Assembly (NCBI GenBank): GCA_945875585.1
Contig: CAMCLK010000022.1
Coordinates: 1 to 64,000, forward strand
Reading direction: 5' to 3'
Length of the DNA stretch: 64,000 nucleotides
Source of the DNA: Candidatus Kuenenia stuttgartensis
GTDB taxonomy: Bacteria; Planctomycetota; Planctomycetia; Gemmatales; Gemmataceae
In this document: positions 1 to 64,000 of the stretch, one piece after another
Position numbering within the stretch: the first letter of the stretch is position 1
Layout of the letters: each line of letters opens with the position of its first letter
The notes under the pieces: generated by a model
The model's database searches: none
What the model was told of the DNA's origin: nothing
The model's input: only the letters and a program-made list of their open reading frames with translations
Made by a program: the position numbers and the translations under genes

Positions 1-12
1 CGTGTTGGGCGT

Positions 13-120
13 GGGCTCACAAAAACGAGTTTGGAATTGTGCAAGCAAAACTGTGATTGGCAACTACGGCAGTCGTGTTTCCCGTGTTATTTATGAGCCC
101 CCAACGTGAGTTGGGGGGTG
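13..120 (+). repeat. Dispersed repeat, copy A
   Basis: This block matches 3340-3446 over almost its whole length with scattered substitutions. It begins GGGCTCACAAAAACG, shares GTGCAAGCAAAAC, CAACTACG and GTTTCCCGTGT, and ends in a short palindrome, CCCCCAAC-GTGA-GTTGGGGG. The two copies are in the same orientation and bracket the sigma factor/kinase pair. No ORF is associated with it, so it resembles a small non-autonomous or REP-like element. Confidence 0.75.
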
Positions 121-159
121 AGCAGGCGCTTGTGCACCCCCCAACTCACGTTGGGGGCT
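96..159. repeat. Perfect 25-nt inverted repeat with nested palindromes
   Basis: Bases 96-120 and 135-159 are exact reverse complements separated by 14 nt. Each arm is itself palindromic (CCCCCAAC and GTTGGGGG around a 4-nt loop). The DNA or RNA could therefore form either one long hairpin or two small ones. It lies about 200 bp past the kinase stop codon and has no T-tract, so it is not a classical terminator. Confidence 0.8.
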
Positions 160-223
160 CATGGGACAAGGCGTTGTGGGCTCATGGGACAAGGCATTGT
201 AGGCTCATGGGAGACGGCATTGT
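155..223 (+). repeat. Three tandem 23-bp repeats
   Basis: Three consecutive units of the form GGGCTCATGGGACAAGGC-(G/A)TTGT occupy 155-177, 178-200 and 201-223. The third has small changes. The array runs directly into another partial copy of the dispersed repeat. There are no spacers, so it is not a CRISPR array. Confidence 0.8.
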
Positions 224-365
224 GGGCTCACAAAAACGTGTTGGGATGGATCAAATCTGATGGTTGGGCCGCGGGCTGCTTGACAGATACTGCACGGGCC
301 TTGCCAATTGTTTCAGATCCGCACCCAAACTATTTCGCGGCATACGGCTGAAGGGGTACCTAAAA

Positions 366-2513
366 TCAAGAATTCGAATAATATTTCCAGCGTTCATCGG
401 AATCCAGAAGCCAGATGTTCCCGTCCATTTGGCCTGCCAGCAACGGGGCATGGGCCTCGAGTTGAGTGGTTATTGTTGATGTGTTATAATCAATCAAGCA
501 TGCTGTCGTTGTGCTGTCGTTTTTCCAGTGCGTCAGAATTTTGTTGGTGTTGCCTTTATAAAAAAAGTTTAGCAACTTGACGTTGTCAGATTTGAAATTG
601 ATTTTCCGTTGCTGGATCACTACCTCTGGATTATTTAAATTTCGCACAGTAAGCATGCCTGCCGTGTCGAGGCATGCCATGGAAATGCTATCCTCATGGC
701 ATGCCAAAAGAAACGGTTTGGAAGCGACGAGTATTCTCATCCATGTGTGCATTGACTTCAGTATCAGGCCTCGAGTTAAAATGTTTTGTCCGACAGCTTC
801 ACCAGATTCCAAGGCAATGATGGCGTTGTTAGTCGATGGATGCTTGATGGCATGAATAATGGGAGAGTCAAAACTGGGTCCATTTGTGAATTTAGCACTT
901 GTATTGTAATTGTAGGATCTTATATTGTCGGCATCTATCGTGAAAAATAAATCCTTCAAAGTGTTCAATATCAAGCCGTGCCGAATCGTTTTGTTTGGTG
1001 TCACGAAGGCGAATCCCGGGTTCCAGCCGTCGGATTGCCAAGGCACAAATTGCAGTTGCCCATGGGTGCCGCATATGGCCACCATTTTGCCGTGACAAAT
1101 GTGAATTTCTTGAACCGGAAAATCGACACGCCCCCATGTTTGTTCGAGGGCGCCATTTGTTTCTTTTCGGTAGAGAGTGCCTGTGCTATCGGCCCAAACC
1201 AACGCGTGGGATAGGGAATCTTGCTTCCATGAGCGGTCCGTTGCCAGCGCAACGGCACCCGGCACGTCGATCACCAGATCGGGGGTGATCTTGGCTTCTG
1301 GTTTAGGGCGTGTCAGCCACCAACCCGATGCGGATAGAGCTGCCGTCGCCGCAACTGTTGCGCCCGCCCACATGGCTTGGCGTCTGGAAACCAGGGGGAT
1401 TGTCAGCAGATTGGGGTTATTCAGTTGCCGGGCCAAAGTCGATGTGTTGGGAGTTCTTCTGGTTGGATTGCGTTCCAAAAGCCCCATGATTAGGCGCTCA
1501 AGTTGGGGTGGTAGATCCCGCCGCAGCCGATAAGGCGGTGTGATTTTGAATTTAATGTGGTTGCGTAGGATATCAAGGGATGTGGTGCCGGGAAAGACCG
1601 GGGTGGCAGTGACCGCCTCGTAGAGCACACACCCAAGGCTGAATAGGTCGCTACGCGGGCCTACCTTGGCATCGGCGCCTTCTGTCTGCTCGGGAGACAG
1701 GTAGGCAGGCGTGCCCAGTATCACGCCGGTGCCGGTCAGTGATGAATCGCTTTCGTTGGTGCACACAAGTCCGAAATCGAGGAGGGTGACCAGCGGTTTC
1801 CCCGTATCGAGAATCTGTATCCAGAGGTTTGAGGGCTTGATGTCGCGGTGAATTAAGCCGTTGGCATGGATGGCATCCAGTGCGGCGGTGGCTTGGCGGG
1901 CAATGTCAACAACCATCGGAAAGGGCAGAGGGCCTAACCTTTTGATCAGGTTGGCACAATCTTCGCCTTTTAGCAGTGGCATGACAAAAAAAGGAATGCC
2001 GCGATCTTCGCCAATTTCCAGAACAGGGACGAATGCTGGATGAACCAGCCGTTGCATGGCGTGTGCTTCAAGCAGGAAACGTTCGCGTAGGGATTTGTCT
2101 TTCGATTGGTAGAACCTTAATGTTTTGACAGCCACTGTGCTATCATCGCGGGTATCGATGGCTGAAAAGACAATCCCCATCCCGCCAGCACCAATGACGC
2201 GCATGAGGTCGAACCTGCCGAGTCGGCCATAGGCATTGGTGTTGTCAGACGGGGGGAGTTGGTCGAGATCGAGTTTTTCAAATATTGTTTGACTTAAAAG
2301 CTGATTGACTTCTTTCGCATTTTGAACGGAGGAAGATGTGGCTTGCGAGGTGTTCGAGTTCCAGATCTGGTCCATACGATCTGGGCAGAGTGCGCAAGTA
2401 GCCAGATGCTCTAGAAACGCATTCATGGCATCCGGAGGGCCGGTACCCAGGGTGAATTGTCGCAGATCGGTATCGGAAGGGCACGTGCCGATGGAGGTTT
2501 GGGCAAGAGGCAT
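366..2513 (-). CDS. Membrane-anchored Ser/Thr protein kinase with N-terminal zinc-finger-like segment
   Basis: This 715-aa protein carries a complete PknB-type kinase domain at about residues 100-370. It shows the glycine loop GAGGMG (109-113), the ATP lysine in VAVK (K130), the catalytic HRD (222-224), DFG (246-248) and a TPAYLSPEQ activation-segment end. Before it, residues 36-43 read HLATCALC (H-x3-C-x2-C), the arrangement of zinc-binding anti-sigma segments. A hydrophobic helix (about 381-400) should anchor it in the membrane and put roughly 310 C-terminal residues outside, where they could sense a signal; I do not recognise that domain. The gene lies about 80 bp downstream of the ECF sigma factor gene on the same strand. 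Such kinases are commonly paired with ECF factors in planctomycetes, so the likely role is control of that sigma factor. The kinase call is firm; the anti-sigma role is inference. Confidence 0.93.
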   Translation of the reverse strand: MPLAQTSIGTCPSDTDLRQFTLGTGPPDAMNAFLEHLATCALCPDRMDQIWNSNTSQATSSSVQNAKEVNQLLSQTIFEKLDLDQLPPSDNTNAYGRLGRFDLMRVIGAGGMGIVFSAIDTRDDSTVAVKTLRFYQSKDKSLRERFLLEAHAMQRLVHPAFVPVLEIGEDRGIPFFVMPLLKGEDCANLIKRLGPLPFPMVVDIARQATAALDAIHANGLIHRDIKPSNLWIQILDTGKPLVTLLDFGLVCTNESDSSLTGTGVILGTPAYLSPEQTEGADAKVGPRSDLFSLGCVLYEAVTATPVFPGTTSLDILRNHIKFKITPPYRLRRDLPPQLERLIMGLLERNPTRRTPNTSTLARQLNNPNLLTIPLVSRRQAMWAGATVAATAALSASGWWLTRPKPEAKITPDLVIDVPGAVALATDRSWKQDSLSHALVWADSTGTLYRKETNGALEQTWGRVDFPVQEIHICHGKMVAICGTHGQLQFVPWQSDGWNPGFAFVTPNKTIRHGLILNTLKDLFFTIDADNIRSYNYNTSAKFTNGPSFDSPIIHAIKHPSTNNAIIALESGEAVGQNILTRGLILKSMHTWMRILVASKPFLLACHEDSISMACLDTAGMLTVRNLNNPEVVIQQRKINFKSDNVKLLNFFYKGNTNKILTHWKNDSTTTACLIDYNTSTITTQLEAHAPLLAGQMDGNIWLLDSDERWKYYSNS

Positions 2514-2594
2514 GGTGTTTTGCCCTTAATATTATTCGTAGGATACCTACTTACCCTCTTAACCCCGGGTGAAACCTCAATCTTTCAGATTTTT

Positions 2595-3149
2595 TTAAAT
2601 AATAAGGTCGGCCAGACATTCCTTGATGCGGATGATGATGCGGCAACGAGAAACGTAGACGGAATTACGCGAAAGCCCCATGTCGATACCTACTGACTCT
2701 GCTTTTTCATGCCCCTTGTGGGTTCGAATGAATGCCAACCATGTGTTTTCTTCGAATTCAGGCTTGACGATTTCACAGGCTTGGCGGAAGAGTTTTTCAC
2801 AGGCTTCGGCGGTGTTGTTGGAGTGACTCAATAGGATCAATTCTTCGAGTTCGTCAAAATCGATCAGTTCCGGAACTCGTTCCCTGTATAGATTGCTGAC
2901 TTTGGAACGGAGGATCCGCTTGAGATAGGCGCGAAGTGTGCCTGGTTTACCTTCGTGTTTGAAGTATTTAATGTTGCGAAAAATATCCATGAAAACGTTC
3001 TGCACCACGTCTTCGGTGTCTTCGATATTGCCAACCTGACGCTTGCACCAGTTCATGAGCAATGGGTGATACAGTTCGCAAAAAGCCACCCAGTCTTGGC
3101 CATCTTCGCCAAGCTGCAATCTTTTCAGCAGGGAGAGCGATGTTTCCAT
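2595..3149 (-). CDS. ECF-family RNA polymerase sigma factor
   Basis: This 184-aa protein has the size and layout of an extracytoplasmic-function sigma factor. A region-2 helix is at about residues 25-60, with the segment EDTEDVVQNVFMDIFRN typical of the core-binding and -10 recognition part. The C-terminal part ends in a region-4 helix-turn-helix around MGLSRNSVYVSRCRI. It should direct polymerase to a small stress or envelope regulon. The start at 3149 leaves a normal N-terminus, with GGATTG upstream as a possible ribosome binding site. It is transcribed ahead of the membrane kinase, so the two are probably one signalling unit. The regulon cannot be read from this window. Confidence 0.9.
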   Translation of the reverse strand: METSLSLLKRLQLGEDGQDWVAFCELYHPLLMNWCKRQVGNIEDTEDVVQNVFMDIFRNIKYFKHEGKPGTLRAYLKRILRSKVSNLYRERVPELIDFDELEELILLSHSNNTAEACEKLFRQACEIVKPEFEENTWLAFIRTHKGHEKAESVGIDMGLSRNSVYVSRCRIIIRIKECLADLII

Positions 3150-3475
3150 GGAAACAATCCAAGGTCCTAGCGAAGAATGACTTTACGTTGAGTGGAGTCA
3201 TTCACCGGAAGTAAAGTAACAACTTATAGCCCATTCTACCCGGTATTTCGTTTGTTTGTTCAGGAAAAGCTCAGTTTGCTTGTGTATTTGAACAATCTTC
3301 ACAATTTTGGCGGGGTCTGCTGCTAGAGATTGCTGCTGGGGGCTCACAAAAACGTGTTGGGTGTTGTGCAAGCAAAACAGTAATTAGCAACTACGCAGTC
3401 GCGTTTCCCGTGTAATTCATGAGCCCCCAACGTGAGTTGGGGGGTGCGCAGTCGCTCGCAATAAGCCTCCATCTA
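3150..3475. other. Intergenic region with sigma-factor upstream sequence and repeat copy B
   Basis: Bases 3150-3339 lie upstream of the sigma factor gene and presumably hold its promoter, although I cannot assign -35/-10 elements. Bases 3340-3446 are the second copy of the dispersed repeat. The rest leads to the stop codon of the cellulase gene at 3476. No gene is seen. Confidence 0.6.
3340..3446 (+). repeat. Dispersed repeat, copy B
   Basis: This is the direct-orientation counterpart of 13-120. It ends in the same palindromic arm, which here occurs once without an inverted partner. It begins about 30 bp past the 3' end of the cellulase gene, and copy A likewise lies beyond the 3' end of a minus-strand gene. 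Confidence 0.75.
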
Positions 3476-6064
3476 TCATGCTTTCCGGATGGTCCCCGAC
3501 GCCATTCCTCCACCAGTCAACACGCCCGCGACTGGCGAAGAAAGCTGTAGGGAAAAGACCAGATCCGAAAACATCGTGGGATCGGGAAGCACCGTGATGG
3601 CCACCGTTTTTTTGGTTTCTCCCGGCGCGAAGGTTAGCGTGCCGGCAGCCGCAACATAGTTTTTCCCCGCCTTGGCCGTGCCATCTGCCGTTTGGTAACG
3701 CACCGAAACGGTGGTGGCGTTGGCTTGTGACAAAGTTACCTCGAAGTTGGCGACAACCTTGCCGTCGGAGGAGGTGTTGAGCGCGAACTGCATGGGCTGG
3801 ATGATGTTCAGTTTTGCCTGGTTCACGGTCTTCCAGTCGTCGGCAAGAATGCCGCCTGTGTCGCCCGAGTTGGGGTTCCACGACCAGTAAGTCCAGCTTG
3901 GGCCCTGTTGGCCGGGGGGAAGCGCGCCGCCGGTGATGCCGCCCTGCATGTATTTCACCAAGGCATCCAGCCAGATTTTGTCGCTGGTGGACTCGAATTT
4001 GGTGCCGAACTCGCCCACCAGAACCGGGGCAGTGCCATTTTTGAAAAGGTAGCCCCAGTTTTTGTCCCAGATGCCGGGCAGGTTTTCCGGATAATTTGCC
4101 GCGCCAAACCAGCTTTGCTGATAAACCGAAGCAGGATAATCGTGAGTGGAGTACACCAGTTTGTTGGCGACATCCAGCCTGACGGGGAAGGCGCCGGCCT
4201 TGGAAAGGTTGCCCCCCCACCAGTAGTTGCCGGAGGTTCCGAATTCGATTCCCTCAACAATGATCAGCCAGTTGGGGTTGGCGGCGAGTATGGCGTTTCC
4301 AGCCTTTTCCGCCGCCAAGCGCCAGTCGGTTGCCAGATTGCCGTCTCCCCATGTGGCAGGACCGTGAGGTTCGTTGTGCAGGTCGGCGCCGATCACGGTC
4401 GGGTTGTTGGCATAGCGGGTTGCCAGCAATTTCCAGTCTGAAATGAATCTGCTTTCAGGGTAAGCCTGTGTGTACCAGAGCCCCGATCCATCGGTTCCGG
4501 CGCCGGCATCGGAGCGGTGATGGTCGAGGAAGATCCGCAGGCCGATTTTTCCGGCATAGGCGACGATTTTGTCGAGGATTTGAAGTCCGTTAAGCCCTTG
4601 CAGGTCGGCATTCTTACTGAAGTCGATGCTATTGGGCGTGCTGCCCGGGTCGAGCAATTGGTTGGATATTGGAAGTCGAATGGTGTTGAAGCCAGTTTGT
4701 TTCATCTGGTCCATCATTTCCTGATAGCCACGCGACCAAAGTCCGTGAGGCGCGAAATTGGCGCTTTCCATGCCGAACCAGTTCACGCCCGAAAGGCGAA
4801 CCACTTGCCCATTCGCGTCTACAATTTGGTTTCCGGCAGTTTTGAAATACCCGGGGGCAATGCCCGATGTCGGACTGCCCGCGAGAACCGAGGCATTCGA
4901 TATTGAAATGGATGGTGGCGACGGAGGGCTTACCGGAGTCGGGGTTTCCAGCTTGCCGTTGAAGCTCGAGGAGATCGCTGTGCCGTTGAGAGCCCAGTTG
5001 GTCGGCCCGGCCTTCACATTGCCGGGCGAACTATTGAAACCAAAACTGATGGAGGCGCCGGGATTGATGGTGGCGTTGTAGCCGGCATCCCCGATGATCA
5101 GCCGGTTGCCAGATCGCGAAATGACGGAGGCATTCCAGATATTGCCGATGGTGCTAGGGAAATCGAACGCCAAATTCCAGCCCTGAATAGGCTTGGTTCC
5201 TGTATTCGTTAGGGTAACCGTGGCGGTGCAGCCGCTGCCCCAGTCGCTGGCGATGGTCAGGTCTCCTTTGGCTGCAAGGGAACCGGGCTGGACCGGGCCG
5301 GTATCGTCGTTGCGTATTGTTAGCGTGGCTGCGGATCTGGTTAGTGTGGCGCCTGTCGCTCCGCTGAGTGTCAATGTGAAATATTCATCCGGTTCTACCG
5401 CGGCGTCGCCATTGACCACGAGTGAGATTGTCCGGCTTGTCTGGCCGGGCGCGAATGTGAGCGTTCCGTTGGCGGCGACATAATCGCTGCCGGCGGTAGC
5501 GGTGCCGTTTTGGGTGCTGTAATTCACAGTAACTGGCGAACCAGACACGCCCGAAAGGCTCACGGTGGCCAACAATGTTTTGGCTCCGGAATTACCCTCG
5601 GTAATGCTCGCGTCGGCAACGGACAGAGTTGGAGCAGCGTCCCCCCAGGTGACGACAACATTGGCTGGTCTTTCTGCCGCAGTGCCCGATCCCACGAACC
5701 CGAACTGGGCCGAGCCATTTACAGGGAGTGCCGCGTTGTACGACTCGGGCACAATTGTGTAACGGTTACCTGTGTGTGTGGCAATTTTGCCATTCCAAAT
5801 GGAGTTGATGTCGCACTTGTAATCGAATTCGACTCGCCATGTGGCTGCGGGCGCACCCCGATCGTTGACCACCACGCCGTGTGCCTGAAATCCCGTTCCC
5901 CAGGCGTTGTCGATACCAAAGGCAAACGCCGGATTGGCGCGATCCTCGAGTAACTCGAGGATCGGTTGCTTGGCTTTTTTGGTTGTTTTTTGCGAAATCG
6001 CAGCGTGTGCTGTGCCGTGGTTGCCGCCGAACAGGAGACGATACAAGGGAATGAATGGCTTCAT
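3476..6064 (-). CDS. Secreted multidomain GH5 cellulase with two CBM2 and two Calx-beta modules
   Basis: This 862-aa extracellular glycoside hydrolase probably cleaves cellulose or a related beta-1,4-glucan. Near the N-terminus it has LELLEDRANP (36-45), the LEDR motif of planctomycete extracellular proteins. Then follow a CBM2-like module (about 47-140), a Calx-beta repeat (about 145-254), a second CBM2-like module (about 262-368), a proline-rich linker and the GH5 barrel (about 403-735). A second Calx-beta module (about 755-860) closes the protein. The expected acid/base is Glu565 in LHNEPHG and the nucleophile Glu685 in LVGEFGT; LDHHRSD (513-519) also fits GH5. The start at 6064 follows GGGAG. 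It stands alone, flanked by non-coding sequence on both sides. The family call is firm; the exact substrate is inferred. Confidence 0.93.
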   Translation of the reverse strand: MKPFIPLYRLLFGGNHGTAHAAISQKTTKKAKQPILELLEDRANPAFAFGIDNAWGTGFQAHGVVVNDRGAPAATWRVEFDYKCDINSIWNGKIATHTGNRYTIVPESYNAALPVNGSAQFGFVGSGTAAERPANVVVTWGDAAPTLSVADASITEGNSGAKTLLATVSLSGVSGSPVTVNYSTQNGTATAGSDYVAANGTLTFAPGQTSRTISLVVNGDAAVEPDEYFTLTLSGATGATLTRSAATLTIRNDDTGPVQPGSLAAKGDLTIASDWGSGCTATVTLTNTGTKPIQGWNLAFDFPSTIGNIWNASVISRSGNRLIIGDAGYNATINPGASISFGFNSSPGNVKAGPTNWALNGTAISSSFNGKLETPTPVSPPSPPSISISNASVLAGSPTSGIAPGYFKTAGNQIVDANGQVVRLSGVNWFGMESANFAPHGLWSRGYQEMMDQMKQTGFNTIRLPISNQLLDPGSTPNSIDFSKNADLQGLNGLQILDKIVAYAGKIGLRIFLDHHRSDAGAGTDGSGLWYTQAYPESRFISDWKLLATRYANNPTVIGADLHNEPHGPATWGDGNLATDWRLAAEKAGNAILAANPNWLIIVEGIEFGTSGNYWWGGNLSKAGAFPVRLDVANKLVYSTHDYPASVYQQSWFGAANYPENLPGIWDKNWGYLFKNGTAPVLVGEFGTKFESTSDKIWLDALVKYMQGGITGGALPPGQQGPSWTYWSWNPNSGDTGGILADDWKTVNQAKLNIIQPMQFALNTSSDGKVVANFEVTLSQANATTVSVRYQTADGTAKAGKNYVAAAGTLTFAPGETKKTVAITVLPDPTMFSDLVFSLQLSSPVAGVLTGGGMASGTIRKA

Positions 6065-6469
6065 GCGCGAACTCCCGAAAGATAAAAAGATGTGATAACG
6101 AGCACGGGATGTTGCTATGGAGCAATCATCCGAGCAACCGTAGGTCTGAAAAAAGCAAAGTCAAATCTTTTTGTAGCAAAAGAATTATTTGAAATGCACT
6201 TGGAATCTTAAGGTGTTATTGCGCGGTAGTTTGCAATATGTTAATGGGCGATTGTGGTGTGTGGTAGCATGACGCAAAGGTGGAGATACTGATTGTTATG
6301 ACGCGATTTGCTTCCGGATAAGGCTTAAGTCGCACACTACAATGACGAGTCACAGCGAGATTTAGCTTTAGGTATTTTTAAGTCCGCCAGAATAAATGCG
6401 GGGGCAGGCGCACTTCTCAATGTATTCTGTGTTGGTGGAATGAACGATCAATTTGAAATTGATTCGCGG
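6065..6469. other. Intergenic region, no gene seen
   Basis: About 400 bp separate the cellulase start from the small lipoprotein gene, both on the minus strand. It should hold the cellulase promoter. A near-perfect AT-rich palindrome at 6447-6463 lies just past the lipoprotein stop codon, but it has no T-tract. I see no ORF with coding character, tRNA or repeat. Confidence 0.55.
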
Positions 6470-6859
6470 CTATTTCAACCAAACCCGCCAGATTTCGCCG
6501 TCGAGTTTGAGTGTGACGCCGTCGGTAATTCTGACCGATTTTCCGTTGCGATTGCCACGTAGCGCGACGTGCACCACAGCATTATCGGTGCGTTCCTGAC
6601 TTGAAGTCACGGTAGCGGTGGCGTCGGTGATGTTCCATGCGGTTTTCAGCGCCTTGGCGCGCTTCTCGAACCCGGATTTTCCAACTGTTTTGACAGTGTC
6701 TGGGTGCACATTCGACCATGCCTTCGCACTGTCTCCGGCCAGCAGCGCGGTGTAGTAGACAAGTGCCTCGCGCGCTGCCGGGCCATCGCGATTGACAGAT
6801 TCACGTGGAGCAGAACATCCGGCGAGTGTGGCAATTAGCACGATGGCACTGCGAAACAT
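6470..6859 (-). CDS. Small predicted lipoprotein with NTF2/SnoaL-like character
   Basis: This is a 129-aa protein if begun at MFRSAIVL; an in-frame ATG at 6880 would add seven residues and overlap the upstream gene. The N-terminus is a short hydrophobic signal ending in the lipobox LAGC, so it should be lipid-modified and membrane-attached. The rest contains AREALVYYTALLAGD near the start and DGEIWRVWLK at the end, a pattern common in small NTF2-like or DUF4878-like proteins, but the match is weak. The start is only 4 bp past the DUF1559 stop codon, so the two are probably co-transcribed. No specific function can be given. Confidence 0.7.
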   Translation of the reverse strand: MFRSAIVLIATLAGCSAPRESVNRDGPAAREALVYYTALLAGDSAKAWSNVHPDTVKTVGKSGFEKRAKALKTAWNITDATATVTSSQERTDNAVVHVALRGNRNGKSVRITDGVTLKLDGEIWRVWLK

Positions 6860-6863
6860 CAAA

Positions 6864-7640
6864 TTACTGGTAGCTGCCATCTAGCACCATTACCTTTTTA
6901 TCGGGAAAGATGTCTGGCAGGGATGAATCCCAACTGAGCGTGGCGGCATGTCCATCGAGATACAGGTAGTTGGCGGTTTGGGTGTGCCTGTCGTGCGCAA
7001 TCCAGTTTTTGAAGATATCGGTACCCAACCAAATATCGAAATCGTCTTGACGTGGATCCTCTCCGTTGGCCGTGAGAAACGCTTCACCTTGTCGTTCCAC
7101 AAAACAGATGAACGACGATGTGCCCACTTCGAACGCGAAGCGGTTGAAGGTCCATTGGCCAAATCTGCGGCTGCGATGGCTGAGGAGCGAGTTCATGAGG
7201 TAGCTGGTGCGGTGTTCCACACCATTAACGATCCCGTTATCGAGGTAAGGCACCCGTACTGTTGTGTCCGCGGGGCAGCGATAAATGGTTTCGCTGGGGA
7301 GGATTTGTCCGTTGCGGGAAAGATTTTCATCGGCTTCCTGCTTCCCGCCAATGAATGGCATGAGTTTGTCTTCCCAATAGATTTCGGCAAAAGAGTTGCT
7401 GTGGACCTCCAGACTCATGACATCAGCATCGTACGGATGGTGCAGGAAGAATTGCCCATTGGTCTGGTCGTAATATTGGTGGACTGCCAAACCGATTTGA
7501 CGCAGGTTTGACTGGCACTGTGCCCTGAGTGCGGCAGCGCGAACGCGTTGCACAGCGGGTACCAGCAAACCGATAAGTACCGCGATGATAGCGATAACGA
7601 CAAGAAGTTCGATCAGAGTGAATGCTGATCTACGGATCAT
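6864..7640 (-). CDS. DUF1559 (SBP_bac_10) pseudopilin-like protein
   Basis: This 258-aa protein begins with a type IV prepilin-like segment, [19 protein letters not shown], which is cut by a prepilin peptidase and methylated on the phenylalanine in true pilins. A helix with [21 protein letters not shown] follows, as usual for the planctomycete DUF1559 family. Near the C-terminus [14 protein letters not shown] contains the typical DG motif. Planctomycetes carry many copies and the role is poorly known; surface or periplasmic assembly through a pilin-like pathway is likely. The start at 7640 follows GGAG at good spacing. The downstream lipoprotein gene is nearly contiguous. Confidence 0.93.
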
Positions 7641-7739
7641 GAAATAAGCTCCAATTAAGTTTTGGAAGCTTACCCGTTAAACGGTGCCTTGAGCAATGCA
7701 ATGAAGATGAAATCGGCAAGAAGAATAGGTGACATGAAT

Positions 7740-7822
7740 TACCGAAGGTGGGACTCGAACCCACACGCCCTTGCGGACACTGGATTTTGAATCCAGCGCG
7801 TCTGCCATTCCGCCACTCCGGC
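7740..7822 (-). tRNA. tRNA-Leu (anticodon CAA)
   Basis: The minus-strand sequence folds as an 83-nt class II tRNA. The acceptor stem GCCGGAG pairs with CTTCGGT, including two G-U pairs. The anticodon stem CTGGA/TCCAG encloses TTCAAAA, giving anticodon CAA. A long variable arm (GTCCGCAAGGGCG region) and the T-loop GGTTCGAGTCC are present. The discriminator base is A and CCA is not encoded. It reads UUG codons. Confidence 0.95.
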
Positions 7823-7864
7823 TGTCAGGATCACTATAGCAGGCAATTGCAAATCAGCCAACCG

Positions 7865-8749
7865 TTAGTTGTCTTCGTCGCTGCCGTTTTCCGGTTCGTC
7901 GTCCGAATGTTGCTGCCGAAACCGGTCTGCCATGCCCTTTGGATCTGCCTTCACGCGTGCCACGAAGGCTCTGAAACCTTTCAGTTGGGCCTGAATAATA
8001 TTCATGCTGTCTTCCACATGAAGGCAATCCACCAACTTATGCGCCGTAGCGCTTTCCGGATCGTTGGCCTTGCGCGCTGCCCGGCGGAGGAGGGCTAAGG
8101 CGTAGTCGATAACCGGCAAGTCTGTCATGTAGAGTTGCCGCATCGGTTCTGGCATTTCCACCGGCAGTTCGGCGGTGGGATCGTTTTGTGCAGCACCACT
8201 CTGCAATTGGCGGCGGAATTCGTGGTACGAACCGTATAGGTCGATCAGAGAGTCGTAGGTACCTTGGCCCAGAGCAGAAATCAGGCCTGCTTCCGATTCC
8301 TTCAGACCAAGACCAGACCCTGGTGGGGCCAGTTTCGTCATCTGGGTTCGGTCGCACGATTCACAACCACCCGAGTAATCGCATGCAGAGCATCCTTCGG
8401 TGGAGGCCAAATGATCGATGGATCCGGCAAGGAATTGAAAACTTCCGGTTCCCACCTGGGGTATTTCGCTGATGCACATGCAGTTGAATTCGGCTCCGGC
8501 GCGCGACGTGAAGCGCGCTTGATACGCGTAAGCGTTCCTGAGCTTGGGAAGGTCGATGAGGTTGATGCCCTCAAAAACGATGCCCCGTTCCTTGCAAATG
8601 AGCATGATCAAGTGGCCGGAGACGTTGGCAAACAACCCTTGGTTTTTGACGTCGGGATTGCTGGCGTCGGCCATGAACAGCTCATGCTTGGCCTCCTCAT
8701 TCACGAATTTTCCTTCGAGAATAGATGCGACGATGTTTTCAAAAGACAT
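7865..8749 (-). CDS. Conserved-looking hypothetical protein with a cysteine cluster
   Basis: This 294-aa protein belongs to no family I recognise. The start at 8749 (MSFENIV) is preceded by GGAG at good spacing, so a longer in-frame start is unlikely. Residues around 117-126 contain CSACDYSGGCESC, five cysteine positions in CxxC-x5-CxxC-like spacing that could bind zinc or another metal. An upstream CMC pair adds further thiols. The C-terminal half is helical and the tail is strongly acidic (HSDDEPENGSDEDN). There is no signal peptide or membrane segment, so it should be cytoplasmic. It lies upstream of tRNA-Leu on the same strand and diverges from the FAD oxidoreductase gene. No function is proposed. 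Confidence 0.75.
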   Translation of the reverse strand: MSFENIVASILEGKFVNEEAKHELFMADASNPDVKNQGLFANVSGHLIMLICKERGIVFEGINLIDLPKLRNAYAYQARFTSRAGAEFNCMCISEIPQVGTGSFQFLAGSIDHLASTEGCSACDYSGGCESCDRTQMTKLAPPGSGLGLKESEAGLISALGQGTYDSLIDLYGSYHEFRRQLQSGAAQNDPTAELPVEMPEPMRQLYMTDLPVIDYALALLRRAARKANDPESATAHKLVDCLHVEDSMNIIQAQLKGFRAFVARVKADPKGMADRFRQQHSDDEPENGSDEDN

Positions 8750-8910
8750 GGTGTGGCTCCTGCTGCGTACAAGCCTTGAATATACCACTCATTCATTCGC
8801 CGCGTGCAGTGCCATATTCATGGTGCCTGCAAGCGCCATGAAATCTGTTTGCATCTGGTGGTTTGAGCCAAGACATTCTACTGTTGGACTCCCACGAGGA
8901 TGAACACTCC

Positions 8911-10941
8911 ATGAACACGATCCTGTACGCATGTTTGTTGCTGGCTGGTGAAGACGTTGTGGTTTACGGAGCGACTCCAGCTGGAATAGCTGCCGCGCTG
9001 CAGGTGAAGCGGATGGGCCATTCCGTGCTGCTGCTGGAACCAACGGCGCATGTGGGTGGACTGACGGCATCCGGCTTGGGTTTCACCGATTCGGGAGACA
9101 AGGCGGTTGTTGGTGGCATATCCCGTGAATTTTACCGGGCCATCAAGAAGCATTACGAGCAGCCCGCCGCGTGGACATTTGAAAAACGCGACGACAATCG
9201 ATCGGCACGCTCCAACGAAGATGCCATGTGGACCTTTGAGCCGAAGGTGGCTGAGGCTACTCTGCTCGCCATGCTGCGCGCCGAGGGAATCGAACCGCGC
9301 CTGAACCAGCGGCTGCTGCGCGACAAGGGTGCGGGAGTGGTGCGGAAAGGTACGGGAATAACGTCGATCAGGCTTGAAGGCGGCGGTTCAGTACTCTCGG
9401 CCAAAGTCTTTATCGACGCAACTTATGAAGGCGACCTGATGGCTGAGGCTGGGGTTCCCTACCACGTTGGGCGTGAATCCACTTCCGATTTCAATGAATC
9501 GCTAGCGGGTGTTCAGCGTAGGTTGAATGTGCACAGTCATCGGTTCATCCACCATGTGGATCCTTACAAGATTAAAGGTAATCCCCAGAGCGGGCTCTTG
9601 CCGGGCATCGAGGCGACATTGCCGCCGGATGGTTCGGCAGACAAACGAGTGCAGGCTTATTGTTACCGGCTGTGCATGACCCAAGTGAAAGCCAACAAGG
9701 TTGACTGGCCTATGCCTGAAGGCTATCAGGAAAGCGATTACGAGCTTTTGCTGCGCACCATCGAGTCGGGTGACCAGCGCATGCCGTTCAAGCCCGATAT
9801 GATGCCGAACGGCAAGACTGACACGAACAACAACTGTGCTGTCAGCACCGATTACATAGGCCAGAACTACGATTACCCCGAAGCGAGCTACGCCCGCCGC
9901 AGGGAAATTGAGCGCGCGCATGAGCGGTACCAGAAGGGGCTGTTTTACACGCTGTCTCATAACCCGCGTATACCGGAGTCGTTTAGAGCGCGCGTGGCTG
10001 AATGGGGCCTTTCCAGAGACGAATTTGTGGGTACAGGCCATTGGCCGCACCAGATTTATGTGCGTGAAGCCAGACGCATGCGCGGGGCACTGGTGCAGAC
10101 CGAGCGCCACTGCCGCGCATTGGATCCCATCGACGATTCCGTGGGAATGGGGTCTTACAACATGGACTCACACAATTGCGCTCGCTATGTGACCTCCGAG
10201 GGCTTTGTGCAGAACGAGGGTGACATTCAGGTTGGCCCCGGCGGCGCCTACGCCATCAGCTACCGGGCGCTCACACCCAAGGCTTCTGACTGTGTGAACT
10301 TGCTGGTGCCGGTTTGCTTGTCGTCGACCCATATGGCGTACGGGTCCATTCGCATGGAGCCCGTGTTTTTCGTGCTGGGGCAATCAGCAGGCACAGCGGC
10401 GGCGATGGCCATTGAGGGCAATATCAGCGTTCAGGAAGTGCCTTATGAGGCACTGAAAAGTCGCCTGCTGAAGGATGGGCAGGTTCTGAGTTACAAACGC
10501 GAAAAGCGTTTGTCGGGCCTAGATCCAGCCAGAATACCCGGAATTGTTGTGGATGATGAGTCTGCAACTTCGGTTGGAATATGGACTGCCAGCAACGCCA
10601 ACCCGCCCTTTGTTGGCAATGGATATCGGCACGATGGCAACGAATGCAAGGGAGACAAGAAGTATACGTTTACAGCGATGTTGCCTGCTGAAGGCATGTA
10701 TTCGGTCGCGGTATTTTACAGCACCAATGCCAACAGGGCGACCAATGTTCCAGTCGTGGTGACGCATGCTGGCGGAGAGGCGCGTGTGGTGATGAACCAG
10801 CGCAAATCTGCGGGTAAAGATGGATACACGGTTCTGGGTACCTACCGGTTTGCTGGAGGCGCGGCCAAGGTCGAAATCTCCAACAAAGGCACCGATGGTT
10901 ATGTCATTGCCGATGCGGTTCGCTGGTTGCCTGTGCGTTAA
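8911..10941 (+). CDS. Exported FAD-dependent oxidoreductase with golvesin-like C-terminal domain
   Basis: This 676-aa protein begins at ATG 8911 after GAGGA; an in-frame TTG upstream is less likely. It opens with a dinucleotide-binding fold, VVVYGATPAGIAAAL, followed by the flavin motif EPTAHVGGLTASGLG, the signature of the FAD_oxidored (PF12831-type) family. A second conserved block near residue 480 includes RMEPVFFVLGQSAGTAAAMA. The last 130 residues (about 545-676) form a beta-rich module ending in GYVIADAVRWLPV, as in golvesin or xanthan-lyase C-terminal domains, which may bind carbohydrate. The N-terminal hydrophobic stretch is very short, so export is uncertain. The substrate is unknown. 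It is followed by the giant dehydrogenase/cytochrome gene on the same strand. Confidence 0.88.
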   Translation: MNTILYACLLLAGEDVVVYGATPAGIAAALQVKRMGHSVLLLEPTAHVGGLTASGLGFTDSGDKAVVGGISREFYRAIKKHYEQPAAWTFEKRDDNRSARSNEDAMWTFEPKVAEATLLAMLRAEGIEPRLNQRLLRDKGAGVVRKGTGITSIRLEGGGSVLSAKVFIDATYEGDLMAEAGVPYHVGRESTSDFNESLAGVQRRLNVHSHRFIHHVDPYKIKGNPQSGLLPGIEATLPPDGSADKRVQAYCYRLCMTQVKANKVDWPMPEGYQESDYELLLRTIESGDQRMPFKPDMMPNGKTDTNNNCAVSTDYIGQNYDYPEASYARRREIERAHERYQKGLFYTLSHNPRIPESFRARVAEWGLSRDEFVGTGHWPHQIYVREARRMRGALVQTERHCRALDPIDDSVGMGSYNMDSHNCARYVTSEGFVQNEGDIQVGPGGAYAISYRALTPKASDCVNLLVPVCLSSTHMAYGSIRMEPVFFVLGQSAGTAAAMAIEGNISVQEVPYEALKSRLLKDGQVLSYKREKRLSGLDPARIPGIVVDDESATSVGIWTASNANPPFVGNGYRHDGNECKGDKKYTFTAMLPAEGMYSVAVFYSTNANRATNVPVVVTHAGGEARVVMNQRKSAGKDGYTVLGTYRFAGGAAKVEISNKGTDGYVIADAVRWLPVR

Positions 10942-10944
10942 AAT

Positions 10945-10963
10945 CAGCAGTAAATCACTGCTG
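10945..10963 (+). terminator. Short hairpin after the FAD oxidoreductase gene
   Basis: A 7-bp perfect stem (CAGCAGT/ACTGCTG) with a 5-nt loop begins 3 bp past the stop codon. No T-run follows, so it may only stabilise the mRNA end or act as a weak terminator. Confidence 0.35.
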
Positions 10964-11031
10964 GAATGCCATGGCGACCCGTGTTAGAGTGCTGATTCGC
11001 CTACCAGGTACTGTTGAATGGAACCCTCCCC

Positions 11032-14000
11032 ATGATCGTCGTCAGTATTCTTGCAACCTTGTTATTGGTATCGGCCGCGGATCCCTTGGTGTTGTTCAAG
11101 GGTGAACGGGTTGCGGTGATCGGCAATACCTTGGCAGATCGGATGCAGCACACGGGGTATTTGGAGGCGAGGTTGCAGGCCCGCTACCCCGAGCATGGCG
11201 TTACTTTGCGCCATATGGGGTTCTCGGGCGATGAACTGAAGACGCGCCTCAGGTCGTCCAATTTCGGGTCGCCGGAACAGTGGATGTCCAAAACCAAAAC
11301 GAGCCTGATTCTGGCGTTCTTTGGTTACAACGAGTCGTGGGCAGGTCCAGCAGGGCTGGAAGCTTTCCGGAAAGACTTGAAGGAAGTGCTGGCGGGCTAC
11401 CGAAGCCAGAAATTCGATGGGACACAGCCACCACGTGTCGTCGTTTTTTCGCCGATTGCTTTCGAGAACCACCACTCGGCACACCTTCCGGATGGCGAAT
11501 CCGCCAACAGGAATCTCGCGATTTACACCAAGGCTATGGCTGAGGTGTCGGGCGAGCTTGGTTTGCCTTTTGTGGATCTTTATAATCCCACGCTGGAGCT
11601 GATGGCGCGATCAAAGAAGCGCCTCACTATCAATGGAATTCATCTCACGGACGATGGATATGCCGCCTTGGCGGATATCATCGACCGGGCGCTGTTTGGC
11701 GCGCCCGTCAAAGCGGCGCCCGAGCGACTCGAAGCCATCCGCAAGACCGTGCTCGACAAAGATTTCATGTGGTTCAATCGCTACCGCACGACAGATGGTT
11801 ACTCCATCTATGGTGGGCGTGCTGATCTCAGGTTCGTGGAAGGGCAGACCAACCGCGTGGTCATGGATCGCGAGATGGAAGTTCTCGACGCCATGACTGC
11901 CAACCGCGACAAGGTGGTTTGGGCTGCTGCTCAAGGTCGCAAGGAAACCGTGGGCAGCGATTCTACACCCGATTTCATACCGGTGGTTACCAACAAGCCG
12001 GGGAAGCTTGAAGGTGGCAAGCATGAATTTCTCTCCGCTGTGGGCGCGATCGACAAAATGACTGTTGGCAAGGGACTGAAGGTGAACTTGTTTGCCTCGG
12101 AAGAAACCTGGCCAGAACTCGCCAATCCGGTGCAGATGGCGTGGGACGCCAAGGGCAGGCTGTGGGTGGCTGTGTGGCCTACCTACCCTCACTGGAAGCC
12201 CAAAGAGCCCATGAACGACAAGCTGCTGGTGCTGGAAGACACCAATGGTGACGGCAAAGCCGACAAAATGACCGTTTTTGCAGACGGACTGCATAATCCT
12301 ACCGGTTTTGAATTTGCCAATGGTGGCGTGCTGGTGGCTCAGGCGCCGGATCTGGTTTATTTGGCCGATACCGATGGCGACGGCAAGGCAGATGTGCGCA
12401 AGCGCGTGCTTCATGGCTTGGATTCCGCTGATACCCACCATACGGCTAACAGTTTTGCCACCGATCCGGGAGGCGCCATCTACTTCCAGGAAGGCACGTT
12501 TCACCACACGCAGGTGGAAACACCGTTTGGAGCGCCATGGCGTTGCGCCAACGGCGGAGTATTCCGTTACGAGCCCCGTTCGCAGAAATTTGAAGTCTAT
12601 GTCACCTATGGCTTTGCCAACCCCCATGGTCACGTCTTCGACAAATGGGGGCAAGATATTGTGGTGGATGGCACAGGCTCGAACCCGTACCACGGCACAC
12701 TGTTCAGCGGATTATTACCGTACCCCAACAAGCACAATCGCCCGCCGCAGGTTTACCAGCAGCGTACGCGTCCGTGCCCCGGAATGGAGTATGTTTCGTC
12801 CCAGCATTTCCCGGAAGAATTTCAGGGGAACTTGCTGGTGGGCAACGTGATCGGCTTCCAAGGAATTCTGCGCTATAAAGTACTCGACAAGGATTCCAGT
12901 TTCGGAGCCGAGGAGCTGGAACCAATTCTGTCGTCAACCGACCCGAACTTCCGTCCATCGGACTTGAAATTCGGAGCAGACGGCGCGCTGTATTTCATCG
13001 ACTGGCATAACCCGATCATCGGCCACATGCAGCACAACCTGCGCGATCCTAGCCGCGATCGCGAGCACGGCCGCATTTACCGCGTGACCTACGAAGGTAG
13101 GCCTTTGCAGAAAACCCCAGCCATGGTTGGCAGGCCGATATCTGATGTGGTCGCGCTTTTAAACCACCCTGTGGATCGCACACGTGGGTTGGCCCGTATG
13201 GAACTGGCCTCGCGCCCCGCGGCCGATGTCGAAAAAGCCTTGAAGGCTTGGCTGCAAGGCAAGAACCCATCGGCCAATGCCCGTGAATTCACCGAGGCCC
13301 TTTGGGTGATGCAGCACCTCGATGCTCCACATCCGGAATTGCTGAAGGCTGTGCTTGGAAGCTCGGACTTTCATGCGCGCGCTGCTGCTGTTCGGGTGCT
13401 GTGCGCTTGGCGCGACCGGATCAGCGATACGGTTTCATTGTTGAAAACATTGGCCGCCGACGAGCATCCTCGAGTTCGGCTTGAGGCGGTGCGTGCCGCG
13501 AGTTGGGTGAACCGCGCCGAGGCTGTTGAGGTTCCCATTATTGCCGGAACCAAGCCGGGTGATGTTTACATCGACTTCTTGCGTGGTGAAACCATGCGCA
13601 CGCTGGAACCACTTTATAAGGAGGCGTTGGCTCGGGGTGAAAAGGTCGAATTCACCACCGAGGCGGCCAATCGCTACCTGCTGCGCACTCTGAGCGTGGA
13701 GTCGCTGCTGAAACAACCACGCGTTCCTGCGGCCTTGACTGAAATTTTGCTGCGTCCGGGTGTGCGCGATGAAGCCCGCCGGTCTGCCCTGACCGATCTG
13801 GCCCGCGCTGGCAAGCGTACTGAAATGAAGACGTTGCTGGATTTGATCAGCGGGACGGGCGCCGCCACAGAACCACGCGACGAGGCAACGCTTGTGGAAC
13901 TGGTCCGGCTGATTCCGGGGCGTCCTGCCGCTGAACTTGGCGAGGTTCGCCCGGATATTGAAAATTTGGCAATCAATGGCCGCCAGCCACTTCTGAGGCA

Positions 14001-15948
14001 GGTGGCGTATGTGATGCTGCTGACGGTTGATGGCGTTCCCGACAAGGTCTGGACGCTGGCCAGCGGTTCGGTGCGCGGATTGCGCGATCTGGTGGGGGCT
14101 ATTCCCATGCTAAGTGATACCGCCATGCGCGCTACTCTGTATCCGAAAATCGCACCATTGCTCGATGGCTTGCCCAAGGGTTTGGATGTGAAGGCCTCGA
14201 AGCAGGTCAACGGCCGCTTTGTGCGGGTGGAACTGCCCGGCAGGCAGCGCACGCTGACCTTGGCCGAAGTTGAAGTGATGTCGGATGGCGTGAACATCGC
14301 CCGCAAGGGCAAGGCCAGCCAAAGCAGCGTCTCGAATGGAGGCGAACCTAGCCGCGCCATCGATGGAAATCGAAGTGGCGAGTACGGTTCGGGCAGCCAG
14401 ACGCATACCCAAGAGGGCGCGATCAACCCTTGGTGGGAGCTTGATCTGGGAGGTGAATTCCCGATCGACACAGTGGTTATTTATAATCGAACCGATGGCA
14501 ATCTGGGTGGTCGCCTTTCCAACCACACCATCAAGGTTCTCGATAGTGCCCGCAAGGTGTTGTTCGAGAAAACCGGCCTGCCAGCGCCTGCTGTTAGCGC
14601 CAAGGTAGATGTGGGAGGCGAGTCTCCAGATCGTGCCCTGCGGGCTGAAACGATGTTGGCGCTGGTAGCGGTGCGTGGGCAGGAAGAAAAAACCTTTACC
14701 CTTTTGGCTGACCGCGTGAAGGCCGACAAGGACCGTCTACAGGCTGTTCGTGCCCTTTCGCGTCTGCCCCGCGCCGCTTGGTCGCGTGCCGAGGCACCGG
14801 CACTGGCGGACATTGTGCTTGGAGTTATCAAGCGCATTCCTGCCAATGAGCGTACCGGCCCCGCGGCGATCGACTACGTCGAGTTTGCCGATGGCCTTGC
14901 GGGACTTCTACCAGCCGAGAAATCCCGTGCCCTGCGCCGCGATTTGGGTGAGTTGGCCGTGCGTGTGATACGCCTCGGAACACTTCCCGAACGCATGGCA
15001 TACGACAAGGAACTGCTGGTGGTGCAGGCGGGCAAGCCGCTAGAAATTGTGCTTGGCAACGACGATTTCATGCCGCACAATTTCGTGATCACAAAGCCGG
15101 GCGCACTGGAGGAAGTTGGCATGCTCGCCGAGGCGAGTGCTGCTAATCCGGAGTTCCAGGCGCGGCAATTTGTCCCCAATTCTAACAAGATTCTGCTTTC
15201 CAGCAGGCTTTTGCAAACACGTGAATCGCAGCAACTCGCGTTCACGGCGCCCGCGACGCCCGGGGTTTACCCGTATGTGTGCACCTATCCGGGGCACTGG
15301 CGCCGCATGTACGGTGCCCTTTATGTTGTTGACGATCTTGATGCCTATCTGGCCAACCCGGAAGCGTATTTGGCGAAAAACCCAATGCCTGCCGCCGATG
15401 CGCTGCTGAAAGATCGCCGCCCTCGTACAGAATGGAAGCTGGAAGATTTGGCGCTTTCGGTGGAGCATTTGGAACCGGGCAGAAACTACAACAGTGGCCG
15501 GCAGATGTTCACCATGGCCTCGTGCATCTCTTGCCACAAGGTGGGAGATCAGGGGAACGATTTTGGGCCCAAGCTAACAGAACTGGATCCGAAGTGGAAA
15601 CCAGTCGATGTGCTGCGCGAGATTCTGGATCCATCGCTGCGTATCCACGAAAAATTCAAGTCGCAGGTGGTTGAGCTTAAGAATGGCAAAACCGTCACCG
15701 GACTTGTGATGGGCGAGAAAGATGGCAACCTGCTGCTGGTGGAAAATCCGCTAGCCAAAGCCACCGCCACGGCTATACCGCTTAATCAGATTGAAACGCG
15801 TACGGAATCGAAGGTCTCGCTCATGCCCAAGGGGCTGCTCGACAAACTCAGCCGTGACGAAGTCTTGGATCTGCTCAGTTTTGTATTTGCCAAGGGTGAT
15901 CCTAAGCATCCGCTGTTCACCAAGGGTGGCCACGGGCACGGCCACTAA
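11032..15948 (+). CDS. Giant multidomain protein: SGNH-like, sorbosone-dehydrogenase propeller, HEAT, discoidin, cupredoxin, cytochrome c
   Basis: This 1638-aa exported protein starts at ATG 11032 with the signal MIVVSILATLLLVSAA. Residues about 20-230 resemble an SGNH/GDSL hydrolase, with NGIHLTDDGY carrying the C-terminal histidine block, but the usual serine block reads IGNTLAD. Residues about 330-690 form the planctomycete sorbosone-dehydrogenase-like beta-propeller, followed by HEAT-like helices. A discoidin (F5/8 C) module lies near 1050-1200. A cupredoxin near 1330-1440 shows type-1 copper ligands in FMPHNF and CTYPGHWRRM. The C-terminal cytochrome c has CISCH near residue 1500 and the tail is HGHGH. 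It probably oxidises a sugar or polymer-derived substrate outside the cytoplasm and passes electrons through copper and heme. The next genes (DUF1549/1553, DUF1501) follow on the same strand. Confidence 0.9.
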   Translation: MIVVSILATLLLVSAADPLVLFKGERVAVIGNTLADRMQHTGYLEARLQARYPEHGVTLRHMGFSGDELKTRLRSSNFGSPEQWMSKTKTSLILAFFGYNESWAGPAGLEAFRKDLKEVLAGYRSQKFDGTQPPRVVVFSPIAFENHHSAHLPDGESANRNLAIYTKAMAEVSGELGLPFVDLYNPTLELMARSKKRLTINGIHLTDDGYAALADIIDRALFGAPVKAAPERLEAIRKTVLDKDFMWFNRYRTTDGYSIYGGRADLRFVEGQTNRVVMDREMEVLDAMTANRDKVVWAAAQGRKETVGSDSTPDFIPVVTNKPGKLEGGKHEFLSAVGAIDKMTVGKGLKVNLFASEETWPELANPVQMAWDAKGRLWVAVWPTYPHWKPKEPMNDKLLVLEDTNGDGKADKMTVFADGLHNPTGFEFANGGVLVAQAPDLVYLADTDGDGKADVRKRVLHGLDSADTHHTANSFATDPGGAIYFQEGTFHHTQVETPFGAPWRCANGGVFRYEPRSQKFEVYVTYGFANPHGHVFDKWGQDIVVDGTGSNPYHGTLFSGLLPYPNKHNRPPQVYQQRTRPCPGMEYVSSQHFPEEFQGNLLVGNVIGFQGILRYKVLDKDSSFGAEELEPILSSTDPNFRPSDLKFGADGALYFIDWHNPIIGHMQHNLRDPSRDREHGRIYRVTYEGRPLQKTPAMVGRPISDVVALLNHPVDRTRGLARMELASRPAADVEKALKAWLQGKNPSANAREFTEALWVMQHLDAPHPELLKAVLGSSDFHARAAAVRVLCAWRDRISDTVSLLKTLAADEHPRVRLEAVRAASWVNRAEAVEVPIIAGTKPGDVYIDFLRGETMRTLEPLYKEALARGEKVEFTTEAANRYLLRTLSVESLLKQPRVPAALTEILLRPGVRDEARRSALTDLARAGKRTEMKTLLDLISGTGAATEPRDEATLVELVRLIPGRPAAELGEVRPDIENLAINGRQPLLRQVAYVMLLTVDGVPDKVWTLASGSVRGLRDLVGAIPMLSDTAMRATLYPKIAPLLDGLPKGLDVKASKQVNGRFVRVELPGRQRTLTLAEVEVMSDGVNIARKGKASQSSVSNGGEPSRAIDGNRSGEYGSGSQTHTQEGAINPWWELDLGGEFPIDTVVIYNRTDGNLGGRLSNHTIKVLDSARKVLFEKTGLPAPAVSAKVDVGGESPDRALRAETMLALVAVRGQEEKTFTLLADRVKADKDRLQAVRALSRLPRAAWSRAEAPALADIVLGVIKRIPANERTGPAAIDYVEFADGLAGLLPAEKSRALRRDLGELAVRVIRLGTLPERMAYDKELLVVQAGKPLEIVLGNDDFMPHNFVITKPGALEEVGMLAEASAANPEFQARQFVPNSNKILLSSRLLQTRESQQLAFTAPATPGVYPYVCTYPGHWRRMYGALYVVDDLDAYLANPEAYLAKNPMPAADALLKDRRPRTEWKLEDLALSVEHLEPGRNYNSGRQMFTMASCISCHKVGDQGNDFGPKLTELDPKWKPVDVLREILDPSLRIHEKFKSQVVELKNGKTVTGLVMGEKDGNLLLVENPLAKATATAIPLNQIETRTESKVSLMPKGLLDKLSRDEVLDLLSFVFAKGDPKHPLFTKGGHGHGH

Positions 15949-15962
15949 TACGGAAGCATGCC

Positions 15963-18900
15963 ATGCGAACAACTGCACTATGGATGTTGATTCTGACCTC
16001 GCCGGCGTTGCTCGCTGATCCGGGGGCGAAACCGCCTGTGGATTTCAAGCGGGACATTGAGCCCGTATTAAAGGCGCGTTGTGTCGAGTGCCATACGGGC
16101 TCGAAGCAGAAGGGTGGTTACCGGCTCGACAACCGGGCGGGCGCCACCGATTTTGGCGACACGGGCAAAAAGGGCATTGTTCCGGGTAAATCTGCTGAAA
16201 GTCTGGTGATGGCCCGGGTGCGCGGTACTGAAGGCAAGAGGATGCCCCCTAAGGGCGATCCTCTGACTCCGGCGCAAATCGACGCCATGGCCCGCTGGAT
16301 CGACGCGGGCGCTCCATTTGCAGACGACTCTGTCGCCAGGGTCTCAAGCGACCATTGGGCCTTCCGCAAACCAATGCGGCCCGAGGTGCCGGCGACCAAC
16401 AATCCATGGTCGCGTTCGCCCATTGACGCGTTTATTCTTTCGCGATTGGCCAAGGCGGGGCTGAAACCCAACCCCGAGGCAGACCGCGCCACGCTTCTGC
16501 GCCGTTTGACTCTCGACATCACAGGTTTGCCACCAACACCTGAGGAAATGGATCAGTTTATGGCTGATTCCAAACCCGGGGCACTGGATCGTCAGGTTGA
16601 CCGACTATTGGCGAGTCCCCGTTACGGGGAACGTATGGCGCGCCAATGGCTCGATTTAGCCCGCTACGCCGACAGCAAGGGCTACGGATCCGATCCGTTG
16701 CGTCCTTATATTTGGCGTTACCGCGACTGGGTGATTGATGCCTATAACCGCAACTTGCCTTACGACCAGTTTTCCATCGAGCAGCTTGCGGGTGACCTTC
16801 TGCCTAATGCCACCGATGAAACACGTTTGGCCACGGCATTTCACCGCAACACCATGACCAACACCGAGGGTGGTACCGACGACGAGGAGTTTCGTGTCGC
16901 GGCGATAAAGGACCGGGTGGATACCACCGCCCAGGTGTGGATGGCGCTCACATTGGGATGTGCCAAGTGCCACACGCATAAATTCGATCCGATCACACAG
17001 AAGGAATATTATCAGGTTTTCGCGATCTTCAATCAGACAGCAGACAACGACCACCCCGAAGATCTGCCTCGCCTGCCCACACCCACCGCTGAACAGGCGG
17101 CGCGGAAGGCTGGTATTGCTAAGAAAATGGCTGATTTGCGAGGTCGAATCGATGCCCCGGCGCCGCTGCAAGGCCCCGATTACGAAATCTGGCGGAAGGC
17201 CATCGCCTCGTCTGAAAATGCTTTCAAACCACTGGTCCCCAAAGCCGTGAATGGTTCACAAGCGGCAACCTATACGGTGGGTGCGGATGGTTTGGTGCGG
17301 TTGACATCGCCAGTGCCGGCGGCAACCGTCACCACCGTGGATCTTGGTAATGAACTGGATGGGGTGACAGCAATCCGTCTGGAAATACCCAAAGATGGTG
17401 CTTCCGCCGGTGGCAATGTGGTTATTGACAATCTCCGGCTGGAAAAGTCGAAGCCCGGTGCGGCAGCGGTTACAGCACGGTATCTGCGGTTGGATCTGCC
17501 CGGTAATGGCAAGATGATTCACATCGCCGAAGCCCAGGTATTCCAAGGAAACGAAAATATCGCCCGCAAGGGGAAGGCCAGCCAATCGACAACCGCCTTT
17601 GGTGGCGATGCTGCCAAGGGAATCGATGGCAACACTGATGGGCATTTTGTTTCAGGATCTGTCACCCATACAGCGGAGTCTGATAATCCGTGGTGGGAGG
17701 TTGACCTCGGTAAAGCCTCTGCCGTGGACCGCGTGGTCATCTTCACCCGTGTTGATGGCGGGTTGTACACCCGCATGGACGGTATGGTGGCATCGTTGCT
17801 GGATGATAAACGTCAACCGATCTGGAAGCAGGTATTAACCAAGGCACCGGCTGTAAGCGTGGCCTTGCCTGTTGCCGGTGACCTGACCGTGGCTCTCGGT
17901 GAACCATCCGCCACGCACGAGCAGCCCGGATTTCCAGCGCGCGCGGCCTTGGGGACATCTGGTGCCAAGGTTGGTTGGGGGCTGGGTGGAGGCACAGGAG
18001 CCGATCAGGCGCTGGTTATTCCGCTGGTCAAAGCGTTGTCCAACGAGCAGTTCCGTCTGGTGGTATCTCAGAATTATGGCACCAAGCATGTGATGGGTCG
18101 ATTTCGCATTGGTGTGACTCGGCAGGTTCCGCCTCCGCCCGCTGCTAGCGCAGGTCTTGTTGCTGCCCTTGCCAAAGAAACCCGAAGCTGGACTGTTGCC
18201 GAACGCGATATGGTTCAGCAGGCATGGAACCGGGTCACTCCTGCCCGCGCTGAACTGAATGCCCAGATGGCTCGGTTGGATACCGAATTGAAGGCAGTGG
18301 ATAAGGAAATCGTCAGCACGCCTGTGATGCAGGAGCTGCCTGCCGACCGAAAGCGTGTCACCAACATTTTGGTGAAAGGCAATTTTCTCACCAAGGGAGA
18401 TCCGGTGAATGCCGGTGTGCCCTCGGCGTTCCATGCGTTGCCAAAAGGATCAGTCGATCGCCTTGCGTTTTCTCAGTGGATCGTTTCGCCTGAAAATCCA
18501 CTCACGGCACGCGTGGCTGTGAACCGTTTGTGGGCCCAGATCTTTGGTCGCGGGCTGGTTGAGACAGAGGAAGATTTCGGAATCATGGGTTCAAAACCCA
18601 CGAATCCTGAACTTCTCGACTGGCTGGCAACCGAATATGTGCGCATGGGCTGGGATACCAAGGCCTTGATGCGGATGATTGTGCTTTCAGCCGTTTACCG
18701 ACAAGATGCGCGTGTGGAGGATGATCATCAAAGGATTGACCCGCGCAACGAACTGCTGGCCCACTTCCCAAGGCAGCGCCTTGAAGCCGAAATGGTGCGC
18801 GATCAGGCCTTGGCTGTGAGTGGATTGCTTTCAGGCAAAATGGGTGGTCCTTCTGTCTATCCGCCCCAGCCAGCAGGATTGTGGCAGGCGGCGTTCAACG

Positions 18901-19391
18901 GCGAGCGTACCTACCCCACCAGCATGGGCGAAGATCGTTATCGCCGAGGTATCTACAGTTTCTGGCGCCGCACGGTGCCGCCTCCGGGTATGCAGGCATT
19001 TGACGCGCCCAGTCGCGAAAGCTGCACGGTCAGGCGAATAGGCAGCAATACGCCCTTGCAGGCATTTGTCACCTTGAACGACCCTGTTTATGTGGAAGCT
19101 GCGCAGGCGCTGGCACGCCGAATGGCGCGCGAGGGCGGTACCACCTGGGAGGGGCGAATCGAGCGGGGATGGAAACTATGCCTTGGTCGCGCGCCTTCCA
19201 CGATCGAGCGGGATTATCTTCTCCGCCTGCTGGATGCAGAAAAAACAGTATTTCAGGCCAATGCTGCCGATGCAGCCAAGCTCGCTGGTGCTGGCGAGCT
19301 GCCTTCTGGCACCACCAAGGCGGAGATTGCAGCAGCAACCGTTGTTGCGAATGTTCTTCTGAACCTTGATGCGTTCCTAACCCGTAATTAA
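15963..19391 (+). CDS. DUF1549/DUF1553 (PSCyt2/PSD1) protein with planctomycete cytochrome motif and discoidin module
   Basis: This 1142-aa exported protein begins with a signal peptide ([18 protein letters not shown]). A planctomycete cytochrome C (PSCyt1) domain follows with the heme motif CVECH near residue 40 and the usual [14 protein letters not shown] block. DUF1549 spans about 150-350 and contains a second motif, [12 protein letters not shown]. A discoidin-like module lies near 490-650, and DUF1553 fills about 830-1100 with [22 protein letters not shown]. The family is abundant in planctomycetes and is thought to act in periplasmic redox or polymer degradation, but its biochemistry is unproven. 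It starts 14 bp after the giant dehydrogenase gene and is followed 21 bp later by a DUF1501 gene, so the three are probably an operon. Confidence 0.93.
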   Translation: [1142 protein letters not shown]

Positions 19392-19412
19392 ATCACGCTA
19401 GGGAGAAAAACC

Positions 19413-20828
19413 ATGAACGATTATCAGGCTCGAGTACTCGATGGAACACGCCGTCAATTTCTGCAACGGTGCGGTGTGGGCTTGGGCTCGATGTTTCTGG
19501 CGGGAGCATCGCAGGGTGGCGTTCAGGCGCCGTCGCGTGCTGCGAAGGCGCGATCGGTGATTTATCTGCACATGTCTGGTTCGCCACCGCAGCAGGAACT
19601 GTTTGACGACAAACCAAAATTGAGGGAGTTTCACCTCAAACCGTGTCCGGACAGTCTGCTGCAGGGTGAGCGTTTCGCGTTCATCAAGGGGCATCCAACA
19701 CTTTTGGGATCTCCTTTTGCATTTTCTTCCTGTGGTCAGTCTGGCCAGCGTATCAGCGAACTGTTTCCCAATTTGCAGACTGTGGCTGATGAATTGACGG
19801 TCATTCGCTCGATGCGTACCAAGGAATTCAACCATGCCCCGGCTGAACTCTATGTTCACACCGGTGAAAACCGCCCGGGATACCCTGCCATTGGTGCATG
19901 GGCGAGTTATGGGCTTGGATCTCTTAATTCCAACCTGCCGGGGTTCATGGTGCTTGTTTCCGGCGGCACCGATCCGACCGCGGGCAAAAGCGTTTGGGGC
20001 TCAGGCTTTCTGCCATCGATTCACCAAGGAGTGCAGTGTCGTTCGGGATCTGAACCCATTTTTTATGTGTCGGACCCTGATGGGCTCGATCGTGCCGGTC
20101 GCCGCCGAAGTCTGGATGCTCTGAAATCGCTTAATGAAATTGAATTGCTCCGTAGCAGAGACCCCGAGACCCGCACGCGTGTGGACCAGTATGAACTGGC
20201 GTACCGAATGCAGGCATCGGTACCCGAAGTGATGGATATTTCCAGAGAACCGGCGCGTATTTTGGAAGAGTATGCGGCCAAGCCGGGGCAGGGTAGCTTT
20301 GCCAACAACTGCCTGCTGGCAAGGCGGATGGTGGAGCAGGGCGTGCGCTATGTGCAACTGTTCGACTGGGGTTGGGATTGCCACGGCACCGGCCCGGGCG
20401 ATGATATCGTTAATCACCTTCCCCGCAAATGCAAGGAGATCGATCAGCCGATCGCGGCACTGTTACGCGATCTGAGGCGCAGGGGGCTGTTGGAGTCTAC
20501 TCTGGTTGTTTGGGGCGGAGAGTTCGGGCGAACCAGTATGAACGAGGCTAGGGGCGGGTCGAAGTCACTGGGCCGCGACCATCACCCTCACTGCTTCACG
20601 GTTTGGATGGCTGGCGGCGGGATCAAGCCGGGCCTGTCTTATGGCGCCACCGATGAGCTAGGTTGGCGCGTGGCTGAGAATCCGGTGGAAGTGCACGATC
20701 TGCAGGCGACTATTCTGCATCTGATGGGCCTTGATCCGTTGACATTCTCATTCAGGCAGATGGGGTTGGACCACCGGTTGATCGGCCCCGCGGTCGGCCC
20801 GCGTGTTATTTCTGAAATCGTTGCCTGA
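19413..20828 (+). CDS. DUF1501 protein (sulfatase/phosphatase-like fold), Tat-exported
   Basis: This 471-aa protein has a twin-arginine type leader (RRQFLQRCGVGLGSMFLAGA) and the DUF1501 fold, which is related to alkaline phosphatase and sulfatases. Conserved blocks are NNCLLARRMVEQGVRYVQLF, DWGWDCHG, WGGEFGRTSMNEA and GRDHHPHCFTVWMAGGG. The usual HLDTFDPKP block is altered to PPQQELFDDKP, so metal or substrate binding may differ from most paralogues here. GGGAG precedes the start. It is the third gene of the run beginning at 11032, and DUF1549/1553 plus DUF1501 is a standard planctomycete pair. The substrate is unknown. Confidence 0.92.
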   Translation: MNDYQARVLDGTRRQFLQRCGVGLGSMFLAGASQGGVQAPSRAAKARSVIYLHMSGSPPQQELFDDKPKLREFHLKPCPDSLLQGERFAFIKGHPTLLGSPFAFSSCGQSGQRISELFPNLQTVADELTVIRSMRTKEFNHAPAELYVHTGENRPGYPAIGAWASYGLGSLNSNLPGFMVLVSGGTDPTAGKSVWGSGFLPSIHQGVQCRSGSEPIFYVSDPDGLDRAGRRRSLDALKSLNEIELLRSRDPETRTRVDQYELAYRMQASVPEVMDISREPARILEEYAAKPGQGSFANNCLLARRMVEQGVRYVQLFDWGWDCHGTGPGDDIVNHLPRKCKEIDQPIAALLRDLRRRGLLESTLVVWGGEFGRTSMNEARGGSKSLGRDHHPHCFTVWMAGGGIKPGLSYGATDELGWRVAENPVEVHDLQATILHLMGLDPLTFSFRQMGLDHRLIGPAVGPRVISEIVA

Positions 20829-20839
20829 GGCACGCCGCG

Positions 20840-21037
20840 TCAACTGGATTTTTTGCGGCATAACCTGAAACCATACCTTAGGCCGGTGCCGGGGATACCC
20901 ACGCTGGCCGTGGGGCCGTTTTTGCCGATGTTCACCGAACCGCCTTTGCGCTGAAACGATAGCGATAATCCGCCCTTGCTGATGTTCAGGTATACACCTG
21001 GCCAGATGCGGATTCGTTTGTGGAACATCCAGCCCAT
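20840..21037 (-). CDS. DUF4236 small protein
   Basis: This 65-aa protein starts at ATG 21037 immediately after a strong GGAGG site. Its sequence is the typical DUF4236 pattern: MGWMFHKRIRIWPGVYLNIS at the start, then a short beta-rich stretch with VNIGKNGPTASVGIPGTGLR. The family is widespread and has no defined function. The gene converges on the DUF1501 gene with only 11 bp between their stop codons. Confidence 0.88.
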   Translation of the reverse strand: MGWMFHKRIRIWPGVYLNISKGGLSLSFQRKGGSVNIGKNGPTASVGIPGTGLRYGFRLCRKKSS

Positions 21038-21198
21038 ATCTGATCCTCCTCTTTGGCATCCATTCCATCGTAATGTAGGCAATTCATACGGGCTCGCAAG
21101 AAGTTTTGATGTGGATCACCGGATCGTTCTTGACCCGTATTGAATGCTCTGAGCTAATAAAAATCTGACGCAATCTCCACGCCCTTTTGGAGCTTCTC

Positions 21199-22518
21199 AT
21201 GTACCGGCTTGCCCTTATGGCGCTTGTCGCATTCAGTGTGATCGCCACACTGATGCTTTCCCGCGGCATTTCCGATCCGGGTGCCACGCCCGCCCTTAAA
21301 GAAGGCTTCGATATCGCATCGGAGCAGAAAAATCCGTGGACGTCGCTCAAGCCCAACGTGGCTCCCGGGCAGTTCCAGTTCGCCATCGTTTCCGACCGGA
21401 CGGGTGGCCACCGTGCTGGCGTTTTTTCGCGCGCTATCCAGCAGCTTAACCTGCTTCAGCCCGAGTTTGTCATGTCTGTTGGCGACCTCATCGAAGGTTC
21501 CAAAGATGCTGATATCAGCCGCAAGCAGTGGACGGAATTCAACGGTTTCATCAAGCAGTTGCAGATGCCTTTCTTCTATGTGCCCGGCAACCACGATGGA
21601 GCCAACGCCTCGTTGGCAGATGTGTGGAAGGAAGCTTATGGACGACGCATGTATTCCTTCGCCTATCAAAACTGTCTTTTTGCGTGTATCAACACGAGCG
21701 ATGAAAGCGTGGATGATCCCAAGGCGGATGCCAGTTACCGCAAGCCTCGCGTTGGCAAGGCACAGATCGAAATGCTTGCCGCAGCCCTTAAAAAACACCC
21801 CAATCCCCGACACACGTTCATCTTCCTGCACCATCCCATTTGGAATGCTAAGGATCTTGAATCCAATGGCTGGCTCGAAGTCGAAAAATTGCTTGCGGAC
21901 AAGCAGTACACCGCTTTCTGCGGACACGTTCACGTGTTTCACAAATTTATCCGCAACGGCCGCAACCTGTATCAGTTGGCGACCACGGGCGGTGGCAGCT
22001 CCATGCGTGGCGCTGAGTACGGTGAGCTCGATCAGATTGCATGGGTAACCATGAAGGAAAATGGACCTGTTGTCTCGCACATCGGCCTTCATGGCATTTA
22101 CCGCGATGACCTGACGCCCATTGTTACCGATGAGTCGGGTACACCTCCCGCGGTTCTTCCCAAGGGATTGGTGCCAGCTCGTGGCGTTGTGATGATGGAA
22201 GGCAAGCCACGTTCCGGCCTCATGGTGCTGTTCACGAAGGTGAAAGAGAATAACGAAGAGCGCACCTTGGTTGGAAACTCACGCACAGGTGCGGATGGCA
22301 GCTTTGAGATGTTCGGTCCCCGCGGTACCAATGGCCTTCCAGCTGGCAAATATCAGGTCAGCTTCCTGCAAGCGCCTTCGCTGGTGAGCGATGTTAACAA
22401 AGATAAAAACGCTGCGCCTGCTGTTGCCATTCCGGAAAAGTACAAAACCCCAGCCACCAGCCCCATTGTGGTGGACCTGAAGGAAGGCGCCGGCCGGTTC
22501 GAGTTCAAGATTGACTGA
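21199..22518 (+). CDS. Exported calcineurin-like metallophosphoesterase
   Basis: This 439-aa protein starts at ATG 21199 behind GGAG and has a hydrophobic leader (MYRLALMALVAFSVIATLML). The metal-binding motifs of calcineurin-type phosphoesterases are present: VSDRTGG, SVGDLIEG, VPGNHDG, LHHPIW and CGHVHVFH. The first motif has SDRTGG where many members have SDxH. After about residue 325 a beta-sandwich-like region with a carboxypeptidase-regulatory pattern follows (GNSRTGADGSFEMFGPRGTN). It should hydrolyse a phosphate ester outside the cytoplasm; the substrate is unknown. It stands alone and ends at a strong bidirectional terminator shared with the converging sbcC-like gene. Confidence 0.9.
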   Translation: MYRLALMALVAFSVIATLMLSRGISDPGATPALKEGFDIASEQKNPWTSLKPNVAPGQFQFAIVSDRTGGHRAGVFSRAIQQLNLLQPEFVMSVGDLIEGSKDADISRKQWTEFNGFIKQLQMPFFYVPGNHDGANASLADVWKEAYGRRMYSFAYQNCLFACINTSDESVDDPKADASYRKPRVGKAQIEMLAAALKKHPNPRHTFIFLHHPIWNAKDLESNGWLEVEKLLADKQYTAFCGHVHVFHKFIRNGRNLYQLATTGGGSSMRGAEYGELDQIAWVTMKENGPVVSHIGLHGIYRDDLTPIVTDESGTPPAVLPKGLVPARGVVMMEGKPRSGLMVLFTKVKENNEERTLVGNSRTGADGSFEMFGPRGTNGLPAGKYQVSFLQAPSLVSDVNKDKNAAPAVAIPEKYKTPATSPIVVDLKEGAGRFEFKID

Positions 22519-22532
22519 CGTTTGCTAATTTG

Positions 22533-22581
22533 AAAAAAAGTGTGGACGACCGGTGTGATCCGGTCGTCCACTTTCATTTTG
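22533..22581. terminator. Bidirectional intrinsic terminator
   Basis: A perfect 12-bp stem (GTGGACGACCGG at 22542 and CCGGTCGTCCAC at 22560) has a 6-nt loop. It is flanked by an A-run on the left and TTTCATTTT on the right. It sits between the convergent phosphoesterase and SbcC-like genes and can serve both strands. Confidence 0.88.
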
Positions 22582-22613
22582 TCGTTCCGTATTAGTATTT
22601 GGCTTGATCGGTC

Positions 22614-25346
22614 TTAACCACGACCACGCATAGCGGGGACAAAAGCCAGATCGTGTCTGGTTCCGCCCAAGGTTGCGTAATCGGTGGAATTGCATGTGAG
22701 CACCACAATCTGCAATCCCCTTTCCGCGCCAAGATAAAGCATGGTTTGCAATTGGCGGATACGGTCGGGGTCTGAATTGGCAAACGTATCATCCAGAATA
22801 ACCGATTGGTCTTGTCCGCTCTTCTGGTTGATCAGTTCTGCCAGTGCTAGCCGTAACGCTACCCCGGCCTGTTCACGCGCGCCGCCGCTGAGGGCGGCAA
22901 AGGGAAGCGCGCCCTCACCGCGTGAGTTGCGCTCAATGGCGATGTGATCAAATTCGTTGTTATCGTTCCACCTGACCGCGACATTGGTTTCGGGTCCGAA
23001 TACAGTTCGCAGGTACGGCTCCATTCGGCTCGTCAATGGAACGCTTTGCGCATTATTGATATTCGATCGTTCAGTTTGAATGAGTTCTTCAATAAGCTTG
23101 AGCGCCTTGGCGCGCTTGCTGTGCCGGTCGAATTCTTCTTGCGCCCTATCCAAGTTGGCTCGGGCTATCGCCGCTGTTTCTTCGGGGTCTTCCTGGCCCA
23201 TGCTCATCAGAATTCCTTTGGCTTGATTGATTCTCGCGTTGGCTGCCTCGAGCCGAGCCGAATTGTTTGTCAGACTGGTGGCTAATCGATTTTTCAAAAG
23301 ATTCGCGTTGTCCGGATTCAATTTCGCAAGCGACTCTTCCACGATATCGAGATTCCTGCGAGCAACTAATGCGGAATTTTTTGCTTTGGCCAGTTGTTCG
23401 GACCTAGCGTCATCGTGACCATGATTAGCGATCAAATTATCCAGCAACGCAGTCTGCGTACCAACGGAATTTCTTTTATTGGTAATTTCAATGTGGTTGC
23501 GTTGAAGTTCTTTTTCAATGCTTCTTGTGTGGTTTTGCGCGCGTTCGAATGCGGACTGGCATTCTTGTTCGGCGCTTTCCGATTGGGTCACGGCCAATTG
23601 GGTTGAGGCTAGCGTTTCAATGGCTTGAGTCAAATCAGTGGTGACTTCCATATCACTTGCCGATTCAGCTGCCCGAAGCATTCGCTCGGCATCGGCATCT
23701 TCTCTTCGCAGACGCTCAAGATTGGCTGAAAGATCACTTTCGCCATTCAGGAGGATGCTTTGATTTTCCTCGATAGCACTTATGGCAGCTTCGATTCGAT
23801 TACGAGTATCGACGGCAGATTCTGCTTCTTCGATAGACGTCACGCGCAAAGCGGATAATTGTTCGGCAAGGTCGGAGTTGTTCGCCCGCAGGGCATTGGC
23901 CTTTTCTTCGAGGGTTGCACCGCCGCCTGGCCGGATACGAATAGTGGTACCCGATCCAACCGAAACCGTAGTATCTGCTGTCACCACACAGGATTGGCCC
24001 GCCTGAAACTGCACACCGCCGACGCTCACGGTCTCCGCCGCAGATTCCACAATAATTCCTGTTGCCACCGCATTGAGTTCCGCTTCCGAAGCGATGATTT
24101 TATCACGCAATCTATTGAGCCTGCGTATGGCTCTTTGATCAATTAAAGCTGTGCGTTCGAGTTCCTGTTGGTAGCTTTTTTTTGACGCGTCAAATAGGGA
24201 TACTTTTTCCTGTTTTGATTCAAGCTGTTTTAGTTCAATCTCCTTTTGTAATCTTGTGACATTATGCTGCGCGAAATCACGGCGAGCGCGGCTCTTGGAA
24301 GCTGTGGACCTGGCTCTGGTCAGGTTGGTTTCTGCAGTTGCTAATTGTACTCGTGATCCTTGTAAAGATGCTTCATAACCAGCAACATGCGTTTCAAGTG
24401 GCAGAAGTTCCGCCTTGGCGCTGGACAATGCCGAGCGTATTGTGTCTATATTTTTATTGATTAATTCCAGAGAGCTAACAAGAATATTCGCTTGCTGCGC
24501 ATCAAACTCACGCGTCAATTTTTGATTTGTCAATTCATTAATATTGGCCAGAATAATTTCGTTGGCGTAGATCTCTTGCTGGATTGTTGCGGCAATTGTG
24601 GCGCATTCGCGCGCGCTATTTTCCGATTCCCTCAATTCGGCTGACGCCGTGGAAAGTCTCGCGACCGTGGCTGCGGCTGTTCCATAAGTGTTACGAGCCG
24701 CATTCAAGGCGATCTCAGCCCTTCCTGCTTCCGAATTTACCAGAAATGCGGTTCGGGCTTGGTTGTAAATGGTACCGACTGTGGTATCGATGGCTGATGT
24801 TAGTGCTCTGTCGGCCTCAGACATCAAAATTCCCGCAGCTCCATCCTGCTGCAGGAGTTCCAACAGGTCGGGCCCCTCGGGAACGTAAGTTCCGGTTTCA
24901 TCCATGGCATTTCCTTGACGCACCCACAAATGGCCCATGGACACGGCATGATTTTCAATTCCACCGGCCGCGATAAGGCCATCAATGCCCAGCAATTCAG
25001 CCAGTTCTGTTTCCGCAGCTTGCCCCGTTAAATTAGGTTTTCCAGCGGCTGTTAGCAGGATGGTTCCGGTGTTTCCAGAAAACACTTTTCGCACCGTGTA
25101 TCTGGCCTCATTTGTCGAGAATTCAACTTCCACCTCGGGCGCACCATCGTGCGTGGCGCTTTTCATTTGCTGCAAGGCATTTCCGGCTGCCCTAGGCCTA
25201 AGGTACAGACCACGGTGCAACGCCTCCAGAAGCGTGCTTTTGCCGGTTTCATTGGCACCGGCGATCAATGTCAACCGGTCGTCAAAACGAACCGTGACAT
25301 CGCGGTGAATGCGGTAATTACGGACAGTCAGCCGATGAACGCGCAT
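22614..25346 (-). CDS. SbcC/YhaN-like coiled-coil AAA ATPase
   Basis: This 910-aa protein has the RecF/Rad50-type layout. Walker A GANETGKST is at about 30-38, long heptad-rich coiled coils run in two halves, and a C-terminal ABC lobe carries LSGGAREQAG near 820 and the Walker B SVILDDTFANSD near 852. Between the coils, residues about 426-472 form a beta-rich insert (VSVGGVQFQAG, TTIRIRPGGGA) where Rad50/SbcC would have a CxxC zinc hook; no hook is seen. This suits the YhaN-like branch better than classical SbcC. GGAG precedes ATG 25346, only 15 bp after the nuclease gene, so the two should form an ATPase-nuclease complex acting on DNA ends. The precise repair role is inferred. Confidence 0.88.
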   Translation of the reverse strand: MRVHRLTVRNYRIHRDVTVRFDDRLTLIAGANETGKSTLLEALHRGLYLRPRAAGNALQQMKSATHDGAPEVEVEFSTNEARYTVRKVFSGNTGTILLTAAGKPNLTGQAAETELAELLGIDGLIAAGGIENHAVSMGHLWVRQGNAMDETGTYVPEGPDLLELLQQDGAAGILMSEADRALTSAIDTTVGTIYNQARTAFLVNSEAGRAEIALNAARNTYGTAAATVARLSTASAELRESENSARECATIAATIQQEIYANEIILANINELTNQKLTREFDAQQANILVSSLELINKNIDTIRSALSSAKAELLPLETHVAGYEASLQGSRVQLATAETNLTRARSTASKSRARRDFAQHNVTRLQKEIELKQLESKQEKVSLFDASKKSYQQELERTALIDQRAIRRLNRLRDKIIASEAELNAVATGIIVESAAETVSVGGVQFQAGQSCVVTADTTVSVGSGTTIRIRPGGGATLEEKANALRANNSDLAEQLSALRVTSIEEAESAVDTRNRIEAAISAIEENQSILLNGESDLSANLERLRREDADAERMLRAAESASDMEVTTDLTQAIETLASTQLAVTQSESAEQECQSAFERAQNHTRSIEKELQRNHIEITNKRNSVGTQTALLDNLIANHGHDDARSEQLAKAKNSALVARRNLDIVEESLAKLNPDNANLLKNRLATSLTNNSARLEAANARINQAKGILMSMGQEDPEETAAIARANLDRAQEEFDRHSKRAKALKLIEELIQTERSNINNAQSVPLTSRMEPYLRTVFGPETNVAVRWNDNNEFDHIAIERNSRGEGALPFAALSGGAREQAGVALRLALAELINQKSGQDQSVILDDTFANSDPDRIRQLQTMLYLGAERGLQIVVLTCNSTDYATLGGTRHDLAFVPAMRGRG

Positions 25347-25361
25347 GATGATTCTCCTAAA

Positions 25362-26546
25362 TCAGATATTGGCATGGACCATGTTGAAGAGTTCGCGTAG
25401 CGCCCTTTGAGCAGTTTCCCCTGTTTCTCCTGGTAGCGTTGCCTGAACGCGCAACGCTTCCGCCACCGCGCCGATGAGCGGGTTGTTGGCGGGGTCCGCC
25501 AGACGGGCGGTTTCTTCCGCTGTCGGTGTTACCGTGGTATGGTTTTTGATTTTGCAGCGCAGTAGTCGCGCCTCCAGAAGACTGAGAATTTCTTCCAGTT
25601 GTCGGCCGGCCTCGAGGCTCAGGCTACCGGCCAGTTCCAGTTCCAGAAGGTTTTTGATACTTCCCGCCGGAAAGAGTGAGGCGAAGCGTTCTTTCAGAAG
25701 TTCCACATCACTGTCGGCATGGAAGGTGACCGACAGTTTTCGCCAAACGGATGCTCCTGTTTTTATTTCTTGAACTATTGGACGCTTGGTTCTTTCTGCC
25801 GTAACGACAAGTGATAATCCGGATTGATAAGAGTCTGATCTTGGAAAACGATCGGATTCATGAGTTCCCGAATACCAAGCGAAACCATTGGCTCCCGCTT
25901 CCCGGAAACCGTGCCAGTCGCCCAAGGCGATATAGTCGAACACGCCATTTGGGAGCCTATCCAGATTCAGTTGGTTCGGGACACCACCAATTCCACCATC
26001 CTCATCGTCGGCTTGTTCCGCACCAAACCCTTGAATACTACCGTGTGCTAGTACAATTCTCGGTTTGTTTCCCCAAGCCTGCGTATCGAGGTCACCACGT
26101 AGCCATTCAGTTGGGTCGGCATTGACGTGCTGGTGCAGGAGTGGGCAGGGCAGCAACACGGCATCATCGCGTACAAAGGGAACGGCCTCGGTCAGAATGG
26201 TGAGATTGGGTGCCAGTCTTTCGTGTTCGGATCGGAAGTAATCTTGCGCATAGGGGCCAGACGGGCCTGCCGGATCGTGATTTCCGGGAATGGCATATAC
26301 CGGTACACCCATGCCACCGATCATGGTGCAAGCGCGCGAAACAGTCGCTCGGGTAGGTTGGCGGGAATCGAAGAGGTCACCAGCCACGACAATGAATTTG
26401 GCATTCTTTTCGCGTGCCAAGGCACCAAGGCGCTGAAGGGCTTCGATGCGCTCCGCCTGAAGTATCGATCGGTTTTCAGGGTTGTTGATCTTGGCAAACG
26501 GTTTGCCAAGTTGCCAATCAGCGGTGTGGATGAACGTGACAACCAT
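25362..26546 (-). CDS. SbcD/YhaO-like DNA double-strand-break nuclease
   Basis: This 394-aa metallophosphoesterase carries all phosphodiesterase motifs of Mre11/SbcD nucleases: HTADWQLG (8-15), VAGDLFDSR, IPGNHDP, LAHGS and LGDWHGF. The C-terminal 150 residues form a smaller capping and partner-binding region. It should supply manganese-dependent exo/endonuclease activity to the ATPase encoded directly downstream. The upstream methyltransferase gene is about 100 bp away on the same strand, so a four-gene transcript is possible. Confidence 0.92.
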   Translation of the reverse strand: MVVTFIHTADWQLGKPFAKINNPENRSILQAERIEALQRLGALAREKNAKFIVVAGDLFDSRQPTRATVSRACTMIGGMGVPVYAIPGNHDPAGPSGPYAQDYFRSEHERLAPNLTILTEAVPFVRDDAVLLPCPLLHQHVNADPTEWLRGDLDTQAWGNKPRIVLAHGSIQGFGAEQADDEDGGIGGVPNQLNLDRLPNGVFDYIALGDWHGFREAGANGFAWYSGTHESDRFPRSDSYQSGLSLVVTAERTKRPIVQEIKTGASVWRKLSVTFHADSDVELLKERFASLFPAGSIKNLLELELAGSLSLEAGRQLEEILSLLEARLLRCKIKNHTTVTPTAEETARLADPANNPLIGAVAEALRVQATLPGETGETAQRALRELFNMVHANI

Positions 26547-26647
26547 GTGTGGCCCCTGACACTGGCAGGGTGCGCTCGGTTCAATCCGAGTGCGCCGTGC
26601 CTCATAATGTCACTTCGCCACAGATGGTTAGGAATTCAAGAAAAATG

Positions 26648-27433
26648 TCAGGCTGCTGAAACAGCGCCTTCTGCTGGCTTCACTAGGGTGATCACATAAG
26701 CCTGATCCGCGTATGAAAGGCGCCATTGAACATTGGGAAAGCCGGCTTCTATCAGCAGCGGTTGCAACTTCTCGATGGGGAGATAGTGGAAACGACCGGT
26801 ACGGGCTTCTGCTTTCAACCATTTGCCCACGCGCTGCATCTCGAAGATATTCGAAAGAAGCTTGAGGGGTTTGCGCCATCGCTTCGGCGGCCACACGGAT
26901 TTCCAGAAGATCTTCCAGAAATCTGGCTCAGGAACATTGATCGAGAAAGCCAGCCTGCCACCGGGTTTCAAGACCCTCCGGATCTCGCGGAAGATCGCCC
27001 TGAACGCCGTATCGGTGTACTTGCCAGTCACTGGATCCTTGGCTTCAGCGTACGAAAGCGATAGTCCGGCTATTACGCCATCGAATGAATTGTCTGCAAA
27101 ACCGGGGAGGCCGAGGCTGAGGTCAACCTGTTTGAAGGTTAGGCGTTCGGGCTGATCTGCCAGACCCAGTTTATCGCGCAAGTGCCCGATGGCCTCAGAG
27201 TTTGCAGCGGCGCAATCGACGGCAACAACACTGGCAACGGTGCGTTGGGAGTTGCGGAAAAGCCCTGCTGAAAGCTGGCCGCCACCGCAGCCGATATCGA
27301 GCCAATGCTCGCCTGCCTTAGGGTTGGCTTGCGCTAGGGTATCGTCCAGAAGTTCCTGGTAGGGCCGGGCGTGGTGCTGGTCCCAAAATGCCCGCGCACT
27401 GTCATCTTTATGCCAGAGATTGTCGGTAGTCAT
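26648..27433 (-). CDS. Class I SAM-dependent methyltransferase
   Basis: This 261-aa protein shows the Rossmann SAM-binding motif I HWLDIGCGGGQLSAG (about 42-56) and motif II VVAVDCAA. It also has the post-motif region RRVLKPGGRLAFSINV typical of methyltransferase domain 11/25 proteins. Its start overlaps the stop of the upstream acyltransferase gene by 4 bp (ATGA), so the two are translationally coupled and probably share a pathway. The acceptor molecule is unknown; a lipid, quinone or small metabolite is possible. Confidence 0.9.
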   Translation of the reverse strand: MTTDNLWHKDDSARAFWDQHHARPYQELLDDTLAQANPKAGEHWLDIGCGGGQLSAGLFRNSQRTVASVVAVDCAAANSEAIGHLRDKLGLADQPERLTFKQVDLSLGLPGFADNSFDGVIAGLSLSYAEAKDPVTGKYTDTAFRAIFREIRRVLKPGGRLAFSINVPEPDFWKIFWKSVWPPKRWRKPLKLLSNIFEMQRVGKWLKAEARTGRFHYLPIEKLQPLLIEAGFPNVQWRLSYADQAYVITLVKPAEGAVSAA

Positions 27434-28293
27434 GATGCTTTCTTGTCCCTGATTGTTGACGTAGGGGCTTCCTCCGTGGTCGCCTCCAATTCCCGGGCCG
27501 CTCCTAAATCCCGGAGCTCAGCCGAAAGATCCTCGTTGAGAATTTGCTCCAGCCGCGCCAAGGCTCGTGCTACGACCGAGCCATCGCACACCCTGTGATC
27601 GTAAATAATGCGCACCCGGACCTTGCCCTTGGGGCTGATCGGCCCAAAGGTGAGGGTTGCTGTGAGTGGAGAGAGTGGATGAAGTGACTCTGCTCCCAGC
27701 ATTCCGTAAGAGCTGATTCCGAAGGTTCCGAATTTGCGCGCACGCCAAGATCCAGACCATTCAAGAACCAACCACCAGATCATGCGCCTGATGAAGGTGG
27801 GAAGCTTGGAGACCCCATGCGCCAAGCGGAACGTTGCAGACTCTCGTACGGGGCAGCTTTTGGCCACGCTGATGAGCTGTTCAATGTGCAGTGCGGAGCG
27901 GTTTTCCGGGCCGCGAATCTTGGCAAAAAGAACCGCAGACTGCCCGTCTATGTCCTTTTCAATTGCAATGGAAGCAACGTTGGTGTCGTGCTCTACCAGT
28001 CGCTCCCATGGATACCCAAGGTAGCTGGTACGCAGGGCTGGGGTTTCATGAGCCAAGATGCCAAAAGCTTTCACAAACAACGCGGTCCAACCCGGACGTT
28101 CGACGAGAGACGAGCGAATTTCTACCAGTTTGCCTATTTTGAAAATTCGTTCAACGGGAATGGAAGGCACACGGCGGGAGAAGTGGAGCAGATCCACAAT
28201 CAGCCGTCTGGGCCAAGGTAATGTTCTGCTTGGATTGGCCATAAATGGGCGCCACGGTTGCTCGCACGCGATGGTAACCCCATCGTGCCGCAT
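27430..28293 (-). CDS. E2-like (2-oxoacid dehydrogenase) acyltransferase domain protein
   Basis: This protein is about 287 aa long. The start is uncertain: ATG 28293 is used here, a TTG 36 bp upstream and an ATG at 28242 are alternatives. The C-terminal two-thirds resemble the catalytic domain of dihydrolipoamide acyltransferases and chloramphenicol acetyltransferase. It shows FGTFGISSYGML, a LTFGPI strand and the active-site motif YDHRVCDGSVVARALARL (HxxxDG). There is no lipoyl or peripheral-subunit-binding domain, so it is not a conventional E2 subunit. It probably transfers an acyl group from CoA to an unknown acceptor, possibly later modified by the coupled methyltransferase. A hydrophobic segment (RRMIWWLVLEW) may touch the membrane. 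Confidence 0.75.
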   Translation of the reverse strand: MRHDGVTIACEQPWRPFMANPSRTLPWPRRLIVDLLHFSRRVPSIPVERIFKIGKLVEIRSSLVERPGWTALFVKAFGILAHETPALRTSYLGYPWERLVEHDTNVASIAIEKDIDGQSAVLFAKIRGPENRSALHIEQLISVAKSCPVRESATFRLAHGVSKLPTFIRRMIWWLVLEWSGSWRARKFGTFGISSYGMLGAESLHPLSPLTATLTFGPISPKGKVRVRIIYDHRVCDGSVVARALARLEQILNEDLSAELRDLGAARELEATTEEAPTSTIRDKKAS

Positions 28294-28320
28294 ATCCTGC
28301 CGTTCATGGGGGAAAAGGAA

Positions 28321-28358
28321 CAAGGCCAACCGATCCTTTGGGGAAGCGGTTGGCCTTG
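28321..28358 (-). terminator. Intrinsic terminator of the glycine-rich gene
   Basis: A perfect 12-bp stem (CAAGGCCAACCG/CGGTTGGCCTTG) has a 14-nt loop. On the minus strand it is followed by TTCCTTTTC. It lies about 30 bp past the glycine-rich gene and before the acyltransferase gene, so it separates the two transcription units. Confidence 0.8.
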
Positions 28359-28389
28359 TAGGGGTTATTGTAAGAGTTGGGGCTCAGGG

Positions 28390-29694
28390 CTATTTAGGGG
28401 CATCTGCGCCGTTGTTGTTGTCTTCTGGCTTGATGCGGAAGAGCAGGAGTTGCTCGGTTTTATCGTCGGCCTTGTGGACAAGAACCGTGGTTTGTTCGCG
28501 TGTCAGGTTAAGAATCCCAGCTTCATAGACAGGCTTGGCCTTGTCGCCAATGGTCCAAGCGGCGCGTTGCGTCTTTTTATCAACGGCCCCCTTCACCTTG
28601 CTCGTGTTGTCTTCGATGCTGTTGTAATAACTTCCACGCAGGATTCCATCTTTATTGACGGCCAATTGCAGATAATTGCTAGGGTCCTTTTCTTCGGCAC
28701 GGACCATAGCAAAAACACCCAACGACTGCCATGTTTCCATAGGGTCTTCCGTTGCTTTTGATCCAGTGCTGGCAATGGCTGTGGCCTGTTGGGAGTATTG
28801 CTGTGGCGTGCCTACTGACTCACCTTGAACGGTTACGCTGTTGGCAGAGTAGACAACAGATGTTCCATAGTCGTAGTACACGGGAAACGAGCTGAAACCG
28901 CAGAATGGTACGAGACTGCCCCAAGTAGCGCCGACCCACAGGCCCGCACCGAAACCCGCTCCACCCCACCAAGGATTGAAGTGGTTGCCGTACCAGCCGC
29001 GGCCATAGTTGTTGCCATAGAAATTTCCGCGGACAAGCGCGCCGCGGTTCTGAAGGTTGGCATTCGAAAACGACTGGATGTTGTTGCCCCGGTTGTTGAC
29101 AAAAGCATTGTTATTGCTGACGCGTGAAAGATTGACTTCCCCGGGAAACCGGTCGTTGTTGAATGAGTTGTTCGCTCTATTGCCATCAAATCTATTATTA
29201 TCGCCACCGGGCCTGAAGCCGTTGTCGCCACCGGGCCTAAAGCCGTTGTCGCCGCCGGGCCTGAAGCCATTGTCGCCGCCGGGCCTAAAGCCGTTGTCGC
29301 CGCCGGGCCTAAAGCCGTTATCGCCGCCTGGCCTAGGGCCGTTGTTGCCTCCGGGCCTGGGACCATTGTCGCCACCCGGTCTGAACCCGCCATCACCGCC
29401 CGGTCGACCGCCGTCGCCACCTGGCCTGAATCCGCCATCACCGCCCGGTCGACCGCCGTCGCCACCTGGCCTGAACCCGCCATCACCGCCCGGTCGTCCG
29501 CCGTCGCCGCCCGGCCTGAATCCGCCATCACCGCCGGGTCGTCCACCGTCGCCGCCTGGCCGGAACCCACCGCCACCACCAGCGCCGCCTGCTGGCGGTC
29601 TGAATCCGCCGCCTCCGCCACCGACGCCGTGGGCGAACAAGCCGCCTGTTGCCGCAGTCACTAATCCCAGTGCAATCCAATTGTAAATGCGCAT
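28390..29694 (-). CDS. Secreted glycine-rich repeat protein (mu-protocadherin-like planctomycete surface protein)
   Basis: This 434-aa protein has a signal peptide (MRIYNWIALGLVTAATGGLF) and a low-complexity region at residues about 43-166. It is built from a 15-residue unit (FRPGGDGGRPGGDGG) repeated about four times, then an 8-residue unit (GGDNGFRP) repeated about five to seven times. An Asn-rich stretch and an aromatic segment (NHFNPWWGGAGFGAGLWVG) follow. The last 130 residues (about 300-434) form a compact domain with TWQSLGVFAMVRAEEKDP. Similar planctomycete proteins are often labelled mu-protocadherin or cell-surface proteins; the role is unproven. AAAGGAG precedes the start. The gene follows the SnoaL-like gene by 35 bp. 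Confidence 0.8.
   Translation of the reverse strand: MRIYNWIALGLVTAATGGLFAHGVGGGGGGFRPPAGGAGGGGGFRPGGDGGRPGGDGGFRPGGDGGRPGGDGGFRPGGDGGRPGGDGGFRPGGDGGRPGGDGGFRPGGDNGPRPGGNNGPRPGGDNGFRPGGDNGFRPGGDNGFRPGGDNGFRPGGDNGFRPGGDNNRFDGNRANNSFNNDRFPGEVNLSRVSNNNAFVNNRGNNIQSFSNANLQNRGALVRGNFYGNNYGRGWYGNHFNPWWGGAGFGAGLWVGATWGSLVPFCGFSSFPVYYDYGTSVVYSANSVTVQGESVGTPQQYSQQATAIASTGSKATEDPMETWQSLGVFAMVRAEEKDPSNYLQLAVNKDGILRGSYYNSIEDNTSKVKGAVDKKTQRAAWTIGDKAKPVYEAGILNLTREQTTVLVHKADDKTEQLLLFRIKPEDNNNGADAPK
29197..29568 (-). repeat. Coding tandem repeats (45-bp and 24-bp units)
   Basis: Inside the glycine-rich gene a 45-bp unit is repeated about four times, followed by 24-bp units (CGGCGGCGACAACGGCTTTAG and close variants on the minus strand). 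Near-identical copies suggest recent expansion and likely length variation between strains. The reverse strand reads as a long proline-rich frame, which is an artefact. Confidence 0.85.
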
Positions 29695-29729
29695 TGTTTA
29701 ATCTCCTTTTGTTGAAAACAGATGTGGTG

Positions 29730-30692
29730 TTACTTCACACGGGTGAATTTGACATGTGCAAGGTCTGGCAAACGGCTGCCGCCTCGCATGCGTTCGATTG
29801 GACTCCACAGGAAAGAGTCAGAAGAGGTTCTGGTAACGACTTGGACGGAAGAAGCGGGAGCGCCATCGGCACTGGTGCCATGGATAGTTCTGTTGAATCG
29901 GGCTCCGTCATGCTCCCAAAATCCTTCTCCGGACAGGCCTGATGAATCGAATATCCAGGTTCGCAGTTCCCCATCACGAAGTTGGATCACTTCAACGACT
30001 TCGAAATCACCCGCTGGTGATTTTCCGGAGATTTTGCCGATAAGACCCTTGTTTCCCAAGGCCTTTTCGTAGCGAACGGTCAGATCCGCCGCCGGGCCTT
30101 CGGCTTTCCAGGTTCCAACAAGCCAAGCCAGATCATCGATTGCGGCCGTGGCGATCGATGTTTCACGCGATTCCGCAAGGCGCCACTGGCCCGATTCCAG
30201 AACACGAAGGCTACTAAAACGGGTGGCCCAACTGCCAACTTCACCTTCGTCTTTCAAGTGTAGGGTCCCGTGAACGCGACCTGCGCTGGCCCCCAGAAGG
30301 ACTACCGAATCAATATTGATGCTGATCTTCGCCTTGGGGCGGTGATTCCCGGCAGCCTTGATGAGCGCAACAATTGCGTCGCGGCCGCGCACCACATTGC
30401 CATTGTCGGTGTGCAGCTCAGCCTGTTCAGTCCACTGCTGTCCGATCGCTTGGAAATCTCTGGCGTTGAACGCCTTCATGTAATCGTCCGCGGCTGCGCG
30501 GATGGCTAATTCCGCACCTAACGGTTTGGAACCGCCTGACGCTGCTTTTTCATCTGCTTGCGCTGGCTGGGCGGCAGGAGCAGGCGTTGGTCGTGCACCG
30601 GGCCGGCGGGTCTGCGCTTGCAAGGCAAGACTTCCACAAACAGAAGCAACGAGCAAGGCAACAAGGCCGAACCGGTAACTGGGGGCATCCAT
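29730..30692 (-). CDS. Exported SnoaL/SgcJ-type NTF2-like protein with C-terminal lipocalin-like domain
   Basis: This 320-aa protein starts at ATG 30692 directly behind GGAGG; a longer frame upstream has no good site. A signal peptide (FGLVALLVASVCGSLALQAQ) is followed by a Pro/Ala-rich linker. An NTF2-like domain lies at about 55-165 (IRAAADDYMKAFNARDFQAI, TDNGNVVRGRDAI). The C-terminal part has DDLAWLVGTWKAEG and GEGFWEHDGARFNR, as in DUF1579-like or lipocalin-like domains that bind small ligands. No catalytic function can be assigned. It is the first gene of a probable two-gene operon with the glycine-rich protein. Confidence 0.82.
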   Translation of the reverse strand: MDAPSYRFGLVALLVASVCGSLALQAQTRRPGARPTPAPAAQPAQADEKAASGGSKPLGAELAIRAAADDYMKAFNARDFQAIGQQWTEQAELHTDNGNVVRGRDAIVALIKAAGNHRPKAKISINIDSVVLLGASAGRVHGTLHLKDEGEVGSWATRFSSLRVLESGQWRLAESRETSIATAAIDDLAWLVGTWKAEGPAADLTVRYEKALGNKGLIGKISGKSPAGDFEVVEVIQLRDGELRTWIFDSSGLSGEGFWEHDGARFNRTIHGTSADGAPASSVQVVTRTSSDSFLWSPIERMRGGSRLPDLAHVKFTRVK

Positions 30693-30858
30693 TATCAATC
30701 CTCCGGAAAAACAGTACACTACTAATTCTATGCGGCTATCATCTGATGTCAACGAGGCGATCCATTTCCTCAATCATACGACTCACAGGCTTGCGCCAGA
30801 GGGAATCTGAATCCAGAATAGGGAATCCTCCGAAACATTCTTCGCCGATGAATCAACC

Positions 30859-33846
30859 ATGAAAGCGCGCGTTGCCATTCTATGTGCTGTTGTTCTGGCG
30901 GGCTCAGGCATTGCCCAAATCAATGATGCTGGTGCAAAACCGGGAAAATCTTCCAAACCCGCGCCTGCCAAGGTCTTGGCACTGAAGGATTATCCGCCAC
31001 CGAAAGTGCCTGCAGACTCATTGCCTGTGGGTGAAGTGTTGGTGGAGTTGTGTGATACCGGCTTGCCCGACAAAAATGCCTGGCCAGAAGAAGCTCCCAA
31101 GCCCAATCACAGTTATCGTGAACGGGCGCTTGGCTTGTTTCGCTTGCCGCAGCATTACACCGACACCGGTATTCGAACAGATCGGGGCAATCCGCTGTTT
31201 GTGCGCTCAGCGGCAGTTTTGCCTTTGCAGGGCGGTCGCTATCAAATTTTGCTGCGGGCCCGAGGGGCCACGCGCCTAACGCTAGATGGTAAGGTGATAC
31301 TGACCACGCCGTTTCCGCCTTCTGATAATGGTGGTCACGGTATCGTGATGGGCCCTGACAAATATCTGAACCTTGGTCCATCGTTCCGTTTTGCTCAGCC
31401 AGGAAACCGCGAAGCAGTTGCAACAGTAACTATTTCAGAGGGCCAAAAGACTCTTGCGGTTCTGGAAACAATTGTGGGCGGGTATTTAGGTAAGGCAAGG
31501 CGACGCCCAGAACTGGGAGAAACAGTTGTCGCTTGGTCGCTGGAAGGCTCCAACCAGTGGTTTTTGGCTACTCCAACGGATTCTGTGATTCCTTATACAG
31601 ACGCGGGGTGGGAGGCTTATTCAGAGGAACGCAACCGGCATTTGGATGATGTGGATGCCAAGGCGCGTGCTGCTTGTCGAGCCACTGAGGCGCCAGCTTG
31701 GACCCGTAAACGCACACAAGATGCAGCGTGGCTGGCGCAACAAAAAGAATTGATACCGCCTGATGGCAAGAAGGGCGCTCATCCTGTAGATCGATTTCTT
31801 GAAGAAGTCTGGAAAACAGGGCAGCAGGAAACGAACGATCCACGCGCCCAGCGCGCAGTTGCTTTGCTGGAAACCCGGTGCGTTCAGTGTCATAGCGGAA
31901 CCAAGGCCAAGGGTGGCCTGCGCCTCGATTCGCGTCAGGCGCTTTTAAAGGGTGGTGATTCTGGTAAAGCATTCGACCCTGTGGCTCCGGCCCAAGGGCA
32001 TTTGTTAACGCGTGTCCGCTCAGTGGATCCCGCGGATCGCATGCCCCCCAAAGGCGCGCTGCTCAGCCCTGCTGAAATAACTCTGCTTGCCGAATGGTTG
32101 GGATCGGGGGCACCTTGGCCCACTGCTTTGGGAAGTGTTGCCAGAGTAGATGTCGCCCCTATTTGCGATGACCTTACATTTTTGCGACGCGTCTATTTCG
32201 ATACCGTTGGCGTTCCACCCAGCCAAAATGAAATCAACCGATTTCTTGCAGATGCTTCAGCCACGCGCCGTAAGAATGCCATCGACCGAGCTCTTAACGA
32301 TCCACGCTGGGCCGACCATGCTATTGCGCCATGGCTGGATCTATTGGCGGAAAACCCGAACATTCTGAACCCGACGCTGAACAATACCGGGCCGTTTCGA
32401 TGGTGGTTGCACGAGGCACTCCTTGACCACAAGCCGCTTGACATGATGGCAACAGAATTGGTGCGGATGCGAGGGAGTGAGCGGTTTGGTGGCCCCGCGG
32501 GTTTTGGTGTGGCCAGTCAGAATGATGCTCCCATGGCCACCAAGGGTGTTGTTTTGGCAGGGGCTTTTCTAGGTGTGCAGCTCAAGTGTGCCCGATGTCA
32601 CGATGCTCCTACTGGTGGCCGACTGCAGGAAGATTTGTTTTCCCTCGCAGCCATGCTGGCTGATAAGCCGGTTGTTGTACCGGCCACCAGCAGTGTGGCT
32701 GTTGACAAGCTGCATTCTGGTGGCAGAAAAGCGTTGATCAACGTGACACTTAAGTCGGGGAGTACGATTCAGCCCGCTTGGCGTTTTAACGATATTGTTG
32801 CACATAAAATAGATGCCCCGGCCCTCTCTCCACGCGATCGTTTGGCGGCGCTGCTGACCAGTGCGGCCAATGAGCGTTTTGCCGAGGTTCAGGCCAACCG
32901 GATCTGGCGAGATCTGATGGGCCGCGGTTTGGTGGAACCGCCAGACGATTGGGACCGGGTTAAACCCAGCCACCCCGAGCTTCTTAAGTGGTTGGGGCGC
33001 GAATTGGTGCGGTCTGGTTACGATGAAATCGCTCTGCGCCGCTTGCTGATGACGAGTCAGGCGTACCAAAGAGCCAGCGCCTCGTCGCTTGCAGCTGTTG
33101 ATCCGCTTTACCGTGCCCAGCCACGGCGCCGTTTGGCTGCCGAGCAGGTAGTGGATGGTCTTTTTGCTGCCACTGGTAAACCGATGCGCCTTGAGGAAGT
33201 GAGCCTCGATATCGATGGCCTTCGTGACCTGGGCAACTCAATCTCGCTGGGGCAACCAAGACGTGCATGGATGCTCACTTCCACATCGAACGAACGCGAC
33301 CGACCTAGCCTTTCTTTACCGCGTATACAGGCAGTATCCGATGTACTGACTGCTTTTGGTTGGCGTGGGGCAAGGCAGGATCCACTAGCTGTGCGCGATG
33401 ACAATGCGGAGGTTATTCAACCGGCGATTCTGGCGAATGGAACCATGGGACTCTGGTTAACAACCCTGAGTGATGACCACGCCATCACCAAGTTGGCTCT
33501 CGAAGATATTCCGGTACAGGCGTTGATCGATCGACTGTATCTTCGCTTCCTAACACGTAAACCAAGCCCGGAAGAATCGGCGACATTGCTGGCTGTTTTG
33601 ATGCCTGGTTACGCAGAGCGCAGGCTGAAAGATGTGCAATTGCCAGCCACGAAGCGAATTCCCGAACCGTATGTATCGTGGTCGAATCACCTTGATCCAG
33701 AAGCTACTACCGTCAGGCAGCGTCAGGAAGCTCGCGCCAAGGAAGGGGATCCACCCAGTGCCATGCTCGATGCAGACTGGCGCCGTCGATTGGAAAATGT
33801 GATCTGGGCATTTGTCAACACACCCGAGTTCGCGCATACGCGCTAG
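30859..33846 (+). CDS. DUF1549/DUF1553 protein with planctomycete cytochrome motif
   Basis: This 995-aa protein has a signal peptide ([20 protein letters not shown]). The first 300 residues are beta-rich and unassigned. The PSCyt1 motif CVQCH is near residue 340, followed by [23 protein letters not shown]1549 starts near 430 ([18 protein letters not shown]) and includes a second heme-type motif, CARCHDAP, near 575. DUF1553 occupies about 650-990 ([20 protein letters not shown]). It is probably an envelope redox or degradative protein; the biochemistry of the family is unknown. A DUF1501 gene begins 11 bp after its stop codon and a second DUF1501 gene follows, giving a three-gene operon. Confidence 0.92.
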
Positions 33847-33857
33847 GAGGCTCGCCA

Positions 33858-35123
33858 ATGACTCCAAGCTTAGACCGTCGCCAACTGATTGGTACAGGCC
33901 TTAGCGCGGCAATGGCATCGCCGCTCCTTGCCGCACCCCGTTCTTTCCGCAAGGCAGATTCCTGCATATTCCTCTGGCTGGGAGGCGGGATGGGGCAAAT
34001 GGATACATTTGACCCCAAGGCTGTCGGCGATTCCAGTCGGCCCGGCAAGCCGGGCTCTCTATACGGATCGATTCCAACCTGTGTGCCCGGTGTGCGTGTT
34101 TGCGAGCATTTGCCGCAGATGGCACGACTGATGGATCGTGCAACCGCTGTGCGCACGGTGAATCACAAAGTTGTTGACGAACATGCTTTTGCAACCAATC
34201 TGGTTCATACCGGACGTATGATCGGTGGAAATGTCACCTACCCATCGATTGGGTCCCTTGTGGCACATACTCGGGGTGCGGGAACCTCCGATGTTCCCGC
34301 ATACATGTTGATTGGTTATCCCAATGTCAGCCGGGGACCGGGCTTTCTGGGTGCGCGTGCCAGTTATGTGTATCTTACCGATACCGAAACGGGGCCTTCT
34401 GGTTTTTCACGGCCCGCCGCAGTGGATGCATCCCGCGCCCATGCGCGTGAGGTTTTGCTGAAAGGACTGGTTGGCGACTCCCCATCGGGCACGTCGCTGG
34501 CATCGTACCGGCAGGCACAGGAGCAGGCCTTGCGCCTGTCTGGTCCCGCATTCCTGCGTCATTTTGATTTGAAAACAGAATATGCCGAAGTCCGTTCCAG
34601 CTATGGCGGCGAGTTTGGCCAGCGCTGCTTATTGGCCAGACGTCTGGCGGAGTCCGGGGTGCGCTTCATCGAGGTGTCCCACAATCTCAATTTTCTGAAT
34701 GGAACAGGCTGGGATGTTCACAACGAGGGCATCCGCAACCAGCACTTGCTGATTCGTGAGCTTGATACAGCACTTTTCGCACTCCTTATTGATCTTGAGC
34801 AGCGTGGTATGCTCGATTCAACATTGGTGGTTGTCGCCACGGAGTTTGGCCGTCCTCCCGAGTTTGATGGCCGAGGTGGACGTGGACACCAAGGATCGGC
34901 CTTCACCATGGTGCTTGCGGGCGGAGGCTTGCGCCATCGTGGTGTTTATGGTGTTACCGACGATTCCGGTAAGAAAATCATCGAGGGGCCCGTTTCAATC
35001 CCCGATTTTCACGCGACCATTTTGGCTGCCATGGGTGTTGACCCGGCACTTGAACTGATGGATGGCACTCGGCCTGTGCCGGTGACAGATGGTGGCAAGC
35101 CCGTAGCGGCCCTCATGGGATAG
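33858..35123 (+). CDS. DUF1501 protein, divergent motif variant
   Basis: This 421-aa protein has a TAGGAGG ribosome binding site and a leader with [20 protein letters not shown]. The fold is DUF1501: [28 protein letters not shown] and [18 protein letters not shown]. Two normally conserved sites differ. The HLDTFDPKP block is [10 protein letters not shown], and the usual GRDHW is RGHQGSAFT, so the metal-site aspartate may be missing. It could be a divergent or non-catalytic paralogue. It sits between the DUF1549/1553 gene and another DUF1501 gene, all on the plus strand. Confidence 0.9.
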
Positions 35124-35145
35124 CCTAATCGAAAAGGATCGGATC

Positions 35146-36558
35146 ATGGCATCACATCCACTATTCAGCCGACGTGTCAGCTTACAGGCTGGCGCCTCCA
35201 CCATTCTGGGACTGGGCGAGGCAGAATGGCGTCAATTGAGGTCTGCTCCAGCGTCACATGGCCATCGTGCTGTTGTTTTTGTGTTTTTGTCGGGTGGTTT
35301 GGCGCAGCATGAAAGCTTTGATCCCAAGCCGGATGCCCCCGATACCATCCGTGGTGAATTTGGCACCATCGCAACCAAGATACCGGGAGTCCGCTATTCC
35401 GAGTACCTGCCTTTGCTTGCCGCGCGTGCCGATCGCACCACACTGGTGCGCAGTCTTGGCCATCGTTCCAACGACCATTCCGCCGGTCACCATATCATGC
35501 TGACCGGGCAATCCGGAATTCCTGTGGGATTCAACCCTTCTGCACCCAGACCAACGGATCATCCTTCTATTGCTGCCGTGGCTGGGGCAATGATGCCCAG
35601 ACGCAATAACCTGCCTCCTGCCGTGGTGCTTCCAGACCGAATTGTGCATAATTCCGGTCGCGTGATTCCTGGACAGTTTGCGGGCAAGATGGGGCGGCGC
35701 CGTGACCCATGGTTTCTGGAGGTGTCGGGTTTCGATCCCAAAGCTTATGGCGCCTACCCTACCCACGAGTTTGATCATCAGCAACGTGCCTATAGGCCCA
35801 AACGCACAGGCTTTGTGCTGCCAGACCTCAGTCTGCCTCAGGGAGTCGATGGCCATCGCTTCGACGATAGACTCGACATTCTGGCACATATCGATGCCCA
35901 GCGCCAAACCCTCGACCAGTTAGGCCCCGGTTTTAACCGCCACCGTCAGGATGCGGTATCGTTATTGACCGATGCGCGAGTGCGCTCGGCATTCGACCTG
36001 AATCATGCGCCAGCGCGTGATCTTGATCTTTACGGCCGTAACGCATTCGGCTGGTCGTTGCTGATGGCAGCGCGATTGGTTGAAGCGGGCGTTTCATTGG
36101 TGCAGGTCAACCTTGGCAACAATGAAACTTGGGACACGCATGGCAACGCTTTCCCGCACCTGAAGAACAAGCTGCTGCCGCCAACAGACAAGGCACTTTC
36201 GGCACTGATCGACGATTTGTCGGCGCGGGGTCTGTTGGAGAGCACTCTCGTGGTGGTCGCAGGCGAGTTTGGCCGCACGCCGCGCACCAGCACCCTCAGC
36301 CAGTTTTACAAGGGTGCAGGGCGCGATCACTGGGGTGCAACACAAAGCGTGTTGCTGGCCGGTGGGGGAACCCGTCCGGGCCGCGTGGTGGGAGCCACCG
36401 ACAAAACAGGCGGATATCCAATTTTAGAGCCGCAATCACCGGAAAATTTCGCTGCCACAATCTACACGGCTTTGGGTTTGCCGGCTACAGCCGCGTGGCA
36501 CGACGCTGAAGACAGGCCCAATCACCTGTTCCACGGTATTCCGATGCCCGTATTCTGA
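35146..36558 (+). CDS. DUF1501 protein
   Basis: This 470-aa DUF1501 member starts at ATG 35146 after AAAAGGATCGG. The leader has FSRRVSLQAGAS. Typical blocks are LSGGLAQHESFDPKPDAPD, SLGHRSNDHSAGHHIMLTGQ, ETWDTHGNAF, VVVAGEFGRTPRTS and GRDHWGATQSVLLAGGG. The first block has AQHESFDPKP where most members have HLDTFDPKP. It is probably exported and periplasmic, with an alkaline-phosphatase-like core. It ends about 100 bp from the converging PPC-domain gene. Confidence 0.92.
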   Translation: MASHPLFSRRVSLQAGASTILGLGEAEWRQLRSAPASHGHRAVVFVFLSGGLAQHESFDPKPDAPDTIRGEFGTIATKIPGVRYSEYLPLLAARADRTTLVRSLGHRSNDHSAGHHIMLTGQSGIPVGFNPSAPRPTDHPSIAAVAGAMMPRRNNLPPAVVLPDRIVHNSGRVIPGQFAGKMGRRRDPWFLEVSGFDPKAYGAYPTHEFDHQQRAYRPKRTGFVLPDLSLPQGVDGHRFDDRLDILAHIDAQRQTLDQLGPGFNRHRQDAVSLLTDARVRSAFDLNHAPARDLDLYGRNAFGWSLLMAARLVEAGVSLVQVNLGNNETWDTHGNAFPHLKNKLLPPTDKALSALIDDLSARGLLESTLVVVAGEFGRTPRTSTLSQFYKGAGRDHWGATQSVLLAGGGTRPGRVVGATDKTGGYPILEPQSPENFAATIYTALGLPATAAWHDAEDRPNHLFHGIPMPVF

Positions 36559-36656
36559 TAATGGCAGGATTCCGGAAAACGGTTGGCAGCAGATGCGCTG
36601 TCCGAAGTTAAGCCGTTGCTTAATACCGATATTGCTGGTAAATACCAACCAAGCCT

Positions 36657-38846
36657 TTATGGAATAGTCGTTACGGGCTGTACGGGTGCTTCTGCCACCA
36701 CAGGGCCACTTGGGGATTGGATCGTCGTTTTGACAGTCAGTGGCATATTGAAGGGGCCGGCACCGGCCGCAAAAGCTATTTCCAGAACCGTGTCGCTACG
36801 GTCTGCGGCTATAATAAGGGAACGAGCGCTCACACCCTTTATGTGATCGGGCACAAGCAATTCCACAGCGACTGGACCGGTCAAACCAACGGCGCGGGCG
36901 ATGGAGACGGGTAGCTTGACCGTGCCATGACCTGGAATAGTGGCCTTTTCCACAGAAACATCCAGCCTGCCCGGACCGACCACCACGATCATCTGTTGAT
37001 TCTGTTCTGTGGAACTGAAACTCACGGTCCGCTGCTGGCCGTCTACCGGATCCCGCACTTGGGCTGTGGCCATCACGCAAATCCGGCAGGTTCGGCCCAG
37101 TTCCATCCATGGAGGCAAAAATGCGGGGTACTCAAATTCTGTTTGCCCAGGTGCCACCGTAATTACCGGGCCTTGTGCTCCCTGCAAGTGCCTAGCTTGC
37201 TTGTCCGACGTGCGTACAGCGATGGGGCCATCGTATCCGTTCCGTTCAATGGAGTATTTGCGCCGGTAAAACTCGCCCCTTGGCGCGCTTGTCATCACAT
37301 AGGTGCTAACAATTTTAAACGGGGTTGGTATGGCGATTGCCAATCGCAGGTCCGATTCTTCCGGAATGGCCATGGAGTTACCGCCAGCAACAGCAGAAAT
37401 CGATTTTGGAACGTTATTGACGGTTCCTGTTGCAATAATATGCAAGGGAGTTGAGCCTGTTTTGGCCTCTGCACCCGCTGTCAGTGGCCAGTCGATGGAA
37501 ACCTGATTGGCCGCAACGGTTATCGGTTTGGCCTCCACTCCTGCTGGTAAGTGGTTGGCGCGAATGTCGATCGGACCGGTGAAACCGCCGAAGCGATCAA
37601 CGGTCAGTTTCAATTTCGTGTTGCCACCCCGCATTAAGGTGGTGACATCGCTGGGAACCAGTACGCGGAAACCAGCCATGGACAAGTCGGCAGAATCAGT
37701 AACCGCTACCCTGTAAACAAATGGTGCGCCGAACCGGGTGCGGAATTTGTCTGCTACATTCAGTTTGTAAATTCCATCAACAGGCGGTGAGAAAAGAAGT
37801 GGGGAAGGATCGCTCGTTTCTGTAGCCACGGCTCGTGCTACTTCCTTACCAGCCGAATCTGTGAGGGAAACCGAAGCACAAAGTGGTGAGCCGTGCCGTT
37901 TGGCTTGAAGATCGAAGCTGTATTTGACGCCTTTTTTGAGGTTAATCGACCATGGCGTTACTTCCTCTGGCCGGGCGCAGGTACCACTCAGGGCCACGGG
38001 AACCGAATGTACTGTGGAACGATTCAGTGCATCGGGTCGACCTACTGCGGAGACTTTGAAGGGAAGATGGTAATCGGGAACTGGTTTGTCGGTGATGGTA
38101 AGCCGATAAACAAAGGCTTGGCCGCCATGGGAGCGAGCATCGGTGACACGGATGCGATATGGGCCTGAATCTTTGGGGATGAACTTCACACTGGCATCGG
38201 TTTCCGTGCATGGGTAGGTCATGGCTCTGGCGACAACACGGCCCAGAGTGTCGACAACATCTATTAAAGGAACAATGGGTGAATTGATGGCAGGTCCATG
38301 AATGAAAGCAGTGTAGGTTTTGCCGGGTTCTGTTGTGAATTCCCACAAATCGACATCATCACGCGGGAAGATGCGGCCATTAGCTGTCACAGGAAGTGCC
38401 GCTGTTTGGGGGATGGCATCACCATCGTGTTCGTTTTCGAGTATTTCTGGAAGTTCACCAACAACAAAAACAGGTCCCGAAGCGCCGCCTTGCCCTGTAA
38501 ATAAACGTACTCGACGTGGGCCCAATGGCGCATCCTTAGCAACCGAAACGTTACCGCTCATATCAGAAGGGTAATCTTCCTGCCGTTGGGAATCAGGTAG
38601 TGGGAGAACGGTTCCTTCGAACCAGACTTTACGGGCAGGCACCAGATCGTGTGATGCGTTGATGCCCTTTCCGGTTAATTCAAAACCACAACGTTCGTGC
38701 AGGAAAAGACCGCCGACACGAATATCAACAGTGGTACCGCGCTGGGTGCCGGCCGGAAAAACATAACTGGCAATGGGTGGATTGGCCCATGAATGAGCGC
38801 ACATACCCGAAAAAGCCAGCAGTACCAGTCCCATGTAACGGTTCAT
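36657..38846 (-). CDS. Exported PPC-domain protein
   Basis: This 729-aa protein has a signal peptide (MGLVLLAFSGMCAHSWA). It contains two bacterial pre-peptidase C-terminal (PPC)-like beta domains. One is near 140-250 (DVDLWEFTTEPGKTY, SGPYRIRVTDARSHGG). The other is near 295-385 (GVKYSFDLQAKRHGSPL, DGIYKLNVADKFRTRFGAPF). More beta-sandwich repeats follow. No protease domain is present. In planctomycetes such proteins are commonly encoded with DUF1553 and DUF1501 genes, and here it is the third gene of such a set (42322 to 36657). Binding of polymers or cell-surface assembly is a reasonable guess. Confidence 0.87.
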   Translation of the reverse strand: MNRYMGLVLLAFSGMCAHSWANPPIASYVFPAGTQRGTTVDIRVGGLFLHERCGFELTGKGINASHDLVPARKVWFEGTVLPLPDSQRQEDYPSDMSGNVSVAKDAPLGPRRVRLFTGQGGASGPVFVVGELPEILENEHDGDAIPQTAALPVTANGRIFPRDDVDLWEFTTEPGKTYTAFIHGPAINSPIVPLIDVVDTLGRVVARAMTYPCTETDASVKFIPKDSGPYRIRVTDARSHGGQAFVYRLTITDKPVPDYHLPFKVSAVGRPDALNRSTVHSVPVALSGTCARPEEVTPWSINLKKGVKYSFDLQAKRHGSPLCASVSLTDSAGKEVARAVATETSDPSPLLFSPPVDGIYKLNVADKFRTRFGAPFVYRVAVTDSADLSMAGFRVLVPSDVTTLMRGGNTKLKLTVDRFGGFTGPIDIRANHLPAGVEAKPITVAANQVSIDWPLTAGAEAKTGSTPLHIIATGTVNNVPKSISAVAGGNSMAIPEESDLRLAIAIPTPFKIVSTYVMTSAPRGEFYRRKYSIERNGYDGPIAVRTSDKQARHLQGAQGPVITVAPGQTEFEYPAFLPPWMELGRTCRICVMATAQVRDPVDGQQRTVSFSSTEQNQQMIVVVGPGRLDVSVEKATIPGHGTVKLPVSIARAVGLTGPVAVELLVPDHIKGVSARSLIIAADRSDTVLEIAFAAGAGPFNMPLTVKTTIQSPSGPVVAEAPVQPVTTIP

Positions 38847-38886
38847 GTCGCACTACCTGCGAGACCAACGTAGTCTAATGCCCAAG

Positions 38887-40203
38887 TCATACCAATTCCT
38901 GAATGACTTTACCGTTGTTGACAAGTGCTACTGGCCTACCATCCGGCATGTGGATTTCTTCCTTGGGATCGATACCCATGAGCGAAAACATGGTGGCAAA
39001 CAGGTTTTCCGGGCCATGTGGATCGCTGATCGGTTTTTCAGCGCGCGCATCGGTTTTACCCACCACCACACCGCCCTTGATTCCGCCTCCACCCAAGAGC
39101 ACGGTAAATGCGGGGCCCCAATGATCTCGACCGGCATTGGCGTTGATCCGCGGAGTTCTGCCAAATTCTCCAGTGGCCACCACGAGTGTGCTGTCGAGCA
39201 TTCCTCTATCGGCCAGATCCCGGAAAAGCGCACTCATGGCGGAGTCGTAAACAGGTAACAGTGTGTTCTTCAGTACTGAAAAGTTGGCGTCGTGTGTGTC
39301 CCAGTTGCTGTGATCGATGGTGACACACCTGACCCCCGCTTCCACCAGTCGTCGTGCCATCAGGCACGATTGACCAAGAGAGTTGCGTCCATAATCATTG
39401 CGAAGCTTGTCTGGTTCGGCATGAATATCAAACGCCTTTTTTGCCTGCCGCGAGGTCATCAGGTTGAAGGCCTTGTCGCGGAAAGTACTGATGGCGCCGG
39501 CCTGTGAATTCGCTTTTTCCTCGGCGGACTTGTGGAATCTGTCGATGGTCTGAAGCAAACTGCGGCGGTCGTCGATGCGGTTGGAGGCAATCGTGGGAGG
39601 TGGAACAAGGTCTGGCACGCTGAAATTGGGAGAGCTCGGGTCGGCATCAATCACAAATGGCGCGTGGTTGGCGCCAAGGTACGCTGGCCCACCGCTCGGA
39701 TGCACCTTGGGCAGGGTAACATACGCCGGGACTGAGCCTGTTGCACCCAGCATCCGCGAGACGATCGATCCGACCGAGGGGCGCTGGTTGTTGGGATTCA
39801 ACGAAGGATTGAACCCGGCTGCTGGAAAATAGCCCGTCAGCATGAAGTGGTCGGCAGGACCGTGATCGGAATTATGGTGCCGAAAGGAACGAATAAGAGA
39901 GTACTTATCGGTGCATTGCGACATTTTTGGAAGAAGATTGCAGATTTTTAGACCGGGAATCGTGGTCTGGCCCGGTGCGAATTCACCACGGAATTCAGCG
40001 GGTGCGTCTGGCTTCAGGTCGAAAGTGTCGAGGTGGCTTTGGCCACCATGCAGGAAAATGAAAATGAGGGAGACATCTTTTTTGGATTTACCCGACTCCC
40101 GGGCGCACAGCAAACGCTCAAGACCAATGTTGGCGCCAAAAAGGGAAACGGTGCCTAAACGTATCGCATCCCTTCGGGAACGGCCGTCGCAAAATGGATG
40201 CAT
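38887..40203 (-). CDS. DUF1501 protein
   Basis: This 438-aa protein has canonical DUF1501 motifs: HGGQSHLDTFDLKPDAPAEF, FRHHNSDHGPADHFMLTGYF, CLMARRLVEAGVRCVTIDHS, NWDTHDANF, VVATGEFGRTPRIN and GRDHWGPAFTVLLGGGGI. The leader contains RSRRDAIRLGTVSLFGAN, which may be a Tat signal. It is 28 bp downstream of the DUF1549/1553 gene and 40 bp upstream of the PPC-domain gene, all on the minus strand. The family is assumed to hydrolyse a sulfate or phosphate ester; this is not demonstrated. Confidence 0.93.
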   Translation of the reverse strand: MHPFCDGRSRRDAIRLGTVSLFGANIGLERLLCARESGKSKKDVSLIFIFLHGGQSHLDTFDLKPDAPAEFRGEFAPGQTTIPGLKICNLLPKMSQCTDKYSLIRSFRHHNSDHGPADHFMLTGYFPAAGFNPSLNPNNQRPSVGSIVSRMLGATGSVPAYVTLPKVHPSGGPAYLGANHAPFVIDADPSSPNFSVPDLVPPPTIASNRIDDRRSLLQTIDRFHKSAEEKANSQAGAISTFRDKAFNLMTSRQAKKAFDIHAEPDKLRNDYGRNSLGQSCLMARRLVEAGVRCVTIDHSNWDTHDANFSVLKNTLLPVYDSAMSALFRDLADRGMLDSTLVVATGEFGRTPRINANAGRDHWGPAFTVLLGGGGIKGGVVVGKTDARAEKPISDPHGPENLFATMFSLMGIDPKEEIHMPDGRPVALVNNGKVIQELV

Positions 40204-40231
40204 TGTTTCACCCTGACCTTTCGTTGTTTGA

Positions 40232-42322
40232 TCAGTGATTGAACAGGAATTCCGAACTGTTCAGCATGGCCCATGCCAGATCTTCCGCTGCTTGACGCCG
40301 GCCTGCGGCAGATTTTTTCAGGTGCGATAACGCTGCTGCACGTTCCGTTTCCGACGGTAATCGGGAATAGAATCGCAGGTACATTTCCCCAATCAGCTCG
40401 TTGTCGTCAGCTATCCGGCGCGTCAGAAGCGAAATATTGCCCCCTTCATGCGTGATTTTATCCTGAATGAGGGTCGAATTCAGCAGGTTGAGAACCTGAC
40501 TGACAGACGGTTCGCGTGTTCGTTCGCATTCGCACGCTGTCACCCTGCTGGGCCGGCCAAATCGCTTCAGGAAATCGTGTCGAACTTTGCTGTCCCACAC
40601 TTGCACGGCACGTGCCGCGGTGGGTGAGCCTTGGAATTTTTCAGGCACTCCTAGAGTCTGGCAGATCATGTCCAATAACACTTCTGCATCTGGTCGCTTG
40701 AAATAGCCGCGTGAAAAATTGCGATCATCTTTTTCGTTGCTGGAATTGGGCGTGACGGAAGTCTGGTAAACCCTCGAGCTTGCGATCAATGTGATCAGCT
40801 TGCGGGCATCGAAATTGTTGGTGATCAGGTAGTTGGCAAGAGCATCGAGTAATTCTGCATTGCTGGGAGGGTTCGTGGCCCGGACGTCGTCAACTGGTTC
40901 CACCAAGCCCTTACCCAACATCCATGCCCAGATACGGTTTGCCATGTTTCGCGCGAAGAAAGGGTTGTCTGTGCGGGCCATCCAATCGGCCAGTACCAAC
41001 CGTTTGTCTCCCTGTGGAGTCGTTGCGGGCATGGCCGTGCCAAGTGCATGCGCATGAATGACGGCCTGTGTGCGTGGATGCTTGACAGTTCCCGGATTAA
41101 AAAACGCGGTCATGCCGTAATAATCGGATTGGCGCCAGCGGTCGAATGGATGATGGTGACATTCTGCGCAGGTGATCCGTACTCCCAGCAAAACCTGGGA
41201 CAATGTGCTGGCAATATCACCGGGCTTGGTAACTACCTTGTAAAAATGGGCCGGGCCCACGTCGGCGGATGGTCCTTCCGCTGTGACCAGTTCCCTCGCG
41301 AATTGATCAAGCGGTTTGTTGGCGGCGATCGAATCGCGAATCCATGTGTAGTAGGCGAAAGCGTTCTGGTGGCCCAGAGGTTCACGATCCACACGCAGCA
41401 AATCTGCCCAACGCATGGCCCACATATCTGCATATTCGGGTTGAATGATGAGCGATTCGATGGTTTTTTGTCGTTTTGCAGGGCTTTTATCGGTCAAAAA
41501 ACGGCGGGTTTGATCGGGTGTGGGCAGTGTCCCGGTAATGTCGAGAAACGCGCGCCTGAGAAAATCGGTATCACTGCAAATTTCTGAAGGCAGCACATTG
41601 AGGTTGGCGAGCTTGGTATCGACGTGTTTGTCGATGAAATTGAACTGGGGCTGCTTGTTGATTTTCTGAGACCCCGGTTGGGGAACGAGAACCCGGAACA
41701 GCCCCACTTCGCCTTGATATCCAGCCATGATTGCCGCTTCGCCGGGTGCTTCCAGAGTGGTGGTCAAGCCGCCCGGGGTTACTGTGGCTACCGATTCGGC
41801 ATTCGTTTGGAATCGGGCATGGCGAGTCACGTCTTTTTGGCTGCCATCTGAGTAGCGCGCAAAAACCACTAGCTGCTGTGAGGCTTTTTGGCCCATGGTT
41901 CGGGAGGGTGGTTCGATATGCAGACTGGTCACAAACGGGGCATCAGAAGCGCCACGCGGCATGCCTGAGGCAACCCAGTCGCGGATCACCAGATAATCTT
42001 CGCCGCGGAAAGCGAGCTTGGTTCCGCCTCCGTGCGCCATGCGGCCACTACCCTTGCGCAGCAGAAGGCTTTCTTCTGGCACCGAGGCAAACACACGCCT
42101 TCCGCGCATTTCCATGACTATGGCCATGAAATCAGCGTCTGGATCTGAGCCGAAAACGGAGAGTTTGAAGCCGCCCTGACCTTCTGCCTTGCCGTGGCAG
42201 CCAGAACTATTGCAACCGTGGCGGCCGAGTATGGGCAGGATGTCGTTTTCAAAGTGAAGAGGTTGCGCCGCGCAAAGCGATTGTGCCCACAAAAAAACAG
42301 TGGCAACCATTCCAAGGTGCAT
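40232..42322 (-). CDS. DUF1549/DUF1553 protein with Ig-like domain and unusual heme motif
   Basis: This 696-aa exported protein begins with MHLGMVATVFLWAQSLCAAQ. At about residues 34-41 it has GCNSSGCHGKAEGQGGFKL, a CX4CH arrangement in place of CXXCH; a canonical CAECHHHPFDRW occurs near 390. A bacterial Ig-like (BIG2-type) domain is near 145-215 (YSDGSQKDVTRHARFQTN). DUF1549 follows (DTDFLRRAFLDITGTLPTPD) and then DUF1553 (MANRIWAWMLGKGLVEPVDD). It heads a minus-strand operon with DUF1501 and PPC-domain genes. Domain calls are firm; the function is unknown. Confidence 0.92.
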   Translation of the reverse strand: MHLGMVATVFLWAQSLCAAQPLHFENDILPILGRHGCNSSGCHGKAEGQGGFKLSVFGSDPDADFMAIVMEMRGRRVFASVPEESLLLRKGSGRMAHGGGTKLAFRGEDYLVIRDWVASGMPRGASDAPFVTSLHIEPPSRTMGQKASQQLVVFARYSDGSQKDVTRHARFQTNAESVATVTPGGLTTTLEAPGEAAIMAGYQGEVGLFRVLVPQPGSQKINKQPQFNFIDKHVDTKLANLNVLPSEICSDTDFLRRAFLDITGTLPTPDQTRRFLTDKSPAKRQKTIESLIIQPEYADMWAMRWADLLRVDREPLGHQNAFAYYTWIRDSIAANKPLDQFARELVTAEGPSADVGPAHFYKVVTKPGDIASTLSQVLLGVRITCAECHHHPFDRWRQSDYYGMTAFFNPGTVKHPRTQAVIHAHALGTAMPATTPQGDKRLVLADWMARTDNPFFARNMANRIWAWMLGKGLVEPVDDVRATNPPSNAELLDALANYLITNNFDARKLITLIASSRVYQTSVTPNSSNEKDDRNFSRGYFKRPDAEVLLDMICQTLGVPEKFQGSPTAARAVQVWDSKVRHDFLKRFGRPSRVTACECERTREPSVSQVLNLLNSTLIQDKITHEGGNISLLTRRIADDNELIGEMYLRFYSRLPSETERAAALSHLKKSAAGRRQAAEDLAWAMLNSSEFLFNH

Positions 42323-42607
42323 GACATGGTTTCCGGCTGAAGGCGGGATGGTTACTCATCAGATAGTTGATGAACAGGCGGGTACTCTTATCTCCCACAA
42401 TTTGAGCATGGTGTCAAAGGAATTGTGGGTCTGATCGGTGAAAAGCAGTGGTTTTGGTTGAAGTATTTGGCATTTATTTGGCTTGAGCCATACTACCGCG
42501 GTTTGGATTCATCCTAGAGCAGTGCGAGGCAGCGCCGTTCTAGAATCAATTCAAGTAACTTGGCGGTTGGTGAGTCGAAAACGGCATCGTCAGGCCCGGT
42601 TCGTGCC

Positions 42608-44077
42608 TCAGAAATCCACCTGCGCTTGCAAGCCCCAAGCATTGGCTTGGCTGCGTACTGAAGGGCTATTGGCGTCGCCGTATTTTTCCGGTGAATTCAG
42701 ATAGACGGGGATGTAGTTGAACGTCAGCTTCGTGTAAGGATTCATGTACCAGTTGAACCCGAAGGTCGGGTCAAGCAAGGTTCCGCCTTTCACCCCGGAT
42801 GAATCCAGTGTGATGTAGTTCAACCTGGCGCACAATTCCCATGCGCCCCCAAAGGGGTGTCCCTTGCCTGAGTTGATCTTGGGCTTGATGCGGTCGAACA
42901 ATGCAAGGTTGCGGTCGTAAGTGCGGTGTTCACCTGTGAGGAAATAAGTGACGAATATGTAACCACCACCAAAGATCGGCGTTTGGCCATTATTCATACT
43001 GACAGGCACGATATCGCCTTCGGCTTGCAGTGAAAATGGGCCACGGACCCAAGCTGTTTCCAGGTGGAAATCCTGATAATAATCGGTTCCCTGATACGAT
43101 TTGCCTGTAATCGGATCTTTGTATCTTGTCAGTTGCGTTCCAGTGTTGACCATGGACTGGTTCTGTCTGAAACCGGATGTGCCAAATTGCCCCTGAATGA
43201 GTCCGAGCTCTGGCGCGTTGCCACCAAATCTGCCGAATTGGATATTGGAATTGGAAGGGGCAATAATCGAGTAAACGGCGCCTAAATGAAGCAGATCGGC
43301 GCCTTCATTTTCGTAATAGGCGCAATGGGTCCCGCGCGCAGCCAAGCCATATCCGCCAATATCGGTGAGATCATTTCCGTAGAAATCGTTGAATCCCCGA
43401 AATCCGGAAACATACCATGTCCACTTGCCGTCTTCTGTCCAGTCGAAAAACCCAACTCCTGTTCGGCGGAATGGATGGAAGATAAAAAGGCTCGATCGGT
43501 CCATAAAAGGGTTAAATCGGAAGCTGGTCAGTTCTTCCAGGCTAAATGGCTGCTTGTAATGCCCGATACGAACGTGCCCCAGCAAGGGGACTTCCTTGAT
43601 ATCCATGTAAATATCTGTGACAGTCGGCCGGCCAAAACCGCCCAGATCGAACTGAAACCGGTAATCGACATTTTCGGCAACCGAACCGAATGCAGTGAGG
43701 CGTGCCCGTCGGATACCTGTTCCATCCGGTTCGACCCCGGTCAGGTTGTCTTCATTTTTTAGCACTTGCCGGTTGGTTTCAGTCTGCGAATAAAACACGG
43801 AGGTAATCTGAAATACTCCGCCCATTTGTACCGATGGGAACTTACTGGCACTGCCTACCAGTGGCGGCAACACCATGGCCTCACCGTACTGATTGGGCCG
43901 AGGGCCTTCAGCAGGGATATCCATGGGGCCTTCCCTCAAGCGCTCGAGGAAAGTCGGTTGTGTTTCAAGCACGGGCGGGGCAGGTGGTGGATCGATGGCA
44001 GGGACCGGTTCCTCTGCCCGAACGCCCTGAGCGACCACGGATAGAATCGCAGCGGTCAACCAATACCAACGCACCAT
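42608..44077 (-). CDS. Outer-membrane porin of the phosphate-selective O/P type
   Basis: This 489-aa protein starts at ATG 44077 behind GGGAG and has a signal peptide (WYWLTAAILSVVAQGVRAEE). A Pro-rich linker is followed by a beta-barrel sequence with alternating patterns. Landmarks are YRFQFDLGGFGRPTVTDIYM, GHVRIGHYKQPFSLEELTSF and NPYTKLTFNYIPVYL. These match OprP/OprO-like porins, which in planctomycetes occur in many copies. It should let small anions or other solutes cross the outer membrane; the actual substrate is not readable. It stands 108 bp downstream of the Gfo/Idh gene on the same strand. Confidence 0.88.
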   Translation of the reverse strand: MVRWYWLTAAILSVVAQGVRAEEPVPAIDPPPAPPVLETQPTFLERLREGPMDIPAEGPRPNQYGEAMVLPPLVGSASKFPSVQMGGVFQITSVFYSQTETNRQVLKNEDNLTGVEPDGTGIRRARLTAFGSVAENVDYRFQFDLGGFGRPTVTDIYMDIKEVPLLGHVRIGHYKQPFSLEELTSFRFNPFMDRSSLFIFHPFRRTGVGFFDWTEDGKWTWYVSGFRGFNDFYGNDLTDIGGYGLAARGTHCAYYENEGADLLHLGAVYSIIAPSNSNIQFGRFGGNAPELGLIQGQFGTSGFRQNQSMVNTGTQLTRYKDPITGKSYQGTDYYQDFHLETAWVRGPFSLQAEGDIVPVSMNNGQTPIFGGGYIFVTYFLTGEHRTYDRNLALFDRIKPKINSGKGHPFGGAWELCARLNYITLDSSGVKGGTLLDPTFGFNWYMNPYTKLTFNYIPVYLNSPEKYGDANSPSVRSQANAWGLQAQVDF

Positions 44078-44185
44078 GGTTCGCTCCCGGATCGATAACT
44101 CGTATCCGGCTGCGAGCAATGCCCGAGGTGGGAGGCCCACGTCAACTCAATTAACGTGAATAACCCGCAATATATAACGTGTTTA

Positions 44186-45463
44186 TCAGGCCAAGGGGGC
44201 CTGCCATGGGGCGCGGTATGGCCGTGACAGCATTTTGGCGGCTTCCGCATCGCCGGGAATGGTTTCTTTGACCGGATCCCAGGCAATGGCACGCCCAACT
44301 CGGGCAGCAATGTTGCCCAGATGACAGACTGTGGCGCTGCGGTGGCCGATCTCCACATCGCAAATCGGTTTTTCGCGCGACTGAATGCAGTCGAGCCAGT
44401 TCTTGTGGTGGTTGCTGCTGCTAATCAGGCGGGTGGCTCCGGAAGGGAGGGCTGCTTTCAACAAGGCGGGATCGGAAGCTTCAGTCTTACCACGGGTTAC
44501 GTAAATCCAGCCCCGTTCGCCGATGAATTTGGTTCCTTGCCTGATGGCATCGTCGCCTTGAGCCAGAATCATGGTCACGCCATCGTCGTAGCGGTACTCG
44601 ATGCGCGCTTTCATGGGGACTTCGAACCATTTCATGGGATGGTATTCAAAGGTTCCTTTCACATGCGAAGGACCCGAATTGTCGCGCCCCAGACCCCATT
44701 GCGCGATATCGAGGTGGTGGGCCCCGAAGTTGGTCATCTGGCCGCCAGAATAATCCCAGAAGAAGCGGAAATTGTAATGCACCCGTTTCAGATTGTAGGG
44801 GCGCATGGGCGCTGGCCCAAGCCACAGGTAGTAATCAAGTTCAGCCGGTGGCATGCCGTCGGCCACGGGCGGCCCCTTGAAATTCACGCCGGGAATACCC
44901 ACTTCAACCGTGGTGATTTTGCCAAGCAAGCCGTTGCGTACCCGTTCGCACGTGTCGCGGAAATTGGCTGCCGAGCGTTGCTGGCTGCCCGTTTGAACAA
45001 TGCGGCCATATTTGCGCGCGGCATTCACCATCGACCGGCCTTCAGCAACTGTAAGGCTGAGTGGCTTTTCACAATACACGTCTTTGCCTGCGGCACAGGC
45101 ATCGATGGTCATGCGCGCATGCCAATGGTCTGGCGTGGTGATAACAACCGCGTCGATATCTTTGCGGTCCAGAATTTTGCGGTAGTCCTTCTCGGCAACC
45201 ACGCCGGGGCGGGCCTTTTCCACCATAGCCGCGGCTTCTGCCAGTCTGGTGCTGTCCACATCGCAAACGCCCACAGGGGTGGTGAGCTTCATCAAAGCCC
45301 CCATGTTGCTTTTGCCCTGACCGCCCGTGCCAATAAAGGCCACGCGTGGTAACGAATTCTGGGCTGAACGAACCATTGGTGCGGTGCATACGGCGGTGGC
45401 GCTTGCAGCACCTAGAATCAAGGCTTCGCGGCGGCTGTGGAAACGTTTCATGGGCAATCTCAT
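44186..45463 (-). CDS. Gfo/Idh/MocA-family oxidoreductase, probably exported
   Basis: This 425-aa protein begins with a leader carrying SRREALILGAASATAV, a Tat-like signal (ATG 45451 is an alternative start). The Rossmann motif is VAFIGTGGQGKSNMGAL. The conserved EKPLSLTVAEGRSM, ITTPDHWHA and NFGAHHLDIAQWGLG are all typical of the exported Gfo/Idh branch common in planctomycetes. It should oxidise or reduce a sugar or inositol derivative using NAD(P). The substrate is unknown. The 360-bp region upstream of it has no gene. Confidence 0.93.
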   Translation of the reverse strand: MRLPMKRFHSRREALILGAASATAVCTAPMVRSAQNSLPRVAFIGTGGQGKSNMGALMKLTTPVGVCDVDSTRLAEAAAMVEKARPGVVAEKDYRKILDRKDIDAVVITTPDHWHARMTIDACAAGKDVYCEKPLSLTVAEGRSMVNAARKYGRIVQTGSQQRSAANFRDTCERVRNGLLGKITTVEVGIPGVNFKGPPVADGMPPAELDYYLWLGPAPMRPYNLKRVHYNFRFFWDYSGGQMTNFGAHHLDIAQWGLGRDNSGPSHVKGTFEYHPMKWFEVPMKARIEYRYDDGVTMILAQGDDAIRQGTKFIGERGWIYVTRGKTEASDPALLKAALPSGATRLISSSNHHKNWLDCIQSREKPICDVEIGHRSATVCHLGNIAARVGRAIAWDPVKETIPGDAEAAKMLSRPYRAPWQAPLA

Positions 45464-45823
45464 GAACCCTGCATGATTTATGGAAAAGCGAGGTTAAACC
45501 ATCATCCAGACGAAGTACAGACATTCGCCTGCAGATGCTTGATCTTGGTTGGAATAACTTAGCTGGCACGACCTGAATAATCGGAATAAAGGTAACATTG
45601 AAAAATCTAGATGGTTTGGTCGTGATTTGCTCCAACCCTATGTCTGCTAATGGCTTGGGCTATTCAGCAACATGCTCAACGCCCAGGTGATGCTGCATTA
45701 CTGAGTCAACGAGACAACCTGTTTAACCATGGCTCTGGCGTGAATTCGCCAGACCTTTTTTATTGCGAATTAATTCTTGGTGTACATGAACCTGCAAGGG
45801 AACATGTGAGGTTTCGATTTCTG
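45464..45823. other. Intergenic region between the oxidoreductase start and the spike cassette
   Basis: About 360 bp without a convincing gene. It should hold the promoter of the Gfo/Idh gene and the 3' end of the spike operon. A hairpin with a T-run for plus-strand transcription lies at 45734-45762. A short plus-strand frame (45650-45892) overlaps the end of the DUF6931 gene and has no coding support. Confidence 0.5.
45734..45762 (+). terminator. Possible plus-strand intrinsic terminator
   Basis: TCTGGCG and CGCCAGA pair as a 7-bp stem around TGAATT, followed by CCTTTTTTATT. No plus-strand gene precedes it, so it may end a small untranslated RNA or simply be chance. On the minus strand it could weakly help to end the spike operon. 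Confidence 0.35.
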
Positions 45824-46531
45824 CTATTTCCAATTTTCCCAGATGTTCCCAGATTTTTGCGTGGCCATATTGAAATTAGGCACATGACGTAGCCCGGGAT
45901 GCTTCTGTTGCGGGTTGGGTTCCCACAGATGAAGTCCCTCCGCGATGTCTAATCCCATGCTGACGAACTGGTCTAGGCATGCCAGTTTTTTCGAACCGGG
46001 CCATTGGGCCGCAGCGATTACCAGAGCGGTGCCCGCCATTTTTCGGGTCAGGTGCGCTCCCGGTTTGATGGTTTTACCAGGCACGGAACTAATGTTTTCA
46101 CCCGTGAACAACGCCGCTTGCGCCAACAAACCCACCGTGCCGCCGTCACGCAGGATTTCCTTGGCCTGACCTATCGCCGTCAGATTGTCAGCCGTTGGCA
46201 CGCGAACAAATGCCGCCACCCTTCTAAGTATTTCCTCGGCGCCCGATTGATTCAGCAGACGGTAGGTCTGCCAGACCCCCAATGTTGCGTACCAGAGCGA
46301 TTCCCGTGGCGGGAGCCATGCCGCAATAAACTTCACAGCATCTGCGCGCCGGCCAAGCTTAATCAGGTCCGTCACGAATAAATGGGAGTTCAATCCACCT
46401 GTCAGGGCTTTCGCTCGCGCGCTCAGCTTGGTCCGCGATGCCACCACAAAGGCGGCTTCAGCGCCAGAAATGACCACGGGCCGCATGGTGGGTAGCAGCG
46501 TGGGCGGCACCCCCCCGGAATTCAGGTCCAT
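45824..46531 (-). CDS. DUF6931-like protein, second paralogue, with C-terminal GNIWENW motif
   Basis: This 235-aa protein starts at ATG 46531, preceded by AAGGAG located inside the end of the upstream gene; the two overlap by 10 bp, so translation is coupled. Residues matching DUF6931 include FVTDLIKLGRRADAVKFIAA and WLPPRESLWYATLGVWQTYR, then LVIAAAQWPG and GLDIAEGLHLWEP. The extreme C-terminus reads SGNIWENWK, the same motif as in the 182-aa protein two genes upstream. No signal peptide is seen. DUF6931 proteins, as I recall, occur near VgrG/PAAR genes and may be adaptors or chaperones; this role is inferred. It is the last gene of the cassette. Confidence 0.7.
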   Translation of the reverse strand: MDLNSGGVPPTLLPTMRPVVISGAEAAFVVASRTKLSARAKALTGGLNSHLFVTDLIKLGRRADAVKFIAAWLPPRESLWYATLGVWQTYRLLNQSGAEEILRRVAAFVRVPTADNLTAIGQAKEILRDGGTVGLLAQAALFTGENISSVPGKTIKPGAHLTRKMAGTALVIAAAQWPGSKKLACLDQFVSMGLDIAEGLHLWEPNPQQKHPGLRHVPNFNMATQKSGNIWENWK

Positions 46532-47181
46532 GGGCATGCTCCTTGGGCAATTTCCGTGCCCACCGACAGGAAGTGGCGGAGGTATTGCCTGTACCTTCCA
46601 GCGTCGAAATGCACCGAGGCCAGATAAACGACGACAGCGCAGAGCTTTCCGCACAGATGAGGTTTCGGTTCCACGTGCCGCAGAGGTGTAGGCGAAATGG
46701 ATCCACCCGAAAGCCAAACCGCAAAACAAAGAATACCAGCCATCGATGTTGTCCCGCATGCGGCGATGGCCGCTTTGCAGCGCGCTCTGTTCGCATCGGT
46801 AGGATCATTGATCCACGCTCGGGCTGCCTCCAACCCGATAATGTGCTCCGGCTCAACACTCCGGTGGCGGATCGCCTCTCGTACCGAAAGGTAACCCCAC
46901 CATACAGCATCGCGCTTGTCCATAGAATGAGCCATTAGGCGGCGAGCTTCCGCGAGGTGTCCAGCAGCGATAAACCTTTCCAGCGCCACGCCCACCGCCG
47001 GGCGATCGTCTAGTAGGCTTAACGCGCAGGCAGGCAACCGGAACAGAAGGCAGAGGTCTTGTGCCGGCCTCTGAAGGGCGGACGGACTCAAGATTTCCGC
47101 TATCTTCCCGGTCGCATCCATGGGGGCGCGTTCCAAAACCAGACCGGCTTGATTCATCGCACGCAAACCTAAAACTGGCAT
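46522..47181 (-). CDS. DUF6931-like protein, first paralogue
   Basis: This 219-aa protein starts at ATG 47181 behind GGAGG at good spacing; an adjacent GTG is less likely. The pattern ALERFIAAGHLAEARRLMAH followed by MDKRDAVWWGYLSVREA is the hallmark of DUF6931 proteins. The C-terminal half with LCAVVVYLASVHFDAGRYRQ and LSVGTEIAQGACPW also fits. It aligns by eye along its length with the next gene, so the pair arose by tandem duplication. It lacks the GNIWExW tail. No catalytic residues are recognised; an adaptor or structural role in spike loading is a guess. Confidence 0.72.
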   Translation of the reverse strand: MPVLGLRAMNQAGLVLERAPMDATGKIAEILSPSALQRPAQDLCLLFRLPACALSLLDDRPAVGVALERFIAAGHLAEARRLMAHSMDKRDAVWWGYLSVREAIRHRSVEPEHIIGLEAARAWINDPTDANRARCKAAIAACGTTSMAGILCFAVWLSGGSISPTPLRHVEPKPHLCGKLCAVVVYLASVHFDAGRYRQYLRHFLSVGTEIAQGACPWT

Positions 47182-47226
47182 CACACGATTCCTCCAGCCG
47201 GCTAAAAAACCAAATTTAACATCGTT

Positions 47227-47775
47227 TTAAGGCCGATTGTCATCGGGTTTCTTCTTGGGTGGCACATCGGAGGCCTTGTGCGAATCAGACGGAGCCCACC
47301 CCTCCCAGATGTTGCCCGTGGTCCTGATAGGCTCCTGGCCCGCCAGCGGTATGCCCATGACTCCCTTGCGCAGGTCACTTGCCGATAGCAGAACGAATTC
47401 CGGTTTTGCCGGTGGCTTCGACACGATGGGCGACGGGCGCTTAGCCGGTGATGTCTTCGACTGTCCAGTTGGCCGGAGCTTTTCCATCATGGTTGCATGC
47501 GCCTCGAGTAAACCTTTAAAGCCTTCCGCCATCGCGAACTGAACGCGGCTTCTCCGAAGGTTGAACGACTCCTTCGCCTTCACCGCGATCTGTTCGAGGC
47601 CGTTCATCAGGCGTCGGGTCTTGGCCGATTCCCGCATGTCCACCACCAGCGAGCGTCCCATCTCGAGGGCCACGCCTGCTGGTAGCAGCGGTAGCAGTTG
47701 CTCAAGCTTGCCTACCATCATTTCCTCGCACTCAGCAAGGTTCGAAGGCCCCTTGGGCAATTCTCCTTCGTTCAT
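47227..47775 (-). CDS. Cassette protein with helical N-terminus, proline-rich linker and GNIWEGW motif
   Basis: This 182-aa protein belongs to no family I know. Residues about 1-105 are predicted helical, with charged heptad-like runs (MNGLEQIAVKAKESFNLRR). A Lys/Pro-rich linker follows (about 106-128). The C-terminal segment has LLSASDLRKGVMGIPLAGQE and then GNIWEGWAPSD. The last motif recurs at the end of the final cassette gene. No signal peptide or membrane helix is present. It starts 10 bp after the distal-spike gene and ends 45 bp before the first DUF6931 gene. A linker or adaptor that docks onto a shared partner is plausible. Confidence 0.7.
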   Translation of the reverse strand: MNEGELPKGPSNLAECEEMMVGKLEQLLPLLPAGVALEMGRSLVVDMRESAKTRRLMNGLEQIAVKAKESFNLRRSRVQFAMAEGFKGLLEAHATMMEKLRPTGQSKTSPAKRPSPIVSKPPAKPEFVLLSASDLRKGVMGIPLAGQEPIRTTGNIWEGWAPSDSHKASDVPPKKKPDDNRP

Positions 47776-47785
47776 GGTTCTACTC

Positions 47786-48541
47786 CTACTCGATGGTTGT
47801 CATTCCCGCTGTCGAACTGGCTTCCGCGTCGAATGTGTTGGTCACGCCGGTGGCCTCGTTTTCGGTCGTGGCGTCGGCTTCATTAATAAATGTCGCAGTC
47901 GTCGTTGTGATTCCGCTGGCTGCGACCATCATTTTTGTTTCCGCGGAAATGATTTGGTTCGTTTCCGCCCCCACAATTGTGTGGCCAGTGGAACTTACCG
48001 TGCGCGAGTTCATGGCCGTGAACAACTCAAGGATTCCAGCGGTGGTGAGGTTGTAGCTGGCTTCTCCACAAGCCAAGGTAATGCCTGTCGCGGTTATCGA
48101 CAGCATCGTTCCACCCACTTGTAGAAGAATCTGCCCGGGATTCACCTTCACCGATGCCTCCATCCCATCGCCCGAGGCTTTAAGCAACGCCGACGCCATG
48201 CCCAACGACAACACCGATGCAGCCGACCCGAACCCAGTGCCTAAGAGGGCGTTCTCATTGTTCATCATCAAGCTAGAATGGGGACCGTCTCCGCTGGTTG
48301 AAAGGGATATACTTGCCAACGGGCCCGATGCTCCAAGGCTCACCGCTCCCGAACCCGCGCTCGTCACTAGGCCGAGACTGCAGGCATCGGTGGCGATGGC
48401 GGCGCTTTGGCTGGCAGAGATACTGACAATTGATTCCAACCCGAAACTGGTGATGTTGAAGACCCCCGCAAGCGCCGTGAGGTCAACGCAGTTGTAGGCC
48501 TGAAACCAATTTTGCTCGGAGTAATCTCCCTTGGCACCCAT
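47786..48541 (-). CDS. VgrG-like distal beta-spike protein
   Basis: This 251-aa protein is rich in Ser, Thr, Ala and Gly in short alternating beta patterns. Residues about 135-165 read GQILLQVGGTMLSITATGIT, close to the repeating strands of the VgrG C-terminal beta-prism (gp5 needle/DUF2345-like). The C-terminal 80 residues are Thr/Glu-rich. The VgrG encoded two genes upstream ends early, so this may be its needle encoded separately. It could form a trimeric spike extension capped by the PAAR protein. There is no signal peptide. This is structural inference from sequence pattern; a phage-tail-like fibre is an alternative. Confidence 0.65.
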   Translation of the reverse strand: MGAKGDYSEQNWFQAYNCVDLTALAGVFNITSFGLESIVSISASQSAAIATDACSLGLVTSAGSGAVSLGASGPLASISLSTSGDGPHSSLMMNNENALLGTGFGSAASVLSLGMASALLKASGDGMEASVKVNPGQILLQVGGTMLSITATGITLACGEASYNLTTAGILELFTAMNSRTVSSTGHTIVGAETNQIISAETKMMVAASGITTTTATFINEADATTENEATGVTNTFDAEASSTAGMTTIE

Positions 48542-48600
48542 GCGATTGATCCCCCTTTAGCTTTCATAAAAATTTACCAGTGGTTTCCACACGAGGATAG

Positions 48601-50487
48601 TTACCTCCAAAATGCTTTCCCGATTAAAGTGGCAGATTCCCCGACCGTTCTCAATCCCTTTTCGGCCATTTTTGTGGTTTTGTGAGCTGCTCTTATCGCC
48701 AAACTGCGACCAGCGGATTCATCAAGCGCTTTTACACACTCTAGAAGAGTGTCATTGAACTCATTCCCCTTGGCTATCAGCAAGGTCGACATGGCCTCTT
48801 GCTCCGCCTTGATGTCCGCGTCCAATCCAGCCAATAGAGCGGCTATGCCGGCGGCAGAGGGATTAAGGTCGGAAGCGCCGTCACCGTTGGTCGTCGCGAC
48901 GCCCACACCACTTGTAGACTGCATCTGGGCGATGAATTGATCTTGAACCAACGGCAAGTCGGTGAGTTTCCCGTTAATCTCGGATGTTTGGATCAAGATG
49001 AAGTCAAGCTGCTGCTCAAGATTTGTGATGTTTGACACAACTGTTTTTTCTTCAATGCTTCTATTAAGGATTTTAGCCGTTTTTTGTTCCTGTATGGCAA
49101 TCATGATGTCCTGCTGGAGAAGGAAATACCCCTGCAGGGCCATGTTATACTGGGTGGCTTTCACCTGGTATTGCATTCCCACCTGCGCGAGAAGGTTAGA
49201 CTTGTCCCCCTCGGCCACCATCGCCTTCACCTTGGCCAGTTCCTTCTCGTATTCCTCATTCAGCTTGGCAATCTGCTCTTCGGTTTCAGCCTTCAAATCA
49301 TTCAGGCGATCCATCTCGCTGTTGACAATTGCTGTCAGTTCTTCGAGCTTTTGGTTGTACTTTTCGCTCAGACCATTCATTGCGGAGGTGAAACCAAGGC
49401 GGTCTTGTTCCATGCTCGCCTGCAATGCATTCAATTCATCGACCAAAGTCCGGGTATTAGCCTCGAACGTCTTCTGCATCCCTTCAAGTTTGGTCTTAAG
49501 GGCATCCACCTCGGCCTGACTTTTCTGCACATTCGCCTTGTAGGCGTCGCAATCGGCTTGCAATTTGGCCAATTCCTGCTTGAAGCCGGCGATTTCGTTG
49601 TCAAGCGATCCCTTGGCGTTTTGGAGATCCATGAGAGCGGTGGTGTTGCTGTCGATGAGTTGCTTCAATGTGTCGCTATTTCTTTTAAATTCATCCTGCA
49701 TAACCGCGGTCTCGGAGTCGTCGGCGATGAAGGCCTGTGCTTTTGTTTTCTCGTTGTAAAGAAGTTCTTTGGACCACTTGTTCTGGTAGTAGGGAACAAA
49801 GATGAGGAAAATAGCCTCGATGATCTCGACAACGAGTGTCGCCGTGGCGCTCATGCTCGAGGAATACATTTCGACGACCGTGTCGAATACATTTTTCATC
49901 AAAACACTAAGGCAATAAACAAAATAAAAGAAAGATTTCATGGCTGAATCAACCGCTGTCCATTGACTTTGCTTGTCAATGTCGGAGGCGTAGGTAAGGG
50001 TGTTGACGGCCCTGTTGACTGACATCAGGTCGCCCTTTAAGTTCATCTGGGCGGAGTCGCCGAGCATCAACGTGAGGTAACCGTTCCAGTTGACGGCGAA
50101 CCTTTCAGCTTCCGAGGTGACACGAAGGCCCGGTATTCCAGAATTTTGCGTGAAGTATTGATAGTTTCCAGCCCCGATAGCCCTGAGAGCTCCCAGGATC
50201 CTGCTTGTGGTAGTTGGGTTGTAAATGGCATAGTTGGCGATATCTTTTTCCAGCAAAGGGCTTGGGTCAGGCCTCTGATATTGAAAAGTTTTCGTTTCGA
50301 TGTCTATTTTTTCCCACAGCCTGACCATGTCAAGCTGGGCCGTGAGCGATGATCCAAATGAGTTGGTGATTTGGGCGCCAAAAAGGTTTTGGCGCGTGCC
50401 GTTGCCGTTGAAGCTTTGATATGCCGCGCTATTCTCCGAGAGCCAGTCCCGAAACCAAACCAAAGCGTCGCCGCCAAATCCGCTCAT
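48601..50487 (-). CDS. Large protein with two hydrophobic segments and long coiled coil; candidate cargo
   Basis: This 628-aa protein has no family I recognise. Residues 1-180 are mixed. Two hydrophobic segments lie at about 185-207 (FFYFVYCLSVLMKNVFDTVV) and 213-233 (ATATLVVEIIEAIFLIF). A long coiled coil runs from about 265 to 440, with heptads such as LQADCDAYKANVQKSQAEVD. A helical C-terminal region follows. There is no Sec signal. It starts 9 bp after the VgrG stop codon and sits between VgrG and the separate spike domain, a position where T6SS effectors are commonly encoded. The hydrophobic hairpin plus coiled coil suggests a pore-forming or membrane-disrupting effector, or a tape-measure-like structural part. 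No immunity gene is obvious. Confidence 0.72.
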   Translation of the reverse strand: MSGFGGDALVWFRDWLSENSAAYQSFNGNGTRQNLFGAQITNSFGSSLTAQLDMVRLWEKIDIETKTFQYQRPDPSPLLEKDIANYAIYNPTTTSRILGALRAIGAGNYQYFTQNSGIPGLRVTSEAERFAVNWNGYLTLMLGDSAQMNLKGDLMSVNRAVNTLTYASDIDKQSQWTAVDSAMKSFFYFVYCLSVLMKNVFDTVVEMYSSSMSATATLVVEIIEAIFLIFVPYYQNKWSKELLYNEKTKAQAFIADDSETAVMQDEFKRNSDTLKQLIDSNTTALMDLQNAKGSLDNEIAGFKQELAKLQADCDAYKANVQKSQAEVDALKTKLEGMQKTFEANTRTLVDELNALQASMEQDRLGFTSAMNGLSEKYNQKLEELTAIVNSEMDRLNDLKAETEEQIAKLNEEYEKELAKVKAMVAEGDKSNLLAQVGMQYQVKATQYNMALQGYFLLQQDIMIAIQEQKTAKILNRSIEEKTVVSNITNLEQQLDFILIQTSEINGKLTDLPLVQDQFIAQMQSTSGVGVATTNGDGASDLNPSAAGIAALLAGLDADIKAEQEAMSTLLIAKGNEFNDTLLECVKALDESAGRSLAIRAAHKTTKMAEKGLRTVGESATLIGKAFWR

Positions 50488-50496
50488 GAATCCACC

Positions 50497-52149
50497 TCAC
50501 TGCCATTCGATGCTTGATTTCGGTCGCCTGAGAATCTGTGCCATTTCCTGCGTTGTCAGCAGGCGCGACTCGGCGTGGATCAGGATATTCTCCGACCCTC
50601 TGGCGTCCGACATCACGATACGATGAAAGTTATCATGCGCGTTACCGCCCTCGGTTTTGGAATGAAAACCCGACATATAGGTCATTTCGGGTAGTGTGTA
50701 GGGTGTGATGTTGGTCGCGTTGTAGACGCTGCCAATGATGATCGGCCGGTCGGGATCGCCGTGCTCGAACGCCACCACCACCTCGTTGCCGACCCGTGGC
50801 CAGAAGAATGCCCCGTAACCCTTACCAGCCCATGGCTGAGCCACTCGGATCCAGCAGGAACTATTGCCCCCGTTTGAGTCCGCCGAGTCCCACCAGAAAC
50901 GCACTTTCACACGGCCGAATTGATCGATGCGAGCCTCTGTGCCCTCAGGGCCAGTAACGATAGCTGTCTCAACCCCGCCAACCTTAGGCCGTGCCACTGG
51001 AGGCCACGGTTTCTGGGGAACAGCGGCAGGGGCGGCACGAAACCTAGTTGAGCAGCGGATCTCTGGACTTTCGGAAGTCCACCCCACGCCCTCTTGGCGG
51101 GCCTCGTGTTCCACTTCCAGCACGATCCAAATTCCGCTCGACGACGGATGACCTAGAAGCTCGAACAGCACGCCCGGTGCCAAAAGTGTGCTCCGGGCTT
51201 TACCCTGCGCCACTTGAACTTGTGAACCCGCCGCTAAAGCCAAGGCTGCCGCCCTTTTCTGAGCCGAGTCGTACATGCTCGGAATGGCATCTGGATTATC
51301 CAAGCCGGCTTCGTTCAAATGGTCGAAATAGCGTGCGGTACCCAAATCATGTGCCTGCCAAACCGCTTTGAAAGGACTATCGTTCACCGTTGGTATCGCG
51401 TCACCCGGGGCTGGTTTGACACTGGCTTTGCCTTCGAACACCCTGTTGAAAACCTGAAAATGCGTGTCGACGATTCCTACCGCGCCAGTACGGATGCTTT
51501 TGCGAGTGTTCCACTCGTGGATGGTGTCGATGCTGATCGCTGTGCCAGTGACTGCATTATATTGAATTTGTCCCACAGAGGGGTTTGAATGGGTGTTGTC
51601 GGTAATTACCAACTGATGCCCTGCGCGTGAGTGGATCCAGAAATGTGCGAGCCCCTCCTCGCTGCACAGCCGGAAGAAAAACTCAAGGTCGGTTTCCCTG
51701 TACTGAGTGCAGTAATTGCGCGTAGCGGGGAGATTGTTCACCTCAATCAAACCGCCGCCTACGACTGATAAAATGTCCTTAAGAATTTGGGTCGCAGACA
51801 TCGACTGGAAAATCCGTGATCGCTTGTTGAGCGACAGCAACCACAGTTTCGGCCGCAGAGTCAATTCGTACCAGCACATGTCTCGTGCAGGTTCCAGCTC
51901 CGCGATCTCTGCAACCATGCCGTTGAAATAGCGGTAGCCACCTTGGCCCAGATCGCAGGTTACGGTTACCATTTGGCCCAGTAACGAATCTGGGTTTGGA
52001 TCGGGGTTGGCCAAATCAGTAGGGCGCTTCGTCCCCGCGACCACGACATATTCGAAAAGCCCCGAAAAGGTTTCACGCCCTTTGAAGTCAAGGACTACAA
52101 AAACATTTTCGCCAAGAGGGGTTTCAAGGGTGAACGGAACGGTTGGCAC
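50497..52149 (-). CDS. VgrG/TssI-type spike protein, short C-terminus
   Basis: This 550-aa protein starts at GTG 52149, fixed by GAGGAG six bases upstream. The N-terminal gp27-like part includes LETPLGENVF, FRLCSEEGLAHFWIHS and a phage late-control-D-like pattern. The gp5-like OB fold near 400-500 contains DQFGRVKVRFWWDS, CWIRVAQPWAGKGYGAFFWP, RVGNEVVVAFEHGDPDRP and IIGSVYN. These are diagnostic of the T6SS tip protein. It ends soon after GFHSKTEGGNAHDNFHRIVM, so the long beta-prism needle of typical VgrGs is nearly absent. It follows the PAAR gene and precedes the coiled-coil candidate cargo. Confidence 0.95.
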   Translation of the reverse strand: MPTVPFTLETPLGENVFVVLDFKGRETFSGLFEYVVVAGTKRPTDLANPDPNPDSLLGQMVTVTCDLGQGGYRYFNGMVAEIAELEPARDMCWYELTLRPKLWLLSLNKRSRIFQSMSATQILKDILSVVGGGLIEVNNLPATRNYCTQYRETDLEFFFRLCSEEGLAHFWIHSRAGHQLVITDNTHSNPSVGQIQYNAVTGTAISIDTIHEWNTRKSIRTGAVGIVDTHFQVFNRVFEGKASVKPAPGDAIPTVNDSPFKAVWQAHDLGTARYFDHLNEAGLDNPDAIPSMYDSAQKRAAALALAAGSQVQVAQGKARSTLLAPGVLFELLGHPSSSGIWIVLEVEHEARQEGVGWTSESPEIRCSTRFRAAPAAVPQKPWPPVARPKVGGVETAIVTGPEGTEARIDQFGRVKVRFWWDSADSNGGNSSCWIRVAQPWAGKGYGAFFWPRVGNEVVVAFEHGDPDRPIIIGSVYNATNITPYTLPEMTYMSGFHSKTEGGNAHDNFHRIVMSDARGSENILIHAESRLLTTQEMAQILRRPKSSIEWQ

Positions 52150-52201
52150 TTTTTGCTCCTCGACTACAGACCGGCTCCGGTTTTCGCAACGCGGCTGAAA
52201 A

Positions 52202-52225
52202 CATCGGGCCTGTCAGGGCCCGATG
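52202..52225 (-). promoter_or_regulatory. Hairpin spanning the PAAR stop codon, possible attenuator
   Basis: A perfect 9-bp stem (CATCGGGCC/GGCCCGATG) with a 6-nt loop covers the end of the PAAR gene including its stop codon. On the minus strand it is followed by TTTTC. It could terminate part of the transcription before VgrG, or set mRNA stability, giving more PAAR message than VgrG message. Confidence 0.5.
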
Positions 52226-52509
52226 AAAACAGTAGGGGCTCCGGGTCCAACAACGGTTCCGCCGTGCTCGCATAAGTCGCCAACGCGGCAGATAGGCATG
52301 CCCCCAGCACTCACAGTTGGGCTTCCTAAAGCCAAAGAATTCATAGGGCCCACACACACAGCCTCGTCACCCTCGATGATCGCTGGGAGGTTGCAAATGA
52401 ACACGGTTGGACTGCCGGGGCCGATAATCGTCCCACCCACATGTGGCACCACTCCGGTGACCATTGGGCACACATGAGCATCACCGATCATTGCCGCGGG
52501 CATGGGCAT
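52213..52509 (-). CDS. PAAR-domain spike-tip protein
   Basis: This 98-aa protein is a stand-alone PAAR protein. It has two similar repeats, HVGGTIIGPGSPTVFI and EHGGTVVGPGAPTVFI, and metal-ligand candidates in GDAHVCP and GDLCEHGG. Such proteins form a zinc-bound cone on the VgrG tip and sharpen the puncturing spike. The start at 52509 has an in-frame ATG two codons later as an alternative. It is the first gene of the cassette, separated from VgrG by 63 bp. The divergent DUF1501 gene upstream leaves about 220 bp that should contain the operon promoter. Confidence 0.93.
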   Translation of the reverse strand: MPMPAAMIGDAHVCPMVTGVVPHVGGTIIGPGSPTVFICNLPAIIEGDEAVCVGPMNSLALGSPTVSAGGMPICRVGDLCEHGGTVVGPGAPTVFIGP

Positions 52510-52727
52510 GGCTTCGAGTGGCCTTTATCGAGGTTGTCTTGATTGACAACAATGTTCTAGTTCCCGTCTTCGATTGGACAACCGAGCACCGTGAAAATCC
52601 CGGCACTGGCACATCCTTCACCGCTAATTGGCTATCATGATGCTGCACTAGCCGAATCTTCTTGCCTGTGGTCCATTAGTCGGTTAGATTTGTTTGCCTA
52701 CCTCATGGCCACACAGGGCCTTTGCTC

Positions 52728-54056
52728 ATGCTTCATCTAGGATCATTCACCGGCCCGGTCTGCCAAGGTGCGACACGTAGGTCGTTTCTGACAGCCGCGG
52801 GAACCCTTCCGTGGATGCTTGGCCGCACCCGCGCGGAAACGGTACGGCCCGTGAAATCAGTGGTGCTTCTTTGGTTGTGGGGCGGCCCCAGCCATATCGA
52901 TACGGTCGATCCCAAACCCAATGCCCCGGCCGAATACCGCGGGCCGTTTGCCACGATCCCCACGCGAATTCCCGGCGTACGATTCACGGAACTGCTGCCC
53001 AATTTGGCGGCGCGCGCGGATCGTTTTTCTTTGATCCGGTCCCACAAGAACAGCGACGCCGATCATTTGAAAGCTGGAACGATTGGCCTGACAGGGTTTG
53101 CCCAAGGGGCAGATGGCCTCGCGCCGAGCTTTGGTTCGATTGCCGCCAAGGGAATGCACGCGTTTAAGCCGGGGGCCAACAAATCTGGCCTGCCGGGTTT
53201 TGTGGCCACCGGGCGCGGTAACCCGCGCGATGTGGTTGGCCCGTGCAAAGGCTATGGAGGCGGGAACTGGGGAACGGGCTGGGATCCGTTTTTGGTGGGT
53301 TGTTCGCCTGAGGGTGAGGTTGATCTACCAGCCCTCACCTTGATGCCTGGCCTGACTCCCGAGGCATTGTCCGATCGCCGCCGGCTTGTTGGTGCCCTCG
53401 ATGGCGCCCGTGCCGGTTTCGAGGCCAAAGGATGGGCCGAGTCGGCCAATACCGCGTGGAATCTGCTCGATAATCCCGAAGCGCGCCGAGCCCTCGATAT
53501 TGGCAGGGAAACTGTGAAGTCGCGTGAGGCTTACGGCACAACGGCATTTGGCCAAAGCTGTCTGATGGCGCGTCGGTTGGTCGAGTCGGGTGTGCCGTTC
53601 ATTCAGGTCAACTGGAGCCAGTATGTGGAGGCCATGACTCCGAATACAGACTTCGGCTGGGACACCCACATATATAATTTTGAATTGCTTGCCGACCGGC
53701 TTTGCCCCATTCTGGACCGTGCCTTACCGGCACTTCTCGACGACCTGGCCGAACGCGGTCTTCTGGAAGACACCCTCGTGGTAGCCATGGGAGAATTTGG
53801 CAGGTCCCCTCGAATCACCGGGCAGGCGGCACGCGATCACTGGCCTCGATGCTACTTCTCGCTTTGGGCTGGGGGAGGCGTGGTGCCCGGTCGTCTCATT
53901 GGCGAATCTGATTCCCGAGGCGAAGACCCAATCACCGAGCCGATTTATCCTGTGCATGTTGGAACCACCATGATGGAACGGCTTGGATTCGACAGCCAAG
54001 CACGAGCCGAATTGGGTGTTCTGCGCGGTGGCAGGTTGATCCACGAGTTGTTTTGA
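52728..54056 (+). CDS. DUF1501 protein
   Basis: This 442-aa protein is likely to start at ATG 52728 (an in-frame TTG lies 6 bp upstream). The leader has a twin-arginine motif (ATRRSFLTAAG). Canonical blocks are LWLWGGPSHIDTVDPKPNAP, CLMARRLVESGVPFIQVNWS, FGWDTHIYN, VVAMGEFGRSPRIT and ARDHWPRCYFSLWAGGG. It closely resembles the minus-strand paralogue at 59017-60357, and both are followed by a TolB-like propeller gene. It is probably exported with an alkaline-phosphatase-like core; the substrate is unknown. Confidence 0.93.
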   Translation: MLHLGSFTGPVCQGATRRSFLTAAGTLPWMLGRTRAETVRPVKSVVLLWLWGGPSHIDTVDPKPNAPAEYRGPFATIPTRIPGVRFTELLPNLAARADRFSLIRSHKNSDADHLKAGTIGLTGFAQGADGLAPSFGSIAAKGMHAFKPGANKSGLPGFVATGRGNPRDVVGPCKGYGGGNWGTGWDPFLVGCSPEGEVDLPALTLMPGLTPEALSDRRRLVGALDGARAGFEAKGWAESANTAWNLLDNPEARRALDIGRETVKSREAYGTTAFGQSCLMARRLVESGVPFIQVNWSQYVEAMTPNTDFGWDTHIYNFELLADRLCPILDRALPALLDDLAERGLLEDTLVVAMGEFGRSPRITGQAARDHWPRCYFSLWAGGGVVPGRLIGESDSRGEDPITEPIYPVHVGTTMMERLGFDSQARAELGVLRGGRLIHELF

Positions 54057-54064
54057 GGTTGCTG

Positions 54065-54877
54065 ATGGCGATCGTACGGTTGACCACCGATGGAAGGCTG
54101 AAGACGGACCCTCGTCCTGTTCCCGGTACTGGTACGGTCGCATTTTCCGTGCAGGTGGCCCCCAACCTTCTGGCTCTGGCGACTGTGCCTGCCGGGGGCG
54201 GTGCCAACACACGACTGCACCCCTCTTCAACAGGTTCTGAATTCGAGCCGGCATGGTCTGGCGATGGGAAAACGATCGCATTTCTACAGAATCGTGGCAA
54301 CCTGAATCTGAAACTGGTCATTAAGGGCCCAGCGGGCGAATCAATTTTCGATCCGGGAGGCGGCTTTGCCGGCGTGAGGCATCCTACATTTGTCGGTGGA
54401 TCTGGCAAAATTGTTTTCGCGCAAGCGGCACCCGGCGGGCAGCATCTGGCTGGGTGCGATTTTGCTGGCAAGAATCACGCGTTTATCACCAGCGGCGCGG
54501 GGATCGATGAGCATCCCGCAGCCTCACCAGATGGGGCGCGGATTGCGTTTTCTTCCTCACGGGAAGGCATTTTTCAGATCTATGTCGCCGCTGCCGATGG
54601 TAGTGGCGTCCGCCGACTGGCCCGTCACGATGGTTCAGATACAAGGCCGTCATGGCACTCCAGCGGAGCATGGCTTGTTTTTTGCCGACGTACCCTTGGC
54701 CGCCCGTCGTTTTGTCGTCTTGATGTCGCCACGGGTGCCGTGACACCCCTGTTTAGCGGTGCCGGGTTCGACCGTATTGACCACCCCTTTTTCGATCTAG
54801 ATGGCCGCCGGATCTTGTTCGTTGGCGAACAGGGAGGCCGTCAGGATCTTTATGCGCTGCTTGTAGGCGCTGTTTAA
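54065..54877 (+). CDS. TolB-like PD40 beta-propeller protein
   Basis: This 270-aa protein starts at ATG 54065 behind GAGG, 8 bp after the DUF1501 stop codon, so co-expression is likely. It contains PD40/WD40-like repeats typical of TolB C-terminal propellers: SEFEPAWSGDGKTIAFLQNR, DEHPAASPDGARIAFSSSRE, and SDTRPSWHSSGAWLVFCRRT. No signal peptide is evident, unlike the paralogue at 58159-59004. It is probably a protein- or ligand-binding propeller working with the neighbouring DUF1501 protein. Confidence 0.85.
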   Translation: MAIVRLTTDGRLKTDPRPVPGTGTVAFSVQVAPNLLALATVPAGGGANTRLHPSSTGSEFEPAWSGDGKTIAFLQNRGNLNLKLVIKGPAGESIFDPGGGFAGVRHPTFVGGSGKIVFAQAAPGGQHLAGCDFAGKNHAFITSGAGIDEHPAASPDGARIAFSSSREGIFQIYVAAADGSGVRRLARHDGSDTRPSWHSSGAWLVFCRRTLGRPSFCRLDVATGAVTPLFSGAGFDRIDHPFFDLDGRRILFVGEQGGRQDLYALLVGAV

Positions 54878-54900
54878 GCGATTAATTGGAGGATTGCGCG

Positions 54901-56274
54901 ATGCTGAACCTTTCACTTGGCCGCTCAGCCGGACACGCCGGTCCCATGGGCCGCCGGTCATTTTTGAAGGTAGGCGCCTCGGGGCTTGCCAGCCTTTCGC
55001 TTGCTGACATTGCCCGGGCGCGCTCGGCAGCCCCTGCGACATCTTCCGATACAAGCGTCATTTTGTTTTGGCTGGATGGCGGTCCCAGCCACATGGATCT
55101 GTACGACCTCAAGCCCGAAGCGCCTGCCGAATACCGGGGGATCTGGAAACCCATTCGCACCACCGCGCCGGGCATGGATATTTCAGAACTGTTCCCGCGT
55201 CAGGCGAAAACAGCGCACCGCATGAGCATCATTCGTACGCTCAACCACGGAACAGGAGATCATTTTGCTGGCGGCCACCGCATTCTTACGGGAAAAGACA
55301 TGGGGGTTAGCGGTGCCAACAACATGCCCAAGTTCCCCTCACTGGGCTCCATTGCCAGCATGGAACTAGGACCTCGTAAAACCGGTATGCCCGCCTACGT
55401 GGGTTTGCCCAATGCCTCAAGCATTGGTCTGGTTCCCGGGTATTTTGGTGGTCATTTCCTTGGCAAGGCGTTTGATCCGTTCATGCCCGGAGGCGACCCC
55501 AATGCCGCCCGGTACTCCGTGAAAAATCTCGATCTCGCTGGTGGTCTTTCACTCGACCGTTTGGACGACCGTCGTGCCTTGCAGCAGCGATTCGATCAGG
55601 TGACGGCTGCGCTCGACAAATCCGCCACGGTTCAGGCGATGGATAAGTTCGATCAGCAGGCGCTCGACTTTGTGCGTGGTGCATCCGCCAGACGTGCATT
55701 CCAGGTGGACCGTGAAGACCCACGCCTACGCGACCGGTACGGACGTCACAGTTGGGGGCAATCGGCTTTGGTGGCACGCCGGTTGGTGGAAGCCGGGTCA
55801 ACCTTCGTCACCATTACTCTGGGTGGATGGGATCACCATTGGGATCTGCAAAAGGGCATGGAAAACTACCTGCCTCAGGTTGATTCCGCCGTGGCAACGC
55901 TGCTGGAAGATCTCGACGACCGAGGCCAGCTCGACAAAACATTGGTGATGGTGATGGGTGAGTTTTCGCGCACACCGAAGATGAACGATGGGGGTAATGG
56001 TGGCGCCCCACGCAGTATGGGAACTCCTGGTCGCGACCACTGGGGCAACGCCATGTTCTGTGTGATGGCGGGTGGCGGTGTTCAAGGTGGACGGATTATT
56101 GGCGAAACCGAGAAGCTGGGTCAGGCGCCACGTCTACGCCCCGTGAGCCCAGCAGAACTGCATGCGACTGTTTATAAAGTTTTGGGCATTCGGCCCGATC
56201 TGATGCTGACTGATCATTCCGGAAGGCCGGTTTCCCCGCTGGAGCAAGCAAAACCAGTGGTTGAGCTATTTTGA
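54901..56274 (+). CDS. DUF1501 protein
   Basis: This 457-aa protein begins at ATG 54901 after a strong GGAGG; the TTG further upstream is not needed. The leader has GRRSFLKVGASGLASLSLAD, a clear Tat signal. Motifs are FWLDGGPSHMDLYDLKPEAP, LNHGTGDHFAGGHRILTG, ALVARRLVEAGSTFVTITLG, GWDHHWDLQ, VMVMGEFSRTPKMN and GRDHWGNAMFCVMAGGG. It follows the TolB-like gene on the same strand by 23 bp, suggesting a DUF1501/propeller/DUF1501 operon. Confidence 0.93.
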   Translation: MLNLSLGRSAGHAGPMGRRSFLKVGASGLASLSLADIARARSAAPATSSDTSVILFWLDGGPSHMDLYDLKPEAPAEYRGIWKPIRTTAPGMDISELFPRQAKTAHRMSIIRTLNHGTGDHFAGGHRILTGKDMGVSGANNMPKFPSLGSIASMELGPRKTGMPAYVGLPNASSIGLVPGYFGGHFLGKAFDPFMPGGDPNAARYSVKNLDLAGGLSLDRLDDRRALQQRFDQVTAALDKSATVQAMDKFDQQALDFVRGASARRAFQVDREDPRLRDRYGRHSWGQSALVARRLVEAGSTFVTITLGGWDHHWDLQKGMENYLPQVDSAVATLLEDLDDRGQLDKTLVMVMGEFSRTPKMNDGGNGGAPRSMGTPGRDHWGNAMFCVMAGGGVQGGRIIGETEKLGQAPRLRPVSPAELHATVYKVLGIRPDLMLTDHSGRPVSPLEQAKPVVELF

Positions 56275-56394
56275 GACGAAAATAACGTGTTTCTGTGGAT
56301 TTTTGTTTGCTAAACAGAATTCGCTTTGATGGTGAGCCTGATCAAATCGGGTAACTCGATTTGACCAAGCTTATCTTCTTTAAGGATTTTTTAC

Positions 56395-56631
56395 TTACTT
56401 TTGGCCGGTTCCGTTGCAGGAAGTACATTTACCGAATCCTTTGCCATTGCAAAAAATACATTTGAATGGACCGCTTTTGCCGGTTCCTTTACAAGGAGTG
56501 CATTCGAAAGGTCCTGTTCCAGCACCTTGGCAAGAACTGCAGACAGCCGCTGTTGCTTTTCCAGCGATCAACGCTGCACATGCCGCTGCGATACCGCCGA
56601 CTACTGCTTTTCGTCTTGATGGGTTGTTCAT
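56395..56631 (-). CDS. Small exported protein with DnaJ-type CXXCXGXG repeats
   Basis: This 78-aa protein starts at ATG 56631; upstream frame extension is unlikely. A twin-arginine-like leader (PSRRKAVVGGIAAACAALIA) is followed by four cysteine repeats of the DnaJ zinc-finger type: CSSCQGAGTG, CTPCKGTGKSG, CIFCNGKGFG and CTSCNGTGQ. No J-domain is present. It may be a metal-binding or thiol protein exported in folded form. It converges with the DUF1501 gene and has no obvious partner. Confidence 0.75.
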   Translation of the reverse strand: MNNPSRRKAVVGGIAAACAALIAGKATAAVCSSCQGAGTGPFECTPCKGTGKSGPFKCIFCNGKGFGKCTSCNGTGQK

Positions 56632-57026
56632 ATGAGTGCCTCGATAGGGAATGTTCGCATCAAAAAAGAGGTTCTTGGGCGCAACGTAATTCCTTATATG
56701 GTCTAGTTGATTCGAACGGGAAATCTGACACGACAAAAGAAAAGAACCTTACCTTTTTGTCGACTGCCCTGGAGGGGGCTGGATATTGTTGAGATGATCT
56801 GCTCGAAAGCAGATTGAGCGTATGTTTCAAACACTGCTCACGTCCGTCGAATTTCGCACATTTTTTGGGTGAGTCGCAAAGTGTTGGCTGCTTCGTGCCA
56901 AGTGTCGGGATCTGAAGCCATTGCAAATGTCATTGAGCTTTCGCATGGGAGTCTGTGGCCCCTTACTCAGTCGTGCGGGGCTCTTCGGTTCTGGCTATTG
57001 AACATCAAGATCCTTGGAGTCTTCCC
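56632..57026. other. Intergenic region, no gene seen
   Basis: About 395 bp separate the small CXXC-protein gene and the CorA gene, which diverge, so promoters for both should be here. I found no tRNA, strong hairpin or repeat. Frames crossing it have no coding character. Confidence 0.5.
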
Positions 57027-58028
57027 ATGATCCGTGTGTTTCTGCTTGACCGACGCAACGGAACAACGCAGTGGGGGGATGGCGGTCTGCTAGTCAGCTT
57101 GCCGCCGAATTCCGAAGACTATGTCATTTGGGTCGATGCCCAGAATCCTACCCAAGAAGAAGAACAACTTCTGCTGGCACGCTGGTTTCCCGTCCACGAT
57201 CTGACCATGGAAGATATTTCCCGGCCACGCCGACTACCTGAGCAGTCGCCGCACCTTCCCAAAGTGGAAGAGTTTGCCGACTACTTGTTCATCATCACCA
57301 ATCCTGTTCAGTCGTCCCGCTTGGAAGAACCCGGCCCTCTCGATGCCTGCCAGCTTTCCACAGTGCTCAACCGCCATGTGCTTATAACGGTTCACTACTG
57401 CGTTTTGCCGGGAATTGATGAAGTGCAATCGCAGCTGCACCGTCACACGACGCTGGCAGAACGTGGACCAGACTTTCTCTTGCATTTGGTGCTCGATGCC
57501 ACCGTCGATGGTTATGTGCCGTTGCTTGAAACCATTGAAAATCGGCTCGACGAGATGGAAACCAACCTGTTTGCTTCTTCCGCATGCCTGGTGCTTGAAC
57601 AGTTGCTGGCTTGGAAGCGCACTATTGTGAGCCTGCGGAAAACGGTGCTGCACGAACGTGAGGTGCTCTACCGGTTGGTGCGTGGTGAGTTTGCGTTTAT
57701 CGATCAGAAGGAAGTGGCTTATTACCGCGATGTTTCAGACCACCTGTTCCGGTTTGCGGAAATGCTCGAGAACAGCAGGGAAATGGTTTCCGACCTGTTG
57801 CAAAACCATCTGGCACATGCTTCACACCGTTTGAACGAGGTCATGAAGGTGCTGACGGCGGTATCGACCATCATTCTGCCCATGACGCTGATTTCGGGCA
57901 TTTACGGCATGAATTTCAAGGAGATGCCTGAAACAAATTGGGCCATCGGTTATCCGATGGCCCTTTGTCTGATGGTTGTAGCGGGATCATGCACGTACTG
58001 GTTTTATCGATCGCGCGGTTGGCTATAA
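57027..58028 (+). CDS. corA: CorA-type magnesium/divalent cation transporter
   Basis: This 333-aa protein starts at ATG 57027 behind GGAG (a GTG frame extends further upstream). The N-terminal cytoplasmic domain includes WFPVHDLTMEDISRPRRLPE, and long helices follow. At the C-terminus are two transmembrane helices with the signature YGMNFKEMPETNW between them; GMN is the selectivity-filter motif. It should form a pentameric channel in the inner membrane that takes up Mg2+ (or Co2+/Ni2+/Zn2+ in some members). It precedes tRNA-Leu, which lies on the opposite strand. Confidence 0.95.
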   Translation: MIRVFLLDRRNGTTQWGDGGLLVSLPPNSEDYVIWVDAQNPTQEEEQLLLARWFPVHDLTMEDISRPRRLPEQSPHLPKVEEFADYLFIITNPVQSSRLEEPGPLDACQLSTVLNRHVLITVHYCVLPGIDEVQSQLHRHTTLAERGPDFLLHLVLDATVDGYVPLLETIENRLDEMETNLFASSACLVLEQLLAWKRTIVSLRKTVLHEREVLYRLVRGEFAFIDQKEVAYYRDVSDHLFRFAEMLENSREMVSDLLQNHLAHASHRLNEVMKVLTAVSTIILPMTLISGIYGMNFKEMPETNWAIGYPMALCLMVVAGSCTYWFYRSRGWL

Positions 58029-58036
58029 AAACTCAA

Positions 58037-58119
58037 TGCCGAAGACAGGACTTGAACCTGCACATCCTTGCGGATACCAGCCCCTCAAGCTGGCGCGTCT
58101 GCCATTTCGCCACTTCGGC
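58037..58119 (-). tRNA. tRNA-Leu (anticodon GAG)
   Basis: The minus-strand sequence folds into an 83-nt class II tRNA. The acceptor stem GCCGAAG/CTTCGGC is perfect. The anticodon stem CCAGC/GCTGG encloses TTGAGGG, giving anticodon GAG. A long variable arm (TATCCGCAAGGATG region) and the T-loop GGTTCAAGTCC are present. The discriminator is A and CCA is not encoded. Confidence 0.95.
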
Positions 58120-58158
58120 CTGTGGTGAAACTGTATTGTGACGGATGGCCGTGGGAAA

Positions 58159-59004
58159 TCAAGGGGACAGGTTGAAGAGGTGAACTTCTGGTGCACCTGT
58201 CCTGTCGGAGATGCAGGCCAGGGTGGTTCCGTCGGGTGAAAAAGCCGGAAATGTGGCGTGATCTGGCCCGCCTACCAGCAGGTGTTCTCCTGTGCCATCC
58301 GGCCGGATGCCTACGATGTCGAAACTGCCGTGCTGGTGCCGGGCGAAAGCAATCCGTTTACCATCACGCGACCATGCGGGCCAAGATTCGAGTCCTTTTC
58401 CACCCGCAAGTTTACGCAGAGTTCCCGTGGCTACTTCGAGGGTGTGCACAGCTTCACTGCCACTGCGCGCACTGGTAAATGCAAGAAACCGCCCATCCGG
58501 CGACCATGCTGGGTGGTGATCGGGCGCGGGGTGATTGGTCAGCCGGCGGATGTCGCTTCCATCAGGTAGCGACACGTAGAGCTCCTGATTTCCATCACGC
58601 GTGCTAACCCATGCGATGGTTTTGCCGTCGGGAGACCATCGTGGCGACTCCTCAAAGGCCTTGTGTGGAATCAGTGGTTCCGCAGCCGTACCGTCTGCTT
58701 TGCACGCGTAAATATTCAATTTGCCATCGGTTCCCTGAAGAATATCGTGGACATACGCAATGCGAGAACCGTTGGGCGCGGGGTGGGCATCGAAATGCGG
58801 GGTTCCCGGATGTGGCTTGATCAGTGGGCGTGACTGTCCGCCTTTGGAGCTCATGACAGCGACCTCAAGCTTGCCAGCTTTGATTCGGGAATAGAGCAAC
58901 TGGCTGCCATCTGGCCACCACTGCAGGTGCCCTTTCCACGCGCCATCGTTGGTAAGGGCTCGCGATTCCTGCCCGCAGCAGAAAACGAGTAACCAGATCA
59001 TCAT
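58159..59004 (-). CDS. Exported TolB-like PD40 beta-propeller protein
   Basis: This 281-aa protein has a very short hydrophobic leader (MMIWLLVFCCGQ) whose cysteines could serve as a lipobox. PD40 repeats follow: GTPHFDAHPAPNGSRIAYVH, EESPRWSPDGKTIAWVSTRD, PDHHPAWSPDGRFLAFTSAR and LESWPAWSRDGKRIAFARHQ. It starts 12 bp after the stop codon of the DUF1501 gene upstream, the same arrangement as 52728-54877. A periplasmic or membrane-attached binding propeller is likely; the ligand is unknown. Confidence 0.88.
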   Translation of the reverse strand: MMIWLLVFCCGQESRALTNDGAWKGHLQWWPDGSQLLYSRIKAGKLEVAVMSSKGGQSRPLIKPHPGTPHFDAHPAPNGSRIAYVHDILQGTDGKLNIYACKADGTAAEPLIPHKAFEESPRWSPDGKTIAWVSTRDGNQELYVSLPDGSDIRRLTNHPAPDHHPAWSPDGRFLAFTSARSGSEAVHTLEVATGTLRKLAGGKGLESWPAWSRDGKRIAFARHQHGSFDIVGIRPDGTGEHLLVGGPDHATFPAFSPDGTTLACISDRTGAPEVHLFNLSP

Positions 59005-59016
59005 TCTCGATTCATC

Positions 59017-60357
59017 CTAAAAAAGTTCGTCCATCACGCGTCCACCCGTGCCAATACCGAGGTTCACCAACGATTCGCTGGTAAGACCCAACGCCGCATG
59101 CACGGTTGCAGCCAAGTCTACCGGTGTCGCGGCATGGTCCACCGGGAACGATGCCGTGGCATCGCTAGACCCAAGCACGGTACCGCCCCGCACGCCTCCA
59201 CCTGCCAGAAGCGCGGTGTAGCAATGCTCCCAATGATCTCGGCCTGCTTTGTCGTTGATTTTCGGGGCGCGGCCAAACTCCCCCATGGCAATGACGAGGG
59301 TGGAATCGAGCAGGCCACGGCCCGCAAGGTCGTCGAGCAGTGCCGAGACTGCGCGGTCTAGCCATGGAGCATGGCGATCTGCCATGAGGGTGAAATTCCG
59401 GTAGTGGTGATCCCAGCCTCCGTCGCCGGCATCTTCTTCGGCCTCGACATGGTCGGACCAGTTGACTTGAACAAAAGGAACATCGCGTTCGACCAAGCGC
59501 CGGGCCAGCAGGCAGGCTTGGCCGAAACGTGTGTGGCCGTAGGCGGCGCGTGTCTGTGGCCGCTCGGATGCCAGATCGAAAGCCTTCAGCGCGGATGGGC
59601 CAGTCAGTAAAGCCAGAGCACGCGCCCTGTGGGCATCGAGGCCAGACAATTGCGCGTCTGCTTGGGCCGCGACGCGATCAATGGCCGAGCGAAGGCTATC
59701 GCGGTCAGCAAGGCGTTCAGGTTTGAGTGCGGGATTCAATTCGAGATCGGGCAGGCTTATTCCTTCATCGAGTCCATAGTTGATTCTAAATGGGTTATAA
59801 GCAGGCCCGAGTGGACCGCCGCCCTCACCAATAATGGCTTTTTTCCCCTGATGCAGCTTGCCTCCCAGAACCAGAAACGGGGGGAGTTGGCCTCGGGCGG
59901 GAAGCGCGCGCGCCACGGTACTGCCCAGAGCAGGCCTGATGGAGCCAGCTTGTGGAATGCCATTGAGGCCAACAGCGCCGCCAATACTGCCCGTCAGCCC
60001 AATGGTGCCTGCCACACCATGGTCGTTGGAATGGGTGCGCATGGAGCGAACCAGAGCGAATTGATCGTTCCGCTCGGCAAGCCTTGGGAACAGTTCGCTG
60101 TAGCGGATACCTGTGATTCGCGTCTGAATGGTGCCGAACGGCCCGCGGATGGCTTCAGGTGCCAGTGGTTTGGGATCAAACGTGTCCAGTTGGCTGGGCC
60201 CGCCCCATAGCCACAGTAGAACAACACGTTTCGCTGTACCTAATGGGGTGTATAAGCCCCTGGCCATGTGCCGCCACGATAAACCAAGGGCCGCGCATGC
60301 ACCTAGCGTGATGATTGATCGGCGCGTTGGACCATTGATGGCGCCAAGATTGAGCAT
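59017..60357 (-). CDS. DUF1501 protein
   Basis: This 446-aa protein has the leader GPTRRSIITLGACAALGLSW and canonical blocks: LWLWGGPSQLDTFDPKPLAP, MRTHSNDHGVAGTIGLTG, CLLARRLVERDVPFVQVNWS, GWDHHYRN, VIAMGEFGRAPKIN and GRDHWEHCYTALLAGGG. By eye it is closest to the plus-strand paralogue at 52728. Its gene leads a two-gene unit with the propeller gene downstream. It starts about 70 bp downstream of the hisB stop codon on the same strand. Confidence 0.93.
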   Translation of the reverse strand: MLNLGAINGPTRRSIITLGACAALGLSWRHMARGLYTPLGTAKRVVLLWLWGGPSQLDTFDPKPLAPEAIRGPFGTIQTRITGIRYSELFPRLAERNDQFALVRSMRTHSNDHGVAGTIGLTGSIGGAVGLNGIPQAGSIRPALGSTVARALPARGQLPPFLVLGGKLHQGKKAIIGEGGGPLGPAYNPFRINYGLDEGISLPDLELNPALKPERLADRDSLRSAIDRVAAQADAQLSGLDAHRARALALLTGPSALKAFDLASERPQTRAAYGHTRFGQACLLARRLVERDVPFVQVNWSDHVEAEEDAGDGGWDHHYRNFTLMADRHAPWLDRAVSALLDDLAGRGLLDSTLVIAMGEFGRAPKINDKAGRDHWEHCYTALLAGGGVRGGTVLGSSDATASFPVDHAATPVDLAATVHAALGLTSESLVNLGIGTGGRVMDELF

Positions 60358-60427
60358 TCAGGTGCCCTCCGGGGAGCCTGAGTATAACCGCTTTGCCTTG
60401 CCAGTGGTAATTCTTCGCTGGATTGGC

Positions 60428-61015
60428 TTACAGCACGCCTTTGGTGCTGGGAATTCCAGGCGCGCGGGGATCGAACTCACAAGCCATGCGCAACGCGCGA
60501 CCGGTAGCCTTGAAAAGGGCTTCCAACTGATGGTGGGTGTTGCTGCCGTGGTGCACAATGGCATGCAGGTTCATCTGGGCGCTGTTGGAAAAGGCGCGGA
60601 AAAACTCTTCGCCCAATTCAGCAGGGAAAACGCCAAGCATGACGTTGGGAATCTGTGCCTTCCACGCCAGAAATGGCCTGCCGGAAAGATCCACGGCCAC
60701 CGTGGCAAGTGTCTCGTCCATCGGCACAATGGCGTGGCCGTAGCGACGAATACCTGCCTTGTCTCCCAAGGCCTGTTTCAAAGCCTGGCCGAGTGTGAGG
60801 CCGACATCTTCCACAGTGTGATGACTGTCGATATGCAGGTCGCCCTTGGCCACTGCCTTGAGGTCGAAGCACCCGTGCCGTGCCATCAGGTGCAGCATGT
60901 GATCGAGGAAACCAACCCCTGTTTCAATGCGCACCGCACCTTGACCATCGAGATTGATATCGATGGAGACCTGTGTTTCACCGGTGCGACGTTCGATGCT
61001 TGCCGTGCGTGCCAT
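60428..61015 (-). CDS. hisB: Imidazoleglycerol-phosphate dehydratase
   Basis: This 195-aa protein catalyses dehydration of imidazoleglycerol phosphate to imidazoleacetol phosphate in histidine synthesis. It has the two diagnostic metal-binding motifs [14 protein letters not shown] and [20 protein letters not shown], plus [16 protein letters not shown], at normal length for a monofunctional HisB. The start chosen is ATG 61015, 17 bp past the hisC stop codon; a TTG start would overlap hisC. It ends the hisD-hisC-hisB operon. No phosphatase domain is fused. Confidence 0.96.
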
Positions 61016-61032
61016 AGGTAGGGTTCCGCGGA

Positions 61033-62100
61033 TCAACCAACAAGGCGTGCCAACGCAGCCAACAAACGGCTCGTTCCTGCCTCTGTACCCACGGTGATCC
61101 GGAGACCGGGTGCGTGGGGAGGGTAATGCATCAGCCTGACAAGAATTCCTTCGTTTTTAAGTGCGGTATAAAGCGGTGGTGCCGGATGTGACGGGTGGCG
61201 GCACCAAACAAAGTTGGCATGGCTTGGAGTGACCTCAAAACCTAGGTTTGCCAGTTCGTTGGCAAGCCTAGCCCGAGTGGCCAGCACCAGACGACGATTT
61301 TCCAGTAGCCAATGTTGATCGCTGATAGCCGCTGTCGCTGCTGCCAGAGAGATCGTGTCGCAGTTGTATGAATCCTTGACTTTAACGAGATGGCTGATGA
61401 GGGTTGGGTCCGCCACCGCGAAACCGAAGCGTAGCCCGGCCAGACCGTAGCCTTTGCTGAAGGTGCGGGTGACCACAACGGGCAAACCCTCACGAACCAG
61501 TTCCAAGGCGTTGCCATCGGCGAAATCGGCATAGGCTTCGTCGATGATCAGGGGCCCATTGAGCTGTTCTGTCAGCCGGCGTATGGAGTCGAGAGATAGT
61601 ACCGTTCCCGAAGGGGAATTAGGGTTGGGCAGGAAGGTGATCGATGCGCCTCTCTGTGGCCACGGATCGGGGAGTTGCCAGTTGTCTGTGAAGGGAACCG
61701 TAACAAAACGAGCACCCTGCAATCGGGCCAAGGTTTCGTAAAGCAGGTAGCTGGGTGTTGGCGATACGATGGTGCCGCCTTGAGGCACGAAGGCGCGGGT
61801 GAGAATGGTGAGGATATCGTCCGAGCCGTTGCCAATAATAATGTTTTCAGGCCGCACACCCAGCGCGCCCGCGGCAGCCTTGCAGAAATCCACACCCACC
61901 GGGTCTGGGTAGCGGCGCAAAAGCTCGGCACCGCGAGGGGTGGCAAACGATCCGATGGCTTCCAGTGCGGCAGGTGATGGCGGGTACGGGTTTTCGTTGG
62001 TGTTCAGCTTCAGGATTTCACCCACCTTAGGCTGTTCGCCCGGGGTGTAACCGGCCATCGATGCGATATCGGGACGCAAATAGGAGCAAATACTAGTCAT
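61033..62100 (-). CDS. hisC: Histidinol-phosphate aminotransferase
   Basis: This 355-aa class I/II PLP enzyme transfers an amino group to imidazoleacetol phosphate. Signposts are [18 protein letters not shown] near the start, [29 protein letters not shown] and the PLP-lysine motif [16 protein letters not shown]. Its ATG overlaps the hisD stop codon by 4 bp, so translation is coupled. It is followed by hisB. Confidence 0.96.
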
Positions 62101-63500
62101 GGTGCCGTGCGCGCCGGCACCGCCTGGCGCCGCTCCAGTTCTTCGCGGCGCACCTGCACACTGCGGGCGTGCGCCGTCAGGCCTTCAATTTCTGCCAGTG
62201 ATTCCACATCCGCGGCAATGCGGCGAAATCCTTCCGGTTCAAACCGGATTACGCTGGTTCGCTTCAGAAAATCGTTCGCTGTCAATCCGCTGGCCCACCG
62301 GGCACTGCCACCGGTAGGCAAAACATGCGACGGGCCAGCAGCATAATCTCCCAGTGCCACCGGAGAGTAATGCCCTAGGAAGATGGCGCCGGCATTCACG
62401 ATGCGATTTCCAAGACTTTCCGGGTCTGTGGCAGCAATCTGCAAATGTTCCGGGGCCAGTTGATTGACAATCGATACCGCTTCGGTGGCGTCGCGTGCCA
62501 ACACAAGGGCACCGTACCGGGCCAAGGCGTCTCGCGTCAGCGAGGCCCGCGAAAGGCTTGCCAGTTGTTTTTCTAGTTCTTCAATCACCGACTCAATCAG
62601 GCGCGCCGACCACGTGACCAGCACTGCTGAACCGGGAGAGTGTTCCGCCTGCGCCAGCAGTTCGGCAGCCACGAATTCGGGTGGGGCCTGTGGGTCGGCC
62701 AGCACCACCACCTCGCTGGGGCCAGCGATGCAGTCGATTCCCACGGTGCCAAAAACATGCTTTTTGGCCAACGCCACAAACAAGTTGCCCGGTCCAACAA
62801 TCAGATCCACAGGGGCAATACCTTCCACGCCGTAGGCCATGGCGGCAACCGCTTGCGCACCGCCCACGCGGTAGACTTCGGAAATACCCAAATCGTGGCA
62901 GAGAGCCAGCATGTCGCGGTGGTATCCGGCGAATGGGGTGGGAGGCATCACCACCACAATTTCAGAAACTCCCGCTGCCTGTGCCGGGCAGGCTGTCATG
63001 AGCAGGGTTGAGGGGTAGGCGGCGGCGCCGCCAGGAACCAGAAGGGCTGCCCGCTTGACAGGCCTGTAGCGTAGTCCGAGTTCCATGCGGCCTGGCTGGC
63101 GCATTGTGGCATCGCGATGCAGAATTCCCGACTGGAACGAAATGATATTGCGTTTGATGCGTCGGCAGACAGCTAGGAAATCTGGTGCTTCGCGCAGGCT
63201 GGCATAGCGCGCTTCGGCCAGTTCAGCGGCTGAAACCCGCATGGTTTCGGCTGTGAGTGTTGCGCGATCAAAATGCTCGGTAAAGCGCAGCAGTGCTGGC
63301 AGGCCTTCTGTCCGGACCGAATCGCAAACACGGTCCACAACCTGCAACGGCGTGAGGTCTTCGCCAAACACACGGCGGGTCAGTTCGCGGCTACGCTCCG
63401 ATACCACTTGGCCTTCGGCACCCAGGAGCGTACGCAAGCGCAGCAACTCCTCGGCGCCATTGGCGGCAGAGCAGTCGATGAGCCGCATAAGTGGTGGCAT
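62097..63500 (-). CDS. hisD: Histidinol dehydrogenase
   Basis: This 467-aa enzyme (start ATG 63500; GTG 63512 and ATG 63488 are alternatives) catalyses the last two oxidations to histidine with NAD and zinc. Conserved regions are VPGGAAAYPSTLLMTACPAQ, VGGAQAVAAMAYG, GPGNLFVALAKKHVFG, IAGPSEVVVLAD, AEHSPGSAVLVT and NAGAIFLGHYSPVALGDYAA. It heads the hisD-hisC-hisB operon, so the remaining his genes must lie elsewhere. Confidence 0.95.
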   Translation of the reverse strand: MPPLMRLIDCSAANGAEELLRLRTLLGAEGQVVSERSRELTRRVFGEDLTPLQVVDRVCDSVRTEGLPALLRFTEHFDRATLTAETMRVSAAELAEARYASLREAPDFLAVCRRIKRNIISFQSGILHRDATMRQPGRMELGLRYRPVKRAALLVPGGAAAYPSTLLMTACPAQAAGVSEIVVVMPPTPFAGYHRDMLALCHDLGISEVYRVGGAQAVAAMAYGVEGIAPVDLIVGPGNLFVALAKKHVFGTVGIDCIAGPSEVVVLADPQAPPEFVAAELLAQAEHSPGSAVLVTWSARLIESVIEELEKQLASLSRASLTRDALARYGALVLARDATEAVSIVNQLAPEHLQIAATDPESLGNRIVNAGAIFLGHYSPVALGDYAAGPSHVLPTGGSARWASGLTANDFLKRTSVIRFEPEGFRRIAADVESLAEIEGLTAHARSVQVRREELERRQAVPARTAP

Positions 63501-63598
63501 ATCTGATTCCACAATGGTCTGACCGGTTATCGGGCTGACTGAACCACCACCATACCCGTTGCCGGGGTATCGGACAATCAGCCGACCGGTCTCTTCGT

Positions 63599-64000
63599 TT
63601 ACTCGCGGGGCGGACCCGGAAATGGCTCTGTTGGCAGCGGCTTATCCGCGCCAAACGGCAACAAATCTGGGCGCCTCAGGGCTCCACCCAACCATGTTAA
63701 GACGAGCAAGACCGACTGAGCGACATACGGTTCCGGTTTTTGCATGTGCGCCAAGATAGCGCCGCCCCAAAAGCTGCTGGTCAGAAGCATGCCAATGGGA
63801 AGTAACTCGGCTGGAAGCAGCAGCAGCCCCGAAATGATCTCGCCAATGCCAATCACCGAGAGGTGCTGTTTGATTCCGGGTGCGACATCTTCCGCAACCA
63901 TGGTGTCTGGGCTGACAAGCTTGGCAGCACCGCTGAAAACCATCAGCGCCGCGATCAGCAGATGCAAACCCGTACCCACCCAAGCCGTCGTCTGTTTCGA
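63599..64000 (-). CDS. DoxX-like membrane protein (partial at the window edge)
   Basis: The reading frame stays open to base 64000. The visible 133 residues read SKQTTAWVGTGLHLLIAALM at the N-terminus, so the true start is probably just beyond the edge; the GTG at 63979 is internal. Four hydrophobic segments and the pattern FSGAAKLVSPD, GIGEIISGLLLL and GGAILAHMQKPEPY fit the DoxX or DoxX-like family of small inner-membrane proteins. The biochemical role is unclear. It sits about 100 bp upstream of hisD on the same strand. Confidence 0.75.
   Translation of the reverse strand, partial: SKQTTAWVGTGLHLLIAALMVFSGAAKLVSPDTMVAEDVAPGIKQHLSVIGIGEIISGLLLLPAELLPIGMLLTSSFWGGAILAHMQKPEPYVAQSVLLVLTWLGGALRRPDLLPFGADKPLPTEPFPGPPRE

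What the first reader, a model, noticed from the sequence alone, without database searches (positions are those of the whole stretch)
45824..52509. Orphan seven-gene spike cassette: PAAR, VgrG, coiled-coil protein, detached spike domain, linker protein, two DUF6931 proteins
The sequence shows seven minus-strand genes with gaps of 9-63 bp, one overlap and good Shine-Dalgarno sites. PAAR and VgrG motifs are clear. No Hcp, sheath, baseplate, TssJLM or ClpV gene lies in the window. Together these suggest a self-contained delivery module that borrows, or lacks, the contractile machine. The combination of split VgrG, membrane/coiled-coil protein and DUF6931 pair is not one I recognise.
Basis: partly seen in the sequence, partly recalled or inferred. 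Interest (0 to 1): 0.85.

Follow-up and report, generated by a model that had tools for sequence, protein, structure and literature searches.

The report
Three-piece T6SS spike with membrane insert
In a bacterial genome that also encodes a type VI secretion machine, the injection spike is encoded in separate pieces (a hub lacking its needle, a predicted membrane-spanning middle piece, and a stand-alone needle), which likely reassemble into one spike and would give the cell a swappable slot in the shaft.

Summary
The seven genes are real. They are not a self-contained module: the same genome encodes a T6SS on other contigs (TssB, C, E, F, G, K, L, an IcmF-type N-terminus, Hcp, ClpV), and six of the seven genes recur in the same order inside that core locus; in two relatives all seven follow TssG directly. 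The window holds one of five VgrG cassettes of this genome. New is the architecture. VgrG stops where its needle should begin (81-86 aa after the OB domain in 25 of 25 VgrGs near a separate needle, at least 196 aa in 75 of 77 others). The needle is a separate gene. Between them lies X, a variable protein, usually with one predicted transmembrane helix. Relatives carry VgrG-X-needle unbroken, broken at either joint, or at both, always in that order, so I infer one composite spike capped by PAAR. The linker protein (27 of 28) and, in two genera, the last DUF6931 protein (13 of 14) carry the same peptide at or near the C-terminus, GNIWENW or a close variant: a likely shared docking tag. X's activity, the tag's receptor and the assembly itself are untested. 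New variant of a known kind.

The parts
52213..52509 (-). PAAR tip protein, 98 aa
   Evidence: PF05488, 62.9 bits, cut-off 27
50497..52149 (-). VgrG hub and OB domain, 550 aa, ends 81 aa after the GDPDxP motif (needle missing)
   Evidence: PF05954, PF04717, TIGR03361 above cut-off; tail length
48601..50487 (-). X: shaft-insert protein, 628 aa; conserved N-terminal region, one predicted TM helix (residues 213-231), long coiled-coil-like helices after about residue 258
   Evidence: family alignment and hydropathy; low-confidence model, mean pLDDT 50
47786..48541 (-). separate needle (repeated short beta-strands, residues 46-191), 251 aa
   Evidence: model; its profile matches C-termini of full-length VgrGs
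47227..47775 (-). linker protein, 182 aa, with the tag near its C-terminus
   Evidence: linker family
47296..47316 (-). tag GNIWEGW in the linker protein
46522..47184 (-). DUF6931a, 220 aa, no tag
   Evidence: PF22011, 118.7 bits; C-terminus
45824..46537 (-). DUF6931b, about 237 aa, with the tag at its C-terminus
   Evidence: PF22011, 84.9 bits; start
45830..45850 (-). tag GNIWENW in DUF6931b

Best explanation
These seven genes encode a cassette that likely builds an alternative, three-piece tip for the type VI secretion system whose core genes lie on other contigs of the same genome. Shown: VgrG ends where its needle should start; a separate gene encodes a protein related to VgrG needles; X lies between them; relatives carry VgrG-X-needle as one chain, or split at either or both joints, in one order. 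Inferred: a VgrG trimer (hub), an X trimer and a needle trimer stack in that order, PAAR caps the needle, and the whole tip is loaded on Hcp and fired. Inferred: X is a swappable, membrane-inserting segment or cargo mounted in the shaft; on firing its helix would enter the target membrane. Inferred: the linker protein and the DUF6931 pair are loading adaptors, and the GNIWENW-type peptide that the linker and DUF6931b share docks both on the same, still unknown, receptor.
For: T6SS core in the same genome and the cassette repeated inside it; the seven genes directly after TssG in G055 and G058. VgrG tail 81-86 aa in 25 of 25 VgrGs near a separate needle, against 210-375 in 9 of 9 near DUF6931 without one and 196-466 in 66 of 68 others. 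The needle profile, built from separate needles only, matches the C-termini of full-length VgrGs in G141 and G263 (1e-8, 5e-8). An X profile built without them finds VgrG-X chains in L097 (3.4e-5) and L100 (2.5e-4), and the X profile finds VgrG-X chains with separate needles in G630 and G675; X-needle fusions in C39, G095, G097 and G022. The layouts need 6 changes on a tree of 41 VgrG heads, 17.5 for shuffled labels. Tag: 27 of 28 linkers against 4 of 1,900 other ORFs; 24 of 25 with a linker profile stripped of the tag; last DUF6931 13 of 14 in two genera; whole genome 9 DNA matches, 7 in cassettes, control 0.
Against: No structure of the assembly: the X model is poor (mean pLDDT 50), only monomers could be modelled, and the needle's fold matches are weak (best PDB E 5.5e-3) or topped by unrelated single-layer beta proteins in the second look. 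The X N-terminal profile shows no link to ordinary VgrG tails (hhalign probability 0.2% or less). G022 has an X-needle fusion with no VgrG found beside it. Three genomes with needle hits lack a sheath match in the listing (G001, G063, G064) and two more are not among the matches (G095, G098), though most of these are incomplete or show other T6SS genes. No immunity-like gene or known toxin domain was seen, so the cargo role of X is inference; for the window itself X has the same GC3 as VgrG. The tag is absent from the DUF6931 proteins of G007, G035, G055, G058, G445, G630, G675 and G687.
Confidence: 0.62

Rival explanations
1. The separate needle is an assembly template like TvpC, a VgrG mimic that holds PAAR in a pre-complex and is then replaced by VgrG, rather than part of the fired spike.
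For: TvpC proteins (DUF6484, DUF3540) are separate VgrG-like proteins encoded beside vgrG and needed for VgrG-PAAR spike formation (abstract and passages of PMC13373197). A weak DUF3540-like protein lies beside TssK in this genome's core locus.
Against: TvpC has an OB-fold and a beta-prism (passages); the needle here shows only repeated strands. VgrG itself lacks its needle in 25 of 25 cases, so nothing would be left to replace the template; fused chains exist. No DUF2169 or DUF4150 match in the seven proteins.
Confidence: 0.08
2. X is a structural spacer or fibre that only lengthens or anchors the spike, and the delivered cargo is something else or nothing.
For: The variable ends of X are coiled coil, alanine zipper or Gly-Ala-Glu repeats, with no toxin domain; no obvious immunity gene follows the window's cassette.
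Against: X is the most divergent part and has lower GC3 than its VgrG in 19 of 24 cassettes, and one genome holds several different X, which fits a swapped cargo; but composition alone does not show toxicity.
Confidence: 0.25
3. An ordinary orphan VgrG island: VgrG and PAAR form the usual tip and X, needle, linker and DUF6931 are merely neighbouring effector and adaptor genes.
For: Orphan VgrG islands are common in T6SS genomes (recalled; multiple VgrGs per genome also in the abstract of PMC6971182).
Against: The match of the needle profile to VgrG C-termini, tail-length complementarity and fused chains tie X and needle to VgrG itself.
Confidence: 0.1
4. A self-contained delivery module that lacks or does not use a contractile machine.
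For: No T6SS core gene was hit on the window's contig.
Against: T6SS core genes and sister cassettes are in the same genome and the same set lies in T6SS loci of relatives.
Confidence: 0.03

Closest known systems
Canonical T6SS VgrG-PAAR tip
   Same: Hub and OB domains of VgrG, a needle and a PAAR cap, in a genome with T6SS core genes
   Different: Needle and shaft are on separate chains, with protein X encoded between hub and needle
Francisella T6SS spike (VgrG with PdpA)
   Same: Needle-only protein separate from the hub; best PDB hit of the needle model
   Different: There the needle chain is the one called VgrG, lacks even the OB-fold, and PdpA may stand in for the hub (passages of PMC5924787); here hub and OB stay together and X is added
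Tvp complexes (TvpC, DUF6484 or DUF3540; DUF2169)
   Same: Extra VgrG-like protein and adaptors encoded beside vgrG and PAAR
   Different: TvpC is an OB-fold mimic replaced by VgrG; here VgrG itself lacks the needle, and no DUF2169 match was found in the cassette
prePAAR transmembrane effectors with Eag chaperones
   Same: Transmembrane segments carried at the T6SS tip, with dedicated partner proteins (abstract of PMC7773334)
   Different: There the TM segments belong to PAAR effectors; here PAAR is a plain 98-aa tip and the TM segment is in X, placed behind the needle
VgrG - DUF6931 - PAAR loci of planctomycetes and acidobacteria
   Same: VgrG, DUF6931 and PAAR as neighbours
   Different: There VgrG is full length, usually one DUF6931, and no X or linker gene was recognised

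Membership tests
T6SS VgrG (TssI) | gp27-like hub domain and OB domain | tested here: met
   PF05954 5.5e-55, PF04717 2e-18, TIGR03361 407.3 bits over cut-off
T6SS VgrG (TssI) | C-terminal needle on the same chain | tested here: not met
   81 aa after GDPDxP; PF22178 16.3 bits, under cut-off 30.9
T6SS tip cassette (VgrG island of a T6SS genome) | PAAR partner next to VgrG | tested here: met
T6SS tip cassette (VgrG island of a T6SS genome) | sheath, Hcp, baseplate, membrane-complex and ClpV genes in the genome | tested here: met
   TssJ not searched, TssM seen only as an IcmF N-terminal domain protein
T6SS tip cassette (VgrG island of a T6SS genome) | toxin domain with immunity gene | tested here: inconclusive
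   no toxin family in X; no systematic search for immunity genes
Francisella-type split spike | needle-only VgrG without OB-fold, hub on PdpA | tested here: not met
   hub and OB domain are on the VgrG of the cassette; definition from passages
Tvp complex | DUF2169 protein with DUF4150/PAAR protein and TvpC mimic | tested here: not met
   no DUF2169 or DUF4150 match in the seven proteins
prePAAR effector | TMD and toxin on the PAAR chain | tested here: not met
   PAAR protein is 98 aa with the PAAR motif over residues 18-87
Extracellular contractile injection system | eCIS sheath and baseplate genes near the spike | not tested
   only the T6SS sheath family was searched
Composite VgrG-X-needle spike | physical assembly in one complex | not testable with these tools
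   needs multimer modelling or biochemistry

The most novel reading that the evidence does not exclude
A modular T6SS spike: the VgrG shaft has been cut open, a swappable membrane-spanning protein is mounted between hub and needle, and a shared C-terminal GNIWENW docking tag on two different adaptors sorts the matching pieces onto one machine, so that one genome fields five interchangeable tips.
Probability: 0.4. Interest if true: 0.8.

Novelty: new variant of a known kind. Interest (0 to 1): 0.64.

Why it matters
VgrG is usually taken as one chain with the needle fixed to the hub and cargo attached outside it or at the PAAR end. A shaft opened in the middle, with a variable, predicted membrane segment inside, would be a new place to load cargo, and the natural fused and split versions make the order of parts testable. 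The shared tag gives a concrete handle for finding the loading receptor, and a first functional context for DUF6931, a family on which I found no paper in the held library.

Full report
What is there. Seven minus-strand genes, 52509 down to 45824, run PAAR, VgrG, X (coiled-coil protein), needle, linker, DUF6931a, DUF6931b with gaps of 63, 9, 59, 10 and 42 bp and one overlap. PAAR, VgrG and both DUF6931 domains pass curated cut-offs; X, needle and linker match nothing above cut-off.

Not an orphan of a machine-less genome. The window is the first 64 kb of contig C22 (74,578 bases) of a 4.66-Mb, 113-contig genome, 93.7% complete. C73 carries TssB, TssC, Hcp, an ImpE-like protein, TssE, TssF, TssG and ClpV, followed by VgrG, X, needle, linker and two DUF6931. 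C39 carries a protein with an IcmF N-terminal domain, VgrG, an X-needle fusion, linker, two DUF6931, DotU and TssK, and a second PAAR further on. C83 has two more VgrG-X-needle-linker modules and C42 a second Hcp. The genome search finds five VgrGs, and each is followed by such a set. TssJ was not searched.

How widespread. The needle profile finds 13 of 102 genomes of the order (5 of 44 genera), with up to 11 matches in one genome; two of the 13 (G063, G064) have only weak hits near 3e-4. In a phylum sample it finds 5 of 392, two of which (G141, G263) are full-length VgrGs rather than separate needles. The X N-terminal profile finds 16 of 397 genomes of the class (9 of 185 genera), four of them (G445, G630, G675, G687) in two other families; part of these hits are sequences that the profiles were built from. 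The sheath family occurs in 44 of the same 102 order genomes. Of the 13 needle genomes, G000, G002, G007, G022, G055, G058, G096 and G097 are among the 44; G001, G063 and G064 are listed without a match, and G095 and G098 are not among the matches. G095 (56% complete) and G098 show other T6SS genes beside cassettes (L175: ImpE-like, TssE, F, G, ClpV; L181: TssK, DotU and a relative of the C39 IcmF-type protein). The window's family is probably Gemmataceae: a contig of G044, same family, has the length and gene layout of a record titled Gemmataceae. That is an inference.

The VgrG is cut before its needle. Of 116 VgrG ORFs in the loci examined, 102 had a stop codon and the GDPDxP motif. Tails after the motif: 81-86 aa in 25 of 25 near a separate needle (X-needle fusions included); 210-375 in 9 of 9 near DUF6931 without a separate needle; 196-466 in 66 of 68 others. 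The two short others are L094, whose contig ends just after VgrG, and L096, where an X and an open, strand-repeat-like gene follow. The 14 rows dropped are fragments or lack the motif; among them are L044, short by another motif (106 aa from FWPRVG), and L100, the fused chain. Many rows are kin or copies within one genome, so these are not independent events.

The separate gene is the missing needle. Its model has sixteen short strands from residue 46 to 191, with block means of 91-97 over residues 91-160 and disorder after 191 (mean pLDDT 67, pTM 0.55). Foldseek's best PDB hit is the VgrG of the Francisella PdpA-VgrG complex (E 5.5e-3; no PDB hit under 1e-3), with two phi92 spike entries in the top 20. 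The profile, built only from separate needles, matches the C-terminal ends of the full-length VgrGs of G141 and G263 (1e-8 and 5e-8). Profile-profile comparison with full-length tails gives 70% probability for all tails pooled, but only 27% for the tails of DUF6931-type loci.

X belongs between hub and needle. X proteins share an N-terminal region (consensus), then usually one or more hydropathy-predicted TM helices (26 of 28 X), then a variable part. An X profile built without them finds two VgrGs: L097 of an Acidobacteriota MAG (residues 621-705, 3.4e-5) and L100 of a Gemmataceae MAG (641-728, 2.5e-4); no other ORF of the 78 named loci scores below 0.9 except L096's X, which was in the profile. 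The layouts are: VgrG-X-needle in one chain (L100, the same contig as G044); VgrG-X with separate needle (G630, G675, and L097, whose needle I call by eye); VgrG with X-needle fused (C39, G095, G097); all separate (window, C73, C83 and most others). In every locus where all parts were seen the order was the same. On a tree of 41 VgrG heads the five layouts need 6 changes (least possible 4) against 17.5 for shuffled labels; the 25 other X-bearing VgrGs form one side of a branch and L097 lies with the ordinary ones (98/92, midpoint root). So joints were broken or fused more than once. This is why I infer one composite spike.

X as a variable slot. Between cassettes of this genome X aligns poorly while VgrG stays near 40% identical. 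Third-position GC of X is below that of its VgrG in 19 of 24 cassettes, median -0.21; for the window it is equal. Lengths run from 196 to 736 aa among X genes not fused to a needle, and the C-terminal parts include coiled coil, alanine zipper and Gly-Ala-Glu repeats. Cargo and spacer readings both remain open; I lean to a membrane-inserting cargo.

A shared tag. Linkers carry GNIWENW or a variant (IW[EQD].W), at or near the C-terminus, in 27 of 28 complete cases of at least 150 aa, against 4 of 1,900 other ORFs of the same loci. Because the linker profile was seeded with tagged proteins, I repeated the search with the tag region removed from the seeds: 24 of 25 hits carry it. In the window's genus and genus g52 the last DUF6931 protein ends the same way in 13 of 14 cases with a complete C-terminus (the fourteenth ends RNIWED); no DUF6931 protein outside those two genera has it, neither in other split cassettes nor beside full-length or fused VgrGs. 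A DNA pattern for the peptide occurs nine times in the genome, seven of them in cassettes, with no match of the reversed pattern. Two otherwise different proteins with one peptide suggest one receptor; which one is unknown.

What is in print. No paper of the held library mentions DUF6931 or the peptide. Searches on planctomycete T6SS with VgrG, VgrG with split or beta-helix, Gemmata with T6SS, VgrG needle as separate gene, planctomycete injection systems and truncated VgrG (listings and abstract starts only) showed no description of this layout. Freshwater planctomycetes have been reported to carry T6SSs (passage of PMC6461901). The nearest described cases are the Francisella VgrG-PdpA spike (passages of PMC5924787), Tvp complexes (abstract and passages of PMC13373197), a DUF2169-assisted tip (passages of PMC11883445) and prePAAR effectors (abstract and passages of PMC7773334).

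Verdict. A T6SS tip cassette whose layout no current family model covers: a new variant of a known kind. Strong on anatomy and evolution, inferred on assembly, open on X's activity.

Noticed in passing
L035:9368-9868 (G000 contig C39); relatives beside TssK in L045, L094 and L181: A weak DUF3540-like protein (E 0.0068, under cut-off) lies beside TssK in the core locus; DUF3540 proteins are TvpC templates elsewhere.
   Followed up: no
L037:991-2542; similar in L173, L183, L189 and L095: Between the main cassette and DUF6931 lies a second, smaller set: a protein of about 225-260 aa, a short needle-like protein (170-188 aa) and in most a short linker-like protein (about 104-121 aa) without the tag.
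   Followed up: no
L175 (G095:C104), L177 and L178 (G096): Tandem arrays of two or three VgrG-X-needle-linker modules; in L175 directly after ClpV and a PAAR gene.
   Followed up: partly
L060:9299-9808 (G000 contig C42): A second Hcp, 89% identical to the one on C73, away from the other T6SS genes seen.
   Followed up: no
L185:7989-9608 (G022): An X-needle fusion with no VgrG recognised beside it; the upstream gene is a subtilase-family protein.
   Followed up: no
L043:18379-19998 (G001): The VgrG of the sister cassette reads in two ORFs, a frame break or assembly error.
   Followed up: no
L046:11992-13839 (G035): An X protein whose C-terminal half is a long Gly-Ala-Glu repeat.
   Followed up: no
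L043 and L040: In G001 and G002 the cassette lies beside a pair of genes of 1643 and 1144 aa, in G000 beside a Gfo/Idh-type oxidoreductase gene, so the island sits at different places within one genus.
   Followed up: no
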